Assembly: GCF_004363775.1 (NCBI RefSeq)
Contig: NZ_SNZE01000004.1
Coordinates: 1-64,000 of the forward strand
Length of the DNA: 64,000 nt
Reading direction: 5' to 3'
DNA from: Hydromonas duriensis
Lineage (GTDB): Bacteria; Pseudomonadota; Gammaproteobacteria; Burkholderiales; Burkholderiaceae
Shown here: positions 1 to 64,000 of the stretch, in pieces
Layout: the number at the start of each line of letters is the position of its first letter
How positions within the stretch are numbered: the first letter of the stretch is position 1
Translations under genes and position numbers: made by a program
The notes under the pieces: generated by a model
Database searches by the model: none
What the model was told of the DNA's origin: nothing
What the model saw: the letters and a program-made list of their open reading frames with translations, nothing else

Positions 1-489
1 TGCCAATATCAGGTGCAATACGATGAGAAATATCGTGTCAAAGCCACTTACTGGAAAGATGGGCAATGCGAAAACTTTTTGCATCCAAAAGCCAAGCCTG
101 CGGTGGCCAAACCTTTGACATTGTCAGCCGATGGACTGTTTGCCTTTGGGCGTTCGGATTTGAATAGCTTGCAGGCGTCAGGTCGTGCAAACTTGCAGCA
201 ACTGGCCTCAAAAATCAACTCAAGTTCAGCTAAATTAAACTCGGTTTCGATAGTGGGTTACACCGATCGTTTTGGTTCACAAGCGCAAAATCAAGCCTTG
301 TCAGAGGCGCGCGCCGCATCGGTTAAAGCATATTTGGTGCAACAAGGTGTGCCTGCCAATTTAATCCAAACCGAAGGTCGTGGGGCTTCCAATCCAGTGG
401 TGAGCTGCCCAGGTGCAAAATCACCTCAGGTCGTTGCGTGCTTGATGCCCAATCGACGGATTGAAGTGACTTTAAAGGGTGAAATCTAA
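1..489 (+). CDS. OmpA-family C-terminal domain protein (5' partial)
   Basis: The reading frame is open from the first base of the window (it begins C-Q-Y-Q before the GTG at position 13), so the true start lies upstream. The visible 162 or so residues end in an OmpA-like peptidoglycan-binding domain: a segment around FGRSDLNSL, then GYTDRFGS, then LSEARAASVKAYLVQQGV and the closing NRRIEV motif, which is the order seen in OmpA, Pal and RmpM. Such domains bind diaminopimelate-containing peptidoglycan in the periplasm and anchor outer-membrane proteins. Two cysteines (in VVSCPG and VACLMP) flank a short insertion, a spacing known from OmpA/OprF-type C-terminal domains, and may form a disulphide. 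Whether the missing N-terminus is a beta-barrel or a lipoprotein cannot be seen. Confidence 0.85.
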   Translation, partial: CQYQVQYDEKYRVKATYWKDGQCENFLHPKAKPAVAKPLTLSADGLFAFGRSDLNSLQASGRANLQQLASKINSSSAKLNSVSIVGYTDRFGSQAQNQALSEARAASVKAYLVQQGVPANLIQTEGRGASNPVVSCPGAKSPQVVACLMPNRRIEVTLKGEI

Positions 490-522
490 TCGTGTAAACC
501 CAGCAGATTCAACGAAGAAAAA

Positions 523-558
523 CAAAAAGCGTCGTGCCAGTCACGACGCTTTTTGTTT
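523..558 (+). terminator. Rho-independent terminator after the OmpA-domain gene
   Basis: An inverted repeat (stem 523-536 with 542-555, core AAGCGTCGTG/CACGACGCTT) runs into TTTTTG. It is almost symmetrical, but only plus-strand genes flank it. Confidence 0.8.
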
Positions 559-605
559 TACAATGATTCATCTGCAATCACGCTTATCACATATAGAGGC
601 TCTAC

Positions 606-962
606 ATGGCAGTCACCCCTTGGCTACAAGCAGCACTTGCTGCCTTGCCCCACATCACTGAGTTGATGAAAAGCAGTAAAGACTTGCTGAAAAGCAATAA
701 GTCCAAACGCATGGATGAGCCGCTTGTGATTGATGCAAATGACTCGCAAGCACTTGCGGTTCAAGTGGCTCGCATCTCTAAAGCGTGCGAGAACAATTCT
801 GAATCCATTCAAATTCTTGCCGAGCAGATGCACAATCAACTTGAACACGCCAATCAAACCATCACTCGCCTCACTCAGAAGTTACGACGCGCTCAAATGT
901 TATCTACTGCGGCATTACTGATGGCGTGTTTAGCTGCAGCAAAAGTGTTTTCAATTTTTTAA
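606..962 (+). CDS. Small hypothetical protein with C-terminal membrane anchor
   Basis: A 118-residue protein I do not recognise. A GAGG ribosome-binding motif precedes the ATG. The N-terminal 35 residues carry several lysines (KSSKDLLKSNKSKR); residues about 45-95 are polar with a heptad-like pattern suggesting a helix or coiled coil; residues about 96-117 (MLSTAALLMACLAAAKVFSIF) form a single hydrophobic segment ending at the C-terminus. That layout suggests a tail-anchored inner-membrane protein with its helical domain in the cytoplasm. It lies 9 bp upstream of the YffB-like gene, so the two are probably co-transcribed. No function can be assigned. Confidence 0.7.
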   Translation: MAVTPWLQAALAALPHITELMKSSKDLLKSNKSKRMDEPLVIDANDSQALAVQVARISKACENNSESIQILAEQMHNQLEHANQTITRLTQKLRRAQMLSTAALLMACLAAAKVFSIF

Positions 963-971
963 GGTCTGTTC

Positions 972-1313
972 ATGATTACTGTTTATGGCATCCCCAATTG
1001 CTCCTCTGTTAAAAAAACCCGCGCATGGCTGGACAGCCACAGCATCGATTACGTTTTTCACGATTTTAAAAAGCAAGGCATTGACGAATCAACCATCAAA
1101 AGTTGGCTTTCTCATGTTCCGCTGACGGTTCTGGTGAATCGAAAGGGAACCACATGGCGAGGACTTTCAAGCGAACAGCAAGCGATGAGTCAAGACGAGC
1201 ACAGCGCAATTGAGCTCATGATGCAAAATTCATCGGTGATTAAACGCCCTGTGCTGGTTTTTGACAGTGGTGTTATTGTGGGGCATGACGAGGAGGCTTT
1301 AGCACGACTGTGA
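972..1313 (+). CDS. yffB: Spx/MgsR/YffB-family (ArsC-like) thioredoxin-fold protein
   Basis: A 113-residue protein of the ArsC/Spx superfamily. The N-terminus has the family signature ITVYGIPNCSSVKKTRAWL, with one cysteine (residue 10) where arsenate reductases place the catalytic Cys; a later VNRKGTTWR and KRPVLVFD match the substrate-side loops (the KRP motif is typical). The single Cys favours the YffB-type glutathione-linked reductase over a Spx regulator with CXXC, but the biochemical role of YffB is poorly defined. An AAGG ribosome-binding motif lies 7 nt before the ATG. In many proteobacteria yffB sits directly upstream of dapE. Here dapE follows after a gap occupied by a decayed minus-strand gene. 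Confidence 0.85.
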   Translation: MITVYGIPNCSSVKKTRAWLDSHSIDYVFHDFKKQGIDESTIKSWLSHVPLTVLVNRKGTTWRGLSSEQQAMSQDEHSAIELMMQNSSVIKRPVLVFDSGVIVGHDEEALARL

Positions 1314-1315
1314 CC

Positions 1316-1712
1316 TTACAAATGGTGTTTGTCTCGGGTGTTCTTTTGCACGGCAACCGCAGCAAATAACGCCAAGATAATGAAATGCCATAAAACCTTT
1401 TTTCACTCTGCAACATGTTGGTATTCAACAGACGGGCTACAAGTAGCAAAACAGATAACACCAAAGACAACCATGCCAAGCTATAATATACAGATGGTAC
1501 GGGGATGTTTTCTTCTTTATCACGGATACTTTTTTGCAACGAAATCGCAGAAAAAAGGCCGTACATTAGAATGGTAAAAAACACCCTTTTTCATTGAGTT
1601 GCATGTGTGCATCAACGAGCCCTAAGATGAACACAGTGACACCTGCGCATAATGCCAACCAAGAAGCCCCAACGAATGCGGTTGATGGTTTTTAATAGTG
1701 AACTTGAATCAT
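1316..1712 (-). pseudogene. yiaA: yiaA-like inner-membrane protein gene, frameshifted remnant
   Basis: On the minus strand, an ATG at 1712 preceded by AAAGG starts a reading frame that meets a stop after six codons, then continues as KPSTAFVGASWLALCAGV, a hydrophobic helix, and MQLNEKG. After a second break the frame gives YGLFSAISLQKSIRDKEE, IPVPSVYYSLAWLSLV and LLQSEK-like sequence. A third shift leads to LALFAAVAVQKNTRD and a stop at 1316-1318. Placed end to end these fragments follow E. coli YiaA (two-helix YiaA/YiaB domain, about 145 residues): NEKGYY..VLGLFSAxSxQKxxRDK..IP..SIYY and LFxAVAVQKNxRD. At least one in-frame stop and two frame changes are needed, so I call it a pseudogene. 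It separates yffB from dapE. Confidence 0.75.
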
Positions 1713-1824
1713 AATTTACCTTTCTTTAAATGTTCATGTAGTTGAATTTTTGAAGATGCTTATTTGCATCGGTCGAAATGATAATGCACACATTAACAAT
1801 ATTAAATCTATAGATTGATTATAA

Positions 1825-2997
<1,173 letters not shown>

Positions 2998-3017
2998 ACC
3001 CTCTTTGAAGGAAAAAA

Positions 3018-3893
3018 ATGAACACTTTTGAACAAGCCGTTGAAGCTGCGGAAAAACACTTACTCAAAGCGAATTTGTTTTACGGGCACGGCATGGGCGA
3101 CGCTTATGATGAGGCGGTGTATGCCGCATTGTACTGCGCTAAGTTGCCCGTTGATGAAGACATTGATTGGGAGGCGCAATACCCCAGTGCTGCTTTTTTA
3201 AAATTGTCTGAGTTGATTAATGCCCGTTGCCAAACCAAAAAACCGTTGGCTTATTTGACGCGAGAAGCCTATTTACATGGCTACAAGTTTTATGTGGACG
3301 AGCGCGTGATTGTTCCACGTAGTTTTATTGGGGAGTTGGTTTTAGACGGTTTTGCGCCTTGGGTCAATCCTGATAAAGTCACTGATGTGTTGGAACTATG
3401 TACAGGCTCTGGCTGTTTGGCCATTATGGCGGCGGACACGTTTCACAATGCGCACATTGATGCGATTGACATCGATAACGCAGCCCTTGAAGTGGCGCAG
3501 CTTAATGTCAAGGATTACAACTTAAGCGAGCGCATCTCCTTAATCAAAAGTGATTTGTATCAAGCGATTGCGCATCAAGCCAAACAATACGACATCATTT
3601 TTTCAAATCCGCCCTACGTCAACAGCGAGAGCATGAGTAATTTGCCCTCCGAATACCTCGCCGAGCCACACATCGCCTTGGCTGGCGGTCAAGATGGCAT
3701 GGACTTGGTGCGCACCATTGTTAATCAAGCCGCGCCTTTGCTCAAGCCCAATGGTATTTTGGTGGTGGAAATTGGTAACGAATATGCCCATGCGAATGCG
3801 GCTTTTAAGCAATTGCCTTTGGTTTGGCTCGACACCAGCGGCGCGGATAATGCCGTGTTCTTACTCACTCGCGCGGATTTAGAACGGCTCTAA
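3018..3893 (+). CDS. prmB: Ribosomal protein L3 N5-glutamine methyltransferase
   Basis: This SAM-dependent methyltransferase modifies the glutamine side chain of ribosomal protein L3. The 291-residue protein has an N-terminal helical domain (FEQAVEAAEKHLLKANLFYGHG), the SAM-binding loop ELCTGSGCLAI (about 126-136), the acidic DIDNAAL motif and the family's catalytic SNPPYV (NPPY at about 197-200). PrmB rather than PrmC is favoured by the N-terminal FYGHGMGDAYDEAVYA segment and by linkage to dapE. GGAAAAAA precedes the ATG. Confidence 0.95.
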   Translation: MNTFEQAVEAAEKHLLKANLFYGHGMGDAYDEAVYAALYCAKLPVDEDIDWEAQYPSAAFLKLSELINARCQTKKPLAYLTREAYLHGYKFYVDERVIVPRSFIGELVLDGFAPWVNPDKVTDVLELCTGSGCLAIMAADTFHNAHIDAIDIDNAALEVAQLNVKDYNLSERISLIKSDLYQAIAHQAKQYDIIFSNPPYVNSESMSNLPSEYLAEPHIALAGGQDGMDLVRTIVNQAAPLLKPNGILVVEIGNEYAHANAAFKQLPLVWLDTSGADNAVFLLTRADLERL

Positions 3894-3947
3894 ACATATT
3901 GATTTCGCACTGAATCGCATTTTGTAAAATTTGCTCGCCACGCCAAG

Positions 3948-4751
3948 TTATGTCACTTCAAACCAATCGAAACCTTGATTCTGACAGGCCAATGCAAATG
4001 GAATACCTTGAGCCGAAAGTGCTTCCTCCAGCAACTGCTGAACCCGTGTGACATCGTTATTATTTTGGCTGATGTGCGCAGCATGCACATGGTGTAAGTT
4101 TGGATGAATCAGCTGTAATAACAAAGCTTGAGCCACTTGATTATCTAAGTGCCCATAATCACCGATGATGCGCTGTTTGAGTTTGGGTGGGTACTTGGTC
4201 GATGCGGCCATCATTGCCGCATCGTAATTGTATTCAATGACCAAACCGTGACAATTTTGTAACGATGCAACCACTGCAGGGGTAATGTGCCCCACATCTG
4301 TAATCACCCCCAAATGCAAGTCCTGACATTTAAATGTGAATTGCAAAGGCTCACGTGCATCATGTGGCACGGTATATGGATTCACCTGCACAACGCCGAG
4401 TTCAAACGGCTTATGGTCGGCACAAAAAAACACATCCAATCCCCTGCATGAATGCATGTGCTCCAGCACGCTTAAGTACGTCCCACGTGACATATAAATC
4501 GGCGTGCCAAATCGGCGGGCAAAACGAGCCACGCCACCAATATGGTCGTCATGCTCATGTGTGACCAGCAGTGCATCAATGTCACTCCCCGTCAATTCAA
4601 GGCGTGCGAGCCGCTTTTCGGTTTCTTTGGTACTGAAACCACAGTCCAACAAAAGGCGCGTTGTCTGTCCTGCACAACGCGCCTCGATGACTAAAGCATT
4701 GCCCGAACTGCCGCTACCCAAACTGGCGTAGCGCAAAATCGGTCTAGTCAT
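3948..4751 (-). CDS. MBL-fold metallohydrolase (YycJ/VicX-like)
   Basis: A 267-residue metallo-beta-lactamase-fold protein. The metal-binding motif THEHDDHIGG (His 65, His 67, Asp 69, His 70) is intact, preceded by the LGSGSSGNAL start and LLLDCGFS strand typical of the VicX/YycJ branch. Later metal ligands are seen in GVITDVGHI and in AAHISQNNND. The substrate is not defined by sequence; members of this branch act on nucleic acids or phosphodiester bonds. It lies 4 bp downstream of bamC on the same strand, so the order of transcription is dapA, bamC, then this gene, an arrangement common in betaproteobacteria. Confidence 0.88.
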   Translation of the reverse strand: MTRPILRYASLGSGSSGNALVIEARCAGQTTRLLLDCGFSTKETEKRLARLELTGSDIDALLVTHEHDDHIGGVARFARRFGTPIYMSRGTYLSVLEHMHSCRGLDVFFCADHKPFELGVVQVNPYTVPHDAREPLQFTFKCQDLHLGVITDVGHITPAVVASLQNCHGLVIEYNYDAAMMAASTKYPPKLKQRIIGDYGHLDNQVAQALLLQLIHPNLHHVHAAHISQNNNDVTRVQQLLEEALSAQGIPFALACQNQGFDWFEVT

Positions 4752-4755
4752 ATGG

Positions 4756-5823
4756 TTATTTCAAACTTTTTTGTAACGTTTTCAACACTCTCGCCAACCC
4801 TGATGTGTCAGCAACAGCAGCCCCGTTCTTATCTGTGAACGACACTTGAGTTTGCTCCGCACCCAAAGACTTGAACTTCACTTGATACGTTTCGTTCAAT
4901 TTACCAAAAGACTTACGGAAAATGCCTTTGTCGTCAGGGCTTGGTGTCACATAATAGATGCGCGATGTGTAATCCCGATCAACCACAGACAAGCCTGCAC
5001 GGTCAAGTGACAAGCCAACCCGACGCCACGCGTTCTCCATCGTATCCGCCACAATTAATGTGTTGTCGCTGATGGTTGCCCCTTTAGAGTTGTTGACGCT
5101 ATTGGCCAAAGCCGCTTTCGCCTCTTTTTCATTCGTGCCCAGCTTGACCATTAAACGACGCAAGAACTCGGCTTCCAATTGCGTATCCGCTGGACGAGGC
5201 TGCCAAATTGTGTTTTCTTTAGCGGCGGACGTGTACACTTCCTCCATGCCACGATGGCTAATGTAAACCTCAACGCCGCCAGTGGTCGGCTCAATGCGGG
5301 TTTTAAACATGTCGCGCGTGCCCGTGTCATACAAACCATCTAAAGCCTTGCCCAAAATTTTACGCAAGCCTGTTTGTGGCAGGCTGGCTCGATTTTCAGC
5401 CCAATCGGTTTCAATTAAACCCAACTTAGGCGAGCTGGAACGAATGGAAAAACCATTTTCTTCCCAGAACTCTTGTAACACAGGCCAAACTTGCTCGGCA
5501 GGTCGCTTAACCACCAACCAACGGGCATCTCCTGATTTTTGGATAGACATATCCGCAGCGGATACCAATAAATTTCCTGTCGTCGGTTGTTGAGCCGTTG
5601 GGTCTTGATTCACCGATGAATAGCGAACGCCATCGCCCTCTAAACTAAATTGTTTATTTTTTTCATAGTCCGTTAAACCAGGCGGGACTTCAAGCGATAC
5701 GCCCTTGGTTTGACTTTTATAATCAATTTTTGAACCCGTAGATAAGCTATCCAATGAGCTGCACGCCGACAAGCCGAGCGCCCCGACCAAAGCCAAAACG
5801 TAAGACACTTTTTTTAATTGCAT
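4756..5823 (-). CDS. bamC: Outer membrane protein assembly factor BamC (lipoprotein)
   Basis: A subunit of the BAM complex that inserts beta-barrel proteins into the outer membrane. The N-terminus has a basic start, a hydrophobic stretch and the lipobox LSAC (Cys about 21), so it is a lipoprotein. The next segment includes YKSQTKGVSLEVPPGLTDYE, matching the unstructured N-terminal BamC region that binds BamD, followed by two helix-grip domains (about 105-215 and 250-355). The length, 355 residues, is normal. It sits directly downstream of dapA, as nlpB/bamC does in E. coli, with about 66 bp between them and no obvious terminator. Confidence 0.92.
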   Translation of the reverse strand: MQLKKVSYVLALVGALGLSACSSLDSLSTGSKIDYKSQTKGVSLEVPPGLTDYEKNKQFSLEGDGVRYSSVNQDPTAQQPTTGNLLVSAADMSIQKSGDARWLVVKRPAEQVWPVLQEFWEENGFSIRSSSPKLGLIETDWAENRASLPQTGLRKILGKALDGLYDTGTRDMFKTRIEPTTGGVEVYISHRGMEEVYTSAAKENTIWQPRPADTQLEAEFLRRLMVKLGTNEKEAKAALANSVNNSKGATISDNTLIVADTMENAWRRVGLSLDRAGLSVVDRDYTSRIYYVTPSPDDKGIFRKSFGKLNETYQVKFKSLGAEQTQVSFTDKNGAAVADTSGLARVLKTLQKSLK

Positions 5824-5889
5824 TACACTTCCTTGAGAATCGATTCAGTACGAACCAACATAAAATATTGAGACAGGTCGCTTAACAGT

Positions 5890-6771
5890 TTACAGCAAAC
5901 CCGCCGTTTGCATCGCCGCGCGAACAACGCCCTGAGAGCTTGCCGACAATTGAGTCAAAGGCAAGCGCAAACCTGCTGAGATTCGACCCATTTCTGCCAA
6001 TGCCCATTTCACGGTAATCGGATTGGCCTCGATAAATAAATTTTTATTTAAACTCGACAACTTCGCGGTTAAGGCGCGTACGGTTGGAATGTCTGCATTC
6101 AACGCCGCCACACACAAATCATGCATCATTTTTGGCGCAACGTTCGCTGTCACAGATACATTGCCATGTGCACCCAACAAAATATAAGCCGCAGCAGTCA
6201 AATCATCGCCGCTGTAAACCGCAAAATCGCTTGGAACTTGTTGCAACAGCAACGTGCCACGACCGATGTCGCCCGTGGCATCTTTAATGCCAATGATGTT
6301 AGGAATATCCGCCAAACGCACCACCGTCTCGTTCGACAAATCAGCCACCGTTCGTCCTGGGACGTTGTACAACACAACAGGACAATCGACGCTTTCAGCA
6401 ATGGTTTTGAAATGTTGGTACATGCCTTCTTGAGTTGGCTTGTTGTAGTAAGGCACGACTTGTAAGGTCGCATCAACGCCAACCGAATGAGCATATCGGC
6501 TCAACTCAATCGCTTCACGAGTAGAATTACCACCCGCGCCCGCAATAATTGGGATGCGCTTGGCGGCATGCTCCACCGCGACCTTAATCAATTCACATTG
6601 TTCGTCCACCGAAACAGTCGGCGACTCACCACTCGTGCCCACGGCCACAATGGCGTCCGTGCCTTGTTCGATGTGCCAATCAATCAATGCTCGGTATGCG
6701 GCAAAATCAATGTCGCCATTTTCGTGCATTGGGGTGACTAAAGCCACCAAGCTACCTGTAATCATTGTCAT
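5890..6771 (-). CDS. dapA: 4-hydroxy-tetrahydrodipicolinate synthase
   Basis: It condenses aspartate semialdehyde with pyruvate, the first committed step toward diaminopimelate and lysine. I place the start at the ATG at 6771 ([15 protein letters not shown]; a second ATG two codons later is possible), because the open frame extends upstream into sequence unlike the family. The product is about 293 residues, the usual length. Visible motifs are [10 protein letters not shown] (substrate loop), [11 protein letters not shown], the tyrosine-bearing VLYNVPGRT and the Schiff-base lysine in [10 protein letters not shown]. It is followed by bamC on the same strand. Confidence 0.95.
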
Positions 6772-6953
6772 AAAATACCGTTTTATCAGTTGTCTGTGGG
6801 TGTATACTGTCGAGAGAATGCGAAAAAAACATGAAATAACATGACGCATGCAATATTGCTCGAACATTCTACTGCGAATAGCGACGGATTGCCACAATTG
6901 CGACAAATTAAGACTCAAGTTTTAAGTTTTTTAATTTATTTTGCAAAAAAGAC

Positions 6954-6983
6954 TTGCCAAACGACTAGAAGTCTTGCTATAGT
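6954..6983 (+). promoter_or_regulatory. Sigma-70 promoter for tRNA-Arg and possibly rpsU
   Basis: TTGCCA (6954-6959) and TATAGT (6978-6983) are separated by 18 bp, 12 bp upstream of the mature tRNA-Arg 5' end. Both hexamers match the sigma-70 consensus at five and five of six positions by inspection. Confidence 0.7.
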
Positions 6984-6995
6984 TTCGTTCTCAGC

Positions 6996-7072
6996 GCGGC
7001 CGTAGCTCAGCTGGATAGAGTACTTGGCTACGAACCAAGGGGTCGTGGGTTCGATTCCTGCCGGCCGCGCCA
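6996..7072 (+). tRNA. tRNA-Arg (anticodon ACG)
   Basis: A 77-nt cloverleaf: acceptor GCGGCCG pairs with CGGCCGC, discriminator G, encoded CCA. The anticodon stem CTTGG/CCAAG closes the loop CTACGAA, giving anticodon ACG (7030-7032), whose A34 is normally deaminated to inosine by TadA so that CGU, CGC and CGA are read. The T-arm GTGGGTTCGATTCCTGC is canonical. rpsU begins 68 bp downstream, so read-through from the tRNA promoter is possible. Confidence 0.97.
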
Positions 7073-7139
7073 TTATTTTTGTTTTCGCTGCTTTCTAAAG
7101 CAAGTCAAGCGTAAATACAACCTTTTAAGAGTAAGCACT

Positions 7140-7352
7140 ATGCCTTTAATTCGTGTTAAAGAGAATGAACCATTTGAAGTTGCCATGCGTCGCTTCAAAC
7201 GCGCCATCGAAAAAACAGGTTTGTTGACCGACTTGCGCGCTCGTGAATTCTACGAAAAACCTACAACAGAACGCAAACGCAAACACGCGGCTGCATGCAA
7301 ACGCAATTACAAGCGTCTTCGCAGTCAAATGTTGCCAAAGAAAATGTACTAA
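7140..7352 (+). CDS. rpsU: 30S ribosomal protein S21
   Basis: A 70-residue basic protein with the S21 pattern [33 protein letters not shown] and a C-terminal [11 protein letters not shown]21 lies near the anti-Shine-Dalgarno end of 16S rRNA and helps initiation. This is the first gene of the macromolecular synthesis cluster (rpsU-yqeY-dnaG-rpoD). An AAGAG motif precedes the ATG. A terminator-like hairpin directly follows, so the abundant S21 message can be separated from the rarer dnaG-rpoD message. Confidence 0.97.
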
Positions 7353-7383
7353 ATCGAACTGATTTTTGTGATTTTCGTGTTCA

Positions 7384-7416
7384 AAAACCCGCTCAATTAT
7401 AGAGCGGGTTTTCCGT
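7384..7416 (+). terminator. Terminator or attenuator between rpsU and yqeY
   Basis: Stem AAAACCCGCTC (7384-7394) pairs with GAGCGGGTTTT (7402-7412) around a 7-nt loop, followed by TTCCG. The trailing T-run is short, so partial read-through into yqeY-dnaG-rpoD is expected, as for the leaky terminator in E. coli's rpsU-dnaG-rpoD operon. Confidence 0.75.
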
Positions 7417-7471
7417 TTTTCTATATTCATGTGATTTTTAAAACACATTTTTTACTTTACGAGGAAACGCC

Positions 7472-7924
7472 ATGTCTTTAAAAACTCAAATCAAAGCCGA
7501 CACCATCGCCGCCATGAAGGCCCGCGAAACCACGAAACTTGAAACCTTACGCCTCCTCTCAGCAGACATTCAACGACGTGAAGTCGATGGGCAAGCAGAA
7601 TTAGATGACGCTGCAATTTTGGCCGTCATCGAAAAAGCCTGCAAACAACGCAAAGAATCCATTACTCAGTTTAAACAAGCGGCGCGAGTGGACTTGGTGG
7701 ATAAAGAACAAGCCGAATTGGATATTCTATCCACTTATCTGCCCACCCAAATGTCTGATGATGAAATTGCGATGGCTGTTTCTGCCGCCGTGACCAGCAC
7801 CAATGCGGCGGGCTTGCAAGACATGGGCAAGGTCATGGGCGTACTCAAAAGTCAGCTTGCGGGTCGAGCGGACATGGGTCGCGTATCTGCTCTTATCAAG
7901 GCGGCGTTATCAAACAAAGCTTAA
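7472..7924 (+). CDS. yqeY: GatB/YqeY domain-containing protein
   Basis: A 150-residue protein of the YqeY family, related to the C-terminal tail domain of the amidotransferase subunit GatB. The sequence MSLKTQIKADTIAAMKARE, followed by LRLLSADIQRREVD and a C-terminal DMGKVMGVLKSQLAGRADMGRVSALIKAAL, is characteristic. The family is thought to interact with tRNA, but no reaction is proven. GAGGAAACGCC precedes the ATG. Its place between rpsU and dnaG is conserved in many proteobacteria and Gram-positives. Confidence 0.93.
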   Translation: MSLKTQIKADTIAAMKARETTKLETLRLLSADIQRREVDGQAELDDAAILAVIEKACKQRKESITQFKQAARVDLVDKEQAELDILSTYLPTQMSDDEIAMAVSAAVTSTNAAGLQDMGKVMGVLKSQLAGRADMGRVSALIKAALSNKA

Positions 7925-8027
7925 ACAAAAAAGTTTAAACTCCCCATGCCGTTTTAAATAAGCAACGATGGTTCGCAAATCGTTTTCGTGCATTAAAATA
8001 AACCACTCTTAATGATTTCTAACCGCC

Positions 8028-9788
8028 ATGATTCCAAATGAGTTCATCAACGACCTGCTGAACCGCGTTGACATCGTTGACGTGGTGGGGCAGTACGTGC
8101 AACTCAAGCGTGCGGGGGCAAATCATCAAGGGCTATGCCCCTTTCATAACGAGAAAAGCCCCTCGTTTACGGTCAGTGCATTCAAGCAGTTTTATCACTG
8201 CTTCGGTTGTGGTGCGCACGGTACAGCAGTCGGTTTTTTGATGGAGCACAATGGGCTGACTTTTGTCGAAGCGATTAACGATTTGGCGCGTCAAGCAGGC
8301 ATGACCGTGCCACAAGATAAACCTCAAAGCCCCCAACAAATTCAAGCTCAAATTGCACAAAAAGTCCGTACGCAAAATCTTGGACAAGTGTTAACCGAGG
8401 CCGCCACTTTTTACAAGCAACAACTGCGCGAACATCCGCATGCCATTGCTTACTTGAAACGGCGCGGCTTAAGTGGCGACATTGCCCAACGTTTTGGACT
8501 CGGTTTTGCACCATTTGAACCGACTTTATCAAGCGTTTTTGATGACTACAACGAATCGAGCAGCTTGCTTGATGCAGGTCTATGCAAACAGCGTGAAGGA
8601 CAAAATCGGCGTTATGATTTTTTCCGCGAGCGCATAATGTTTCCCATCCGCAACACCAAAGGCCAAATCATCGGCTTTGGCGGACGGGTATTGGACAAGA
8701 GCGAACCTAAATACCTCAACTCTCCCGAAACGCCCTTATTCCAAAAAGGGCAAGAACTGTACGGTTTGTTCGAAGCCCGCAGTGCCATTTCGCAACAACA
8801 ATACGCCTTAATCGTCGAGGGCTACATGGATGTGGTCGCGCTTGCACAAGCGGGGCTTGCCAACGCTGTCGCTACATTAGGCACAGCGACCAGCACGGCG
8901 CACGTACAAAAACTCTTTCGCTTTACGGACACCATTGTATTTAGTTTTGATGGTGACTCAGCGGGGCGAAAGGCGGCTTGGCGCGCGATGATTAACGCGC
9001 TGCCACTCGCCACAGACACGCGCACCATTAAATTTTTATTCCTGCCGCCTGAGCACGACCCAGATACCTTTGTCCGAGAAAAAGGTGCTGATGCCTTCGC
9101 CGCTGAAGTGCAGACCGCCATGACATTGTCGCAATTTTTATTGTTTGGTTTAAATCAAGCCGCTCCCGATGGCAGTGCAGAAGCGCGCGCTCGACAGCTC
9201 CATCTCGCCAAGCCTTTACTACAATCCTTACCCAATGGCGCATTGCGCACACACATCATTCAAGCCTTGGCGGCTCAGTTGAACAGCACACCTAGTGATG
9301 TGAGTGAATATTGCGAACTTAATGCCGCTCTTCGCCCCCGCAAAAATGCCCGTGAAAAAACCAAACGCATAGCCCCGCCCACTTCTGTTGAGCGAGCCTT
9401 AGACTTGCTGGTGGCGCACCCTCAGATAGCAAGCCACGCGAACCCCCACGTTTGGCAACATTTACCACAACACCAAGCGCTCACTCATTTAATTGAATTG
9501 TTGCAAGCACAACTGCATTTGTCTCCCGCCGCTTTGCAACTCCAGCTGGAACAATCAGATTACGCCGACTGGTACCAGTATTATTTACAAAAGCATTTGC
9601 GCGAACCCGCCCCGATGTCGGAGGAAGATGCAACAACGGCTTACATCGCCATCGAAAAGCAACTTGAACGCGATGCACTGGATGCAGCGCTGAAACAATT
9701 GGCTCAAAAAATGACCGCCGACACCAGCGTTAAAGCCGAATATACACGCCTACTGCGTGAACGCGCCAAACTCAATAACGCATCCTAA
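8028..9788 (+). CDS. dnaG: DNA primase
   Basis: It synthesises RNA primers at the replication fork. The 586-residue protein has the N-terminal zinc-binding domain (C37, H40, C58, C61 in CPFHNEKSP and HCFGCGAHG), a TOPRIM catalytic core with RIMFPIRNTKGQIIGFGGR, EGYMDV and FSFDGDSAGRKAA (acidic metal-binding residues), and a C-terminal helical region from about residue 440 that would bind DnaB helicase. The C-terminal third has no sharp motifs, as expected for this family. No strong ribosome-binding site is seen ahead of the ATG, which fits the low expression known for primase. Confidence 0.97.
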   Translation: MIPNEFINDLLNRVDIVDVVGQYVQLKRAGANHQGLCPFHNEKSPSFTVSAFKQFYHCFGCGAHGTAVGFLMEHNGLTFVEAINDLARQAGMTVPQDKPQSPQQIQAQIAQKVRTQNLGQVLTEAATFYKQQLREHPHAIAYLKRRGLSGDIAQRFGLGFAPFEPTLSSVFDDYNESSSLLDAGLCKQREGQNRRYDFFRERIMFPIRNTKGQIIGFGGRVLDKSEPKYLNSPETPLFQKGQELYGLFEARSAISQQQYALIVEGYMDVVALAQAGLANAVATLGTATSTAHVQKLFRFTDTIVFSFDGDSAGRKAAWRAMINALPLATDTRTIKFLFLPPEHDPDTFVREKGADAFAAEVQTAMTLSQFLLFGLNQAAPDGSAEARARQLHLAKPLLQSLPNGALRTHIIQALAAQLNSTPSDVSEYCELNAALRPRKNAREKTKRIAPPTSVERALDLLVAHPQIASHANPHVWQHLPQHQALTHLIELLQAQLHLSPAALQLQLEQSDYADWYQYYLQKHLREPAPMSEEDATTAYIAIEKQLERDALDAALKQLAQKMTADTSVKAEYTRLLRERAKLNNAS

Positions 9789-9871
9789 TTTTTGTTAAGT
9801 TCCAGCTTGCTTTTTTAGCATCCGCCCCAATATGTACAGTGGGAATCATCGAAAAAAACCCTTTATATTCA

Positions 9872-9880
9872 TGGTATAAT
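9872..9880 (+). promoter_or_regulatory. Extended -10 promoter for rpoD
   Basis: TGGTATAAT (TGn plus a perfect TATAAT at 9875-9880) lies 83 bp before the rpoD ATG. No good -35 hexamer is found at the right spacing, as is usual for extended -10 promoters. It would give rpoD a transcript independent of dnaG. Confidence 0.55.
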
Positions 9881-9963
9881 GAGAAGTTATTGTGATTTGA
9901 ATGTTTTTAAACTGATTTTGCCAAAGTGTTTCTTTCATAAATTTATTTATCAAAGGTTGATAC

Positions 9964-12276
9964 ATGAGCACAGCCAAACCCCGTAAAACCGCCAACAGCA
10001 AGACAGCCGCCAGCAAGTCCGTTGCCAAGTCAACCACTTCCGCGAGCACAGTCCAAACGGTCATAACAGCTGAAAAAAAATCAAAAGTTAAAACCAGTTC
10101 AAAGAGCACCGTCAAAACGTCTGCCCCCGTCGCCAAAACAGCGGCCGTGCGCAGCACTAAAGTTACTGAGAGCCGCATGCCTGCAAAAAAAACCACACCC
10201 ACAGCAAAAACTGTCAAGCCCGCTACTAAAAAGCCCAGCAAAACCACCAAGGTAGCCACCAAGAAAAATCCAGAGCTTGAAGAAGAGTTGTTAGATGATG
10301 CCGACGTCCCCTCGGGTGACGATGATTTGCTCGAAGACTTAGATGACAGCGAAGTCATTCCCGACTTTGATTCTCCCAGCACAAAATCCGACAAAAGTAA
10401 GCGTAAAGGCAAAGAAACCAACTCCGAGTTAGCCGCAGCAATGCTTGAGTTTAAGCGCAATCAGATGAAAACCCTCATCAAATTGGGTAAAGATCGCGGC
10501 TATCTCACGCATGCTGAAATCAACGACAACCTGCCTGACAATATGGTCGAAGGCGACGCGCTTGAAAACATGATTTCGGCATTCTCCGACATGGGCATTC
10601 GCGTATACGAACAAGCGCCCGATGCCGAAACCTTATTGATGGCCGACAACGTTCCGACCGCCTCAAATGACGATGACACCGAAGAAGAAGCGGAAGCCGC
10701 ATTATCTACCGTTGACTCTGAATTTGGACGAACCACAGATCCTGTCCGCATGTATATGCGCGAAATGGGTACAGTTGACTTGTTGACCAAAGCCGAAGAA
10801 ATTGTCATTGCCAAACGCATTGAAGAAGGCCAACGCGAAATGATGGCGGCTATTTCAGCATGCCCATCCACCATCCAGCAGATTCGTGAGATGGTCGATA
10901 AAATGCGTACTGACGAAATTAACGTGTTGGATTTAATCGATGGTTTGGCGGGTACTGAAGACAACTTCAATGCCAAAAAAGCCGACGCCGTAGAAGATGA
11001 CGATGATGATGACGCCGAAGAAGCCGAAGATACAGGTAACGGTTTGTCGAATAAACAACTCGAAGCCTTAAAAACACAAGCGCTCGATAGATTTTTGGTC
11101 GTTGAAAAACACTTTGACAAAATGCGCATCGCATTTGGCAAAGATGGTTACCTATCACCAGCCTACAACAAAGCACAAGAAGCCATCACCAATGAACTGA
11201 TGGGCATACGCTTCACGGTAAAAACCGTTGACCGCCTATGCGACACCCTGCGCTCACAAGTTGAATCCATTCGCAAAATCGAGCGCAAAATCCGCGCACT
11301 GTGTGTCACACGCATCGGCATGGACGCCCAATTTTTCATCAACAATTTCCCAGGGCATGAAACCAACTTAGAATGGGCCAATGAATTGCTCAAAGGCAAG
11401 CACGCTTTCAACGCCTTACTGTCACGCAACCTACCTGCTTTGCACGAACTGCAAAACCAGCTCATTGAACTGCAAGCACAAGTTGTATTGCCTTTGACCG
11501 ACCTCAAAGCCATCCACAAACAAATGATTACGGGCGAATCAAAAACCCGTGATGCAAAAAAAGAAATGACCGAAGCCAACTTGCGCCTTGTTATTTCCAT
11601 CGCCAAACGTTATACCAACCGTGGCCTGCAATTCCTCGACTTAATTCAAGAAGGCAATATAGGCTTAATGAAAGCGGTTGATAAGTTTGAATACCGTCGT
11701 GGCTACAAATTCTCAACCTACGCCACATGGTGGATTCGTCAAGCCATTACGCGCTCAATCGCCGATCAAGCGCGTACCATTCGCATCCCCGTGCACATGA
11801 TTGAAACCATCAACAAGATGAATCGCATCTCGCGCCAAATTTTGCAAGAAACAGGTTCAGAGCCAGATGCGGCTGTCTTGGCTGAAAAAATGGAAATGCC
11901 TGAGCACAAAATTCGCAAAATCATGAAAATCGCCAAAGAACCCATTTCAATGGAAACACCCATTGGCGACGATGAAGATTCACATTTAGGCGACTTTATC
12001 GAAGACGGCAACACCATGACACCCGCCGAAGCTGCGCTGCATACAGGCATGCAAGACATCGTTAAAGACGTGCTCGACTCACTCACGCCACGCGAAGCAA
12101 AAGTTCTGCGCATGCGTTTTGGTATCGAAATGACCACCGACCATACCCTAGAAGAAGTCGGCAAACAATTCGATGTCACCCGTGAGCGTATTCGTCAGAT
12201 AGAAGCCAAAGCTTTACGTAAACTGCGCCACCCTTCACGCTCAGAAAAACTAAAAAGCTTTCTCGAAAACAGCTAA
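9964..12276 (+). CDS. rpoD: RNA polymerase primary sigma factor (sigma-70)
   Basis: The 770-residue housekeeping sigma factor. The first 110 or so residues are a low-complexity Lys/Ala/Thr/Ser tail, followed by an acidic stretch ([15 protein letters not shown]). Region 1.1 follows from about 155 ([21 protein letters not shown]), region 1.2 near [11 protein letters not shown], then a non-conserved region with another acidic run. Regions 2.1-2.4 include [20 protein letters not shown] and [15 protein letters not shown]. Region 4.2 ends with [20 protein letters not shown]. Length and tail match betaproteobacterial RpoD, longer than the 613 residues of E. coli. AAAGGTTGATAC precedes the ATG. The last gene of the rpsU cluster. 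Confidence 0.98.
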
Positions 12277-12335
12277 ACCAATGGCACAACATTGTGCTTT
12301 TCGGTACAATGCCGTCTTGAGTTTTTTCAAACATA

Positions 12336-12412
12336 GGGCCGTTAGCTCAGTTGGTTAGAGCAGAGGACTCATAATCCTTTGGTCCGCGGTTCAAGTCCGC
12401 GACGGCCCACCA
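12336..12412 (+). tRNA. tRNA with anticodon CAT, probably tRNA-Ile2
   Basis: A 77-nt cloverleaf: acceptor GGGCCGT pairs with ACGGCCC, discriminator A, encoded CCA. The anticodon loop CTCATAA gives CAT. Elongator tRNA-Met and tRNA-Ile2 share this loop. The acceptor stem has C4-G69 and C5-G68, reported as recognition elements for the lysidine synthetase TilS, and the T-arm GGTTCAAGTCC resembles E. coli tRNA-Ile2 rather than tRNA-Met. I therefore favour Ile2 (CAU modified to read AUA), but elongator Met is not excluded. A TACAAT box at 12305-12310 may be its -10. Confidence 0.9.
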
Positions 12413-12420
12413 ATAAAATA

Positions 12421-12455
12421 GAAACGGCTTACAGAGATGTAAGCCGCTTTTATTT
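12421..12455 (+). terminator. Terminator after the CAT tRNA
   Basis: CGGCTTA (12425-12431) pairs with TAAGCCG (12440-12446) around an 8-nt loop, followed by CTTTTATTTT. Confidence 0.75.
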
Positions 12456-12473
12456 TGATTAAATTATTTTTCG

Positions 12474-12506
12474 TGTAATGTTTATGTAATGTTTATGTAA
12501 TGTTTT
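12474..12506. repeat. Three tandem 11-bp repeats (TGTAATGTTTA)
   Basis: The unit occurs at 12474-12484, 12485-12495 and 12496-12506 (the last ends in T instead of A). The 11-bp period is close to one helical turn. The rest of the 330-bp gap between the tRNA and the next lipoprotein gene (12413-12741) is AT-rich and holds no gene I can support. Confidence 0.85.
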
Positions 12507-12741
12507 TAGCAAGATGCACTAAAACAAGAGGTTTCATTCAAGCCTAGTTATTACACCGTATCAATAAGATTCAAGTTGCACAATAGACTATAAAAATGCA
12601 AGTATTACTTGATGCGCTTAACCCATCAATAAAGTTTTGAACCTAATATCGCCAATTGATTTTTACTTGCGCCACAACACTGTTAGATAGATGATGAAAT
12701 ATGATTTATAGTGCCGAAGCTATTTATTTTTAAGGAAAACA

Positions 12742-13515
12742 ATGAAAACAAAATACAAGCGTATCGCAATTACTTTAGGGGTGGCTATTTGCTCTTCGAT
12801 TATTTTAAATGGTTGCGCATCTTATATTAATGCAGGTTGTCGTATCAATATATTGGGTGGAACTGGAAGTAGTTCATGTGATGGTTTTACTGACACTAGT
12901 TTCAAAACCGTTCAAGGCGAACTGCTGTTTTCCGATAAGTTACTGGCATTGTCAATTCCAAGTGAGGCACAGCTAGCTGTGTGGCAAACACAAGGCTTGC
13001 AATCTCAACACTTCAAAGAAAAGCCAATGCTTTTATTAGGGCAATCTCACAGTTATTTGCTCGACAAAGGTGGCGATGCTTTGTTCAGATTGGCGCAAGG
13101 ATTTAAAAAAAATGCCAACTTAGACCCAAAGTCACTGCGCATTATGTCCAACGAAAGTCGTGTGATTGCCAAAGATAATATGTTGCACGGTGAAATGGTT
13201 TTTGAGTACAAAATCAAAAATCAAGAAGAGGCTCGAACAATCATTGATTTGGGTTTTACACCAGCACAGAATAATCGCTACGTAATCAATATAGAAGTCC
13301 TTGCATTGTTGATTCCTGCGGTTGATACAAGTGCTTATGTAGCAGATGGATTTGCCCAGCAACGCTCCTTAAATGTCTACGCTCCTGACAGTCAAAAAAC
13401 TTACGAAACCCCTCGTTGGGGAAATATAGCCCTGGCACCTTTTGCACTTGCTGTTGACATTGCGCTTTCTCCAATTTTTTTGCTAGGTGCTGCTGGAATT
13501 GTTTTAAGTAATTAA
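12742..13515 (+). CDS. Lipoprotein of unknown function
   Basis: A 257-residue protein with a lipoprotein signal peptide: KTKYKR, a hydrophobic stretch, then LNGC (lipid-attachment Cys about 25). AAGGAAAAC precedes the ATG. The mature part shows an opening with extra cysteines (ASYINAGC, SSSCDGF), a beta-rich middle including a conserved-looking MLLLGQSHSYLLDKGGD, and a C-terminal hydrophobic stretch (LAPFALAVDIALSPIFLLGAAGIVL), which could be a membrane segment. I do not recognise the family. The gene stands alone between a tRNA and a gene-poor stretch and has lower G+C than its neighbours, both suggesting an accessory gene. Confidence 0.75.
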   Translation: MKTKYKRIAITLGVAICSSIILNGCASYINAGCRINILGGTGSSSCDGFTDTSFKTVQGELLFSDKLLALSIPSEAQLAVWQTQGLQSQHFKEKPMLLLGQSHSYLLDKGGDALFRLAQGFKKNANLDPKSLRIMSNESRVIAKDNMLHGEMVFEYKIKNQEEARTIIDLGFTPAQNNRYVINIEVLALLIPAVDTSAYVADGFAQQRSLNVYAPDSQKTYETPRWGNIALAPFALAVDIALSPIFLLGAAGIVLSN

Positions 13516-14366
13516 AAAGCGAGAATCTCAGATTTAATCTCCCCGTGCCTCTAAACAGTATTTTTGCAGAATACTGTTTATTGATAAGTTTACCCATGCG
13601 TACACATTTTACTTGAAGCTGATTCATGGCTTTTGACCGCTCTATAAGCCCCTAAAATAATTAGCTTAACAATGCCGTTAGCCCATGTTCATACGCGCGT
13701 GACGGTGACAAAAAACTCCTGCAAATGCGCAATCGACACGCTAAAATCGTTAGGTAAATTGACATAAAATTAGCATTCTGAGGGTGAAGCGCATTGTGCA
13801 ATTTCACTCAGGCCATGAAACGAATCTATACCGTGATTTAATGCTGTGTGTTGAGTGTAGGAATACTCACTGGCTTGCCATGCCCGCCGTCTGTTAATGT
13901 ATATTGGCTTTACAGAACCTCTCGCGCAAGGTTTTCTTCTTTTGTGGTGGGAATGGCGGGCAAGTTGTATTTAAAGTGCTCAAAAAGACAGTGCCCACTA
14001 TCTGGCACATTATCGTGGCCAGCGACAATGACCAATTTAAGCCCAATCACATGGGTTTAGTTCATGGCACACAAGCGGCACAGGTGGTTGTGACTGTACT
14101 TGTCGTGCTGAGCTTTGTCGGTCTAGATGTGAGACAAGAACAAACCAATTTTAATAATTTGTATGCTTGCGGGCATGGGGGCGGTGCGCGAACAGTTTAA
14201 AAGCGTACTCAGTCATATTGGGATATCCGAAGACATCATCGAGCCGATCGAAGCCGAAGTGCTTGTGGGGATACATGCGCTCAAATTCGATAGGGCCAAG
14301 TTTTCAATTAGTTTTGTCGAATTTGAAATAACATGCTTATAGTCGTATGGTTTTGTTAGTTGCAGC
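13516..14366. other. Gene-poor 850-bp stretch with possible gene decay
   Basis: No full-length gene can be supported. A hairpin (AAACAGTAT at 13553-13561 with ATACTGTTT at 13571-13579) may terminate the upstream lipoprotein gene. Several short frames look protein-like but do not join: plus strand 14175-14342 (55 codons, with ISEDIIEPIEAEVLVGIHAL), plus strand 13904-14200 (98 codons) and minus strand 13910-14050 (GTG start, with LVIVAGHDNVPDSGHCLF). None has a clear ribosome-binding site and none is recognised. This may be one or two decayed genes or simply spacer. Confidence 0.4.
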
Positions 14367-14921
14367 TTAACGTAATGTTTTTAAAATTATAGAAGCTTCT
14401 TGTGGTTGCTGCAAAGTCGCCCATTTTAAATGTGAATATTCGTTTTGTTGTTGAAGAGTAGAGTACTTCAAACGGTTTTGTTTGAATGTGCGTATGACCC
14501 ATAATAGTATTGAGTCACGTGATAAAAAGACTCGTTTGAATGACTCATGATTGCCATGCCAAAGCGACTCTTGAGTTAATAACCTGCGAAAAGTTCGACG
14601 AAGTGAACGCCATATAATGACTGAAAAGCTGTAGTCGAGCCAGATGATGAGTGTGGCACGAGACCAAATAATATTGCGTACTATACTAAAGTCGCCAGCG
14701 ACAATCCATTCTTGGTCGGACACTGCTTGTGCTGTGAGTTGAATAAAATCTTTTGTTGTTTTAGGTGTCCAGTTTTTATCCCAAAATAGCTCATCTAAGT
14801 CAATCATTGAACAACCCAACTGATGGGCTAATTCGTTTGCAAAGGTTGTTTTGCCTGCACAGCTATTTCCAATGACAACAACTCTTTTAAAATCAGAGGA
14901 TTGAAGGGCTTTGTTTAACAT
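14367..14921 (-). CDS. P-loop NTPase, adenylate-kinase-like (topology-modulation type)
   Basis: A 184-residue protein with a Walker A motif GNSCAGKTTFA at about residues 18-28, then the IDLDELFWDKNW segment and WIVAGDFS, RATLIIWLDYS and a Trp/Arg-rich WRSLRRTFRR helix. These are marks of the small P-loop proteins annotated as FlaR or DNA topology modulation proteins, which are built like adenylate and shikimate kinases; their substrate is unknown. Its start overlaps the end of the glutaredoxin-like gene by 7 bp, and that gene follows the protease-like gene without a gap, so the three form one minus-strand transcription unit. Confidence 0.8.
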   Translation of the reverse strand: MLNKALQSSDFKRVVVIGNSCAGKTTFANELAHQLGCSMIDLDELFWDKNWTPKTTKDFIQLTAQAVSDQEWIVAGDFSIVRNIIWSRATLIIWLDYSFSVIIWRSLRRTFRRLLTQESLWHGNHESFKRVFLSRDSILLWVIRTFKQNRLKYSTLQQQNEYSHLKWATLQQPQEASIILKTLR

Positions 14922-15163
14922 GGGTCATTGATTTGAAGTGTCAGTACATCAGGATTTAAACGCCCGTAACAAAGTACTTCTCCTGCGGTGTTGCATAGGG
15001 CTGGAACCATCATTCCGTATTTTTGTTGCAGTGTCACATCCTCATCAATATCCATCACATCGAACGTGAAATTGATACGGGTTTGCCATAGCCGAAGTTC
15101 TTCGTACATGTCGTGGCAAAGGTGACAGGTTTCGCGGCTGTATAAAATAAAGTGCGCGCTCAT
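14915..15163 (-). CDS. Glutaredoxin/thioredoxin-fold protein
   Basis: A small (82-residue) redox protein. It begins SAHFILYSRETCHLCHDMYEEL, with the active-site CHLC motif at the start of the first helix and an alternating DVMDIDEDVTLQQKYG plus MVPALC, where the cis-proline follows a valine as in thioredoxin folds. It belongs to the glutaredoxin-like family (DUF836 type). I chose the ATG at 15163; a TTG two codons earlier is in frame but overlaps the upstream stop. Its coding sequence overlaps the stop region of the protease-like gene and the start of the kinase-like gene. Confidence 0.85.
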   Translation of the reverse strand: MSAHFILYSRETCHLCHDMYEELRLWQTRINFTFDVMDIDEDVTLQQKYGMMVPALCNTAGEVLCYGRLNPDVLTLQINDPC

Positions 15164-15165
15164 GG

Positions 15166-16524
15166 TCAATCGGTGATGTTGATGCCGACAAATTGTCGTA
15201 TTGCGCCGCGCACAACGTAGACAAACACAGTGTCGCCGCTGGTCAAGCCTTTGGCTGTCTGTTCGATTTGCTCAATCGATTTGATGTCTTGTTGATTGAG
15301 ATTGAGTAAAAAGTCTCCGACTTGTAATCCTGCGGCCATTGCTGGGTTTTGTGCTTCTGTGATTTGTACGCCTGCGGTGGTGTTGACCGTGGCTTTTTGT
15401 GCCGCGCTCATGGGGCGAAGCTTTAGCCCTAGTTTTTTCCAAGTGAATAGGTTGCTTGGGTCGTTAGGGTTGTTGGGTTTTGGGACGGTGAATTGAATGA
15501 TTTTGCGTTCGCCATTGCGTAGGATGCTGAGGTTGACGCTGTCATCTTCGGCGAGGAAGTCGCCTAAGGCGTTTAAATCAGAAATATCGACAACTTTTTG
15601 AGATTCTAATGCAATGATGATGTCGTTGATTTGTAGACCTGAGTGACTGGCAATTGAGTTGGGTGTGATGCTACGTACCCACGCGCCTGTTGCGTCTGCT
15701 AGGTTGAGTTCTTTTTGCTGCTTTTCTTCGATGTTGCTGGCGGAGAAGCCCAGTTTTTGCCATGTTTTTGGTAAAGCCGCATGCAGGTCTTTGCTATTGA
15801 TGAGCTTGCCAATGAGTGCGTGGCGGGTCAGGCCCATCGGTGCTTTGAGTAGGTTGGAGTTCATGGCGAGGACTTCGCCTTTGATGTTGAGTAAGGGGCC
15901 GCCAGAGTTGTTGCTGTCGATGTCGACATCGGTCACGAGTTCTTGCACGTGCTGGCTGTTAAGTGTGCTGACAATGGTGCCTGCGGAGATGCCGTTTTTA
16001 TTCGCGCCTAAGGCCAAGACCCATTCGCCTTCATTGATGTCTGTGGCCAAAGGTAGGGCGGGTAAATTGTTGTTGGCGACTTTTAAAATGGCTAAGTCTT
16101 GTTTGGGTTGAGTGCGCAGTACGGTGGCTTTCAAGCGGCGTTTGTCAAACAGTTGCACGTAAATTTCGTTGGCATTCACGATGGTGTGATAGTTGGTTAC
16201 AATCACACCATTATTGGCGATGATGAAGCCATTGCCTTGATTTTTTTTCTTAACAATTGGGGCTTCGGTGTTTGTTGCGGGCACGATTTCGTCGGTGTTG
16301 AACATGCGTGAAAACACTTGATAAACGGGGTCTTGCGTCACGCCTTTGTATTGTTCGGGGAGTTTGACTTTGACCCATTTTAAAGCGTGTACACTGACGA
16401 TGCTGTCCGCGCTGTCGTTAATGATTTGCGAAACATTTGGGGCTGCCTGAGCTTGAGCCGCAAGGAGTAAAGCAGTGAAGCCAAGTAGTCGTTTGAAAAA
16501 AATAGGTAATGCGCGTGGGTGCAT
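15166..16524 (-). CDS. DegP/MucD-like periplasmic S1C serine protease homologue
   Basis: A 452-residue protein with a signal peptide ending in AAQAQAAPN, a trypsin-like domain and two PDZ domains (about 270-350 and 365-450). The family's catalytic His is in VIVTNYHTIV, the Asp in KQDLAILKV and the Ser in SNNSGGPLL. In HtrA proteins the last motif is GNSGG; here the Gly two residues before the Ser is Asn, and TNYHTIV replaces TNNHVV. The oxyanion hole may therefore be altered, leaving a weak protease or a chaperone. The ATG at 16524 follows AGGA at 7 nt; the GTG two codons earlier is less likely. It leads the operon with the glutaredoxin-like and kinase-like genes. Confidence 0.88.
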   Translation of the reverse strand: MHPRALPIFFKRLLGFTALLLAAQAQAAPNVSQIINDSADSIVSVHALKWVKVKLPEQYKGVTQDPVYQVFSRMFNTDEIVPATNTEAPIVKKKNQGNGFIIANNGVIVTNYHTIVNANEIYVQLFDKRRLKATVLRTQPKQDLAILKVANNNLPALPLATDINEGEWVLALGANKNGISAGTIVSTLNSQHVQELVTDVDIDSNNSGGPLLNIKGEVLAMNSNLLKAPMGLTRHALIGKLINSKDLHAALPKTWQKLGFSASNIEEKQQKELNLADATGAWVRSITPNSIASHSGLQINDIIIALESQKVVDISDLNALGDFLAEDDSVNLSILRNGERKIIQFTVPKPNNPNDPSNLFTWKKLGLKLRPMSAAQKATVNTTAGVQITEAQNPAMAAGLQVGDFLLNLNQQDIKSIEQIEQTAKGLTSGDTVFVYVVRGAIRQFVGINITD

Positions 16525-16731
16525 GACCACATCCTGTGTCTGTTGTTGAGGCGGTTAAAATAGAAAGTGCGTTATTGTAACAAGACTTGAGTGAGACGAC
16601 ATGAGTGCTTATGTTTAGTTCATGTTTTAACACGAGTCAAGTGGGTTTTGTGATAAATTGAGTCGATGGGGTAGAACCAATGCACAGTTTTACCATAACG
16701 ACAATTGAGTTGATTTTTTACTGAGGTGTTC

Positions 16732-18084
16732 ATGTTTAAGTATCGTTTTCGAGGTTGGTTGGTGTGGGTGACTGCGGCTTGCTTGGCGAGTGGTGTGGTT
16801 CAGGCAAAAACAGTTGCTAAAAAAGCCGAGAGGCATGCAACGCAGTATGTACTGACTGACCCTGTGACTGGTGCTGTATTGCCTTATACGCCGTATGTAT
16901 TGTTTACGCGTCATGTCAGTTTGGCGGATGCGGGCAAGGTGTGGTACACCGATGCACAAGGGCGTACACGTGCCATTCAAGGTGAAACACCCGAAGACTT
17001 GAATAACCCCGCCGCGCCTGTGGTGCTTGTGCAGGCTGAAGGCAAAGAAGGACACATGCTGCTGGTCAATCTACATGATGTCGCAGGGGCAGGTGAGCAA
17101 CAAACGGGTCAGCCAACAGCTGCCGTTGATTTTAAGGGCGCACCCTATGTTTTGTGGAATAAAGTCAATCACCAAGCCTTATGTGGGCACAGCAATGCCC
17201 AAGGTTTTACTCAAGCCTATTTTGTGCCGAGAAACAGTGGTTGGGATAAAGAAATGTATGTCCTGCGTTTAAAAGGTGACCAGCCTTGCCGAGAGGTGCG
17301 CGCGAGTTTAATCAACTTGTTTAATACGGCCGATTCAAGTGCTTTTGAGCAAGGTTATGACTATGCGCGTGAGCATTTTGTTTTAAACGAAAAGCAAGAA
17401 AGTTCTTTTATTTATCACCATGTGGGTGAGTTGATTGAGAATAAAACAGCGAGTATTGACCAAGGTGCGAATAAGCGCATGATTACCCGAGCCATTGATT
17501 TGGCAAAAAGTACACAAGACGCGGGACAACTCAATATGCTCGGCTATAGTTTGGGTTTTGAGCGTAAGGATTACAAGCGAGGGTTACCCTTAATCGACCA
17601 AGCATTGTCGATTAAACCGAATGATTGTTATTTTTTGAATAGCAAAGGTTATTTGCTCATGCGCCAAGGGGATTTAAAACAATCGCGTTCATTTTTAGAG
17701 GCATCGGATGCCGCTTGTCAAGCCAATCGCGCCCAGTTGGGTGGGCAGGAGGCTCTGGATATGGCGTATCCAATTGCGGTTAATTATGCTCATTTGGCCG
17801 AAAATTACGGTCTTAGTGGGGATGAGTCGATGGCGAATGATTATTTTAATCGTGCATTGAAAGAAGGTTCGGCGCGAGCGAAAAACGAGCTGGTTGAAGT
17901 CGCGCGACATTTAAGCGAAAAAAATATCCTTAACTCGGCTAATTTGCAGTTGTTTGCACTTTACTTGGCGTACGCAGAGAAAGTCGATGCTGAAAATTCA
18001 GACGGACAGGCTGAGCCCGCTGCGAGTGCGGCAAGGGTTCCCGAAGCTGAGAAAAAAGCGAAAAAACAGCCCAAGAAAAAATAA
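16732..18084 (+). CDS. Exported TPR-repeat protein of unknown function
   Basis: A 450-residue protein with a signal peptide (FKYRFRGWLVWVTAACLASGVVQAKT). The N-terminal half is beta-rich with three cysteines and two related segments (PYTPYVLFTRHVSLADAGKVWYTDAQGRTRA and APYVLWNKVNHQALCGHSNAQGFTQA), which look like an internal duplication. The C-terminal half contains helical tetratricopeptide-like units: LNMLGYSLGFERKDYKRGL, then CYFLNSKGYLLMRQGDLKQS and a third unit to about 390. The tail is Ala/Lys-rich. GAGG lies 5 nt before the ATG at 16732. Probably a periplasmic scaffold; I do not recognise a named family. Confidence 0.8.
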   Translation: MFKYRFRGWLVWVTAACLASGVVQAKTVAKKAERHATQYVLTDPVTGAVLPYTPYVLFTRHVSLADAGKVWYTDAQGRTRAIQGETPEDLNNPAAPVVLVQAEGKEGHMLLVNLHDVAGAGEQQTGQPTAAVDFKGAPYVLWNKVNHQALCGHSNAQGFTQAYFVPRNSGWDKEMYVLRLKGDQPCREVRASLINLFNTADSSAFEQGYDYAREHFVLNEKQESSFIYHHVGELIENKTASIDQGANKRMITRAIDLAKSTQDAGQLNMLGYSLGFERKDYKRGLPLIDQALSIKPNDCYFLNSKGYLLMRQGDLKQSRSFLEASDAACQANRAQLGGQEALDMAYPIAVNYAHLAENYGLSGDESMANDYFNRALKEGSARAKNELVEVARHLSEKNILNSANLQLFALYLAYAEKVDAENSDGQAEPAASAARVPEAEKKAKKQPKKK

Positions 18085-18087
18085 GAT

Positions 18088-18119
18088 AAAAACGCTCGAT
18101 ATCGTCGAGCGTTTTTTTA
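18088..18119 (+). terminator. Terminator after the TPR protein gene
   Basis: AAAACGCTCGA pairs with TCGAGCGTTTT around a short loop and is followed by a run of T. It lies at the convergent junction with glpM and probably acts in both directions. Confidence 0.8.
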
Positions 18120-18443
18120 TGTACGCGCATAAATCAATATGCCCGCCGCGATGCACCAAAAAACCGTTGCTAAACTCAGGGCGGCCCATAAAGACATTTT
18201 GTCGACCAAACAATAAGCCGAGATTAAGTACACCGCATAAGGCAACAATGCCCACAGACCAAAGGCGATGGTCGCTTTAAGCTCGGCCTGACTGCGTTCC
18301 ATGCCGACGATGTAATGGCTGATGAGGGCAAAACTGGGAAATAATGGCACCAGCCCCGCGAGCAAAAAATATCGACTGCGCGACAATAAAGCGATGACGA
18401 GTACGACGATTGCACCTAAAACAGCTTTTAAAAAAAGAGTCAT
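18117..18443 (-). CDS. glpM: GlpM-family inner-membrane protein
   Basis: A 108-residue hydrophobic protein with about four membrane helices. It follows GlpM of Pseudomonas closely: the opening MTLFLKAVLGAIVVLVIALLS, then FLLAGLVPLFPSFALISHYIVG, then TIAFGLWALLPYAVYL and a final helix. GlpM was named for an effect on alginate production and glycerol-3-phosphate metabolism, but its function is unknown. I trimmed the start to the ATG at 18443, because the 46 codons upstream are unlike the family and overlap the previous gene. It is the last gene of the minus-strand exbB cluster. Confidence 0.82.
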   Translation of the reverse strand: MTLFLKAVLGAIVVLVIALLSRSRYFLLAGLVPLFPSFALISHYIVGMERSQAELKATIAFGLWALLPYAVYLISAYCLVDKMSLWAALSLATVFWCIAAGILIYART

Positions 18444-18471
18444 AACGCCCGAGTCCGTGGCTAAAATAAAA

Positions 18472-19203
18472 TTAAAGTAAATGGGCGCAAATGGGCGCGT
18501 GATCTGAGCGGCTGCGCCATGTGGGGCCACTGTAAATTTTGGACGCTTGTATCGCCAGACCTCTGACATACAATCGGTCAAGCTTAAACCACGGAATTAA
18601 ACTGGGGAAAGTGCGTCCCACATCTTCTTGTTGAAAATGTTCGACCACGTCCGTGACTTTGAGATGATGGGTTAATGCGCGATGAACGTGCAAGTTCCAA
18701 TCGTTAAAATCACCGCCGATGATTAAGGTGGCGTGTGGCGGCACATGTTGTTCAATGTGTTGAATTAAGGCATGGGCTTGGCGGTTGCGTCCGCCTTTGA
18801 ATAAGCCAAAATGGGCGCAAATCACATGCAATTCACTGTAGCGAGGGTGCTCAATCACCGCGTGCAATAAGCCACGCTGTTCTAAACGATGGTCTGATAC
18901 ATCGATGTTTTGCCAAGACACAATTGGAAACTTCGACAAAATGGCATTGCCGTGGTTGCCGTGTCGATAAATGGCATTGGCACCATACGCACTAAATGGG
19001 TAATGATTGTCGTGCAAACTGGCCAGTTGAGATTGACCTTTGAGCGTATGGTTAATGACGCGCTTAACATTGACCTCTTGTACTTCTTGTAAGCATAAAA
19101 TATCGGCCGATAGCTCGTTGAGCCCTGCGCGCAGTTGAATGACGCGCGAACCTTGGGTCATTGAGTGGCCTTTGTGAATATTGTAGGTGGCGACAGTGAG
19201 CAT
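18472..19203 (-). CDS. Endonuclease/exonuclease/phosphatase-family protein
   Basis: A 243-residue member of the EEP (DNase I-like) superfamily. Signatures in order are TVATYNIHKGHS, LCLQEVQEV (metal-binding Glu), HVICAHFGLF, GGDFNDWN (catalytic Asp and Asn) and the C-terminal SDHAPICAHL (Asp-His pair). It lacks a signal peptide and is probably cytoplasmic. The substrate may be a nucleic acid or a phosphoester; E. coli YbhP is a comparable protein. It starts 12 bp after btuF and ends 28 bp before glpM. Confidence 0.85.
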   Translation of the reverse strand: MLTVATYNIHKGHSMTQGSRVIQLRAGLNELSADILCLQEVQEVNVKRVINHTLKGQSQLASLHDNHYPFSAYGANAIYRHGNHGNAILSKFPIVSWQNIDVSDHRLEQRGLLHAVIEHPRYSELHVICAHFGLFKGGRNRQAHALIQHIEQHVPPHATLIIGGDFNDWNLHVHRALTHHLKVTDVVEHFQQEDVGRTFPSLIPWFKLDRLYVRGLAIQASKIYSGPTWRSRSDHAPICAHLL

Positions 19204-19215
19204 GGTGGTGATTAG

Positions 19216-20139
19216 TCAAAAACGAGAACGGATGTCCGCGATTTTAGCGCATAACGTTCGTGTTGCGCTAAGTGTTCGCAAAGTGGCTCGATTCATGGCG
19301 TTGTCATCAATAAATATGAAACCTTGGATGCGGTTTGCGGGCGCATCCGTCCATTTTTTCCAAGCATCAAGACTGTTGTTGGCAATCCCATTGGGCGTTG
19401 CCGTGGCAAAAATGGCGGGTTGAGCTTTGAGCACATCTTCAATGTTCACGGTCGGCGCGGCTAAGGGTAAGTCCGCAAAAATATTGCGTGCGCCACAACG
19501 TGCCAGTGCGTCAGTCACCCAACTGTTGCGCCCCAATGTCATCAATGGACTGGACCACACTTGATAAAACGTCGGTAAGATGGGTTGCGGAGCGTCTTTG
19601 AGTAAGTCAATTTGCTGATACGCCTTTAAGATAATCGGCGCAGTTGCAAGTTCCGTGCCTGTTAATTGCGCCAAGCGCATCAAAGCCAGTGGGATGTCGG
19701 GCAAGGTGTCAACGCGGTGAAAATAAACAGGAATATTTAAACGCTCTAACGCTGCAATTTGTGCCGTTGAATTGCCCCCTTGCCATGCCACGATGACATC
19801 GGGCTTGAGCGCGGCGATGCGCTCAAGGTCAAGGCTTTGATAGTCGCCGATGAGGGGAATGCTTTGAGCCGCATGAGGAAAGTCACTGGATGCGCTCGTG
19901 CCAACGATTCGCGCGCCCACGCCAATGGCAAAGAGGTTTTCAGTGATGGATGGCGCGAGTGACACGATGCGCTGGGCGGGGCCATTTAAGGTCAATGTGC
20001 GCCCTGTGTCGTCACGAATGGTCAGGGCGTGTGCCGTTTGACTGATGAGCCATACGCTGATAATCACGCACAATAAACACACGCGTCTGAAACAAAACAA
20101 CCCAACATGTGGCGCAGACAAACGGTTCATGGGTTTCAT
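19216..20139 (-). CDS. Periplasmic cobalamin-binding protein, BtuF-like
   Basis: A 307-residue class III substrate-binding protein. A long signal region (hydrophobic LLCVIISVWLISQTAHA) precedes LTIRDDTGRTLTLNGPAQRIVSLAPSITENLFAIGVGARIVG, the hallmark start of the BtuF family. DLERIAALKPDVIVAW and a C-terminal half with LARCGARNIFADLP follow. BtuF delivers vitamin B12 to the BtuCD ABC transporter; related proteins deliver haem or siderophores. No BtuC or BtuD is seen nearby. The gene overlaps the exbD stop by one base (TAATG), so it is translationally coupled to the TonB energy system, which powers the matching outer-membrane uptake. Confidence 0.85.
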   Translation of the reverse strand: MKPMNRLSAPHVGLFCFRRVCLLCVIISVWLISQTAHALTIRDDTGRTLTLNGPAQRIVSLAPSITENLFAIGVGARIVGTSASSDFPHAAQSIPLIGDYQSLDLERIAALKPDVIVAWQGGNSTAQIAALERLNIPVYFHRVDTLPDIPLALMRLAQLTGTELATAPIILKAYQQIDLLKDAPQPILPTFYQVWSSPLMTLGRNSWVTDALARCGARNIFADLPLAAPTVNIEDVLKAQPAIFATATPNGIANNSLDAWKKWTDAPANRIQGFIFIDDNAMNRATLRTLSATRTLCAKIADIRSRF

Positions 20140-20582
20140 TATTTGACAGCACCGCTGTTGGCTGCGTTTGAACGGCCGCTTTGGGTTAAAAAACTGACTT
20201 TTGATAAGCCAGAGGTTTGGGCTGCGGTTAATAAATGTGCAACCTTGGCATAAGGTACGGCTTGGTCGGCGCGAATGTGTACGGGTGTTTCGGCATTTTT
20301 GGCCGCCAGCGCAGTCAGGCTACCGAGTAAATCGGCGTCTTTTACCGCGTGTCCGTCGATGAAGTATTGACCCTGTGCGTCAATCGACAAAACCACGGGT
20401 GTCTTGTCAACAGCAGTGCCTTGTGCTTTTTCATTGGGCAATTCAACTTTGACCGAGTGAGTCAGTAGCGGGGCTGCCATGATGAAAAAAACCAGCAATA
20501 CCAGCATCACATCAACCATCGGCGTGACATTGATGTCCGCCATCGGACGGTGCCCTTGGTTTCTTTGAGAATTGAACGCCAT
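20139..20582 (-). CDS. exbD: ExbD/TolR-family biopolymer transport protein
   Basis: A 147-residue inner-membrane protein with a short cytoplasmic start (NSQRNQGHRPMADINVTPMVDVMLVLLVFFIMAAP). The Asp in PMVDVMLVLLVFF is the conserved proton-path residue of ExbD/TolR. A periplasmic domain follows, with DKTPVVLSIDAQGQYFIDG. ExbD rather than TolR is suggested by the neighbouring tonB and btuF-like genes and the absence of tolA, tolB or pal. It begins 3 bp after the exbB stop. Confidence 0.9.
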   Translation of the reverse strand: MAFNSQRNQGHRPMADINVTPMVDVMLVLLVFFIMAAPLLTHSVKVELPNEKAQGTAVDKTPVVLSIDAQGQYFIDGHAVKDADLLGSLTALAAKNAETPVHIRADQAVPYAKVAHLLTAAQTSGLSKVSFLTQSGRSNAANSGAVK

Positions 20583-20585
20583 GAT

Positions 20586-21200
20586 TTACTTTCGATTGTT
20601 CAAAATGTCGTGTGCAAACGAGTCCAGTTCAGTTTGAAGGTTTTGATTGTTGCGGCTGAAAAAGTTATAGGCGAACAATGCGGGTAAAGCCACCACCAAC
20701 CCAAACGCCGTCATAATCAAAGCCTCCCCCACGGGGCCAATGATATTGGCAATCTCAAGTTGACCTTGCGCCGCCACTGAGGTCAAGGTGCGATAAATGC
20801 CCCAGACCGTACCGAGTAAGCCGACAAACGTGGCTGAAGAAGCCACGGTCGCCAACAACGTCAGTCCCTTGTCGAGGTGCTGGTGAGCCAAGCGAACCGC
20901 GTGTGATAATTTACGCTCGAGGGTGGCGGTGTCCATTGCTTGGTTCTCGAGTTGCGCGATGGGTGTCAGTAGGTTTTCTTTATCAAATGTTTTCATCGCA
21001 CTTAAGCGCGAGTCATTGTCTTTGTTGTGCCAAAAGGCGGCCAAGCCTTTGTCCAAATCGCGCAGGCGCATCAGCATGGACATCCTCATGAAAATCACAC
21101 CCCAGCTTAAGATAGACATGAGTAATAACACCAGTACGGTGAAATGCCCAAATGCGTCGCCTTGCGACCAGAAATGTTGTAAGTTAAAAGAGTTATCCAT
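20586..21200 (-). CDS. exbB: ExbB/TolQ-family proton channel protein
   Basis: A 204-residue membrane protein with three helices: residues about 17-38, then 118-140 (LLATVASSATFVGLLGTVWGIYRTL) and 160-185 (GPVGEALIMTAFGLVVALPALFAYNFF). The cytoplasmic loop between helices 1 and 2 carries the Arg/Lys and Asp/Glu pairs typical of ExbB. With ExbD it converts proton motive force into TonB movement. The intergenic region back to tonB is 134 bp and shows no Fur box that I could recognise. Confidence 0.92.
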   Translation of the reverse strand: MDNSFNLQHFWSQGDAFGHFTVLVLLLMSILSWGVIFMRMSMLMRLRDLDKGLAAFWHNKDNDSRLSAMKTFDKENLLTPIAQLENQAMDTATLERKLSHAVRLAHQHLDKGLTLLATVASSATFVGLLGTVWGIYRTLTSVAAQGQLEIANIIGPVGEALIMTAFGLVVALPALFAYNFFSRNNQNLQTELDSFAHDILNNRK

Positions 21201-21334
21201 AAGTTTCGCGTGTTTGAAAATGGTTTAGGGTGGGGTATTTTTGAGGTGCTCAATAGAACCCATTAAGGCGCATATTGTAACAAGGGTTGACCGTGCATAT
21301 TTTTCAGGCATCAATAAACGTTGCTGTGTCACAT

Positions 21335-22021
21335 TCAACTGTTGCGACAATCATAGGTGAGTTTGACTTCAGAAAAGCTCTCAACAGTTTCTCCAGCTGA
21401 ATTTTTCATCGTTGGAAACTTGAGCTGTTTGGCTTGAGTGAGGGCCAGTTCATTCATGCTGCGGTCTTTACTGGTGTTGATGCTCGCGTTTTTAACTGAG
21501 CCGTTGATTGATATGCTGACATGAACAACAACCTGCCCTGCGATGCTTTGTCGTTGTGCAAATGCAGGACAGTTCATGGCGCGAGTCAATGGCTCGTTGC
21601 GCAAAGGTGCGCTTGAGGCGGCGGCGATTGATGCACTACTGCTTGGTGAATTTGCGGCTGATGGAGGGTGAGTCTGGTTTGCCTTGCCCTCAATGGTTGG
21701 TGCCGTTGAGTTTTGATTGCTGGGCGTGATGCTGTTTGTTGAATGTTGTATGGATTGTTGCGTGTTTGCTGTGGACGCAGGGGCTGCTGTGGTTGTTAAG
21801 ACGCTATTATTGTTATCGGAGTCAGATTGGGGCGTGGGTTGCGGCGATGCGCTGCTTGATGGAGCGACCTCTTTATGAATTGGGGAGGACAGTTCAACAA
21901 TGGTATCAACTGTTTGAGGAGGCAAGTCTGGCTGTTGTAATGTCTTGGGCGCGCTCATCCACAACCAAGTGAGCACACTTAGATGCATCAACAAACTGAG
22001 AGACAGAAAAAAACGAGACAT
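21335..22021 (-). CDS. tonB: TonB-family energy transducer
   Basis: A 228-residue protein with the TonB layout: an N-terminal membrane helix (FFLSLSLLMHLSVLTWLWMSAP), a linker of about 110 residues very rich in Pro, Ser, Thr, Asn and Gln, and a C-terminal domain with CPAFAQRQSIAGQVVVHVSISING and KQLKFPTMKNSAGETV, ending in LTYDC. TonB spans the periplasm to energise outer-membrane receptors. The linker has fewer Pro-Lys/Pro-Glu repeats than E. coli TonB. It is upstream of exbB-exbD on the same strand, separated by 134 bp. Confidence 0.88.
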   Translation of the reverse strand: MSRFFLSLSLLMHLSVLTWLWMSAPKTLQQPDLPPQTVDTIVELSSPIHKEVAPSSSASPQPTPQSDSDNNNSVLTTTAAPASTANTQQSIQHSTNSITPSNQNSTAPTIEGKANQTHPPSAANSPSSSASIAAASSAPLRNEPLTRAMNCPAFAQRQSIAGQVVVHVSISINGSVKNASINTSKDRSMNELALTQAKQLKFPTMKNSAGETVESFSEVKLTYDCRNS

Positions 22022-22034
22022 GAGGCGTTTCAGT

Positions 22035-22059
22035 AAAAACGCCCAGCATCGGCTGGGCG
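22035..22059 (-). terminator. Terminator after dapB
   Basis: CGCCCAGC (22040-22047) and GCTGGGCG (22052-22059) form a stem with a 4-nt loop; read on the minus strand it runs into TTTTT. It separates dapB from tonB. Confidence 0.8.
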
Positions 22060-22078
22060 TGAGCGATGTAGTGTTGAT

Positions 22079-22879
22079 TTAATCTTTTAACCCCAACACA
22101 TCTTGCATGTCGTAATAACCTGCGCCATGTGCGTTTAAAAACTTTGCTGCGCGCATTGCGCCTGTGGCGTAGGTGATGCGGCTGGAAGATTTGTGTGTGA
22201 TTTCGACGCGCTCGCCTTGTCCCATGAACATCACTGTATGGTCACCAATCACGTCACCACCACGGATGGTGGAAAAACCAATGGTTTGGTCGTCGCGCAC
22301 CCCAGTGACGCCTTCTCGTCCATAAATCGCACAATCTTTCAAATCACGCCCTAAAGCGTTAGCGACCACCTCACCCATTTTCAATGCGGTACCAGACGGC
22401 GCGTCCACTTTTAAGCGGTGGTGGGCTTCGACAATTTCGATGTCGTAACCAGAGTTCAAAATTTTGGCGGCAAGCTCAAGAATTTTTAAAGTGGCATTGA
22501 CGCCTACGCCCATATTGGGGGCGAACACCACGCCGATGTGTGCGCCAGCCGCGTGAATCTCGGCCTTACCCGCGTCATCAAAACCTGTCGTGCCAATCAC
22601 ACAATTGATGTTGTGTTTGATACAAATGGGCAAATACGCCAAAGTGGCTTCGGGGCGTGTAAAGTCTATCACGCAGTCCGCGCCCATGAGGGTTGCTTCA
22701 ACATCGTTGCTGATTAGCACACCTGTGGTTTGACCGAGAAACTCACCAGCATCTTTACCCAAAAACGCGCTATTGGCCGAGTCCAGTGCGCCATGCAAAA
22801 TAATACCGTCGGTTTGTAAAGCGGTTTCAATGAGCATCCGCCCCATGCGGCCTGATGCACCCGTAATGACTAATTTCAT
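22079..22879 (-). CDS. dapB: 4-hydroxy-tetrahydrodipicolinate reductase
   Basis: It reduces the DapA product with NAD(P)H on the way to diaminopimelate and lysine. The 266-residue protein starts [16 protein letters not shown] (Rossmann loop), with [33 protein letters not shown], and the family signature [16 protein letters not shown], where the two His and the Lys are catalytic. I use the ATG at 22879; an in-frame TTG four codons upstream is less likely. A GGAA motif precedes it. It follows bamE on the same strand. Confidence 0.96.
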
Positions 22880-22964
22880 TCTGTTTTCCAAAAATCAAAA
22901 AAGAAAAGTCCTGCTTCTCGTTCTAGTGAAACGGCTGAAGCAGGGGCTTTGATTGAATGCGTAC

Positions 22965-23336
22965 TTATTTGCTGGCAGGCTTGGCGACAGGCGTTGTCGT
23001 TTCAACGGGGAGGTCACGTTCGATTTTTGCGGCGACGCCTTTGTTGAACCAAATGGTGATGCGGCGTTGATCGGGTTTTTGATAATGTTTATCTAGGCGA
23101 TAAATATAATCCCAGCGGTCAGCGTGAAAAATGTCTTGTAGAATGGGTGAACCAATGGTGTTGGCGACTTCTACTTTGGTCATGCCCTCACGAACCATGC
23201 CAATCCGATCCGCTTCAACCACGTTGCCTTGTTGAATGGGGGCTTTATAAGGGATGTTGACGCAGGCCGCGAGAGAAAGCGTCATTCCTGCGGCCAAGCA
23301 GAAGTGTGACAGTGATTGAGTCATTGATTTTTTCAT
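22965..23336 (-). CDS. bamE: Outer membrane protein assembly factor BamE (lipoprotein)
   Basis: A 123-residue lipoprotein of the BAM complex (SmpA/OmlA family). The signal peptide ends in the lipobox LAAC. The mature part shows IPYKAPIQQGNVVEADRIGMVREGMTKVEVANTIGSPILQDIFHADRWDYIYR, a textbook BamE domain that binds BamD and phosphatidylglycerol. The open frame extends another 90 codons upstream through the fur promoter region, so I start at the ATG at 23336 (23351 is the alternative). It is divergent from fur, as in many beta- and gammaproteobacteria. Confidence 0.92.
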   Translation of the reverse strand: MKKSMTQSLSHFCLAAGMTLSLAACVNIPYKAPIQQGNVVEADRIGMVREGMTKVEVANTIGSPILQDIFHADRWDYIYRLDKHYQKPDQRRITIWFNKGVAAKIERDLPVETTTPVAKPASK

Positions 23337-23565
23337 GGACAGGTCTTTCATGAATGCGAAAAAAGTAAGTTTTTGTAACGGTTTGGTTCTTGATGAAAAT
23401 AAAGCACAATCAAAAATATCGAAGTTATGCCGTATTTTCATCACAAAATATAAATAAGGCAAAGCGGCTTGAGTTGGCTTCGCTCGCTTGATGCCCTGAA
23501 TTGTTGTAAGATTAACATAAATTGGGATTAAAAAGCGGTATAAGCCGCGCAAATCAGAGGAAATC

Positions 23566-24003
23566 ATGGATAAAACGTTTGAGCTCAAAAGCAGTGGTTT
23601 GAAAGTCACATTGCCACGCTTGAAGATTTTGGAGCTTTTTCAAAACAGCGTCGCCAATGGCGAGCGTCATTTAAGCGCGGATGATGTGTATCGTGTGTTG
23701 ATGAATGAGCAAATGGACATTGGCTTGGCCACGGTGTATCGCGTTTTGACTCAGTTTGAGCAGGCGGGTTTATTGGTGCGCCGAAATTTCGAGTCGGGCA
23801 AAGCCTTGTACGAATTGAATGAGGGCGAGCCTCATGACCATTTATTGTGTTTAAACTGCGGTAAAGTTGAGGAGTTTTCTGATGCGCAAATTGAGGCGCG
23901 TCAACATGAAATTGCTGAGCAATATGGTTATGTGTTGCATGAACGCGCCATGAGTTTATACGGCGTGTGTGCCGATTGTCAGACGAAGTCGAAACGCCGT
24001 TAA
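23566..24003 (+). CDS. fur: Ferric uptake regulator Fur
   Basis: A 145-residue iron-responsive repressor. It has an N-terminal winged helix ([48 protein letters not shown]) and a C-terminal dimerisation domain with metal-binding His/Cys residues ([15 protein letters not shown] and VCADCQTK). Fur with Fe2+ binds GATAATGATAATCATTATC-like boxes. GGAAATC precedes the ATG. It is divergent from bamE, with 229 bp between the starts. Confidence 0.97.
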
Positions 24004-24017
24004 TCGTGACCGTGAAA

Positions 24018-24044
24018 CGAACAGCGCAATGCGCTGTTTTTATT
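24018..24044 (+). terminator. Terminator after fur
   Basis: AACAGCGC (24020-24027) pairs with GCGCTGTT (24031-24038) around AAT and is followed by TTTTAT. Confidence 0.75.
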
Positions 24045-24082
24045 TGAGATGTTTTATTTGAAAAAGATTTGAAAAGTTGAGT

Positions 24083-24868
24083 ATGAGTGAAACAATAAAT
24101 CGCCGTTTTTCAGGTCTTGACCGTTTGTATGGCGACGGTGCTGCACAACGTTTGAGCCAAGCGCATGTGTGCGTGGTCGGTGTCGGTGGTGTCGGTTCAT
24201 GGGCGGTCGAGGCTTTGGCACGGTGTGGCGTGGGGCAGTTGACTTTAATTGATGCAGACCATGTGGTTGAGTCGAACGTGAATCGACAAATTCAAGCCTT
24301 AGAGCCGAGCTTGGGGCAGGCTAAAATCACGGCATTGGCGCAACGCATTGCGCTGATTAACTCTCAATGTGTGGTGCATCAGGTTGATGATTTTATTGAT
24401 GACAGTAATTTAGAGCTTATCCCTACCGCTGCTGATGTGGTGCTCGATTGCACCGATCAGGTTAAGGCTAAATTGGCGATGCTGCTCGCTGCTCGTCAAC
24501 GCCGACAGGCTTTTTTGTGTTGTGGGGCGGCGGGTGGTAAGCAAGATGCGACACGAATTGTCCAAGCCGATTTGGCGTTGAGTATTCAAGACCCCATTTT
24601 GGCGAAAGTCCGTTCACGGTTACGCAGTCACTTAAAAAAATCAGGCGCGAATATGAGCGGTTGTGCACATAAACTGGGCGTGCCCGTCTTGTTTTCAGAT
24701 GAAGCGGTGCGCTATCCAGCTGCGGTGTGCGATGCCAATGAGGCGTCGTCATCAGGGGTGCACGGTTTGAATTGCGCAGGTTTTGGCTCGTCGGTGATGG
24801 TGACGGCGAGTTTTGGCATGGCGGCGGCTCAGTGGGCGGTGGCACAGATTTTGAAAGGTAAATCATGA
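24083..24868 (+). CDS. tcdA: tRNA threonylcarbamoyladenosine dehydratase (TcdA/YgdL)
   Basis: A ThiF/MoeB-family ATP-dependent enzyme that cyclises N6-threonylcarbamoyladenosine at position 37 of ANN-decoding tRNAs. The 261-residue protein opens with NRRFSGLDRLYGDGAAQRL, followed by the nucleotide-binding VVGVGGVGSWAVEALARCGVGQLTLIDAD and VLDCTDQVKAKLAML. The C-terminal NCAGFGSSVMVTASFGMAAA is typical. I chose the ATG at 24083; a TTG two codons earlier is also in frame. It overlaps the following MOSC gene by four bases (ATGA), so the two are coupled. Confidence 0.92.
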   Translation: MSETINRRFSGLDRLYGDGAAQRLSQAHVCVVGVGGVGSWAVEALARCGVGQLTLIDADHVVESNVNRQIQALEPSLGQAKITALAQRIALINSQCVVHQVDDFIDDSNLELIPTAADVVLDCTDQVKAKLAMLLAARQRRQAFLCCGAAGGKQDATRIVQADLALSIQDPILAKVRSRLRSHLKKSGANMSGCAHKLGVPVLFSDEAVRYPAAVCDANEASSSGVHGLNCAGFGSSVMVTASFGMAAAQWAVAQILKGKS

Positions 24869-25716
24869 GTGATTTTGATGTGAGTGCTCAAATTGCGCAG
24901 TTGTTTGTTTATCCCGTGAAGTCATGTGCGGGGGTTGAAGTGCAAGAGGCAGTGTTGACCTCGACAGGCTTTAAATATGACCGCGAATGGGTGTTGGTTG
25001 ATGATGCTCATCGATTTGTCAGCCAGCGCGAATATCCGCGTATGGTTTTGATTGTCCCCAGCTTGACTGATGAGGCGCTCGTACTGCGTGCGCCCGATAT
25101 GCCTGAGTGTGTGATTCCATTTGCGACACAGGGTGCGGTTGTCCAGATGCAGTTATGGGATGAGGCTTTGCAAGGGGTTGATATGGGCGATGCGGTGGCG
25201 CAATGGTTGAGCGCCTTTTTAAATGCGCCTTTGCGACTGTTGCGTTTTGATTCCAATCATGAACGTGTGTGCAGTGAAAAGTGGACGAAAGAACACCGTG
25301 CCCACACGATGTTTGCCGATGGCTACCCATTGTTGATGATCAGCGCGGCGGCGATGGATGATTTAAATACGCGCTTGGCTGCGGCTGGGGCGGCGCAAGT
25401 CACCGCCTTGCGCTTTCGCCCGAATATTGTTTTAAACAATATGGCTGCGCATGATGAAGATTTACTCGATGACGTGTACATCGAGGCGGCGGGTGTACAG
25501 TTGCGAAATGTTAAACCCTGCGTGCGCTGCCCCATTCCTAATATTGAACCGACAAATGCGAAAGTGGATTCAATCGTCACAGATACGCTGTTGACCTATC
25601 GTCGCAATGCCAATATGGAAGACCAACCGACTTTTGGTATGAATGCGATTGTCGTGCAAGGGGTTGGGCAGGTGTTGCGGGTTGGGCAAGCGGTGGAGGC
25701 CAATTACGTTTTTTAG
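24865..25716 (+). CDS. MOSC-domain protein (YcbX-like)
   Basis: A 283-residue protein with an N-terminal MOSC beta-barrel domain (AQLFVYPVKSCAGVEVQEA, FKYDREWVLVDD) and a C-terminal MOSC domain with FRPNIVLNN and VKPCVRCPIPN. The Cys in KPCVRCP is the conserved residue expected to bind the molybdenum cofactor. E. coli YcbX acts in reducing N-hydroxylated base analogues. Unlike YcbX it has no C-terminal ferredoxin domain. It is coupled to tcdA by a start/stop overlap. Confidence 0.88.
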   Translation: MSDFDVSAQIAQLFVYPVKSCAGVEVQEAVLTSTGFKYDREWVLVDDAHRFVSQREYPRMVLIVPSLTDEALVLRAPDMPECVIPFATQGAVVQMQLWDEALQGVDMGDAVAQWLSAFLNAPLRLLRFDSNHERVCSEKWTKEHRAHTMFADGYPLLMISAAAMDDLNTRLAAAGAAQVTALRFRPNIVLNNMAAHDEDLLDDVYIEAAGVQLRNVKPCVRCPIPNIEPTNAKVDSIVTDTLLTYRRNANMEDQPTFGMNAIVVQGVGQVLRVGQAVEANYVF

Positions 25717-25750
25717 TGCATGAGGGTTGATACGCGCTCATACGCTGTTT

Positions 25751-26437
25751 TTATGGCAAAAAGCGCATGATGCCGTCTTGCAAAGGGCTAAATGCTGCGG
25801 TTTTGATGTGAGCGTTGGATAAGCCTCGACGTGTCCACTCATTACACGTTGTGAATATGGAATAACGTCCTTCGGCCTCGTAAAACGCATCGTGATCGTT
25901 GTAGAGGGCGGTGGTGTTGATGCGCATGACACTGCCTTTGCTGTCGTAGGAGAAACTTTGGTCGATGTGCTGAATAATCGCTTGTAATTGCTGGTCATTG
26001 ATGTTGAGCATGCGCACGCTCTCACTCACCTGAGGTTGCGCAGTGGCTTCAATGTGCATGGCGGTGCGCCCTAAGCCTGTGGCGGCGATGAATGCCGTTG
26101 AGGCTTTCAGGTCAGCCCAAGTCGGGGTGTCGAGGTAAAAACCTTTATCGCCCCAGCCGAACGACATGTAAGGCAAATGCCCGTTTTCATTGTGTACATC
26201 AGCCGCAGGAATCACCTCCCGCCAGTCTCGTAGATGCGTTGTGATGGGCATTAAGATGTCTGTGTGCACGCCATTTGTGCGCACATAAATGGTGGTGAGT
26301 GGTTCAGTTGCTTGTTTATCGGGCAACGACCGATTGACTGGAATCCGACTAAGCGTCACGACCGCTAACACGTAGACAGCGACAAAAGCAACGAGTGCCA
26401 CAATGAGCACTCGAATCAAACGAATTAATGTTTTCAT
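25751..26437 (-). CDS. DUF2459 (TIGR02117) family protein
   Basis: A 228-residue protein with one N-terminal membrane helix (VLIVALVAFVAVYVLAVVTL). The domain begins TTIYVRTNGVHTDILMPI, with FGWGDKGFYLDTPTWADL, SYDSKGSV and YSIFTTCNEWTRRGL further on. The single cysteine in FTTCNEW and the His in GVHTD are invariant-looking and suggest a Cys/His catalytic pair as in lipid-active or peptidase folds, but no activity is established. It starts 3 bp after the acetyltransferase gene and faces the MOSC gene tail to tail. Confidence 0.82.
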   Translation of the reverse strand: MKTLIRLIRVLIVALVAFVAVYVLAVVTLSRIPVNRSLPDKQATEPLTTIYVRTNGVHTDILMPITTHLRDWREVIPAADVHNENGHLPYMSFGWGDKGFYLDTPTWADLKASTAFIAATGLGRTAMHIEATAQPQVSESVRMLNINDQQLQAIIQHIDQSFSYDSKGSVMRINTTALYNDHDAFYEAEGRYSIFTTCNEWTRRGLSNAHIKTAAFSPLQDGIMRFLP

Positions 26438-26440
26438 TGT

Positions 26441-27046
26441 TTATTGATATTGTTGTATTTTAAATTCAAGATGGGTTTTGATGGCTGGCCATTCGTGCGC
26501 GCCAATCGAGTAAACCGCAGTATCGCGTAAAGTGCCGTTGGGCATGATTTGGTGGGCGCGCAAAATACCATCGAGTTGTGCGCCCAGTCGTTCTATGGCG
26601 CGGCGGCTTTGGGTGTTTAAACGATGGGTGCGGAACTCAACGGCGATGACTTTCCATTGCTCAAACGCATATTCAAGCATCAAATGTTTCACTGCGGTGT
26701 TTAATACTGTGCGCTGAACCCGTGGCGAGTACCAAGTCGAGCCAATTTCGGCGCGTTGATACAACGGCGTTTGCTCGATATTCATGAAACTGGTCATGCC
26801 AACAATCTCATCAACCCCATTCAAAGTGCGGATGATGGTCAGCGGAATCATTTTACCTTGTTCAAAAAGACCCAAGCGGCGTTCAATCTCTGCCGCAACC
26901 CCTTCAATGGTCGGCACAGTGGTGTACCACAATCGCCATAACTCGCCATCGGCCGTGGCTTTTTGTAAACCTTCAACGTGGGCTAAAGAGGACAGTTCAA
27001 GTCGGACAAATTCGTTGGACAATTGGAGTGCAGGCAGTCGGCTCAT
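26441..27046 (-). CDS. GNAT-family N-acetyltransferase (RimJ/RimL type)
   Basis: A 201-residue member of the acetyl-CoA-dependent GNAT superfamily. The opening LQLSNEFVRLELSSLAHVEGL, then VGMTSFMNIEQTPLYQRAEIGSTWYSPRVQRTVLNT and VEFRTHRLNTQSRRAIERLGAQLDGI, follow the RimJ/RimL branch that acetylates protein N-termini or small amines. The usual Q/RxxGxG/A acetyl-CoA loop is degenerate here (SPRVQRT). The substrate is unknown. It is co-transcribed with the DUF2459 gene. Confidence 0.82.
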   Translation of the reverse strand: MSRLPALQLSNEFVRLELSSLAHVEGLQKATADGELWRLWYTTVPTIEGVAAEIERRLGLFEQGKMIPLTIIRTLNGVDEIVGMTSFMNIEQTPLYQRAEIGSTWYSPRVQRTVLNTAVKHLMLEYAFEQWKVIAVEFRTHRLNTQSRRAIERLGAQLDGILRAHQIMPNGTLRDTAVYSIGAHEWPAIKTHLEFKIQQYQ

Positions 27047-27140
27047 GATGGACTTTCAGGGTTTAAATATTTTTGTTGGCAGTCATGATAATAAGGTAGG
27101 GAAGCAATCGCAGCAATGTGTTTTTGATTTTTCTTGGCAA

Positions 27141-27175
27141 TAAAAAACGGCCTTGCCGCCATAAGCAAGGCCGAT
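27141..27175 (-). terminator. Terminator after lolA
   Basis: CGGCCTTGC (27148-27156) pairs with GCAAGGCCG (27165-27173). Read on the minus strand it is followed by TTTTTTA, so it ends the lolA transcript. Confidence 0.82.
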
Positions 27176-27215
27176 GATGTGAATCGTGCAATCGCATCAA
27201 ATGATACGTGAGTGT

Positions 27216-27839
27216 TTACTTGCCCTGAATCGCGCCTGCTGGGGCCACAAAATTAAATGTGGACGCTGGTGCGCCGCTGTTTTTGCTGATGCCAGAGAAG
27301 TTTAATACAGTCACTTGCCCCAATGTGTCGTACAGTTCCATGGCATCGGGTAAACCATTGCGCATGCCAATATTCACTTTAGTGAAGTTGCCACTTTTTG
27401 ATTTGGGCACGGCTGTGACCCAAGCACGGCCATCGGCCGAGCCACCATCCGACAAGGTGAAATTGGCGGACAAGTCTTTGCCACCGAACAGAATCGCGGC
27501 TGGTGACGAGCCAATCGCGCTGCCCAAACTGCGTTTGGTGACTTGATTGAGGTCTTTGTCAAAAATACTCAGGGTTTTACCATCGCTGACCAAGACTTGT
27601 TCATACGGTGCTGTATACGTCCAGCGGAATTTTCCTGGGCGAGCAAAAATAAATGTGCCTGAACTGACTTTTTTTGCACTGCCGCTTTTGCCAATGACTT
27701 TTTGCGTGAAGCTGCCAGATGCGCTGCTGGTCGTGCTGTTGAATTGTTGCAAATCGTCGATTGGTGTGGCGTGTGCCAAATGGCTCAAGCTGACTAAAAG
27801 TGTGGTGGCGAATAACTGAGGTAAAACAGATTTAAACAT
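27216..27839 (-). CDS. lolA: Outer-membrane lipoprotein carrier protein LolA
   Basis: A periplasmic chaperone that carries lipoproteins from LolCDE to LolB. The product (about 207 residues from this start) has a signal peptide ending in LSHLAHA, then TPIDDLQQFNSTTSSASGSFTQKVIG, GTFIFARPGKFRWTYTAPYEQVLVSDGKTLSIFDKDLNQVTKR, matching the LolA fold. The open frame extends further upstream; ATGs at 27839 and 27848 are both near an AAGG and I prefer 27839 because the AAGG is too close to 27848. It lies downstream of the DinG-type helicase gene. Confidence 0.9.
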   Translation of the reverse strand: MFKSVLPQLFATTLLVSLSHLAHATPIDDLQQFNSTTSSASGSFTQKVIGKSGSAKKVSSGTFIFARPGKFRWTYTAPYEQVLVSDGKTLSIFDKDLNQVTKRSLGSAIGSSPAAILFGGKDLSANFTLSDGGSADGRAWVTAVPKSKSGNFTKVNIGMRNGLPDAMELYDTLGQVTVLNFSGISKNSGAPASTFNFVAPAGAIQGK

Positions 27840-27995
27840 AGCTGTCATGGCCTTGTTGAAGGTTAAAGAAAATGTACTAAGGTTTAAAGAAGTGTTCGGT
27901 TGACGACAAACGGGCATTGTTATGGCATGGGCGTCGAAAGGCGTGATTTTACTTGAAAAAAGCGAGGGGTTCTTCACGCCTTAATTTAAATGTCT

Positions 27996-29984
27996 CTAAG
28001 TTGTTTCGCTAAAAAATGTTCGCACCACTTCTTCTTGGCGGGTGCGGGCAAATGCAGGTAGACTTTGCCAAATTCGACGACCGTAAGGCTTTGAAATCAA
28101 ACGCGTATCACAAATCATCAACACGCCTTTGTCGGTTTCGGAGCGAATCAAACGCCCCGCGCCTTGCTTAAGGTTAATGACGGCTTGCGGCACTTGGTAG
28201 GTCATAAAGCCATTTTCACCTTTTTCTTCAATTGCCTTCAAACGCGCCGCCAACACGGGGTCATCGGGAGGAGCAAACGGCAGCTTGTCAATAATGACGA
28301 GCGATAAAGCCTCACCGCGCACATCGACACCCTCCCAGAAACTTTGTGAACCGACCAATACGGGGTGGTTCGCGGCACGGTATTGATTGAGTAATTCGGT
28401 GCGCGATGCACTGCCTTGCACGAGCAGCGTCCAAGGCAAATCGTGCGTTTTAATCTGTTCGTCAAGCCACGCTGCGTAGCGTTTCACCGCAGCCAAAGTG
28501 GTGCAGAGCAAAAATGCACGGCCATTCGACGCTTGTAAAACAGGCCATACTTTATCTAGCATGGCGTTGCCAAAAGCGCGATGAGACGGCTCAGGCAGGC
28601 CTTCGGGTACGTAAAGTAAACCTTGCTTTGGGTAGTCAAATGGGCTGTCCCATGTGGCGGTGACGGCATCGTTTAGCCCCAACTGCTCCGTGAATAATGA
28701 AAAGTCCTTTTTGACGGACAAAGTGGCTGAGGCAAAAATCCAAGTGCGCAAGTGATCTGATTCGCGTTGACGTGTGAAGCCTTCCGCCACAGACAGCGGG
28801 GTGGCGTTCAGACGAACCGAATAGGTCATGGCCTCAATCCAACGCACCATGTCTAAACCCGTTTGGTCGCGCCATTGGATATACGCGGTGATTAATCCAC
28901 TGAGGCGTTCGGCGCATTGTGCCAAGGTCTCCGCACGAACCGTACTGGGCTCTATTGTTTTTAGGCTATCTTCTAAAGTGTCAATGAGCGTGTCTAACGC
29001 CGTCCATAGGGGTGAATCAGATGGCAACTGGTCTGCACTCCACCGTCCGTTGTCTTCGCCACAGGCGATGCGAAAATCTTTCACAGCGCGTTCCATACGG
29101 TCTTTGAGCGCGCTCCAATCCAAAGCGTCTCTGGCGTGCGTGATGCCCTCGGCAAGAAAGTCTCTCGCCAAATCAACAATTTGGGCGGTTGAAACTTGTT
29201 GCCCAAAAAACACGCTGGCGATGTCGGGCACTTGGTGGGCCTCATCAAAAATCACCGTATTGGCAGCAGGCAATAATTCGGCAATGCCCTCTTCACGCAG
29301 CATCACATCGGCAAAGAACAAATGATGATTGACCACAACCACGTCGGCTGCTTGAGCGTCTTTGCGCGCTTGCATCACGAAGCATTCTTTGTGGTTGGGG
29401 CAGTCCGAACCAAGGCAGTTTTCGCGGGTTGAAGTGACTTGCGCCCACACTTGCGCATCATCTGGAATGTCAGGCCACTCAGCTTTATCGCCGCGTTTCA
29501 CGAGGTTCAAATCTTTTTTAATGCGATTAAGGTGCTTCACATCCTCGCGTCCAAACAAGCGGCCATTGAGTAGGGTGCGTTCGAGATGATAGTGACACAC
29601 ATAGTTTGAACGCCCTTTGAGCAGCGCAATCGAAACGGGTGCCGCGAGCACATCGCGTACCGTTGGTAAGTCGCGTTCAAATAATTGGTCTTGTAAAGTT
29701 TTTGTGCCCGTTGAGACTATGACCTTGCCGCCCCACATCAAGGCGGGGGCCAGGTAAGCAAAGGTTTTCCCTGTTCCCGTCCCTGCTTCGAGTACGGCAC
29801 AACCGACATCGTTCAAGGCTTGAGTGACCGCTTGAGCCATTTCGAGTTGCTCATGACGAGTGCGATAATGGGGCAAGCGTTGCGCGAACACGCCCCCTTC
29901 GCCAAAAATTTTAGTCAGTTGCTGCTGCTGTTCAAAAGGCAAAGTCGAGGGGCGGGGTGGATTTTGGATGTTGGTATCTGACAT
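27996..29984 (-). CDS. ATP-dependent DNA helicase, DinG/YoaA family
   Basis: A 662-residue XPD-like superfamily 2 helicase. The Walker A motif is EAGTGTGKTFAYLAPA, followed by STGTKTLQDQLF (motif Ia). Four cysteines (VCHYHLER, NCLGSDCPNHKECF) have the iron-sulphur cluster spacing of XPD/DinG. NHHLFF, FDEAHQV (DEAH box), FASATLS, GSQSFWEGVD and QGAGRLIRSETDKGV (motif VI) follow. Length and motifs fit YoaA, which works with polymerase III chi, better than DinG, but the two are hard to tell apart by eye. The ATG at 29984 starts MSDTNIQNP. Confidence 0.93.
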   Translation of the reverse strand: MSDTNIQNPPRPSTLPFEQQQQLTKIFGEGGVFAQRLPHYRTRHEQLEMAQAVTQALNDVGCAVLEAGTGTGKTFAYLAPALMWGGKVIVSTGTKTLQDQLFERDLPTVRDVLAAPVSIALLKGRSNYVCHYHLERTLLNGRLFGREDVKHLNRIKKDLNLVKRGDKAEWPDIPDDAQVWAQVTSTRENCLGSDCPNHKECFVMQARKDAQAADVVVVNHHLFFADVMLREEGIAELLPAANTVIFDEAHQVPDIASVFFGQQVSTAQIVDLARDFLAEGITHARDALDWSALKDRMERAVKDFRIACGEDNGRWSADQLPSDSPLWTALDTLIDTLEDSLKTIEPSTVRAETLAQCAERLSGLITAYIQWRDQTGLDMVRWIEAMTYSVRLNATPLSVAEGFTRQRESDHLRTWIFASATLSVKKDFSLFTEQLGLNDAVTATWDSPFDYPKQGLLYVPEGLPEPSHRAFGNAMLDKVWPVLQASNGRAFLLCTTLAAVKRYAAWLDEQIKTHDLPWTLLVQGSASRTELLNQYRAANHPVLVGSQSFWEGVDVRGEALSLVIIDKLPFAPPDDPVLAARLKAIEEKGENGFMTYQVPQAVINLKQGAGRLIRSETDKGVLMICDTRLISKPYGRRIWQSLPAFARTRQEEVVRTFFSETT

Positions 29985-30059
29985 TTAAAGTGTGCCGAAA
30001 AAAGTGGTATTTGTTTTTCGGGTATTTGGGTTGGCTTGATTATTTATGCGTGTCATAAA

Positions 30060-30098
30060 AAATCAAAGGCTTGCCATCGGACATCGTTGGCAAGCCGT
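30060..30098 (-). terminator. Terminator after the Ala-rich lipoprotein gene
   Basis: GGCTTGCCA (30068-30076) pairs with TGGCAAGCC (30088-30096). On the minus strand it is followed by TTTGATTTTTT. Confidence 0.75.
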
Positions 30099-30117
30099 GT
30101 AAAAACAACAGCAACGG

Positions 30118-30846
30118 TTATTGCACGGGTGCATTGGCTAAGGCCGCCGCTTGAGCGGCTTGTGCCGCTTTGGCCGCGTTCTTTGCTGCTTCGATGCGCG
30201 CTTGTTCAGCATCAGCCCGTTTTTTTTGCATCTCCAGTATTTTAGTTCGTTTTTGGTTGTACAGGGTCACATTCTGGGCGCGCTCTTCGGGTGAGAGTGT
30301 GTCGGGGTTCGCCAGTTTAGCGTTATAGGCTTGAATCTTTGACTCGTAAGCGGCTTTGCTGGCCGCCCGTGCAGGGGCTTGGGCCGCCTCTGAGCGGCGG
30401 TAGTCTTCTAATTTTTGCGCCAAGGCCGTTCGACGAGCGTTCGCCTCATATTGACGAATATAGTAACGCGCAGACGTGCGCTCGATTTGAGCGGCATCCC
30501 ATGTGGCGTTACGTGTTGCACTGGCTTTGTCGATGCAGCGATTGACTAAAAACACCTTGAGGCAAGCCGCTTTATCAAGTAACAAGTCGGTATCGGCTTG
30601 ATTCTGTTTGGCAATGGCAGCGGCTTCTTGCATTTGTGCTTGTTTCAAAGACTTGATTTGCTTGCTGCGCTCAACGACCTTGGGTTGAGCCAACTCATCG
30701 TCCGTGGTCACTTGAGTTTTTGGGGTTGCGCAGCCCGTCAGGCTCAGAACTATGGCACAATACGCGGCGAATTTAGAAGACTTGAGCTTTTGTGGAAAAG
30801 TGTCGAGCAACCGATGGGGTGTTTGTTTGCTTGTCATGAAGTACAT
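30118..30846 (-). CDS. Coiled-coil lipoprotein of unknown function
   Basis: A 242-residue protein. I start it at the ATG at 30846, because AAAGG lies 8 nt upstream; the frame continues a further 14 codons. The signal segment ends in the lipobox SLTGC. The mature part is very rich in Ala, Lys, Gln and Arg, with a central motif LLLDKAACLKVFLVNRCIDKASATRN containing two Cys, and a C-terminal helix with repeated AAKAAQAAQAAA. The pattern suggests a long helical or coiled-coil periplasmic protein. A similar unnamed lipoprotein is common in Burkholderiales as far as I recall, but no function is known. Confidence 0.75.
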   Translation of the reverse strand: MYFMTSKQTPHRLLDTFPQKLKSSKFAAYCAIVLSLTGCATPKTQVTTDDELAQPKVVERSKQIKSLKQAQMQEAAAIAKQNQADTDLLLDKAACLKVFLVNRCIDKASATRNATWDAAQIERTSARYYIRQYEANARRTALAQKLEDYRRSEAAQAPARAASKAAYESKIQAYNAKLANPDTLSPEERAQNVTLYNQKRTKILEMQKKRADAEQARIEAAKNAAKAAQAAQAAALANAPVQ

Positions 30847-30985
30847 ATTTGAATCCTTTGGATGCGATTTGATTCCATTGCTGTCCATGTGGTCGCATCA
30901 TCTTTTAAACTCGAATGGTTCAACTGCTTTGTGTGTGACCTTGTCTAGCGCAAGGTACGTGCTAAGTAATTATCACATGAATAGC

Positions 30986-30994
30986 TGATATAAA
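30986..30994 (+). promoter_or_regulatory. Extended -10 promoter for tex
   Basis: TGATATAAA (TGn plus TATAAA at 30989-30994). Transcription would begin near 31001, which is downstream of the first in-frame ATG (30997) and so supports the later start at 31027. Confidence 0.45.
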
Positions 30995-31026
30995 ATATGA
31001 CAATTGTTAAAAATAATGAATCCGAG

Positions 31027-33375
31027 ATGGTTCTACACAATCGTATTATCCTCCAAATTGCCGCAGATTTGCAGATTCGCGCCGAGCAAGTGCGTGCCAC
31101 AGTAGAATTACTTGATGAAGGGGCGACTGTCCCTTTTATCGCACGGTATCGTAAGGAGGTCACACAAGGTTTAGATGATACACAATTGCGCGACTTGCAT
31201 GAGCGTCTGGGTTATTTGCGTGAATTGGAAGAACGCCGTGCGGCGATTGTTAAATCAATTGATGAGCAAGGCAAGCTCACGCCTGAATTAGCCGTTGCAA
31301 TTGACGCGGCCGCGACCAAACAAGCGTTAGAAGACTTGTATTTGCCATACAAACCCAAACGACGCACCCGCGCGATGATTGCTCGTGAGGCGGGTTTAGA
31401 ACCTTTGGCGTTGGCGTTGTTGGCCAATCCGAACCTCAATCCAAACACCGAGGCGGAGCAATACATCAATTTGAACCCCGATGTGCCTGTGGCTGATGTT
31501 AAAGCCGCTTTGGACGGGGCACGGGATATTTTGGCGGAAAATTTTGCCGAGCATGCCGAGTTGTTGGCGCAGTTGCGTGGGTATTTGCACAAAAATGGCG
31601 TTGTCTATGCTGCTGTGGTTGAGGGCAAAGAAACCGAAGGCCAGAAGTTCCAAGATTATTTTGCTTACGACGAACGATTGAGCCAAATTCCCTCTCATCG
31701 TGCTTTGGCCATGTTCCGAGGTCGTAACGAGGGCGTGTTGAGTGTGCGCTTGGGGCTGTCGGAGGAGTTGGAGCAACTCGCACCGCATCCGTGTGAAGCG
31801 TTAATCGCGCAACAATTTAATATTGCGGATATGAATCGCGCAGCCGATGCCTTTTTGCTCAACTGTTGCCGTTGGAGCTGGCGTGTTAAGCTGCAATTGC
31901 ATTTGGAAACAGATTTGCTTGGTGATTTGCGCGAAAAAGCAGAGACTGAAGCAATTGCTGTCTTTGGCAGCAATTTGCGCGACTTATTGCTCGCCGCACC
32001 TGCTGGGCAAAAATCCATCATGGGGCTTGACCCAGGCATTCGTACGGGCGTGAAAGTGGCGGTGGTTGACGCAACCAGCAAGTTGCTTGCGACCGATACC
32101 ATTTATCCGCACCAACCACGCAATGACTGGGAAGGTTCTGTTCATCGTATTGCGGTACTGGCAAAAATGCACGGCGTGCAGTTGGTCGCGATAGGCAATG
32201 GCACGGCGAGTCGTGAAACTGAAAAATTGGTGGCTGACGTCATGAAACGCCACCCAGAGTTGGGTTTGCAAAAAATCGTTGTGTCGGAAGCAGGCGCATC
32301 GGTTTATTCCGCTTCAGCGTTGGCGGCGCAAGAGTTCCCTGATTTGGACGTGTCATTGCGCGGTGCGGTCTCCATCGCTCGACGCTTACAAGACCCACTG
32401 GCCGAGCTGGTTAAGATTGACCCAAAATCCATCGGCGTGGGGCAGTATCAACATGATGTCAATCAACGTGAACTCATGCGCGGTCTGGATGCTGTGGTCG
32501 AGGATTGCGTGAATGCGGTCGGTGTTGATGTCAACACGGCATCGGTTCCCTTACTTGCGCGAATTTCGGGGCTTAATAATGTGTTGGCAAAAAATATTGT
32601 TGAATATCGCGATGCCAACGGCGCATTTCCCAACCGTAAAGCTTTAAAAAATGTACCGCGTTTGGGTGAAAAAACCTTTGAGCAAGCGGCAGGATTCTTG
32701 CGAATTTCCAGCGACTCGCCTGATGCCAACCCACTTGATGCATCATCGGTTCACCCTGAAGCCTATCCCGTGGTTGAGAAAATTTTAGCCAAAATAAAAC
32801 AAGGCATCCGTGATGTCATGGGGCAGCGCGAAGCCTTGAAAGGCATTTCGCCTGCTGAGTTTACGGATACGCAATTTGGCTTGCCGACCGTCATGGATAT
32901 TTTCAGCGAATTGGAAAAACCAGGGCGCGACCCGCGTGGCGAATTTAAAACGGCAACATTCTCGGACGGTGTAGAAGACATCAAGGATTTGCAACCTGGC
33001 ATGATTTTGGAAGGTGTTGTGACCAATGTGGCAGCATTTGGTGCATTTATTGACATTGGCGTGCATCAAGATGGTTTGGTTCACGTATCGGCTTTGTCCA
33101 ATAAATTTGTACAAGACCCGCGCGAGGTGGTTAAAACGGGGCAGTTGGTTAAAGTCAAAGTGATGGAAGTCGATGTGGCGCGCGCGCGAATTGGTTTAAG
33201 CATGCGTCTGGATGACGAGCCAAGCAGCACCCGTAGTTCGGCGAGTGCTCCTGCTGAACGACGCAATGACCGAGCCCAAGGCGAACGTTCGCGCTCTGGC
33301 CATAATCAACGCGGCTCATCCGCCGCGCCGCCCAATACCGCATTTGCACAGGCATTTGCCAAATTGAAGCGATGA
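31027..33375 (+). CDS. tex: Transcription accessory protein Tex (S1 RNA-binding)
   Basis: A 782-residue nucleic-acid-binding protein related to eukaryotic Spt6. The N-terminal helical domain contains [22 protein letters not shown]; the YqgF/RuvX-like domain has [18 protein letters not shown]; helix-hairpin-helix repeats include [14 protein letters not shown]-like and [19 protein letters not shown] segments; the S1 domain begins [32 protein letters not shown] basic Ser/Arg-rich tail follows. I use the ATG at 31027 because it aligns with the E. coli Tex start, while the one at 30997 lies inside the predicted promoter. Role: transcription fitness and RNA binding in the cytoplasm. Confidence 0.95.
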
Positions 33376-33404
33376 TAAAAAGATGCCTTCGGGCATCTTT
33401 TTTG
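33376..33404 (+). terminator. Terminator after tex
   Basis: AAAAGATGCC, a TTCG tetraloop and GGCATCTTTTTT: a strong GNRA/UUCG-type hairpin terminator directly after the tex stop. Confidence 0.88.
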
Positions 33405-33472
33405 TGCCCAATCCAACCTTTGTGTTGTTTTTTTGTTACGATAGGTCTCGACTACTTAGAATAGGAGGCCGT

Positions 33473-34993
33473 ATGAATCGCCGAGATTTTATGTTGAAAA
33501 CATTGTATTCAAGCCTGGCTTTGGGTTTTGCGGGTGGTGCTCAAGCGCAAAACGCCATGTCAGGTATGAATCATGCAGGCATGCGCATGCCTGCAGCAGA
33601 CCTGACGAACGCGGCACCTTTGGCCAGTTTGGATGTTTTGCCCAAAGGCTTGCCATTGTCTACACTGCCTGTATTGGCTAACCAAAGTAGCGATGCACAG
33701 TTATTTAAAGCCACTTTGACCGCCGCGCCGATGACCCATGAAATCATCAAGGGTAAGCCGACAACGATTTGGGCTTACAACCAAAGCGCAGCACCGCTTT
33801 TAATCGAGTGGACCGAAGGCATGACGGTTGAGATAGAGTTGATTAATGACTTACCGCAAACGACTACAATTCATTGGCATGGCTTGCCTGTGCCCCCCGA
33901 TCAAGACGGTGCGCCGCAAGATGGTGTCCCGCCGAAAGGTCGACGCATGTATCGTTTTACGTTGCCTGATGACTGTGCGGGCACGTATTGGTTTCATCCA
34001 CATCCGCATGGCATAACGCATGAGCAGGTGTTTCGAGGCTTGGCGGGAGTGATTGTGGTTAAACCCAAACACAAAGACGCTTTGACAGATGTCAAAGAAG
34101 TGCATTGGGTGGTGACAGATTTAAAGCTCAATGCCGATGGTCGCATTGCTGAAAACGATGCCAATGATGTAATGAATGGTCGTGAGGGGCAATTTTTATT
34201 GGTTAATGGTCAATATCAACCAAGCTTGAATGTGAGTGAGCCCGTGCGTGTTCGTTTGTGGAATGCCACCAATGCCCGTTTTTTGAATTTACAGTGGCTT
34301 GGTGAATCAGGGCAGGCGCAGGATTTGCTGCAAATTGGTACAGATGGTGGCTTGTTAACAGCGGCTGAGTCGCATTCCACTTTGTTGGTCGCTTCGGGAG
34401 AGCGGGTCGAGTTGCTGTTGTCGCCAAAAGAATCGAAAATGAGTGTGCATGCCAGTGCCTATAATCAGGGCAAAATGGGGGGTGCTAAACCCACGCCTGC
34501 CACGCCTTTATTGAGCATTCATGCGAGTCCAATGGACAAAGGTCTAGAGCTTCCCGCGCAGTTGCGAGCCATCTCCCCGCTGGGGGGGGCGACAGTGACA
34601 CAAAACGTGGTTTTCTCTGAAACCATGAGCATGGAGAACGGTGTGCATCAGATGAACTTTTTGTTGAATGGTAAAAAATTCGATATGCAGCGTGTTGACT
34701 TCACCAGCAAAGAGGGTGAAATTGAAGAGTGGCGTGTTGAAAACACATCGGATATGGACCATCCGTTTCATATTCACGGCGGGCAATTTCAATTGCAGCG
34801 CCGCGAATGGATAGACCCCAGCCGTGGTTCACCAACCGCATTTTCATTGGCTTGGAAAGATACCGTGAACGTCAAGTCGGGTGAGCGCGTGGTGTTTAAA
34901 ATGGTACAAAAGCATAAAGGCTTGCGCATGTTGCACTGTCATATTTTGGAGCATGAAGATGCAGGCATGATGGCCAATTTGAATGTGGTTTAA
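33473..34993 (+). CDS. Multicopper oxidase with Tat signal
   Basis: A 506-residue periplasmic oxidase. The twin-arginine signal is NRRDFMLKTLYSSLALGFAGGAQAQ. A Met/His-rich segment (MSGMNHAGMRMP) follows, as in CopA/CueO-type copper enzymes. All four copper-binding motifs are present: TIHWHGLP, WFHPHPHG, HPFHIHGGQF and HCHILEHEDAGMM, the last with the T1 Cys, two His and axial Met. AGGAGG lies 5 nt before the ATG at 33473; upstream codons in the frame overlap the tex terminator. It probably oxidises Cu(I) or a related metal or phenolic substrate. No copper exporter or two-component system is adjacent. Confidence 0.92.
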   Translation: MNRRDFMLKTLYSSLALGFAGGAQAQNAMSGMNHAGMRMPAADLTNAAPLASLDVLPKGLPLSTLPVLANQSSDAQLFKATLTAAPMTHEIIKGKPTTIWAYNQSAAPLLIEWTEGMTVEIELINDLPQTTTIHWHGLPVPPDQDGAPQDGVPPKGRRMYRFTLPDDCAGTYWFHPHPHGITHEQVFRGLAGVIVVKPKHKDALTDVKEVHWVVTDLKLNADGRIAENDANDVMNGREGQFLLVNGQYQPSLNVSEPVRVRLWNATNARFLNLQWLGESGQAQDLLQIGTDGGLLTAAESHSTLLVASGERVELLLSPKESKMSVHASAYNQGKMGGAKPTPATPLLSIHASPMDKGLELPAQLRAISPLGGATVTQNVVFSETMSMENGVHQMNFLLNGKKFDMQRVDFTSKEGEIEEWRVENTSDMDHPFHIHGGQFQLQRREWIDPSRGSPTAFSLAWKDTVNVKSGERVVFKMVQKHKGLRMLHCHILEHEDAGMMANLNVV

Positions 34994-35018
34994 ACAGCTG
35001 AAACTCAATTGAAGTACA

Positions 35019-35050
35019 CCAAAAAGCGAGGCGCATGCCTCGCTTTTTTT
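35019..35050 (+). terminator. Terminator between the multicopper oxidase and ubiM
   Basis: AAAAAGCGAGGC, loop GCAT and GCCTCGCTTTTTTT. Almost symmetrical, and placed at a convergent junction, so it likely serves both strands. Confidence 0.88.
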
Positions 35051-35065
35051 AAACCTAATTTGAAA

Positions 35066-36253
35066 TTAACCCGTCAGTTGACGGCTAATTAAAGACTTCA
35101 CGGGTGATAACGCGTTCGATACGCGCAACACCGCACCACGCAACAACTTAGCGGGCGGTGCTTCATTGGTGAATAGCTTAACCACGAAGTTGGTGCCATG
35201 ATAAATCGGGCGGGTTTTCAATTGGTGTCTGCGATCGTATTGTTGCAGCAACTCACCAGAACCGATGTCGCGCCCCATTGTTTCGGCTTTTTGAATCAAC
35301 TCACTTAAAGTGTTCTGTCCATACAATCCAAGGTTGTAACCGTGTGCAGTGACAGGGTGCATCCCAACGGCAGCGTCGCCGATAAGGGCAAAGCGTGTGC
35401 TGTAAAAACGTCGTGCATGCGTGCCCACCAATGGATAGCGATAACGTGAACTGGCAACCTTGATTGTGCCAAGCCGACCATTGAGGCGTTGCTCCAAGTC
35501 CGCCGCCAAAGCGTCATCACTTAAATCCAACACTTCAGAAGTGCGTTGGCTGTCGATGGTGATGACGGCACTTGAAAGGTGTTCTGTCAATGGCAAAATC
35601 GCCAATGTGCGTCCGTAGTGAAAGCATTCAAAAGCGGTGTTTTCATTTGTGCCGCTGTGTTCAATGCGGCAGGTGATGACGGTACGACCAAAGTCGTGCA
35701 TGTCTACGGGAATGCCCATTTGCTGGCGGGTTTGTGAAAAACGCGAGTCTGCGGCCACGACCAATTTGGCTTGAATGGTTTCGCCGCTTGATAAACAAAC
35801 CGTGGCCTGTGATGAATCCGCGTTCACCGTTTGTACTTTTTGTTCAGCGAACCAAGTTAAGTTGGCTTGTGGTTCGGTTTTTTCAAAAAGTGCTTGGCGG
35901 ATGTGGTGATTGGAAACCAAGTACCCAAGGGTGTCATCCGAAAGGTTCTTGCTAGCAGTTGGGGTTTTGAAATGCAATTCAAAAGGTGAATCGCCATCCA
36001 CCACTTTAGCCGAACGCAAATAAAAAATTTGCCCCTCAGGAATCGCTTGCCAAGCCCCTAGTTGCTGCAACAGTTGTTTGGATGGATGCGTTAAGGCAAT
36101 TTCACGGCCATCAGGAGCGGGTGTGCGCAATTGCTCCATATTGGCGGGGTCGACAATGGCGATGCGCAAAGCACTGTGCGCCAGTGAGCGGGCAAAACTC
36201 AAGCCAGCAGGCCCTGCGCCGATAATGACAATATCAAAATGTGAAGTGCTCAT
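35066..36253 (-). CDS. ubiM: 5-demethoxyubiquinol hydroxylase UbiM (FAD-dependent)
   Basis: A 395-residue UbiH/UbiF/VisC-family flavin monooxygenase of ubiquinone synthesis. Motifs are IVIIGAGPAGLSFARSLAHS (FAD Rossmann), DGREIALTHPSKQLL, GYLVSNHHIRQALFE, the VVAADSRFS segment, and RFALIGDAAVGMHPVTAHGYNLGL (second FAD motif). GREIALTH and TLGYLVSNH are as I remember them in UbiM of Neisseria and relatives; UbiF, UbiH and UbiI look different there. I place the start at the ATG at 36253, preceded by AAGGATAGAC. UbiM is thought to make C5/C6 hydroxylations. Convergent with the multicopper oxidase. Confidence 0.85.
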   Translation of the reverse strand: MSTSHFDIVIIGAGPAGLSFARSLAHSALRIAIVDPANMEQLRTPAPDGREIALTHPSKQLLQQLGAWQAIPEGQIFYLRSAKVVDGDSPFELHFKTPTASKNLSDDTLGYLVSNHHIRQALFEKTEPQANLTWFAEQKVQTVNADSSQATVCLSSGETIQAKLVVAADSRFSQTRQQMGIPVDMHDFGRTVITCRIEHSGTNENTAFECFHYGRTLAILPLTEHLSSAVITIDSQRTSEVLDLSDDALAADLEQRLNGRLGTIKVASSRYRYPLVGTHARRFYSTRFALIGDAAVGMHPVTAHGYNLGLYGQNTLSELIQKAETMGRDIGSGELLQQYDRRHQLKTRPIYHGTNFVVKLFTNEAPPAKLLRGAVLRVSNALSPVKSLISRQLTG

Positions 36254-36593
36254 GTCTATCCTTTGTAAAGGGGCGGAAAATATAAAAAAGCAACTGTTTT
36301 TAACCTGCAAAAGCCAAGGCAAATAAAGCCAAAATGGCTAAGAGATTACCACGAATACTGAATTATAAAACAGAATGGCTTTAAACCCCATTCCCAATAA
36401 GATTTATGCGCGGGTTCGGTTAAAGGCTAGGTGCGTCCATCATCCAAAGGTGCATGGTGAATCATTGTCCATGTAAAAAAATGAAACAATTGTTGTTTTT
36501 GAGTTGGCAGTAAAAGCGTGGAGTGTCCATTTTGGTGGTTTTAGTAGCGAAAATGCTGCATGTGCACATTTTGTGTTTAATGCGCTTGTCATG

Positions 36594-36599
36594 TATAAT
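36594..36599 (+). promoter_or_regulatory. Promoter (-10) for the thrS operon
   Basis: A perfect TATAAT, with TTGTGT at 36571-36576 as a weak -35 at 17-bp spacing. Transcription would start near 36606, leaving a leader of about 210 nt before the thrS ATG. The stretch 36254-36570 behind ubiM holds no gene that I can support. Confidence 0.6.
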
Positions 36600-36662
36600 G
36601 GCGCGAATTGGCGTGAGGAAACGCCGCTTAATTTTTTTATGCCTTTTTTATGTTTTTTTTCG

Positions 36663-36719
36663 ATGCCGCAGATTATCTTAACCACCCATTCAACGATTAC
36701 GGCGACCTTGGCGTGGTGA
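36663..36719 (+). CDS. Candidate threonine-rich leader peptide of thrS
   Basis: An 18-codon reading frame, MPQIILTTHSTITATLAW, then TGA. Five codons are threonine (36681, 36684, 36693, 36699, 36705: ACC, ACC, ACG, ACG, ACC) and three are isoleucine. Compare the thrL leader of E. coli, which is rich in Thr and Ile. The TGA at 36717-36719 lies within a 7-nt segment (GGTGAGC, 36715-36721) complementary to GCTCACC (36747-36753) in the terminator's 5' arm. No clear ribosome-binding site precedes the ATG; the upstream stretch is a long T-run. An in-frame ATG at 36639 would add eight residues. It is 23 nt from the terminator stem. Confidence 0.62.
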   Translation: MPQIILTTHSTITATLAW

Positions 36720-36744
36720 GCGGTCATTGATGCTTGATACAATG

Positions 36745-36770
36745 CGGCTCACCTTAAGTGAGCCGTTTTT
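36745..36770 (+). terminator. Attenuator terminator upstream of thrS
   Basis: CGGCTCAC (36745-36752) pairs with GTGAGCCG (36758-36765) around CTTAA and is followed by TTTTT. It sits 49 bp before the thrS ATG and downstream of the Thr-rich leader, in the place expected for an attenuator. Bases 36747-36753 can pair instead with 36715-36721, an exclusive alternative that would prevent the terminator from forming. A 5-bp 1:2-type pairing (ACCAC, 36681-36685, with GTGGT, 36713-36717) is also possible. Confidence 0.75.
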
Positions 36771-36818
36771 GTATAACCCGTTTTTCAACTTTCAACCTGA
36801 CGACTGAACGAGAATTTT

Positions 36819-38726
36819 ATGATTAACATCACTTTACCTGACGGCTCCATTCGACAATTTGATGCGCCAGTGACGGTACACGGCGTGGCAGCGAGCATTG
36901 GCGCGGGCTTGGCAAAAGCAGCGCTGGCAGGGCGCGTTGATGGTGAGTTGGTCGACACCTCTTTCTTGATTGAGTCCGACGCGAGTTTAGCCATTGTCAC
37001 GGACAAAGACGCTGATGGCTTGGAAGTGATTCGTCATTCAACCGCGCACTTGCTCGCCTATGCCGTTAAACAACTGTTTCCCGATGCGCAGGTGACGATT
37101 GGTCCTGTGATTGACAACGGTTTTTATTATGACTTCGCTTATAAACGTCCATTTACGCCCGAGGATTTACTGGCGATTGAAGCCAAAATGACCGAATTGG
37201 CCAAAAAAGACGAGGTGGTGACGCGCGAAATATGGTCTCGTGATGATGCAGTGGCATTTTTTAAAGCGCAGGGCGAAGATTACAAAGCAGAGATCATCAG
37301 CAGTATTCCCGCTGAACAAAAGATTAGCTTGTATCGTGAAGGTGACTTTATCGACTTATGCCGCGGTCCACACGTGCCATCAACAGGAAAATTGAAAGTA
37401 TTTAAGTTGATGAAAGTCGCAGGCGCATACTGGCGCGGCGACTCGAAAAATGAAATGTTGCAGCGCGTGTACGGTACCGCTTGGGCCAAAAAAGAAGACC
37501 AAGCCGCATATTTGCACATGCTCGAAGAAGCCGAAAAACGCGACCATAGAAAACTCGGCAAAGCACTGGATTTATTCCACATGCAAGACGAAGCCCCTGG
37601 TTTGGTGTTTTGGCACGCCAAGGGCTGGAGCATCTGGCAAGAAGTCGAGCAATACATGCGTCGCGTCTATCGTGACAATGGCTATCAAGAGGTGAAAGGC
37701 CCGCAAATCATCGACCGCACTTTGTGGGAAAAAACGGGCCATTGGGATAATTACAAAGACAATATGTTCACCACCGAGTCGGAGAATCGCAGCTACGCGC
37801 TCAAGCCGATGAACTGCCCAGGACACATTCAAATTTACAACACAGGTTTACACAGCTACCGTGACCTGCCTTTGCGCTATGGTGAGTTTGGTCAATGCCA
37901 CCGTAACGAAACATCAGGCTCGTTGCACGGCATCATGCGTGTACGTGGCTTTACGCAGGATGATGGGCATATTTTTTGTACAGAAGAACAAATCGAAGCC
38001 GAAGTGGCTGCCTTTGATAAACTGGCGCGTAAAGTGTATAAAGACTTTGGTTTTGAAGAGCTGGCGGTCAAACTGGCCTTGCGCCCAGACAACCGCATCG
38101 GCTCAGATGAAACATGGGACAAAACCGAAAATGCGATGCGCGAAGCCATCCGCGCATCAGGTGCTCAATGGGAAGAACTACCAGGCGAAGGCGCGTTTTA
38201 TGGCCCGAAAATTGAATACCACTTAAAAGACTCGATTGGCCGCTCATGGCAATGTGGCACCATGCAGGTCGATGCGTTTATGCCCGAGCGTCTTGGGGCC
38301 ACCTATGTTGACGAAAATGACCAACGCCAAACGCCTGTGATGTTGCATCGTGCGATAGTTGGTTCGTTGGAGCGTTTTATCGGGATTTTGATTGAAAGCC
38401 ATGCGGGCGCATTGCCCACTTGGCTTGCACCTGTGCAAGTGGTCATTTGCAATATTTCTCAATATCAAGCCGAATATGTCGCACAAGTGGCACAAGAGTT
38501 GGAAAAACAAGGGCTTAGAGTGCAATTAGATTTGCGTAATGAGAAGATAACGTATAAAATTCGCGAGCACAGTTTGCAAAAAGTGCCTTATATCTTGGTC
38601 GTCGGTGACAAAGAGCGCGATAATCACGCTGTTGCCGTGCGTGCCCGTGGTAACCAAGACTTAGGCGTAATGGGTGTCGATGCGTTTGTTGCACACATCA
38701 AAGCTGAAGTTGAGGCACGACAATAA
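36819..38726 (+). CDS. thrS: Threonyl-tRNA synthetase
   Basis: A 635-residue class II synthetase. The TGS domain is at the start ([26 protein letters not shown]). The editing domain is next, with [34 protein letters not shown] and the zinc-binding [13 protein letters not shown]. The catalytic domain contains [10 protein letters not shown] (Cys, zinc ligand), [34 protein letters not shown] (motif 2), and [16 protein letters not shown] (motif 3). A C-terminal anticodon-binding domain closes the protein. Full length. It leads the translation cluster thrS-infC-rpmI-rplT-pheS-pheT. Confidence 0.98.
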
Positions 38727-38730
38727 TACA

Positions 38731-38784
38731 AAAAATCAAACTTGGCTCATGATTCATATTGAGCCAGTTTGGTTTTGATTTTTT
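38731..38784 (+). terminator. Long imperfect hairpin between thrS and infC
   Basis: Bases about 38731-38749 (AAAAATCAAAC then TTGGCTCA) pair with TGAGCCAGTTTGGTTTTGATT (38760-38780) apart from a few mismatches. A T-run (38779-38784) follows. It looks like a terminator or partial attenuator that would let thrS and infC be expressed unequally. Confidence 0.6.
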
Positions 38785-38864
38785 AGGTAAATCATCGCGG
38801 ACAATTGCAATGATTTTTAATTAAAACCCCATACGGTTTTTCCTCATTTTAAACGGAGTTTACT

Positions 38865-39395
38865 ATCGCTACGCAAGCAAACAAAATGCAGCATCGCATC
38901 AACGGCGAAATCACTGCGCGCGAAATTCGATTGATTGGCATTGATGGCGAAGCCATTGGCATCACACCAACCCGCGAAGCCATGCGCATGGCCGAAGAAA
39001 TTGATACTGATTTAGTTGAAATCTCGCCGAACGCTGAACCGCCCGTATGTCGCTTGATGGATTACGGCAAGTTCAAGTTCCAAGAACAGAAAAAAGCCGC
39101 TGAAGCCCGCGCCAAGCAAAAAATCATCCAGATTAAGGAAATCAAATTCCGTCCTGGAACAGACGAAAACGACTATCAAGTTAAATTACGCAATGTCAAA
39201 CGCTTCCTTGAAGATGGCGATAAAGTCAAAATCACATTGCGTTTTCGCGGTCGTGAAATGGCGCACCAAGAAATTGGTATGCAGCTTTTGATTCGTGTTC
39301 GAGATGAGTTGGCTGAGATGTCGCAAGTCGAATCCATGCCAAAGTTGGAAGGTCGCCAAATGATTATGATGTTGGCGCCACCGAAGAAAAAATAA
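38865..39395 (+). CDS. infC: Translation initiation factor IF-3 (ATC start)
   Basis: A 176-residue factor that binds the 30S subunit and proofreads the initiator tRNA and start codon. The family's start region ([21 protein letters not shown]) begins a few residues downstream of the ATC at 38865, which has GGAG at 38855-38858 and a good 6-nt spacing. The first ATG (38886) is too far from this ribosome-binding motif. A rare ATC/ATT start is the known feature of infC that allows IF3 to repress itself. The body includes [27 protein letters not shown], the linker [11 protein letters not shown] and the C-terminal domain. Confidence 0.93.
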
Positions 39396-39398
39396 TCG

Positions 39399-39429
39399 GT
39401 CAAAAAATAGTTTTAAATCATTTTTTGAC
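39399..39429. other. AT-rich hairpin between infC and rpmI
   Basis: GTCAAAAAAT (39399-39408) pairs with ATTTTTTGAC (39420-39429). Weak as a terminator, but it lies in a 189-bp leader before rpmI that could also hold the L20 autoregulatory site known for rpmI-rplT. I could not identify an L20-binding structure with certainty. Confidence 0.45.
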
Positions 39430-39584
39430 TTAAAAATTATTTGAGTTTGTGTGAACAAACCCAAATAAGGCTGAATGAGGTGCGTCAGGGCAACCACGCA
39501 CCCACATTCAATTAAAAGTGAATAGGGTTCCCAAGTGTCTCTAAGTTCGAGTCCACCTGTATTCATGTTAAAAACGGAGTTGTT

Positions 39585-39782
39585 ATGCCTAAAATGAAGA
39601 CCAAAAGCAGCGCCAAAAAGCGCTTCGTGGTGCGTCCAGGCGGGACTGTTAAACGCGGTCAAGCCTTCAAACGTCATATCCTGACCAAGAAGACCACCAA
39701 AAACAAACGCCACTTGCGTGGTGCTGTAAACGTTTCAGCTGCAGATTCAGCCGCAGTGAAATCTTTGATGCCTTACGCTTAA
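39585..39782 (+). CDS. rpmI: 50S ribosomal protein L35
   Basis: A 65-residue basic protein with the L35 pattern [32 protein letters not shown] and [16 protein letters not shown]. It assembles into the large subunit. GGAG precedes the ATG at 7 nt. rplT follows after 25 bp. Confidence 0.97.
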
Positions 39783-39807
39783 CCCAACCTAAACCAAGGA
39801 GTAATAT

Positions 39808-40164
39808 ATGCCTAGAGTAAAACGTGGGGTCACAGCAAGAGCCCGTCATAAGAAAGTTTTAGCCCTCGCCAAGGGTTATCGTGGTCGTCGTAAAAACGTC
39901 TATCGCGTCGCCAAACAAGCGGTGATGCGTGCAGGCCAATACGCTTACCGCGATCGCCGCAACAAAAAGCGCGTATTCCGTGCTTTGTGGATTGCGCGTA
40001 TCAATGCAGCCGCTCGTCAAAACGAGATGACTTACAGCAAATTCATGAACGGCTTGAAAAAAGCATCGATTGAAATTGACCGTAAAGTCCTCGCTGACTT
40101 GGCCGTATTTGATAAACCTGCATTTGCAGCGATTGTTGCAAAAGCAAAAGCAGCGTTGGCGTAA
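39808..40164 (+). CDS. rplT: 50S ribosomal protein L20
   Basis: A 118-residue protein beginning [32 protein letters not shown], with [30 protein letters not shown] further on. L20 is an early assembly protein and, in E. coli, represses translation of rpmI and rplT. AAGGAG precedes the ATG by 8 nt. Confidence 0.98.
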
Positions 40165-40183
40165 GCCGTTTCAAAAGCCAAAA

Positions 40184-40220
40184 AAATCGAGGCAAACCAT
40201 TCGGTTTGCCTCGTTTTTTC
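40184..40220 (+). terminator. Terminator after rplT
   Basis: CGAGGCAAACC (40188-40198) pairs with GGTTTGCCTCG (40203-40213) and is followed by TTTTTTC. A strong terminator that separates rplT from pheS. Confidence 0.88.
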
Positions 40221-40375
40221 TTGAAAATAATGTGTGACATGCTGATTTAAGCGGTTTTAAGTGTTTTTTATAAAAGTCTTGCCGAAAAGACTGTTTAAAT
40301 CAATGTGTCGATTGTTTTGTTTAAACTTAAATAGCTGTCAAAAAAGTTTAATGCACCTTTAACTAAAGAGAATGT

Positions 40376-41392
40376 ATGAGTGATTTAAATCATATCGTCG
40401 ATGAAGCGCGTATTGCGTTTGCCAGTGCCAGCCGCCCCGCCGACTTAGAAAATGAAAAAGCCAAATTTTTAGGTAAAGACGGTGTCCTCACCAAAGAACT
40501 TAAAGCGTTGGGCGCATTACCCGTTGATGAAAAAAAACGACGAGGCGCAGAAGTCAATGCAATTCGCCAACAAGTGGAAGCATTGTTAAACGAGGCACGC
40601 AACGCGCTCGCTGAAGCCGCCTTGAATGCCAAACTCGCCACCGAGCAATTGGACGTGACCTTGCCTGGGCGTGGTTTAGCGGTTGGCGGCGTGCATCCTG
40701 TGACCCGCGTCACCCGTCGCGTGACCGCGATTTTTCGCTCAATGGGTTTTGAAGTGGCCGATGGCCCTGAAATTGAGAACGACTGGTACAACTTCACTTC
40801 GCTCAACAGCCCCGAAAATCACCCCGCGCGCTCGATGCAAGACACGTTTTACGTCGAAGACAAAGACGAGCGCGGTCATCCGCTGGTGTTGCGCACGCAC
40901 ACCAGCCCAATGCAAGTGCGCTACGCGCGCCAACACACCCCACCGATTAAAGTCATCGCCCCAGGTCGCACCTACCGCGTCGATTCGGACGCGACCCATT
41001 CGCCAATGTTTCATCAGGTTGAAGGCTTGTGGATTGATGAAAACATCAGTTTTGCCGATTTAAAAGGCGTGTACACCACATTCTTGCAACGCTTCTTTGA
41101 AGATGATGACTTGCAATTGCGCTTCCGCCCGTCGTACTTCCCATTCACTGAACCTTCGGTCGAAATCGACATGGCCTTCACCAAAGGCCCGAACGCAGGC
41201 CGCTGGTTGGAAATTTCAGGCGCGGGCCAAGTCCACCCGACCGTTGTGCGCAATTTTGGCCTAGACCCTGAAAAATACATGGGTTTTGCCTTCGGTTCGG
41301 GCTTGGAGCGCTTGGCGATGTTGCGCTATGGCGTGAATGATTTGCGCTTGTTTTATGAGAATGATGTGCGGTTTTTAAGCCAATTTCACTGA
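40376..41392 (+). CDS. pheS: Phenylalanyl-tRNA synthetase alpha subunit
   Basis: A 338-residue class II synthetase subunit. The N-terminal coiled coil runs to about residue 90; catalytic motifs follow: [50 protein letters not shown] (motif 2), [14 protein letters not shown], and [17 protein letters not shown] (motif 3). It partners PheT as an alpha2-beta2 tetramer. AAAGAGAATGT precedes the ATG. In most bacteria pheS and pheT abut; here 221 bp with two hairpins separate them. Confidence 0.97.
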
Positions 41393-41524
41393 TTGAGGCG
41401 GAACGATGCAATTGCAGATTCATGGACCGTATGATGATGCATCCAATTCAATTTTTGCATCAGTGCCATCAATCAAGCTTGATTTGAAAATTGAGCTGCT
41501 TCTAATCAATTGGTTTTGTTTAAA

Positions 41525-41595
41525 TTTTTGTCAGGGTCGCCCTGACAAAAATTCTAAAATAAAACACGGAAAAAGTAGGTTTGTACTTTTTCCGT
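41525..41595 (+). terminator. Two consecutive hairpins between pheS and pheT
   Basis: Hairpin 1: TTTTTGTCAGGG (41525-41536) with CCCTGACAAAAA (41540-41551), 3-nt loop. Hairpin 2: ACGGAAAAAGTA (41566-41577) with TACTTTTTCCGT (41584-41595), 6-nt loop. Hairpin 1 has a poor T-run, and hairpin 2 covers the region just upstream of the pheT ribosome-binding site (AAAGG at 41604-41608). They could partly terminate transcription or act as RNA-processing or protective structures between the two subunit genes. Confidence 0.6.
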
Positions 41596-41613
41596 ATTTC
41601 CTAAAGGTAAAAA

Positions 41614-44031
41614 ATGCGTTTTTCAGAAAGCTGGTTGCGTGAGTGGGTCAACCCGAGTTTGACCACAGCCGAATTAGACAATGTGTTGACCATGGGTGGT
41701 TTGGAAGTTGAAGAAGCCACGCCCGCCGCGCCTGCGTTTACGGGCGTAGTGGTCGGTGAAATCGTGTCCATCGAAAAGCACCCCGATGCGGATAAGCTCA
41801 ATGTCTGCCAAGTCAATGTTGGCGGTGAGGCGTTGTTGCAAATCGTCTGCGGTGCGCCCAATGCGCGTGCGGGCATTCGTGTGCCGTGTGCGACGGTGGG
41901 TGCGGTGTTGCCAGGTGATTTTAAAATTAAGGATGCCAAGTTGCGCGGTGTGGCTTCGCATGGCATGTTGTGTTCGGCGAAAGAGTTGGGCGTTAATCCT
42001 GATGCGTCGGGTTTGTATGAGCTGCCACTGGATGCACCTGTGGGGCAAGACATTCGCCAGTATTTGAATTTAAACGACACTGTTTTTGAAATTAAACTCA
42101 CGCCAAACCGAGCGGACTGTTTGTCGTTGCGTGGTGTAGCGCGTGATGTGGCGGCTTTGACGGGGGCGACTTTAACTCCTTTTCAGGCTGAGCCTGTGGC
42201 GGCCACCATTGATGATGTGTTGCCGATTCGGATTGATGCGCCTGCGGCTTGCGGTCGCTTCACGGGGCGCGTGCTCAAAGGTGTGAATGCGGCTGCGCCA
42301 ACGCCTTTGTGGATGGTGCAACGCTTGGAGCGCGCGGGTGTGCGTTCGATTTCGGCTTTGGTCGATATCACCAATTATGTCATGTTGCACCTCGGTCAAC
42401 CGATGCATGTGTATGATTTGAATGCAATTAAAGGTACGATTCACGCGCGTATGGCGGTGGCGGGTGAAACCATTGAACTGTTGAATGAGCAAACACACAC
42501 GTTGCAAGAGGATGTGCTGGTTATCGCCGATGATTCGGGTGCGATTGGCATGGCGGGTGTGATGGGTGGCAATTCAACTAAAGCCGAGTTGAGTACGGCG
42601 GATATTTTCTTGGAGGCGGCGTATTTCGCACCTGACGTGATTCAGGGTAAGTCACGTCGGTTCCGTTTCTCATCGGATGCGTCACATCGTTTTGAACGCG
42701 GTGTGGACTTTAAGGGGCAGGTTGAGGCTTTGGAATTTGCCACACGCTTGGTGCTTGATATGTGTGGCGGTCAGGCGGGGCCTGTGTTGGAACAAGTGGG
42801 CGAGTTGCCGCAGCGCGAAAAATTGTCTATGCGCGTGGCGCGTGCGCAAAAGGTGATTGGTGTGGCGATTCCTGCGGACGATATGGTGGCGTCATTGAAT
42901 CGCTTGCAGCTTCAAGTCACGCGTGCGCAAGATGCGATTGAAGGCGAAATTTTAAGCGTAACTGCGCCGAGCTATCGTTTTGATATGGCGATTGAAGAGG
43001 ATTTGATTGAAGAAGTCGTGCGTTTATTTGGGTACGACAACATTCCTGTTAAGCCGCCCGTTGCGTTACAGACCATGTTGCATGTGACTGAAAATGAGCG
43101 TGCGTTGGATGCGGTTCGAGATGCTTTGGTCGGCATGGATTATCAGGAAGTGATTAATTTTAGTTTCGTTGATGATGCGGTTGAGCGAGATTTTGCGGGC
43201 AGTGAGGGTAACCCTATTCGCTTACTGAATCCGATTGCCAGCTCGTTGGCGGTGATGCGTACGCAATTGTTGGGCTCTTTGGTGGGTAATTTAAAAACCA
43301 ATTTGGCACGCAGCGCGAGTCGCATTCGTGTTTTTGAGATTGCCAAGGTGTTTCATCGCGATGCAACGGTGCTTGCGTCAGAAAATACCGTGCCAAATAT
43401 TGCCCAGCCATTGAAGCTGGCAGGTTTAGCGTACGGTTCACGCGTGCCTGAGCAATGGGCTGCGGCGGAAGACGATGTCGATTTTTATGATGTAAAAGGC
43501 GATATTGAACGCTTGTTTGCACCGCGACGGGTTCAATTTGAAGCCTTCACCCATGTTGCGGCTCATCCTGGGCGTTGTGCTAAATTGAGTGTGAACGGTC
43601 AAATGGTGGGCTGGCTTGGTCAAATGCACCCGCGCTTGCAACAAGCGCATGATTTGCCTAAAGCACCAATGATGTTTGAAATTGATATGTCCGCTGTGTT
43701 GGCAAGAGATGTGCCTGTGGCCGCTGAGGTCTCTAAATTGCCTATGGTGACTCGAGATTTGGCTCTAATCGTTGCTCGTGATGTAACGGCAGGTGCAATT
43801 ATTGAGGCGGTTGAAAAATTTATTGCTATAGAACCAACGGCTTACGTGATTCGTGATGTACAATTGTTCGACGTTTATCAAGGCGAGCATATGGCCGCCC
43901 ATGAAAAAAGCATGGCGTATCGCGTCAGCTTGCAAGACATGCAGACCACATTACAAGATGCACAGGTTGATGCGTTGATGCAAGCGTTGTTAGCGCACTT
44001 GCAAGTGCAAGTCAATGCCCGTTTAAGATAA
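41614..44031 (+). CDS. pheT: Phenylalanyl-tRNA synthetase beta subunit
   Basis: An 805-residue subunit. It begins MRFSESWLREWVNPSLTTAELDNVLTMGGLEVEEA, then the EMAP-like tRNA-binding domain (HPDADKLNVCQVNVGGE), the B3/B4 editing domain (TPNRADCLSLRGVARDVAALTG, VDITNYVMLHLGQPMHVYDLN), B5 and the inactive class II core, and a C-terminal ferredoxin-fold anticodon-binding domain (SKLPMVTRDLALIVARDV). Full length. AAAGG precedes the ATG. Confidence 0.97.
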   Translation: MRFSESWLREWVNPSLTTAELDNVLTMGGLEVEEATPAAPAFTGVVVGEIVSIEKHPDADKLNVCQVNVGGEALLQIVCGAPNARAGIRVPCATVGAVLPGDFKIKDAKLRGVASHGMLCSAKELGVNPDASGLYELPLDAPVGQDIRQYLNLNDTVFEIKLTPNRADCLSLRGVARDVAALTGATLTPFQAEPVAATIDDVLPIRIDAPAACGRFTGRVLKGVNAAAPTPLWMVQRLERAGVRSISALVDITNYVMLHLGQPMHVYDLNAIKGTIHARMAVAGETIELLNEQTHTLQEDVLVIADDSGAIGMAGVMGGNSTKAELSTADIFLEAAYFAPDVIQGKSRRFRFSSDASHRFERGVDFKGQVEALEFATRLVLDMCGGQAGPVLEQVGELPQREKLSMRVARAQKVIGVAIPADDMVASLNRLQLQVTRAQDAIEGEILSVTAPSYRFDMAIEEDLIEEVVRLFGYDNIPVKPPVALQTMLHVTENERALDAVRDALVGMDYQEVINFSFVDDAVERDFAGSEGNPIRLLNPIASSLAVMRTQLLGSLVGNLKTNLARSASRIRVFEIAKVFHRDATVLASENTVPNIAQPLKLAGLAYGSRVPEQWAAAEDDVDFYDVKGDIERLFAPRRVQFEAFTHVAAHPGRCAKLSVNGQMVGWLGQMHPRLQQAHDLPKAPMMFEIDMSAVLARDVPVAAEVSKLPMVTRDLALIVARDVTAGAIIEAVEKFIAIEPTAYVIRDVQLFDVYQGEHMAAHEKSMAYRVSLQDMQTTLQDAQVDALMQALLAHLQVQVNARLR

Positions 44032-44060
44032 GTTAAGACAGCCGTTAGTAAGGATTACAT

Positions 44061-44453
44061 ATGAACGTGAACATTGAAGAAGACATCATCAAAGCAACTT
44101 TGAATGACGTGATGGCTGAAAGCGGTGGCGCATTTACACTCACTAAGGCTGAGTTGGCTGAATTGTTGTTTGCACAAGTTGGGCTCAATAAGCGTGAAGC
44201 CAAAGAAATGGTGGAGGCTTTTTTTGAAGAAATTCGTAATGCTTTAGAACGAGGCGAGCTGGTTAAGTTGTCAGGGTTTGGCAATTTTTCTGTGCGCGAT
44301 AAAGCCTCACGCCCAGGACGCAACCCGAAAACAGGCGAGATGGTGCCGATTGCGGCGCGTCGCGTGGTGACTTTTCATGCCAGTCAAAAATTTAAAAATG
44401 CAGTGGAAGGCGTCACAAATGCCGAGCCGTCTGCAACAAGTTTAAGTGCGTAA
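44061..44453 (+). CDS. ihfA: Integration host factor alpha subunit
   Basis: A 130-residue DNA-bending protein of the HU/IHF family. The sequence includes [88 protein letters not shown], with the DNA-intercalating proline in GRNPKTGE. It has a longer N-terminus and C-terminal tail ([10 protein letters not shown]) than E. coli IhfA (99 aa). Location after pheT is conserved across proteobacteria. It partners IhfB (not in this window). Confidence 0.93.
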
Positions 44454-44466
44454 GGTGGAATAGCAA

Positions 44467-45009
44467 ATGAGCCAACCGCAAGGCTACGTCTTAACTCAAG
44501 ACTTACCCGCCATCCCCGCGAAGCGTTACTTCACGATTGGTGAGGTGAGCCAATTGTGTGGCGTGCGCTCTTATGTTTTGCGTTATTGGGAGCAAGAGTT
44601 TGCTCAATTGAGCCCAATGAAACGCCGTGGCAATCGACGCTATTATCAGCATCATGAAGTGGTTTTGGTGCGTAAAATTCGACAGCTGTTGTATGAGCAA
44701 GGCTATACCATTCAAGGGGCGCGACAACAATTGGGCGTGAAGGTAACGCCCAGCTTGGCCGAATCTCAAGCTTTTGAATTAAGTAGCGATGTGGACAATC
44801 GACTGGACGAGTCTACGTTTGAGTATGACATCGACTCTGATGCGATGGATGATGTGGCTATTGAAGCTGAGTCCGCTGACACGGAATCCGTTGTTGAAAA
44901 AGCAGGCGAGCACCCCGTACAATCAAATGCTCATCAAATGATTATTGATGATGTTGTGAGGGAACTGCGTGCAATTCGAGCTCTTTTGACTTTGCCTAAA
45001 GACCGTTGA
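44467..45009 (+). CDS. MerR-family transcriptional regulator
   Basis: A 180-residue regulator. The N-terminal MerR helix-turn-helix is clear: YFTIGEVSQLCGVRSYVLRYWEQEFAQLSPMKRRGNRRYYQHHEVVLVRKIRQLLYEQGYTIQGARQQL. The remainder is acidic, with a low-complexity stretch (DVDNRLDESTFEYDIDSDAMDDVAIEAES) and a C-terminal helix. No effector-binding cysteines are seen. The gene commonly follows ihfA in Burkholderiales; its regulon is unknown to me. 13 bp separate it from ihfA, so it is probably co-transcribed. Confidence 0.88.
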   Translation: MSQPQGYVLTQDLPAIPAKRYFTIGEVSQLCGVRSYVLRYWEQEFAQLSPMKRRGNRRYYQHHEVVLVRKIRQLLYEQGYTIQGARQQLGVKVTPSLAESQAFELSSDVDNRLDESTFEYDIDSDAMDDVAIEAESADTESVVEKAGEHPVQSNAHQMIIDDVVRELRAIRALLTLPKDR

Positions 45010-45017
45010 GTCATTGG

Positions 45018-45050
45018 TAATGAGCGCGCAAATTTGCGTGCTTTTTTTAT
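45018..45050 (+). terminator. Terminator after the MerR gene
   Basis: AGCGCGCAAA (45023-45032) pairs with TTTGCGTGCT (45033-45042), with one G-T pair, followed by a run of T up to 45048. It closes the thrS-to-merR cluster. Confidence 0.75.
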
Positions 45051-45109
45051 GATCAGTCACGTATGAATTTCGGATTCAAAGTGCAACTCTTTTTTATTAT
45101 TAGGAACTT

Positions 45110-45784
45110 ATGACTTTAGAGAAACTGTCTCAAGCCCGCTTAGTGATTTTTGATTGGGATGGTACTTTATTCGATTCAACGGGTGTCATTGCTTATAGTC
45201 TGCAACGTTCCTGTGAAGCATTGGGTTTTGCAACGCCGACCTTAAAGCAGGCAAAGCATGTCATTGGTTTGGATTTTAAGGAAGTCATTGCCTACTTGGT
45301 GGGTGACCTGGACGCTCAACAAACAGCAGAATTTATGCGTGTATATCGCAGTCATTATTTGACCAGCGAGTCGATTGTGACGTTGTATGATGGCGTGATT
45401 GAGGTTTTAAAAGACCTGCGCGGGCACAATCGTTTGGCGGCGATTGCGACAGGAAAGTCACGTGTGGGTTTAGATCGGGTCCTTGAGCAAGGGCATTTGC
45501 GCACGTATTTTCAAGCCACTCGAACTGCTGACCAAACGAGTCCCAAGCCCCATCCGCTGATGCTACAAGAACTTTTGGATGAGCTGGATATACACCCACA
45601 CGAGGCGGTGATGGTTGGCGATACGACCTATGACGTTGAGATGGCACATGCCGCAGGGGTGTCATCCATTGCGGTGTGTTACGGGGCACATGACGAACGG
45701 CAGTTACAAGCGGCACAGCCTTCAGCAATAGCTCACTCTGTGTCCGACTTGGCGGTTCTGTTGGGTGTAATGATAAAGGCGTAA
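45110..45784 (+). CDS. HAD-superfamily hydrolase, phosphoglycolate-phosphatase-like
   Basis: A 224-residue HAD-IA hydrolase. Motif I is VIFDWDGTLFDST (nucleophile and acid/base Asp), motif II is AAIATGKSRVG, motif III Lys is in SPKPHPLM, and motif IV is VMVGDTTYDVEMAHAAG. The cap domain comes after motif I. The substrate could be phosphoglycolate or another small phosphate ester. It sits at the head of a two-component pair, three bases before the kinase start, so the three genes may share one transcript. It carries its own start (ATG with a GGAAC motif). Confidence 0.82.
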   Translation: MTLEKLSQARLVIFDWDGTLFDSTGVIAYSLQRSCEALGFATPTLKQAKHVIGLDFKEVIAYLVGDLDAQQTAEFMRVYRSHYLTSESIVTLYDGVIEVLKDLRGHNRLAAIATGKSRVGLDRVLEQGHLRTYFQATRTADQTSPKPHPLMLQELLDELDIHPHEAVMVGDTTYDVEMAHAAGVSSIAVCYGAHDERQLQAAQPSAIAHSVSDLAVLLGVMIKA

Positions 45785-45786
45785 AG

Positions 45787-47808
45787 ATGAAACCGTTGTT
45801 TGTTAAAGAACGTGTCTGGGCGACATTCATTATTGTTTTATTGATTTTATTAATGTGGTCTATTCTTGCCGTTTTTCAGCGTGTGTCGAAAAATGAACAA
45901 GAGCAAAATATTAACTCGACCGCGTCAGACTTATTCTGGTTTGATCAAGCCATCAACACACGCTTAAACCAAGCTCAGTTGAAAATTTGGGGATTGGCAC
46001 GAGAAATAGACAGCGGCAGTATCACTATCGATAGTTTTAATGCGCATACGTGGCAGGTTTTAGCCGAAGCCCCTGAATTAAGTAACATCATTTGGCTCGA
46101 TCCAGACGGACAAGTCATCGCGCGTGCGTCCAATGTGCAAGCACAATTTCCGCAAGAACCCAATATCAGAGAGTTGACAGAGCAAGCCGCTTTAAAGCGT
46201 GCGAGCGAAATTCACGAAACGGCTAGTACTGCCCCGATTAAAATGAGCAACGGCAGTTACGAAGTATCTTTGACTCAGCCTTTTTATGACGATAAAAATG
46301 AAATTCAAGGTTTTATCAAAGCGCAATACTCGTTGACACAACTGTTTGGCAATACCATTCCCGATTGGTTTGCTAAAAAGTACCATGTCAACGCGTATTA
46401 TTCAGACAATATATTATTTCACACGGATCAGCGTGAAAATGACGTGACCTTTGATAAAGGTTTACCTATCGTTGAACGCAATATCTACATCAGCACCACC
46501 CCGATTTTATTGCGAGCGCAGCTCTACCCAGACCGACAAGAGTGGGTGTTACGCGGCTTATTTGCAGGCATGGTGTTTTTATTATTGGCATTGTTGGGTA
46601 GTCTTTTTGCCTTGATTCGAGACATGCGTCAACGGCGTGACACTGAGAAAGAGTTACGCACTCAATATAATTTGCGTCATGCCATTGAAAATTCATTGAC
46701 GGTTGGTATCCGTGCGCATTTGCTTGATGGAACCATGTTTTATGTCAATCCCGCGTTTTGTGAAATGATAGGCTACGAAGCTGACGAAATTATTAATATT
46801 CCACCGCCGTTGCCATACATCCCTAAAGAAGAAGCGAGCAAAGTGCTGTGGCTACGTGACATGTTGCTCGAAGATCCAGAGGCGGTGACCGTGACAGAGA
46901 TTAAAATGCGACGAAAGTCGGGTGAAATCATTGAGACGGTGATGCGTGGCGGTCCTCTATATGATGAACAACAAAATCATATTGGTTGGATTACTTCAGT
47001 TGAAGACGTGACAGAGCGTCGCCGTCTGGAGCAATTCCAAGCCAATGAGCAAAAACGCTTAGAGGCAGTGAATCATTTGATTAATATGGGCGAGATGGCC
47101 TCAGTTATCGCGCATGAATTGAATCAGCCATTGTCAGCGATTTTAGGTTATACAACGGGGCTATCCAACTACATTAAAAAAGACACGGGAGCTTTAAGTA
47201 GCGAGCGGCTGATTGATGTGACTGAAAAAATTCGCCGTCAAGCAGACCGAGCGGCGAACGTCACGCGCCGAGTTCAGCAGTTCGCTCAGCAAAAGTCCAT
47301 TGCACCTGCAACGGTGGATGTGTCGACTTGGGTCACGCAGACCATTGAGTTCATGGAGCTGGAATTTAAAAAACAAGGCGGGCAAGTTGTTAATCATATT
47401 AAGCCTAGGGATGTACATCCAGTGCGAATTGACGTTACAATGTTGCAACAAATATTAATAAATCTGCTGAGGAATGCACTCGAAGCAATGGTCGAGCATG
47501 GTAGCTCACCGCGAGAAGTGCATCTTTATGCGGAAAATTACTCCGCCCACCATGTGCTGCTTCAAGTGGTGGATAATGGTCCAGGCATCCCCGCGGATAA
47601 AGTTGAGACGATATTTAATCCTTTTTATACAACAAAAACGCATGGCGTTGGTATAGGTCTTAATATTTGTCGTACAATGATGGAGTCGAATGGAGGTCGA
47701 CTGTGGGCAAGGGCTGATTCAAGCGGAGGCGTGTTTTATTTGACTTTGCCTATTGCCCCAGCAGATGATGCTGATGTTGAAAATACTGAAGCAGAATTGA
47801 GAGTTTAA
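45787..47808 (+). CDS. PAS-domain sensor histidine kinase (DctS-like)
   Basis: A 673-residue membrane sensor kinase. Helix 1 is at about 11-31 and helix 2 at about 258-280 (LRGLFAGMVFLLLALLGSLFALIRD), enclosing a 220-residue periplasmic ligand-binding region. A PAS domain follows (MFYVNPAFCEMIGYEADEI), with VTERRRLEQFQ, then a HisKA region whose phospho-His is in SVIAHELNQPLSAILGY, and an ATPase domain with NALEAM, DNGPGIP, FNPFYTTK and GVGIGLNICR. It resembles DctS-type sensors of C4-dicarboxylates in Burkholderiales, but no transport gene is adjacent. The response regulator follows after 37 bp. Confidence 0.9.
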   Translation: MKPLFVKERVWATFIIVLLILLMWSILAVFQRVSKNEQEQNINSTASDLFWFDQAINTRLNQAQLKIWGLAREIDSGSITIDSFNAHTWQVLAEAPELSNIIWLDPDGQVIARASNVQAQFPQEPNIRELTEQAALKRASEIHETASTAPIKMSNGSYEVSLTQPFYDDKNEIQGFIKAQYSLTQLFGNTIPDWFAKKYHVNAYYSDNILFHTDQRENDVTFDKGLPIVERNIYISTTPILLRAQLYPDRQEWVLRGLFAGMVFLLLALLGSLFALIRDMRQRRDTEKELRTQYNLRHAIENSLTVGIRAHLLDGTMFYVNPAFCEMIGYEADEIINIPPPLPYIPKEEASKVLWLRDMLLEDPEAVTVTEIKMRRKSGEIIETVMRGGPLYDEQQNHIGWITSVEDVTERRRLEQFQANEQKRLEAVNHLINMGEMASVIAHELNQPLSAILGYTTGLSNYIKKDTGALSSERLIDVTEKIRRQADRAANVTRRVQQFAQQKSIAPATVDVSTWVTQTIEFMELEFKKQGGQVVNHIKPRDVHPVRIDVTMLQQILINLLRNALEAMVEHGSSPREVHLYAENYSAHHVLLQVVDNGPGIPADKVETIFNPFYTTKTHGVGIGLNICRTMMESNGGRLWARADSSGGVFYLTLPIAPADDADVENTEAELRV

Positions 47809-47845
47809 ACATTTAAATCATTGCACTCAAAAAAGAGAGAAAAAA

Positions 47846-48454
47846 ATGCAAGTTTATATCATTGATGATGAAGAGGTTTTGCGAGATTCACTATCTTGGT
47901 TGTTGGAATCGCGAGATTTGAGCTGTAAAACTTTTGAGTCGGGAGAACAGTTTTTAGCTGCTCTGTCTGTATTGCCGCGCAATACTCCGAGTTGCATCAT
48001 TTTGGATATCCGCATGGAGCCGATGATGTCTGGCATTGAGCTGTTTCACCAACTCGCGGATGTTCGTCAAGACTGGCCGATTATTTTCTTATCTGGGCAT
48101 GGCGACATCACCTTGGCGGTCAATGCCGTCAAGCAAGGTGCGTTTGACTTTCTTGAAAAGCCTTTTGCGGATAACCAACTGGTCGATCGTGTTTTTGAAG
48201 CGTTGGCGTTGAGCCGTCAACGAGTGGTTATTTCTGTGCAATCGAATGCGATTCGCCAGCGCCTTGAAACCATCAGTCCGCGCGAGCAAGCTGTTATGGA
48301 GTGTATCTTGAATGGTAAATCCAGCCGTGAAGCAGCGGAAGAACTGGATATGGCTGTTCGCACCGTGGAAGTGCACCGAGCCAGTTTGTTTAAAAAAATG
48401 GGTGTTAAAGGTGCGGTGGAGTTAATTAATTTATTGCAGGTGTTGGAAGTTTAA
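47846..48454 (+). CDS. FixJ/DctR-type response regulator
   Basis: A 202-residue regulator with a receiver domain (YIIDDEEVLRDSL; phosphorylatable Asp about 54 in CIILDIRM; Lys in FLEKPF) and a C-terminal LuxR-type helix-turn-helix (ISPREQAVMECILNGKSSREAAEELDMAVRTVEVHRASLFKKMGVKGAVELI). It is the partner of the upstream kinase. The layout matches FixJ and DctR regulators. AGAGAGAAAAAA precedes the ATG. The regulated genes are not shown by context. Confidence 0.92.
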   Translation: MQVYIIDDEEVLRDSLSWLLESRDLSCKTFESGEQFLAALSVLPRNTPSCIILDIRMEPMMSGIELFHQLADVRQDWPIIFLSGHGDITLAVNAVKQGAFDFLEKPFADNQLVDRVFEALALSRQRVVISVQSNAIRQRLETISPREQAVMECILNGKSSREAAEELDMAVRTVEVHRASLFKKMGVKGAVELINLLQVLEV

Positions 48455-48482
48455 TGTTTTTTAATTAATTTCGGACTTCATC

Positions 48483-48513
48483 AAAAAATCCCAACATGTG
48501 TTGGGATTTTTTG
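48483..48513 (+). terminator. Bidirectional terminator
   Basis: AAAAAATCCCAACA (48483-48496) pairs with TGTTGGGATTTTTT (48499-48512). Symmetric, between the convergent response regulator and the ZIP transporter gene. Confidence 0.88.
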
Positions 48514-48526
48514 CGTGTCCAGTTTG

Positions 48527-49381
48527 TTAAGCCAATAAGGTCAAAAGCGTCTGTTGTGACAAAGAGGCATGCTCACCGTGCTCATGAGGGTGTTCGCCGT
48601 GCCCTAAAAAAAGCCAGATGATGGCGACGCCAATAAATAACATTGCAATCTGTGTTAAACCTTGACGAATGCCTTTAAAAATACTCATTTGTGGAATCAA
48701 GTCCGCTACAGACACATATAAAAAAGAACTGGCAGAAACCACCAGCACATAGGGTATCCAGCGTGACAAGTCAGATAAAATAAAATAACCGATGACCCCG
48801 CCCAATACCGCCATTAAGCCTGTCAATAGGGTGTAAAGTAAGGCACGCTTTTGTTTCAAACCCGTGTTGATTAAGACGATAAAGTCGCCCAATTTATGCA
48901 TGACCTCATGTAAGCCAACAGTGAGGGCTGTTGCCCAGCCGAGCTTGATGTCGGTTAAAAAAGCCGCTGCAATGAGCAAGCCATCGGTAAAGTTGTGAAT
49001 GCCGCTGCCGACTAAAATCATCCAACCGCCATGACCCGCGGCATCTTCGTCAAAGCCGTGATGATGATTGTGACCGTCATGCTCGTTGTGATGGTTGTGG
49101 CGAAACAAGGCCAAGCGTTCGAGTAAAAAAAATCCGAGTATGCCAATTAAGAGAAATTTAAAAATGTCCGTTGCATCTAAACCTTGAGCCATCAGGCCTT
49201 CTTGAGCTTCGGGCAAAAGGTGCAATAAGGCCATCGAGAGTAAAGTCCCAGCCGCCAAGCTAATAAGGTGCTGCAGTACGTGGCGTTGCAGCCATACCCC
49301 AGCTGCCGCAGCTAGGGTGAGGCTCGTGACGATGGCGACTAGATTGGCAACCATGATGTGTAACAGTAAGGGTAAAGACAT
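48527..49381 (-). CDS. ZIP-family divalent metal transporter
   Basis: A 284-residue membrane protein with about eight helices. A His-rich cytoplasmic loop (HNHHNEHDGHNHHHG) lies between predicted helices 3 and 4, followed by the family signature GSGIHNFTDGLLIAAAFL (helix 4) and VGLHEVMHKLGDFIVL (helix 5), which contain the metal-binding HNF(T)DG and HExxH-type motifs. A second His cluster (GHGEHPHEHGEHA) closes the C-terminus. It probably imports Zn2+, Fe2+ or another divalent ion. I chose the ATG at 49381 because GAAAGG lies 7 nt upstream; the open frame extends further. A Fur-box-like site is about 90 bp upstream. Confidence 0.9.
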   Translation of the reverse strand: MSLPLLLHIMVANLVAIVTSLTLAAAAGVWLQRHVLQHLISLAAGTLLSMALLHLLPEAQEGLMAQGLDATDIFKFLLIGILGFFLLERLALFRHNHHNEHDGHNHHHGFDEDAAGHGGWMILVGSGIHNFTDGLLIAAAFLTDIKLGWATALTVGLHEVMHKLGDFIVLINTGLKQKRALLYTLLTGLMAVLGGVIGYFILSDLSRWIPYVLVVSASSFLYVSVADLIPQMSIFKGIRQGLTQIAMLFIGVAIIWLFLGHGEHPHEHGEHASLSQQTLLTLLA

Positions 49382-49468
49382 GGACAACCTTTCGGAGTAA
49401 ATTTGATATGATTTTAATGTTATTTGGGCGCGCTTTAAAATATTTATACTTTTTAAATTAATAAATAA

Positions 49469-49487
49469 GTGAATGATTATCATAACA
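49469..49487 (-). promoter_or_regulatory. Candidate Fur (or Zur) operator
   Basis: The 19-bp segment reads GTGAATGATTATCATAACA and matches the Fur consensus GATAATGATAATCATTATC at 13 of 19 positions, including the central ATGATxATCAT. It lies about 90 bp upstream of the ZIP start. A Zur-type or other metalloregulator site is an alternative. Confidence 0.45.
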
Positions 49488-49621
49488 GGCGTGTCAAGTC
49501 TGCTTTTCTAAATGCTTACAAAAAGATGTTGTAAAAATAGAACGACTGTGCTATTTTTGAGGCGAATTTTATTTTGTCAAAGGTGCAACTGCCAAAACCG
49601 CCCAAAGTATAGGCGATGGCG

Positions 49622-49627
49622 TATAAT
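49622..49627 (+). promoter_or_regulatory. -10 box for etfB-etfA
   Basis: A perfect TATAAT 67 bp before the etfB ATG. No convincing -35 is present at the right distance. The rest of 49382-49693 between the ZIP gene and etfB holds only this and the Fur-like site. Confidence 0.45.
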
Positions 49628-49693
49628 CTTTGTTTAAAACAGAGTCAGTCAAAAGGGGGCTGAGTCATTAACTTATCATTGGAGACGTGCAAT

Positions 49694-50443
49694 ATGAAAA
49701 TTTTGGTAGCCGTAAAACGAGTGGTTGACTACAACGTTAAAGTGCGTGTGAATGCTGATCAAACCGATGTGGATATTGCGAATGTAAAAATGTCGATGAA
49801 CCCATTTGATGAAATCGCTGTTGAAGAAGCCGTGCGTTTAAAAGAAGCGGGCGTGGCCACTGAAATCGTTGTGGTGTCAGCGGGCGTGACTCAATGTCAA
49901 GAGACCATTCGTAGTGCGATGGCTTTAGGTGCTGATCGTGGAATTTTGATTGAAACAGGTGCGCAGCTCCAACCGCTGGCCGTGGCAAAATTGCTGGCAG
50001 CGGTAGTGAAAAACGAGCAGCCTCAACTCGTTATTTTAGGTAAACAAGCCATTGATGACGATGCCAACCAAACAGGACAAATGCTTGCGGCTTTACTGGA
50101 CTTGCCACAAGCGACTTTTGCCTCAAAGATTGTTGTGGCCGAAGGTCAAGCAACGGTCACCCGCGAAATTGACGGTGGTTTAGAAACTTTAAGCATGAAC
50201 TTGCCTGCGGTTGTGACGACCGACTTACGTCTGAACGAGCCACGCTACGCCACTTTGCCCAACATCATGAAAGCCAAGAAAAAGCAATTGGATGTAACCA
50301 CGCCAGAGGCTTTGGGTGTTGATGTGACGCCTCGCCTGAAGACTTTAAAAACCATGGATCCTCCAACACGCAGTGCGGGCATCATCGTGCCAGATGTTGC
50401 GACGTTGGTTGAAAAATTACGCAACGAAGCCAAAGTCATATAA
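49694..50443 (+). CDS. etfB: Electron transfer flavoprotein beta subunit
   Basis: A 249-residue subunit of ETF, which passes electrons from acyl-CoA and other dehydrogenases to ETF-ubiquinone oxidoreductase. It begins [19 protein letters not shown], then [45 protein letters not shown], the AMP-binding region, and [28 protein letters not shown], the beta-subunit signature. I use the ATG at 49694 (GGAG upstream). etfA and an acyl-CoA dehydrogenase follow. Confidence 0.96.
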
Positions 50444-50543
50444 AAGCACGGCGATTGAAGGCTGTATTTTTGAGTCGTATTGATTTAACGAATTCAATAT
50501 CAAAAAACAAACTAAAAATGTGGCGAGCCACAGGAGAGAGCAA

Positions 50544-51473
50544 ATGACCATTTTAATTATTGCCGAACATGACAACAAACACCTGCGTCAATCGACCCTT
50601 AACACGGTCACAGCTGCACAGCAAGTTGGTGGAGACATTCACCTCGCTGTGTTCGGCTCTAGTATTGCGGGCGTGGCAACAGAAGCGGCCGCCGTGGCGG
50701 GGGTGGCAAAAGTATTAAGTTTTGATGATGCATCTTTAGCCGAACAGGGCAGTGAGGCTTTGTCCGCCAATGTTTTAAGTGTGGCAAGTGCTTACACTCA
50801 CATTTTGGCGCCCGCGACATCCATCGGTAAGAGTGTGTTGCCGCGTGTTGCTGCGAAATTAGATGTGGCTCAAATATCAGACATCATCAAAGTTGAATCA
50901 GCGGATACGTTTGTTCGCCCTATCTATGCGGGCAATGTTCTCGCAACGGTGCAATCCATCGACCCTATAAAAGTCATCACAGTACGCACGACGTGCTTTG
51001 ATGCCGCGGTGGCAACAGGCGGTTCGGCTGTTGTTGAGGCTCAAGCGGTACAAACTGTTGCTCAAGCGGCGACTTTTGTATCGCGGGAATTGGCGCAATC
51101 AGCGCGCCCTGATTTGACCGCTGCCTCTATCGTGGTGTCTGGTGGGCGTGGTGTTGGCAGTGCGGATAATTTTAAAATAATCGAGGCGTTGGCTGATAAG
51201 CTTGGTGCTGCCATGGGCGCATCACGCGCTGCAGTCGACGCAGGCTTTGTGCCCAATGATTTGCAAGTTGGGCAAACAGGGAAAATTGTTGCGCCTCAGT
51301 TGTATGTTGCAGTTGGCATTTCTGGTGCCATTCAGCATCAAGCGGGGATGAAAGACTCAAAAATTATTGTCGCAATTAATAAAAATCCAGATGAACCGAT
51401 TTTTCAAATTGCGGATTATGGCATCGTCGGTGATTTGTTTGAGGTTGTACCTCAGTTGACAGCCGCTTTGTGA
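50544..51473 (+). CDS. etfA: Electron transfer flavoprotein alpha subunit
   Basis: A 309-residue FAD-binding subunit of ETF. The N-terminal domain starts [16 protein letters not shown]; the C-terminal FAD domain includes [94 protein letters not shown], the classic alpha-subunit signature. The ATG at 50544 follows AGGAGAGAG. It is 100 bp downstream of etfB. Confidence 0.96.
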
Positions 51474-51479
51474 TGAGTA

Positions 51480-51512
51480 AAAACCAGCCGATGTGATGCG
51501 GCTGGTTTTTTT
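51480..51512 (+). terminator. Terminator after etfA
   Basis: AAACCAGCCG (51481-51490) pairs with CGGCTGGTTT (51499-51508) and is followed by a run of T. It separates etfBA from the acyl-CoA dehydrogenase gene. Confidence 0.85.
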
Positions 51513-51642
51513 GAATACAATAAAAGCACAGTCGTTCTTTTATTGTGTGATTTTCGTTGGGTTTTTTCGGGTTTTTGTCCAACGCCCATTATTTAGAATT
51601 ATTTAGAATTTTGCTTTAGCGAAACGATTTAGGAGAAAAAGT

Positions 51643-53427
51643 ATGCCATACATCGCCCCCCAAAAAGACATGATGTTCACGTTGGAACATGTGGCTAATT
51701 TAAACCAAGTATTTGCTGACTTGGGTGTAGATTTGGATTCAGAGATGGTCACGGGTATATTGGATGAGGCCGCTAAGCTGAACCAAGACATTGTTGCGCC
51801 CACAAACCGCACAGGTGATGTCAAGCCATCTTACCTACATGATGGCAAGGTGATTACCAGTCCAGGATTTAAAGAAGCGTTTAAAGCTTATACAGAGGGC
51901 GGGTGGCAGGGTTTGTCTCATCCTGAAAGTGTAGGCGGTCAGGGCTTGCCCAAGTTGCTTGCCACGGCGTGTTGTGAAATGCTCAATTCGTCAAATATGT
52001 CATTTGCTCTGTGTACTTTGCTCACAGATGGAGCCATTGAGGCCTTGCTTACAGCGGGTTCTGAGCGCATGAAACAACAATACATTCCGCGAATGATTAG
52101 TGGTGAGTGGACCGGTAGTATGAATTTGACTGAGCCACAGGCGGGTTCAGACCTTGCTTTGGTGCGTTCGCGGGCGGAACCGCAGCCTGACGGCACATAT
52201 AAAGTCTTTGGTACAAAGATTTTTATCACATATGGTGACCATGATTTGGCGGAGAATATTATACATCTCGTGCTTGCCCGTACACCCACCGCACCCGAGG
52301 GCATTCGTGGGATTTCGTTATTTATTGTACCCAAGCGTATGGTGAATGCAGATGGCTCGCTGGGTGCGGCGAACGATGTGCAATGCTTGTCGCTTGAGCA
52401 TAAGTTGGGTATCAAAGCGAGCCCAACAGCGGTGTTGCAGTTTGGTGACAATGGAGGTGCGACGGGCTATCTGGTCGGCGAAGAAAACCGAGGCTTGGAA
52501 TACATGTTTGTCATGATGAATGCGGCACGCTTTTCGGTTGGGATTCAAGGGTTGTCTGTGATGGAAACTGCTTACCAGCAGGCGCGAGATTACGCGGCCG
52601 AGCGCATTCAAAGTCGTCCTGTTGATGGCAGTACGCGCGAAGCCGTCGCTATTATTCATCATCCTGATGTTAAACGCATGTTGTTGATGATGAAAGCGAC
52701 GATTGAGGGTTGCCGTGCGATGTCCTATTACACTGCGGGTTTGTCCGACATCGCTCATCATCATGCCGATGAAAGCATCCGAGCCAAAGCCTTAGCGCAA
52801 TACGAGTTCATGGTGCCTTTGGTCAAAGGTTTTAACACCGAGCAGTCGATTGAAATCACCAGCCTTGGTGTGCAAGTTCATGGCGGCATGGGTTTTATTG
52901 AAGAAACGGGCGCTGCGCAACATTACCGCGATGCGCGTATTTTGCCGATTTATGAAGGCACAACAGCAATTCAGGCCAATGATTTAATTGGACGAAAAAC
53001 CATTCGAGACAATGGGGCTGTGGCCTTGAATTTCGCTGACCAAATTGATGAAACGGTAGCGCAATTGAGTCGTATTGAGTCGTTGGCAACTATGGCGCAA
53101 CCGTTGGCGAATGCCAATACGGCTTATCGTCAAGTTGTTACTTTTGTGCTAAACCACAGTAAAAACCAACCGAATCACGTGTTTGCTGGCTCAGTGTTGT
53201 ACTTGAAATTAGCAGGCCTATTGATGGCGGGCTGGCATAGCGCGCGTGCTGCACTGGCTGCGCAACAGCAGGCGCAAAACGGGACGGCCGATGAACTGTT
53301 TTTAACGGGTAAAATGGCTACGGCTAATTTTTATATGCAGCACATCTTGCCGCAAACAACGGCGCTGGCTCAAGCGATTATTGCTGGCGGCGATACCGTT
53401 GCTGATTTTGATGTGTCGTGCTTTTAG
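51643..53427 (+). CDS. Acyl-CoA dehydrogenase, long C-terminal-extended type
   Basis: A 594-residue flavoenzyme of fatty-acid or related beta-oxidation. The FAD-binding region has MNLTEPQAGSDLALVRSRAEPQPDGTYKVFGTKIFITYGDHDL, LEHKLGIKASPTAVLQFG and GLEYMFVMMNAARFSVGIQGL. VQVHGGMGFIEETGAAQHYRDARILPIYEGTTAIQANDLIGRKT includes the catalytic Glu (in YEGTT). The C-terminal 130 residues form the extra domain seen in large acyl-CoA dehydrogenases. Its natural electron acceptor ETF is encoded just upstream. AGGAG precedes the ATG. Confidence 0.94.
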   Translation: MPYIAPQKDMMFTLEHVANLNQVFADLGVDLDSEMVTGILDEAAKLNQDIVAPTNRTGDVKPSYLHDGKVITSPGFKEAFKAYTEGGWQGLSHPESVGGQGLPKLLATACCEMLNSSNMSFALCTLLTDGAIEALLTAGSERMKQQYIPRMISGEWTGSMNLTEPQAGSDLALVRSRAEPQPDGTYKVFGTKIFITYGDHDLAENIIHLVLARTPTAPEGIRGISLFIVPKRMVNADGSLGAANDVQCLSLEHKLGIKASPTAVLQFGDNGGATGYLVGEENRGLEYMFVMMNAARFSVGIQGLSVMETAYQQARDYAAERIQSRPVDGSTREAVAIIHHPDVKRMLLMMKATIEGCRAMSYYTAGLSDIAHHHADESIRAKALAQYEFMVPLVKGFNTEQSIEITSLGVQVHGGMGFIEETGAAQHYRDARILPIYEGTTAIQANDLIGRKTIRDNGAVALNFADQIDETVAQLSRIESLATMAQPLANANTAYRQVVTFVLNHSKNQPNHVFAGSVLYLKLAGLLMAGWHSARAALAAQQQAQNGTADELFLTGKMATANFYMQHILPQTTALAQAIIAGGDTVADFDVSCF

Positions 53428-53462
53428 GCTGTTGTCCGTGAGATGCTAATCGTGTCTGAACA

Positions 53463-53495
53463 TGTTAAAAACGCGCTAAAAGCGCGTTTTTAACA
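53463..53495 (+). terminator. Bidirectional terminator after the acyl-CoA dehydrogenase
   Basis: GTTAAAAACGCGCT (53464-53477) pairs with AGCGCGTTTTTAAC (53481-53494). Symmetric and placed at the convergent junction with argH. Confidence 0.88.
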
Positions 53496-53541
53496 ACAGT
53501 AAGTCAAATTATTTTAAGCAAATAAAATATTGCATTTAATG

Positions 53542-54975
53542 TTAAAAATTGGCTCGAAGGCGAGCAATGGACGCCCGCACTTGGTTTGGAGCCGTGCCGC
53601 CCACATGGTCTCGCGCCGCGACACTGCCTTCTAAAGTTAAGCAATGACCAACATCGGCATCAATCAGACTTTGTTGTTCGCTGCTTAAATGAGTGGCAGC
53701 TCGGAGTGCCTCAAGGCTTAAATCGGCTAAGTCACATCCTTTTTGAGTACAGACTTTGACAGCGTGTGCCACCGCCTCATGCGCGTCACGGAAAGGCAAT
53801 CCTTTTTTGACCAAATAGTCTGCTAAATCAGTTGCTGTTGAAAAACCTTGCAAGGCTGCGGCACGCATGTTTTCAGGTTTAACAATAATGCCTTGAACCA
53901 TCTCTGTGAAGATAATCAGGGTTTCCAAAACGGTATCCGCCGCATCAAACAAAGGCTCTTTGTCTTCTTGGTTGTCCTTGTTATACGCCAATGGCTGAGA
54001 TTTCATCAAAGTAAGTAAACTCATCAGGTCACCATAAACTCGTCCTGTTTTTCCGCGAGCAAGCTCAGGCACATCTGGGTTTTTCTTTTGTGGCATGATG
54101 GATGAACCTGTACAAAAGCGGTCGGCCAAGTCGATGAAACCAACGCGCGGGCTCATCCAATTCACAAGCTCTTCAGAAAAGCGCGATACATGCATCATGA
54201 TTAACGCCGCCGCTGCGCAAAACTCAATCGCAAAATCACGGTCAGAGACAGCATCCAAAGAGTTTTCGCATACCCCTTCAAATCCCAATTGTGCAGCGAC
54301 AAACTCACGATCAATGGGGTAAGTTGTGCCTGCTAAGGCTGCTGCGCCTAAAGGCAGTCGATTAACACGACGACGGCAGTCGGTCATGCGCTCTAAATCG
54401 CGTCCAAACATATTGACGTAAGCCAATAAATGATGACCAAAAGTAATAGGTTGCGCGACTTGCAAATGTGTGAAGCCAGGTAAAATTGTGTCCGCCTCAC
54501 GCTCCGCAACAGTCAATAGACCGTTTTGTAAACCACGCAAAGCCGCGCAGATATCATCGATTTGTGCCCTTAACCACAAGCGGATATCGGTTGCCACTTG
54601 GTCGTTACGAGAGCGGCCTGTATGCAAACGCTTACCCGCAGCGCCTACGAGTGATGTCAAACGCGCCTCAATATTCAAATGAACATCTTCCAAATCCAAC
54701 TGCCATGTGAAATCTCCCGCTTCAATTTCTGCTTTGATTTGTGCCATCCCGCGTTCAATATCTGCAAAGTCTTGTGCATTGATGATGTTTTGTTTGGTGA
54801 GCATGGCGGCATGCGCCAAAGAACCCTGAATGTCAAATAAAGCGAGACGCTTGTCGAAATCAACGGAAGCTGTATAACGTTTTACCAGTTCGCTCATGGG
54901 TTCAGAAAAAAGAGCCGACCAGCCGCTGGTTTTGTTGTGTAATTGAGAGTTTGAAAAATCTGAAGCACTGTTCAT
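53542..54975 (-). CDS. argH: Argininosuccinate lyase
   Basis: It cleaves argininosuccinate to arginine and fumarate. The 477-residue protein starts [44 protein letters not shown]. Family motifs are [42 protein letters not shown], and the fumarase/ASL signature [26 protein letters not shown]. The ATG at 54975 is preceded by TAGGA; the frame runs 28 codons further. Single gene, facing the acyl-CoA dehydrogenase. The 367 bp between its start and hupB contain only the hupB promoter and a small CACCC/GGGTG hairpin near 55057-55072. Confidence 0.97.
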
Positions 54976-55220
54976 ATATATTCCTAAATTAAGCAAACGA
55001 GAGATGGCACATTTTAAAGCAAAGCCCGATATTAGATTAAACAATATATTTTTACGCACCCATTAGCGGGTGATTACAAGAATTGCTAGCGACTGGATGC
55101 GATAAGAGGACATACGCGCACAAACTACTAAACATCAACGCTATCAAGGGCTTAAGGGATAAAGTCGTTGGTAAGGCTTGTCAAATAAGCACTTTGCTAA
55201 TTATTTTTTTTTAAATCACT

Positions 55221-55250
55221 TGACGAGGGTCAAATAAATGTGTTCTAATT
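55221..55250 (+). promoter_or_regulatory. Sigma-70 promoter for hupB
   Basis: TTGACG (55221-55226) and TCTAAT (55245-55250) at 18-bp spacing, about 93 bp before the hupB ATG. Five of six bases match in each hexamer. Confidence 0.65.
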
Positions 55251-55342
55251 CGGCTCGTTGTGAATGAAACGAGTGTTCTTGCAAATTTGGTTGCATGGTG
55301 ATTTTCAGGGACTTTGACAAACTTGCTGGTGGAGAAAAAGAT

Positions 55343-55615
55343 ATGAATAAGTCAGAATTAGTAGATTTTATCGCAGCAGAAGCAGAGATTTCTAAAGCGG
55401 CTGCTGGTCGTGCATTAGATGCAGTGACAACAGCTGTTAAAAAAACCTTGAAAAAAGGCGGTACTGTGACTTTGGTTGGTTTCGGTACGTTTTCAGTAGG
55501 TAAACGTGCAGCGCGCGTGGGTCGTAACCCACAAACAGGCGCAGAGATTAAAATCAAAGCAGCTAAAGTACCTAAATTCAAACCAGGTAAAGGTTTGAAA
55601 GACGCAGTTAACTAA
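55343..55615 (+). CDS. hupB: DNA-binding protein HU-beta
   Basis: A 90-residue nucleoid protein. It starts [90 protein letters not shown], ending with the usual HU tail; the DNA-intercalating Pro is in GRNPQTG. I use the ATG at 55343 (GGTGGAGAAAAAG upstream); the open frame begins 16 codons earlier. The tRNA-Val follows 10 bp after the stop, so the tRNAs are likely transcribed with hupB. Confidence 0.97.
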
Positions 55616-55625
55616 TTTTAAGATT

Positions 55626-55701
55626 GGGTGTTTAGCTCAGTTGGTAGAGCGGCGCCCTTACAAGGCGTAGGTCGGGAGTTCGAGCCTCTCAACACCCACC
55701 A
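55626..55701 (+). tRNA. tRNA-Val (anticodon TAC), copy 1
   Basis: 76 nt: acceptor GGGTGTT with AACACCC, discriminator A, encoded CCA. The anticodon loop CTTACAA gives TAC, reading GUN codons. Copy 2 (55870-55945) is identical as far as I can compare by eye. Confidence 0.97.
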
Positions 55702-55720
55702 GTCTTAAGATTAAAATTTT

Positions 55721-55797
55721 GGAGCGGTAGTTCAGTTGGTTAGAATACCGGCCTGTCACGCCGGGGGTCGCGGGTTCGAGTCCCGTCCGCTCCGCCA
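55721..55797 (+). tRNA. tRNA-Asp (anticodon GTC), copy 1
   Basis: 77 nt: acceptor GGAGCGG with CCGCTCC, discriminator G, encoded CCA. The loop CTGTCAC gives GTC. The T-loop reads TTCGAGT where copy 2 has TTCGAGC, the only difference I found. Confidence 0.97.
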
Positions 55798-55869
55798 AAA
55801 AATAACGTAAACACAGTTTATGTTAAAACCTTGTAAATCAAGGTTAAGTGACTATAGTTTTGAAATTGT

Positions 55870-55945
55870 GGGTGTTTAGCTCAGTTGGTAGAGCGGCGCC
55901 CTTACAAGGCGTAGGTCGGGAGTTCGAGCCTCTCAACACCCACCA
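55870..55945 (+). tRNA. tRNA-Val (anticodon TAC), copy 2
   Basis: Same sequence as copy 1. It sits 72 bp after tRNA-Asp copy 1. Confidence 0.97.
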
Positions 55946-55969
55946 CGATTTCAATAGCTAAAAAAAGTT

Positions 55970-56046
55970 GGAGCGGTAGTTCAGTTGGTTAGAATACCGG
56001 CCTGTCACGCCGGGGGTCGCGGGTTCGAGCCCCGTCCGCTCCGCCA
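55970..56046 (+). tRNA. tRNA-Asp (anticodon GTC), copy 2
   Basis: As copy 1 except for a single T-to-C change in the T-loop. Part of the tandem Val-Asp-Val-Asp array between hupB and ppiD. Confidence 0.97.
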
Positions 56047-56051
56047 ATTAG

Positions 56052-56082
56052 GAAAAAGGTGAACTTCGGTTCACCTTTTTTT
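56052..56082 (+). terminator. Terminator after the tRNA array
   Basis: AAAAAGGTGAAC (56053-56064), TTCG tetraloop, GTTCACCTTTTTTT. A strong terminator. Confidence 0.9.
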
Positions 56083-56206
56083 GTTGCATGTATATTGCGT
56101 TAAGTGTTTCAAGACTGGCTTAGTTCGTGGAACGGCTATATAATGTCAAGCTTTACGAGCTTGGATAGGGCTTGAGAACCATGTGCTCAAATTTGAGAGG
56201 CGACTT

Positions 56207-57778
56207 ATGTTTGATTTTGTGCATAAACACAAAAAAATAATACAATTGATATTAGCGGTGCTGTTTGTTCCCTTTATGTTTTCTGGGGTTTCAAACTTAT
56301 CATCGGATGCTACGGCAGCTGATGTGGTGGCCAAAGTGGGTCAACAAGACATCACCGCAGCGATGTTTGAACGTCGCTATCAGCAATATATCGATGCAAA
56401 ACGAGTGGCGCTGGGGGATGCTTTTGATCAATCGGCGTTTGATACACCCGACCAGCGTATTTTGTTTTTAAATGAAATGGTGAATCAGTTTGCCATCTCA
56501 GAAGCAGTCAAGGCTGGGCATTTAACAGTGGGCGATGCTCAGGTGTTGGCCGCTTTGCTGAAAGACCCTAATATCAAACGTGATGCGCAGGGCAATGTTG
56601 ACCGTGCTGCTTATGAGTCGTTGCTAAAAAACAATAACTTAACGGAAGCACAATACGAGTCGACGGTGCGGGCCAGCTTGGCTGAAGGTTTGTTGCGTCA
56701 AATGGCTACCTCTGGTTTTTCTTTGACGCCACTACAAAAATCCACTTTGACTGAATTGTTGACGCGGGTGCGTGTTGTTGAAATGAAGTCTGTTGACTTG
56801 ACGCCCTATATGGACAAGGTGAAGGTTGATGCGACTCAAGTTGAGCAATATTATAAAGCTCATACCGCTCAGTTTACTAAAACAGAGTCTTTTGATGTCG
56901 ACTATGCGGTTATTCCCGTATTGCCAGCTAATTATGTGCCGACGGACGATGACATTAAAGCAGCTTTCGGTGGTACGCCAAGCGCGGAAGACATAGACAA
57001 AGTGCGTAAAGATTCTGCATTGCTCAAAGAAGTCGTGAGTAAGGTGGCTGCCAGTAAAATGGAAGGGGTCGCGAAATTAATTGATGAGGCCAGTGGAAAA
57101 GCCCCTCAGGATTTAGCTGCCATAGCCTCTCGTTTTGGTGGTACGGTTGAGACATTTAAAAACTTAAGCCGAGAAGGCGGTGCGCATTTGCCCGACGCGT
57201 TAAAGTCTAATGAGGTGCGGTTAGCCTTGATTACAGGCCCTCAGGTTGCAGCTCAAGCCATTAGTTCGCCTGTAAAAGCAAATGGGACCAGTTTGATTGT
57301 GGGTCGAGTGACGAAACAAACGCAAGCAGGTTTATTGCCGTTGGCAGATGTACTGGCTGAAATAGAGAAAACGCTTAAGCAAGAAGCGGTTTTGGCTCTG
57401 GCGCGCGATGAGGCGAAAAAACAAATTGCTGGCATGAATGCAAGTCAAAGTATCGGTCCAAAAATGATGGTGGGGCCTTTATTGAATAATGTTTTAAGTT
57501 CAAAAACGGTGGGGCAGGTGCTGGCTGTGGCCTCAAAAGACTTGCCTCAGCTTTTGGTCAGTGAAGAGTCCAATAGTGTGAGCATTCTACGCGTGGTTGG
57601 GGAGCAATCGGCAGACACGGCGGCGGATAAATCCAATGCTTTACCTTCATCGCTGCAACAATGGAGCGATTTGTCAGGGGTGCTGCAACAACGCGCTTAT
57701 TTACAACAATTGCGAGAGCGTTTGGGTGTTAAATTGTATCCAGAGCGTTTAGGCAGCCTTGATAAATCTAAGGTTTAA
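56207..57778 (+). CDS. ppiD: PpiD-like periplasmic folding factor, parvulin domain missing
   Basis: A 523-residue SurA/PpiD-family protein. The N-terminal anchor FDFVHKHKKIIQLILAVLFVPFMFSGVSNL is typical of PpiD, followed by the chaperone domain (AKVGQQDITAAMFERRYQQY, RILFLNEMVNQFAISEAVKAGHLTVGDAQV, LAEGLLRQMATSGF, VRVVEMKSVDL). After SFDVDYAVIPVLPANYVPTDDDIKAAFGG the sequence passes straight into the C-terminal region (KDSALLKEVVSKVAAS... APQDLAAIASRFGG); no parvulin motifs (HILI, FGY/HIIK) are seen. Full PpiD has about 620 residues, so about 100 are missing. GAGG precedes the ATG at 56207. It follows hupB and the tRNAs, as ppiD does elsewhere. Confidence 0.9.
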   Translation: MFDFVHKHKKIIQLILAVLFVPFMFSGVSNLSSDATAADVVAKVGQQDITAAMFERRYQQYIDAKRVALGDAFDQSAFDTPDQRILFLNEMVNQFAISEAVKAGHLTVGDAQVLAALLKDPNIKRDAQGNVDRAAYESLLKNNNLTEAQYESTVRASLAEGLLRQMATSGFSLTPLQKSTLTELLTRVRVVEMKSVDLTPYMDKVKVDATQVEQYYKAHTAQFTKTESFDVDYAVIPVLPANYVPTDDDIKAAFGGTPSAEDIDKVRKDSALLKEVVSKVAASKMEGVAKLIDEASGKAPQDLAAIASRFGGTVETFKNLSREGGAHLPDALKSNEVRLALITGPQVAAQAISSPVKANGTSLIVGRVTKQTQAGLLPLADVLAEIEKTLKQEAVLALARDEAKKQIAGMNASQSIGPKMMVGPLLNNVLSSKTVGQVLAVASKDLPQLLVSEESNSVSILRVVGEQSADTAADKSNALPSSLQQWSDLSGVLQQRAYLQQLRERLGVKLYPERLGSLDKSKV

Positions 57779-57786
57779 ACTCAATA

Positions 57787-57815
57787 AAAAGCACGCCATT
57801 TGAGCGTGCTTTGAT
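57787..57815 (+). terminator. Hairpin after ppiD
   Basis: AAAGCACGC (57788-57796) pairs with GCGTGCTTT (57804-57812), followed by GATG with no T-run. A weak terminator or processing site. Confidence 0.55.
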
Positions 57816-57911
57816 GTTTAAAGTGTGGCGAAAACAGAGTTTTATTAAATGGCGTGACTCAAGTTGTTTATAGCTGTCCGTATTTATTTTATTTTTTATT
57901 TGGAGTTCTAA

Positions 57912-59510
57912 GTGTTATCTGCTGTCAATATTACGCAACAATTTGGTGCTAAGCCTTTATTTGAAAACATTAATGTCAAGTTCGGTGAAGGCAATCGATA
58001 TGGTTTGATTGGCGCAAATGGTTGTGGCAAATCGACGTTCATGAAAATTTTGGGTGGAGATTTAGAGCCGACGTCAGGGCAAGTGATTTTAGAACCCAAT
58101 ATTCGCTTGGGTAAATTACGACAAGACCAATTTGCTTACGAGGATTTACGCGTCTTGGATGTGGTCATGATGGGGCATATTGAAATGTGGGCGGCGATGA
58201 CCGAGCGTGACGCCATTTATGCCAATATGGAAGCCACCGAAGATGACTATATGAAAGCAGCCGAGCTTGAGGGCGTTTTTGCCCAATATGATGGTTATAC
58301 AGCGGAGTCGCGTGCAGGTGAATTGTTGCTTGGCGTGGGTTTGCCAATTGATTTTCACCAAGGCTTGATGAGTGCGGTTGCGCCTGGTTTGAAGGTGCGC
58401 GTGTTATTGGCGCAGGCCTTGTTTTCTAATCCAGATGTGTTGTTGTTGGACGAGCCGACCAATAACTTGGATATTGATACCATTCGGTGGTTGGAACATG
58501 CGCTTGATGAAAAAGATTGCACGATGATTATCATTTCACATGACCGTCACTTTCTGAATGGCGTGTGTACGCACATGGCCGATATGGATTTTGGCACTTT
58601 AACGGTTTATTCGGGCAATTACGATGACTACATGCTCGCCTCAGCTGAAGCGCGGGCGCGACAAATGGCAAGTAACTCAAAAGCCAAAGAGCGCATGGCT
58701 GAGTTGCAAGAGTTTGTGCAACGCTTTGCTGCAAATAAGGCAAAGGCCCGTCAAGCCACATCGCGCCAAAAAATGATTCAAAAAATCAAAGCCGATACCG
58801 TTGAGATTAAGCCGTCGTCGCGTCAAAATCCATTTATTCGCTTTGAACAAAACAAGGTGTTGCATCGCTTGGCTTTAGAGGTTGAAAGCGTAAGCAAAAC
58901 ATTCGACCGCCCAATTGTGACCAAGTTTTCAACAATGATTGATGCGGGTGATAAAGTCGCCATTATTGGCGGTAATGGCGTGGGTAAAACCACGTTGCTG
59001 CGTATCTTAAAAGGCGAGTTGTCGAGTGATTCGGGCACGGTCAAATGGTCGGATAACGCCGATGTTGGATATATGGCGCAAGATGCCGCCGAGCAGTTTG
59101 ACAGCGATGATTTGGTGTTTGATTGGATGGGGCAATTTCGTCAGGCGGGAGATGATGACCAAGTGATTCGTGGTGTGCTTGGTAAATTGTTATTTTCTGG
59201 CGATGACGTGACCAAATGCGTGCGTGTTTTATCAGGTGGAGAAAAACATCGCATGAGCTTCGGTCGATTGTTGTTGGGACGACATAATGTCCTCATGCTT
59301 GATGAGCCAACGAATCATTTAGACATGGAATCGATTGAATCTTTGCAGTTGGCTTTAGAAAAATATGCGGGCACTTTGTTTGTGGTCTCTCATGATCGCC
59401 AATTCATCGATAATGTCGCCACCCGTATCATTGAAGTCAAAGGCGACGGCACCGTGATTGATTTCAAAGGTGACTATGAATCGTATTTAGACAGCCAAGG
59501 TTTAAATTAA
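57912..59510 (+). CDS. ybiT: ABC-F family ATPase YbiT
   Basis: A 532-residue cytoplasmic protein with two ABC domains in tandem and no membrane segments. Walker A motifs: [11 protein letters not shown] and [11 protein letters not shown]. The first signature motif is degenerate ([16 protein letters not shown]), the second is [13 protein letters not shown]. Walker [13 protein letters not shown] and [12 protein letters not shown]. The linker includes [13 protein letters not shown], closely matching YbiT of E. coli. ABC-F proteins bind the ribosomal E site. The start is a GTG with GGAG 8 nt upstream. ldcA follows one base after the stop. Confidence 0.94.
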
Positions 59511-59511
59511 C

Positions 59512-60414
59512 ATGCGCATACTCCAACTCATCGCTCCGTCGGGCTACCCACAAGACCAAGATGCTGTAGCGCGTGCCGTCGATTATTTTACTCAGCATGG
59601 TTGGTTGGTGCGTGGACACAGTGCTGCGTTGCGTCATTTTCAACGTTTTGCAGGAACGGATACAGAGCGTTTGGCTGAATTAAATGCCTTGACGCAGCTT
59701 GCGCAAGAAGGGCATAAGCCTGAATTGGTCATGGCCTTACGTGGAGGCTACGGCATGTCACGTTTGCTGGATGGCATTGATTTTGAAGCCTTGGCGCAGG
59801 CTGATTTGCGCTTTATGGGGCACAGTGATTTCACGGCGTTCAGCTTGGCCTATTATGCCAAAGTAGGCAAGCCATCGTATTTAGGACCAATGGCCTGCTT
59901 TGACTTCGGTTCTGAACAGCCATCCACGTTTATGGAACACCATTTTTGGTGTTTGTTGGATGAGGGGCAAGATTTGATTGAGGTGCAGGCTGCACAACCT
60001 CAGACTTTTGAAACAGAAGGTGTTTTGTGGGGGGGAAACCTCACGATGGTCAATCAACTGGTTGGAACGCCTTATTTGCCAAAAGTCACGGGGGGGATTC
60101 TATTCCTTGAGGACATCAATGAGCACCCTTATCGCATTGAACGCAACTTGTATCAGCTTAGGGACGCGGGGATTCTTGAGCAGCAATCGGCCGTGATTTT
60201 AGGTCAATTCAATGGCTTTAAGTTATATGATAACGATCATGGCTATGATTACAACGAGATGGTGGCCCACATGCGCAGTCGTTGTCGGGTTCCAATTTTA
60301 ACGGATTTGTCTTTTGGTCACGTTCGCGATAAGGTCACTTTGCCTGTGGGGCAAAAAGCCAAGCTCTGTGTCGCAGGCGAGGCGGGTTATCGATTGGAAG
60401 TGAGGGCAATTTAG
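59512..60414 (+). CDS. ldcA: LD-carboxypeptidase (muramoyltetrapeptide carboxypeptidase)
   Basis: A 300-residue peptidase S66 protein that removes the terminal D-Ala from peptidoglycan tetrapeptides during recycling. It starts MRILQLIAPSGYPQDQDAVARAVDYFTQHGW, with the RGGYGMSRLLDGIDF motif and the nucleophile Ser in FMGHSDFTAF. The catalytic Glu is likely in ILFLEDINEHPYRIER and the His in DLSFGHVRDK. The usual elbow is GYSD; here it is GHSD. It begins one base after ybiT, so translational coupling is likely. Confidence 0.88.
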   Translation: MRILQLIAPSGYPQDQDAVARAVDYFTQHGWLVRGHSAALRHFQRFAGTDTERLAELNALTQLAQEGHKPELVMALRGGYGMSRLLDGIDFEALAQADLRFMGHSDFTAFSLAYYAKVGKPSYLGPMACFDFGSEQPSTFMEHHFWCLLDEGQDLIEVQAAQPQTFETEGVLWGGNLTMVNQLVGTPYLPKVTGGILFLEDINEHPYRIERNLYQLRDAGILEQQSAVILGQFNGFKLYDNDHGYDYNEMVAHMRSRCRVPILTDLSFGHVRDKVTLPVGQKAKLCVAGEAGYRLEVRAI

Positions 60415-60427
60415 TTTGCTAAAAACG

Positions 60428-60462
60428 AAAAAAGGAAAAGCCGATGTCTTTTCCTTTTTTGT
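60428..60462 (+). terminator. Terminator after ldcA
   Basis: AAAAAAGGAAAAG (60428-60440) pairs with CTTTTCCTTTTTT (60448-60460). Located at the convergent junction with the transglycosylase gene; probably bidirectional. Confidence 0.85.
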
Positions 60463-60477
60463 TCTTCAACGCGATGT

Positions 60478-61056
60478 TTAACGCAAATAATAAGTTGTGC
60501 GCAGCATCTTGATGCGGGCAATGTAATTTTGTGTTTCTTCAGGCATTTTGTTTAAACGAAATCGCTCATAAGTACTGCCGCTCGGGCGTGTTTTTATGTA
60601 ATTGTCTACATTACCCAGTCCCCAGTTGTACGCGGCTAAGGTCAACTCCAAATTTTTGTTGTAGCGTTCATACAGTTTATCCAAATATTCAGCAGCTGCG
60701 CGCGCCGAGTCTTCAGGGTGAGTGCGATCATTTAGCCCCATGTCACGCGCAGTTGGACGCATGAATTGAAACAGCCCCTGTGCGCCAGCGGTACTTTTTG
60801 CATTCGGATTGCCAGCCGATTCTTGGTGCATCACTGCTGACAGAAGGCCGCGTGGCAAATTGTTTTTTTGCTCAAGTTCTTCTAGTTTGAGTTTTTCTCG
60901 CCAATCGTAAATGCGTTCTGCCACAAGCTCATCGCCGGATTTATAACCAAACTCGAGCAAAATGGGTCGAAGCACCAGTCCGCATGCAACAATAGCGATG
61001 GCGATGATTAGCCATTGAATGCGTTTTTTAGGGGTGTTGTAAGTTAATTTTGGCAT
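60478..61056 (-). CDS. Membrane-anchored lytic transglycosylase (SLT domain)
   Basis: A 192-residue protein with an N-terminal membrane helix (WLIIAIAIVACGLVLRPIL) and an SLT domain: NLPRGLLSAVMHQESAGNPNAKSTAGAQGLFQFMRPTARDMG, where the Glu in HQESAGN is the catalytic residue, then RAAAEYLDKLYERYNKNLELTLAAYNWGLGNV and LPEETQNYIARI-like MPEETQNYIARI. It cleaves the glycan strand of peptidoglycan. I chose the ATG at 61056, because the earlier GTG start lies inside the terminator of rpmG. The stop is 63 bp from ldcA's, on the opposite strand. Confidence 0.87.
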   Translation of the reverse strand: MPKLTYNTPKKRIQWLIIAIAIVACGLVLRPILLEFGYKSGDELVAERIYDWREKLKLEELEQKNNLPRGLLSAVMHQESAGNPNAKSTAGAQGLFQFMRPTARDMGLNDRTHPEDSARAAAEYLDKLYERYNKNLELTLAAYNWGLGNVDNYIKTRPSGSTYERFRLNKMPEETQNYIARIKMLRTTYYLR

Positions 61057-61100
61057 TGTTTTTAGTGGATTTACAATCCCTAAAGCATAACGTAGAGAAA

Positions 61101-61127
61101 ATAAAAAAGCCACCGTTAAGGTGGCTC
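61101..61127 (-). terminator. Terminator after rpmG
   Basis: GCCACC (61109-61114) pairs with GGTGGC (61120-61125). Read on the minus strand it is followed by TTTTTTAT, ending the rpmB-rpmG transcript. Confidence 0.85.
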
Positions 61128-61154
61128 TCTCACAAGAAAAACATCAAATAATGA

Positions 61155-61310
61155 TTATTTGATTTTTGTTTCTTTGTAGATGACATGTTTACGCGCCACT
61201 GGATCAAATTTTTTGATTTCCATTTTTTCAGGCATATTGCGTTTGTTTTTGTCGGTCGTGTAAAAATGACCTGTACCTGCTGTTGATTCGAGTTTGATTT
61301 TATCACGCAT
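61155..61310 (-). CDS. rpmG: 50S ribosomal protein L33
   Basis: A 51-residue protein: it begins [20 protein letters not shown], continues [22 protein letters not shown] and ends VIYKETKIK, the standard L33 sequence. It is the cysteine-free type, with no zinc-binding CXXC. An AGGAG-like GGAGC lies before the ATG. It lies 11 bp downstream of rpmB on the same strand. Confidence 0.96.
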
Positions 61311-61321
61311 GATAAGGCTCC

Positions 61322-61555
61322 TTAGATTTCACCGCGGGCGCGCAAGTCTGATAAGACTGCATCGATACCGTTTTTGTCGATGGTGCGTAAAGCTGCATTC
61401 GAAACGCGCAAACGCACGAAGCGATTTTCAGACTCTACCCAAAAACGACGGTTTTGCAAGTTAGGCAAAAAACGACGTTTGGTTTTATTGTTTGCATGAG
61501 AAACATTGTTCCCAGACATCGGGCGTTTACCCGTTACTTGACATACGCGTGCCAT
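61322..61555 (-). CDS. rpmB: 50S ribosomal protein L28
   Basis: A 77-residue protein: [40 protein letters not shown] and [24 protein letters not shown] are diagnostic of L28. AAGGAATTATC precedes the ATG. rpmB-rpmG is a conserved pair. The 282 bp upstream to the cytochrome gene are AT-rich and hold no recognisable gene; the rpmB promoter must lie there. Confidence 0.97.
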
Positions 61556-61837
61556 GATAATTCCTTATTTCAAACCAAATGATTACAAACTGTGTTGTGA
61601 TTCAAGCGCTTAAATCTTTGTTTTTAAAAGGTTCTTCGCTCAATCTTTTTAAATTGGAGACGCGAAACAAGAACAAAAATTTGAAAACTGTTTGCACCGA
61701 GACATTCGATTATAGATGATTTTGCCAAGTAATGCAATTAAGTCGATGCAAATACTGTGTTTATTTGTATTTTTAGGTGTTGTTTTAACGTGAGTTGAGG
61801 CTGGGGCCGACAGTGAGGTGTTTGTCTGGTGTGCGCC

Positions 61838-62266
61838 TTATTTTTTTGGGGTGGTGGGTGCTTGGGAGAGAATCCATTCAACCAGATATTGAGCTTCTTC
61901 GGGTTTTAGATGCGCTTGTGGCGGCATGACAACGGGTCCAAAGCTACCTGAACCGCCGCTAAGGACTTTAGCTGTCAGTTTAGTCACCGCATCTTTATCA
62001 TTTTTGTACTTTTCGGCAATGCTTGTCCAAGCAGGCCCGACCATTTTTGCATCACGAGTATGGCAGCTGAAGCAATTTTTTTGCTGGGCAAATGCGGGCG
62101 CAGGTGGGCGGGCATCGGTTGAATGTGTTGGACTGGCTGAGTTGACTTGTGGCTCCTGTGGCGTTTGTTCTTGATTCATGTTTTGGCGTGTGTTGTCATT
62201 ACATGCAGTAAGCGCAATGCTGGTGATCAAGAAGTAGGCGATACGCAGTGCGGTGGAATTTTTCAT
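61838..62266 (-). CDS. Class I cytochrome c, lipoprotein
   Basis: A 142-residue protein. The signal segment KNSTALRIAYFLITSIALTAC ends in the lipobox LTAC, and a low-complexity linker rich in Gln, Pro, Ser and Thr follows. The haem-binding CFSCH is in FAQQKNCFSCHTRDAKMVGPAW, and the axial Met is in GPVVMPPQAHLKPEEAQYLVEWIL. This is the pattern of c551/c552-type carriers. I use the ATG at 62266 (GGAT at a suitable distance); another lies at 62275. It probably carries electrons at the periplasmic side of the membrane. Minus strand, divergent from the DUF3683 gene. Confidence 0.88.
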   Translation of the reverse strand: MKNSTALRIAYFLITSIALTACNDNTRQNMNQEQTPQEPQVNSASPTHSTDARPPAPAFAQQKNCFSCHTRDAKMVGPAWTSIAEKYKNDKDAVTKLTAKVLSGGSGSFGPVVMPPQAHLKPEEAQYLVEWILSQAPTTPKK

Positions 62267-62449
62267 AGTGGGCATATCCGAGTCAGCGTGGTGTGTGGTG
62301 TTTTGAAGAAAATCATGGGCATGCAGTAAATGCGGGGCTTTGCCATGCGGACGATGCCGCGAAAAGTTTAAAATTCGGGTAGAATGCGGGAGCACTTCAC
62401 ACGGCGTTTGCGTGGCATCGATGTGGTGAAGTCTATCAGGAAATGCCTT

Positions 62450-64000
62450 ATGAATGCACCATTACAACATCATTTAAATCCAAATTTTGCCCATGTTGCG
62501 CCTCCGAGTGCGGCCTTGACCGAGTTGTTGGAGTCTACGCGCATGCGCGAAATTCCTTACAACTATACGTCTTTTTCAGACCGAGAAATCATTATCCGCT
62601 TGTTGGGCGAGGATGCGTGGCAATTGATTTTGGATTTGCGCAGCGAGCGTCGAACGGGTCGTTCTGCAAAGATGTTGTACGAGGTATTGGGCGATATTTG
62701 GGTGGTGAGTCGCAATCCGTATTTGCAAGATGATTTGCTTGATAATCCGAAGCGTCGTGCGGCTTTGGTTGAGGCTTTGCAGCATCGATTGAGTGAAATA
62801 GATAAGCGGCGGGATGTGACCGATACGGATGAAGCGCGTGCGCGCGCAGCCAAGGTGGATGAACTGGTGCGAAAAGCACAAATAGCCGTGGCGGATTTTG
62901 CTCAGCAATTTCGAGACATGTACGATTTACGTGCTCAAGTGCGCAGTAGTCTAGGGCGCTACACCGCTAAAGGCAATATTAAATTTGATGGCTTGTCTCG
63001 AGTGTCACACGTCACTGATGCAACCGACTGGCGGGTTGAGTATCCATTTGTAGTGCTCACGCCTGATAGCGAGCAAGAAATGGCAGGATTGGTGCGAGCC
63101 TCCATTGAGTTGGGCTTGACCATTATTCCTCGTGGCGGTGGTACGGGTTACACGGGCGGGGCGGTGCCTTTGGATGCGCGATCGGTGGTTATCAATACCG
63201 AAAAATTGATTCAAATCGGCGCAGTTACCCCTTGGCGTGGTCGAATGATGGGTCAAGAAGTCATGACGATTCAGACAGGAGCGGGTGTGGTGACGCGCCG
63301 TGTTGAAGAAGCGGCCAAAAAAGCAGGTTTGGTGTTTGCCGTTGACCCGACCAGTGCCGATGCGTCTTGTGTGGGTGGCAATGTGGCGATGAATGCGGGC
63401 GGTAAAAAAGCGGTGCTGTGGGGTACGGCTTTGGATAACTTAGCCAGTTGGCGGATGGTCGATGCCAAGGGCGAGTGGCTCGAAATCACTCGCCTTGACC
63501 ACAATATGAGCAAAATTCATGATGCGCCTTTGGCGACCTTTGAAATTGTGCGCTTTAAGGCCGATGGCAAAACCGAGATTGAACGAGAGATTTTAGCGAT
63601 TGAGGGCTATAAATTTCGCAAAGAAGGTTTGGGCAAGGATGTGACGGACAAATTTTTGTCAGGTTTGCCAGGGGTGCAAAAAGAAGGGTGTGATGGCTTA
63701 ATTACCAGTGCACGTTGGGTGTTGCATACCATGCCTAAATATACGCGGACAGTGTGTTTAGAGTTTTTTGGCCAAGCGCGCGAGTCCATTCCATCAATTG
63801 TGGAAATTAAAGATTATTTGTTTGAAACCGCTAAAACCACGGGCGCAACGCTTGCTGGTTTAGAGCATTTGGATGAGCGATATTTGCGTGCGGTCGGTTA
63901 CGCGACCAAGAGTCGTCGTGGTGATTTGCCAAAAATGGTTTTGATTGGTGACATTGTTGGCAACGACGAAAATGCCGTAGCGCATGCCACTTCTGAAGTG
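62450..64000 (+). CDS. DUF3683 FAD/FMN-binding oxidoreductase (3' partial)
   Basis: The reading frame is open from the ATG at 62450 (AGGA 8 nt upstream) to the end of the window, 517 codons, with no stop. It starts with the DUF3683 domain ([65 protein letters not shown]). A BBE-type FAD-binding PCMH domain follows: [42 protein letters not shown] and [28 protein letters not shown]. Full family members are about 1,300 residues with a C-terminal 4Fe-4S and CCG part, which would lie beyond the edge. Related to D-lactate/2-hydroxyglutarate dehydrogenases; substrate unknown. Confidence 0.9.

Follow-up and report, generated by a model that had tools for sequence, protein, structure and literature searches.

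Ribosome-mediated attenuation is a textbook mechanism. In Escherichia coli, the thrABC attenuator reads Thr and Ile codons in the control of threonine biosynthesis, and the pheST genes are subject to leader-peptide attenuation via Phe codons in pheM. The gene for threonyl-tRNA synthetase, thrS, is essential, and to our knowledge detailed accounts of its control exist only for E. coli, where it involves a protein operator, and for Firmicutes, where a T-box RNA ahead of thrS binds tRNA directly. The pheST attenuator is cited as an example in the available portion of PMC1262725. In the accessible text of Naville and Gautheret (2010; PMC2965389) threonyl-tRNA synthetase is named once, as a self-regulating E. 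coli protein. According to the excerpts available from PMC8079986, a Thr-containing leader peptide, ThrL, precedes thrS in Streptomyces lividans TK24 and attenuation has been proposed. The thrL frame described in these excerpts has two Thr codons, is leaderless and is followed by a single hairpin devoid of a U-rich sequence, such that termination is unclear in this case. Our literature search found no report of a thrS leader peptide for Burkholderiales or betaproteobacteria; an earlier prediction may exist, most likely in Vitreschak (2004) or Lopatovskaya (2010).

Architecture and predicted folding of the thrS upstream region

The window studied here is a stretch of 64,000 nucleotides from the genome of Hydromonas duriensis (2.43 Mb, 77 contigs). 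An open reading frame on the plus strand (36819–38726) encodes threonyl-tRNA synthetase as judged by its Pfam domains (TGS, tRNA_SAD, tRNA-synt_2b and HGTP_anticodon) and is presumed to be the controlled gene. It is followed by infC, rpmI and rplT (38886–40164, same strand), for which gene order and strand suggest co-transcription, and then by pheS and pheT, all identified via Pfam. The gap between rplT and pheS features a strong hairpin (40188–40213) with T-runs on both strands, and inspection by eye of the intergenic sequence ahead of pheS in the window revealed no Phe-rich leader. In another part of the window (55626–56046), a tRNA-Val(TAC)/tRNA-Asp(GTC) pair is present twice in tandem.

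An earlier sequence-only reading had proposed a threonine attenuator upstream of thrS, made up of a TATAAT box, an 18-codon frame with five Thr codons and a TGA stop, and a terminator ahead of the thrS ATG. All of these elements were found at the same coordinates when the sequence was read again. The probable promoter (36571–36599, plus strand) consists of hexamers recognized by eye, a weak -35 element TTGTGT (36571–36576) that matches the consensus in three of six positions and, after 17 nt, a perfect -10 element TATAAT (36594–36599); the output of a consensus promoter scan did not contain 36571–36599. Judging from the -10 box, transcription would start at about 36606, giving rise to a 5' untranslated leader (36606–36662) in which a short GC hairpin (36609–36626) is followed by a U-rich stretch. 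This hairpin and a more distant T-run (together 36609–36640) are thus located directly past the putative transcription start.

The leader peptide frame, MPQIILTTHSTITATLAW, extends from the ATG at 36663 to the TGA at 36717–36719 (plus strand), with Thr codons at 36681, 36684, 36693, 36699 and 36705. The frame stays open 5' of 36663 and contains a second in-frame ATG at 36639; of the two, 36663 was selected as the start on account of its location with respect to the Thr codons in congeners. We agree with the sequence-only reading that a clear ribosome-binding site is lacking, in that sequence inspection revealed no Shine-Dalgarno sequence upstream of either ATG. The stop codon is covered by the putative antiterminator 5' element GGTGAGC (36715–36721), while its 3' counterpart GCTCACC (36747–36753) is at the same time part of the 5' arm of a predicted intrinsic terminator hairpin with T-run (36744–36770; all plus strand). 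The arms of this terminator, CGGCTCAC (36745–36752) and GTGAGCCG (36758–36765), are followed by TTTTT (36766–36770), and its folding energy amounts to -15.7 kcal/mol (z = -6.2).

The exact complementarity of GGTGAGC and GCTCACC asserted by the sequence-only reading was recovered as an exact inverted repeat of 7 nt. Ten inverted-repeat pairs, including this one, were detected in the 431-nt stretch examined, so that the 7-nt match by itself could be due to chance. The segment 36712–36755 comprising the antiterminator folds with -19.4 kcal/mol (z = -4.1), and the z scores of antiterminator and terminator in conjunction with recurrence in relatives place the arrangement beyond chance. A ribosome modelled on any of the first four Thr codons allowed the complete set of seven antiterminator pairs to form before the 3' arm of the terminator existed. 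With the ribosome at the fifth Thr codon three such pairs persisted, and with the ribosome at the leader stop none was left and the terminator was predicted. In full-length RNA, the terminator prevails in all modelled ribosome states and the switch must therefore be a kinetic competition, as it is in known attenuators. In the ribosome-free fold, part of the terminator 5' arm (region 3) pairs with the start of the leader, and a classical protector (1:2) hairpin is thus not clear; a candidate for such a protector or pause hairpin (36660–36735) reaches -22.8 kcal/mol with a z score of just -1.7. Taken as attenuator features, the region offers a leader frame with a cluster of cognate codons, a predicted intrinsic terminator before the gene and a predicted antiterminator that excludes it and whose upstream arm a ribosome at the leader stop could reach.

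Recurrence of the Thr leader upstream of thrS

Our comparison covered 209 regions upstream of thrS. Eighty of these are named loci, the best 80 of 586, a few of which (Dyella, Pseudoxanthomonas and others) do not belong to the order; 30 are family-search loci obtained from 200 searched genomes, and 99 are further regions, of which 40 represent the family of the window and 59 represent 49 additional families of the order (one to three genomes each). A strict Thr leader was defined as an ATG frame of 7 to 28 codons with at least three Thr within a stretch of six, and terminators were called by a folding scan. Because loop lengths vary between clades, a duplex test with cognate versus permuted partners was chosen in place of a fixed-length stem alignment across clades.

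Strict Thr leaders were detected in 102 of the 209 regions, and in 98 a terminator lies 20–63 nt past the leader stop. These 98 regions comprise 39/80 of the named loci (again, the best 80 of 586), 10/30 of the family-search loci, 38/40 of the further regions from the family and 11/59 of those from other families, the latter spread over 10 of the 49 families, with 39 families lacking the strict pair. Four strict leaders were excluded from the terminator-linked count, L014, L162, L179 and L185, with gaps of 117, 102, -2 and 162 nt, respectively; L014 has a normal MTPRTTT leader with a far-off terminator, and the frame in L162 looks tRNA-derived. By sequence, the Thr leader is present in named loci of Burkholderia, Cupriavidus, Ralstonia, Janthinobacterium, Acidovorax and Achromobacter. 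Outside the order, two of 40 gammaproteobacterial regions conformed to the strict rule, one with the frame MSTTTAQR and the other with a frame that looks tRNA-derived, and ten of the 40 contain a terminator-like hairpin. Rfam searches at gathering threshold returned no family for the leader in the window or in 15 loci, and a search of 36400–36900 of the window up to E = 5 returned neither a family for the leader nor a Thr_leader match.

Of 168 thinned regions, 70 contain a Thr frame under this rule, compared with 2.14 after dinucleotide shuffling and 7 on the antisense strand, an approximately 30-fold excess of Thr clusters over shuffles. For other residues the respective numbers in the same regions and in shuffles are 26 vs. 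4.3 (Val), 4 vs. 1.2 (Cys) and 5 vs. 2.0 (Phe), with the raised Val count attributed to frames within an upstream tRNA-Val gene. These counts also bear on the idea that the leader senses general ribosome stalling rather than threonine, or that the frame MFFFDAADYLNHPFNDYGDLGVVSGH starting at 36650 is read instead. This idea draws on the missing Shine-Dalgarno sequence, which leaves the ATG in use unmarked, on three Phe codons in the frame from 36650 and on the unusual CGA codon adjoining Thr in leaders of other genera. With Thr by far the most enriched residue and Phe clusters in just five of 168 regions, we consider it improbable.

In the close relatives, GGTGAGC and GCTCAC are invariant in all eight aligned sequences, which stem from the genus of the window and from a second genus (g22), at a mean column identity of 45%. 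The leaders of congeners are rich in Thr and unlike in sequence (MAFVSFDTTTTTHKLAR, MTSVFSATTTTTTTPLAW and MFSFNATTFTTPQNL), the leader of the second genus reads MTLFTDTRTTTTTVTVAW, and locus L085 features seven consecutive Thr. GGTGAGC overlaps the leader stop in seven of the eight sequences and follows immediately after the stop in L086. In L083, L087 and L089, a TATAATGC box is situated 5' of the leader or of tRNA-Val. More distant leaders take the forms MTPRTTT... in Massilia, Janthinobacterium and Cupriavidus, MTPRTLTETTSERR in Burkholderia and Paraburkholderia, MTPRTTSEMLTGR in Acidovorax and MFFPLARTTTRNFRPMSR in Achromobacter. The comparison of relatives that the sequence-only reading had called for thus speaks for attenuation, since congeners and many Burkholderiales likewise combine a short frame rich in Thr with a terminator and, close to the leader stop, a pairing that may compete with it.

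Relatives that keep the terminator and have lost the Thr codons had been named in advance as an argument against the attenuator. Across the order this argument applies in part: 68 of the 111 regions without the strict leader-terminator pair have a terminator-like hairpin, and the hairpin alone consequently proves little. In the lineage of the window it does not apply, as the Thr frame is present in all eight regions (the window and L083–L089; congener G076 is outside this set). Among the 68 are ten of 19 loci from genus g13, which we take to be Polynucleobacter. The Thr leader, and with it the strict pair, is absent from all 19 (L090, L093–L109 and L111), and the ten retain a hairpin with T-run before thrS. 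Together with one locus of genus g23, these 19 constitute the 20 family-search loci that do not have the strict pair.

Across 66 thinned members, the leader-stop segment pairs with its own terminator arm at -13.1 kcal/mol compared to -12.0 kcal/mol with the arms of others (0/5000 permutations) and -11.3 kcal/mol for shuffled leader segments. For 30 hand-chosen members, the values are -13.5 vs. -11.9 kcal/mol (30/20000 permutations). The own arm is the best partner in 3/66 thinned and 5/30 hand-chosen members, the window being among these five. The cognate pairing effect across members is modest, and related members remain in both sets. The predicted switch has the expected direction in 21 of the 30 hand-chosen members, is opposite in five and unchanged in four. 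The case for an antiterminator is thus weaker across the order than for the window and its genus.

A degenerate MTPR-type pattern matched 14 times in 20 genomes, 11 times just 5' of thrS, compared with a single match for the reversed control; all 11 matches at thrS use CGA and the other three CGC or CGG. No match occurred in eight of the 20 genomes including that of the window, where leaders are different or absent. In the 66 thinned leaders, 87/146 Arg codons are CGA vs. 35/1459 in thrS of members with full loci; rare as it is in thrS genes, this codon hardly varies among the MTPRT-type leaders found in L002–L210. Likewise, ACT or ACA make up 145/287 of the Thr codons in the thinned leaders vs. 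130/967 in thrS. This codon bias suggests a constraint on RNA or on decoding speed in addition to that on the peptide.

The neighbouring tRNA-Val and a possible translational operator

In many of the regions a tRNA-Val(GAC) gene is located upstream of thrS, and the hairpin might merely be the 3' terminator of the tRNA transcript, with the Thr frame a coincidence. ARAGORN located tRNA-Val(gac) within 450 nt 5' of thrS (less at contig ends) in 67 of the 98 leader-terminator regions, and hairpins also occur in regions devoid of a strict Thr frame. The same tRNA precedes thrS in 68 of the 111 other regions and, in other gammaproteobacterial orders, in 24 of 40 regions, so that tRNA and thrS are neighbours more widely than the leader occurs. 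In 31 of the 98 regions ARAGORN detected no tRNA within that stretch. The window is one of these, and like L083 and L084 it keeps the Thr frame without an upstream tRNA. The closest tRNA-Val(gac) match in the window's genome resides on a different contig (G000:C15:14575–14651, i.e., 1501–1577 of locus L254). Inspection by eye of 300 nt there showed a separate hairpin with a T-rich stretch past this tRNA and no Thr cluster. The tRNA with its own hairpin on one contig and the leader with its terminator at thrS on another argue against a mere tRNA terminator, and the roughly 30-fold excess of Thr clusters argues against coincidence, so that we regard this explanation as very improbable.

Several further observations concern these tRNA genes. 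The tRNA-Val(GAC) is located away from thrS not only in the genome of the window but also in genomes G066 and G056. The TATAAT box that precedes the leader in the window resembles the one before the tRNA in L087 and L089. In Massilia, Rugamonas and Janthinobacterium, ARAGORN placed tRNA-Val(gac) before the leader (L002 2746–2822, L003 2593–2803 and L005 2554–2787), with two copies in L003 and L005. Rfam at gathering threshold did not report the tRNA-Val of L002 and L005, and by eye the anticodon loop seems to carry C where U33 would be expected.

Threonyl-tRNA synthetase might also repress its own translation via a tRNA-like operator ahead of the start codon, as is established for thrS in E. 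coli, with the leader not being a sensor. Here this is very improbable indeed: no stable structure was predicted for 36769–36850, the only stretch folded in this respect (-4.0 kcal/mol, z = +1.4), and an operator leaves the Thr frames unexplained.

Proposed mechanism and relation to described systems

Sequence and computation establish the elements, their mutual exclusion and their recurrence at thrS in relatives, and the arrangement is real and most probably functional. With a probability of about 0.88, it represents a ribosome-mediated transcription attenuator that senses charging of threonyl-tRNA and has thrS, probably along with the genes that follow, under its control. We infer from the sequence that the leader is translated, that transcription does terminate early and that this responds to charging of Thr-tRNA. 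Transcripts would start at about 36606. With plentiful Thr-tRNA, the ribosome would reach the leader stop and mask GGTGAGC (36715–36721), whereupon the terminator (36744–36770) would fold and end transcription. Upon scarcity of charged Thr-tRNA, the ribosome would pause on the Thr codons and GGTGAGC could pair with GCTCACC (36747–36753) ahead of synthesis of the terminator 3' arm, allowing RNA polymerase to continue into thrS.

If true, a Thr leader at thrS would constitute a third solution beside the protein operator of E. coli and the T-box of Firmicutes, and it may couple threonine supply to IF3 and two ribosomal proteins. More speculatively, and rather doubtfully, tRNA-Val(GAC), Thr leader and thrS could form one module in many Burkholderiales. 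The 5' end of the leader RNA would then arise from 3' processing of the tRNA, the rare but almost invariant CGA-ACN codon pair of MTPRT-type leaders would both pace the ribosome and serve as a switch arm, and threonine charging would set ThrRS, IF3, L35 and L20 from one transcript.

With the E. coli thrABC leader (thrL; Rfam Thr_leader), the window shares a peptide rich in Thr codons, an antiterminator competing with a terminator and, as a prediction, the sensing of charged Thr-tRNA. It differs in its target, as thrL regulates the biosynthesis of threonine, and in that thrL reads Ile codons as well. Firmicutes T-box leaders of thrS likewise exert charged-tRNA control of thrS through termination, which is predicted for the window. 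In their case, however, the RNA binds tRNA directly, and the T-box covariance model yielded no match, neither in the whole window at gathering threshold nor in 36400–36900 up to E = 5. The pheST (pheM) system of E. coli resembles the mechanism proposed for the window in that a proteobacterial operon for an aminoacyl-tRNA synthetase is attenuated through a leader peptide, but combines Phe codons with pheST, whereas here Thr codons are combined with thrS at the opposite end of the same gene cluster. The mechanism of attenuation as such is known, and for thrS a weaker case has been published in S. lividans, as far as the available text of PMC8079986 goes. On this basis, thrL-thrS of S. lividans is the nearest precedent, though from another phylum, and compared with its description there the window stands out by five Thr codons (seven consecutive ones in L085), a clear predicted terminator plus antiterminator, and wide recurrence.
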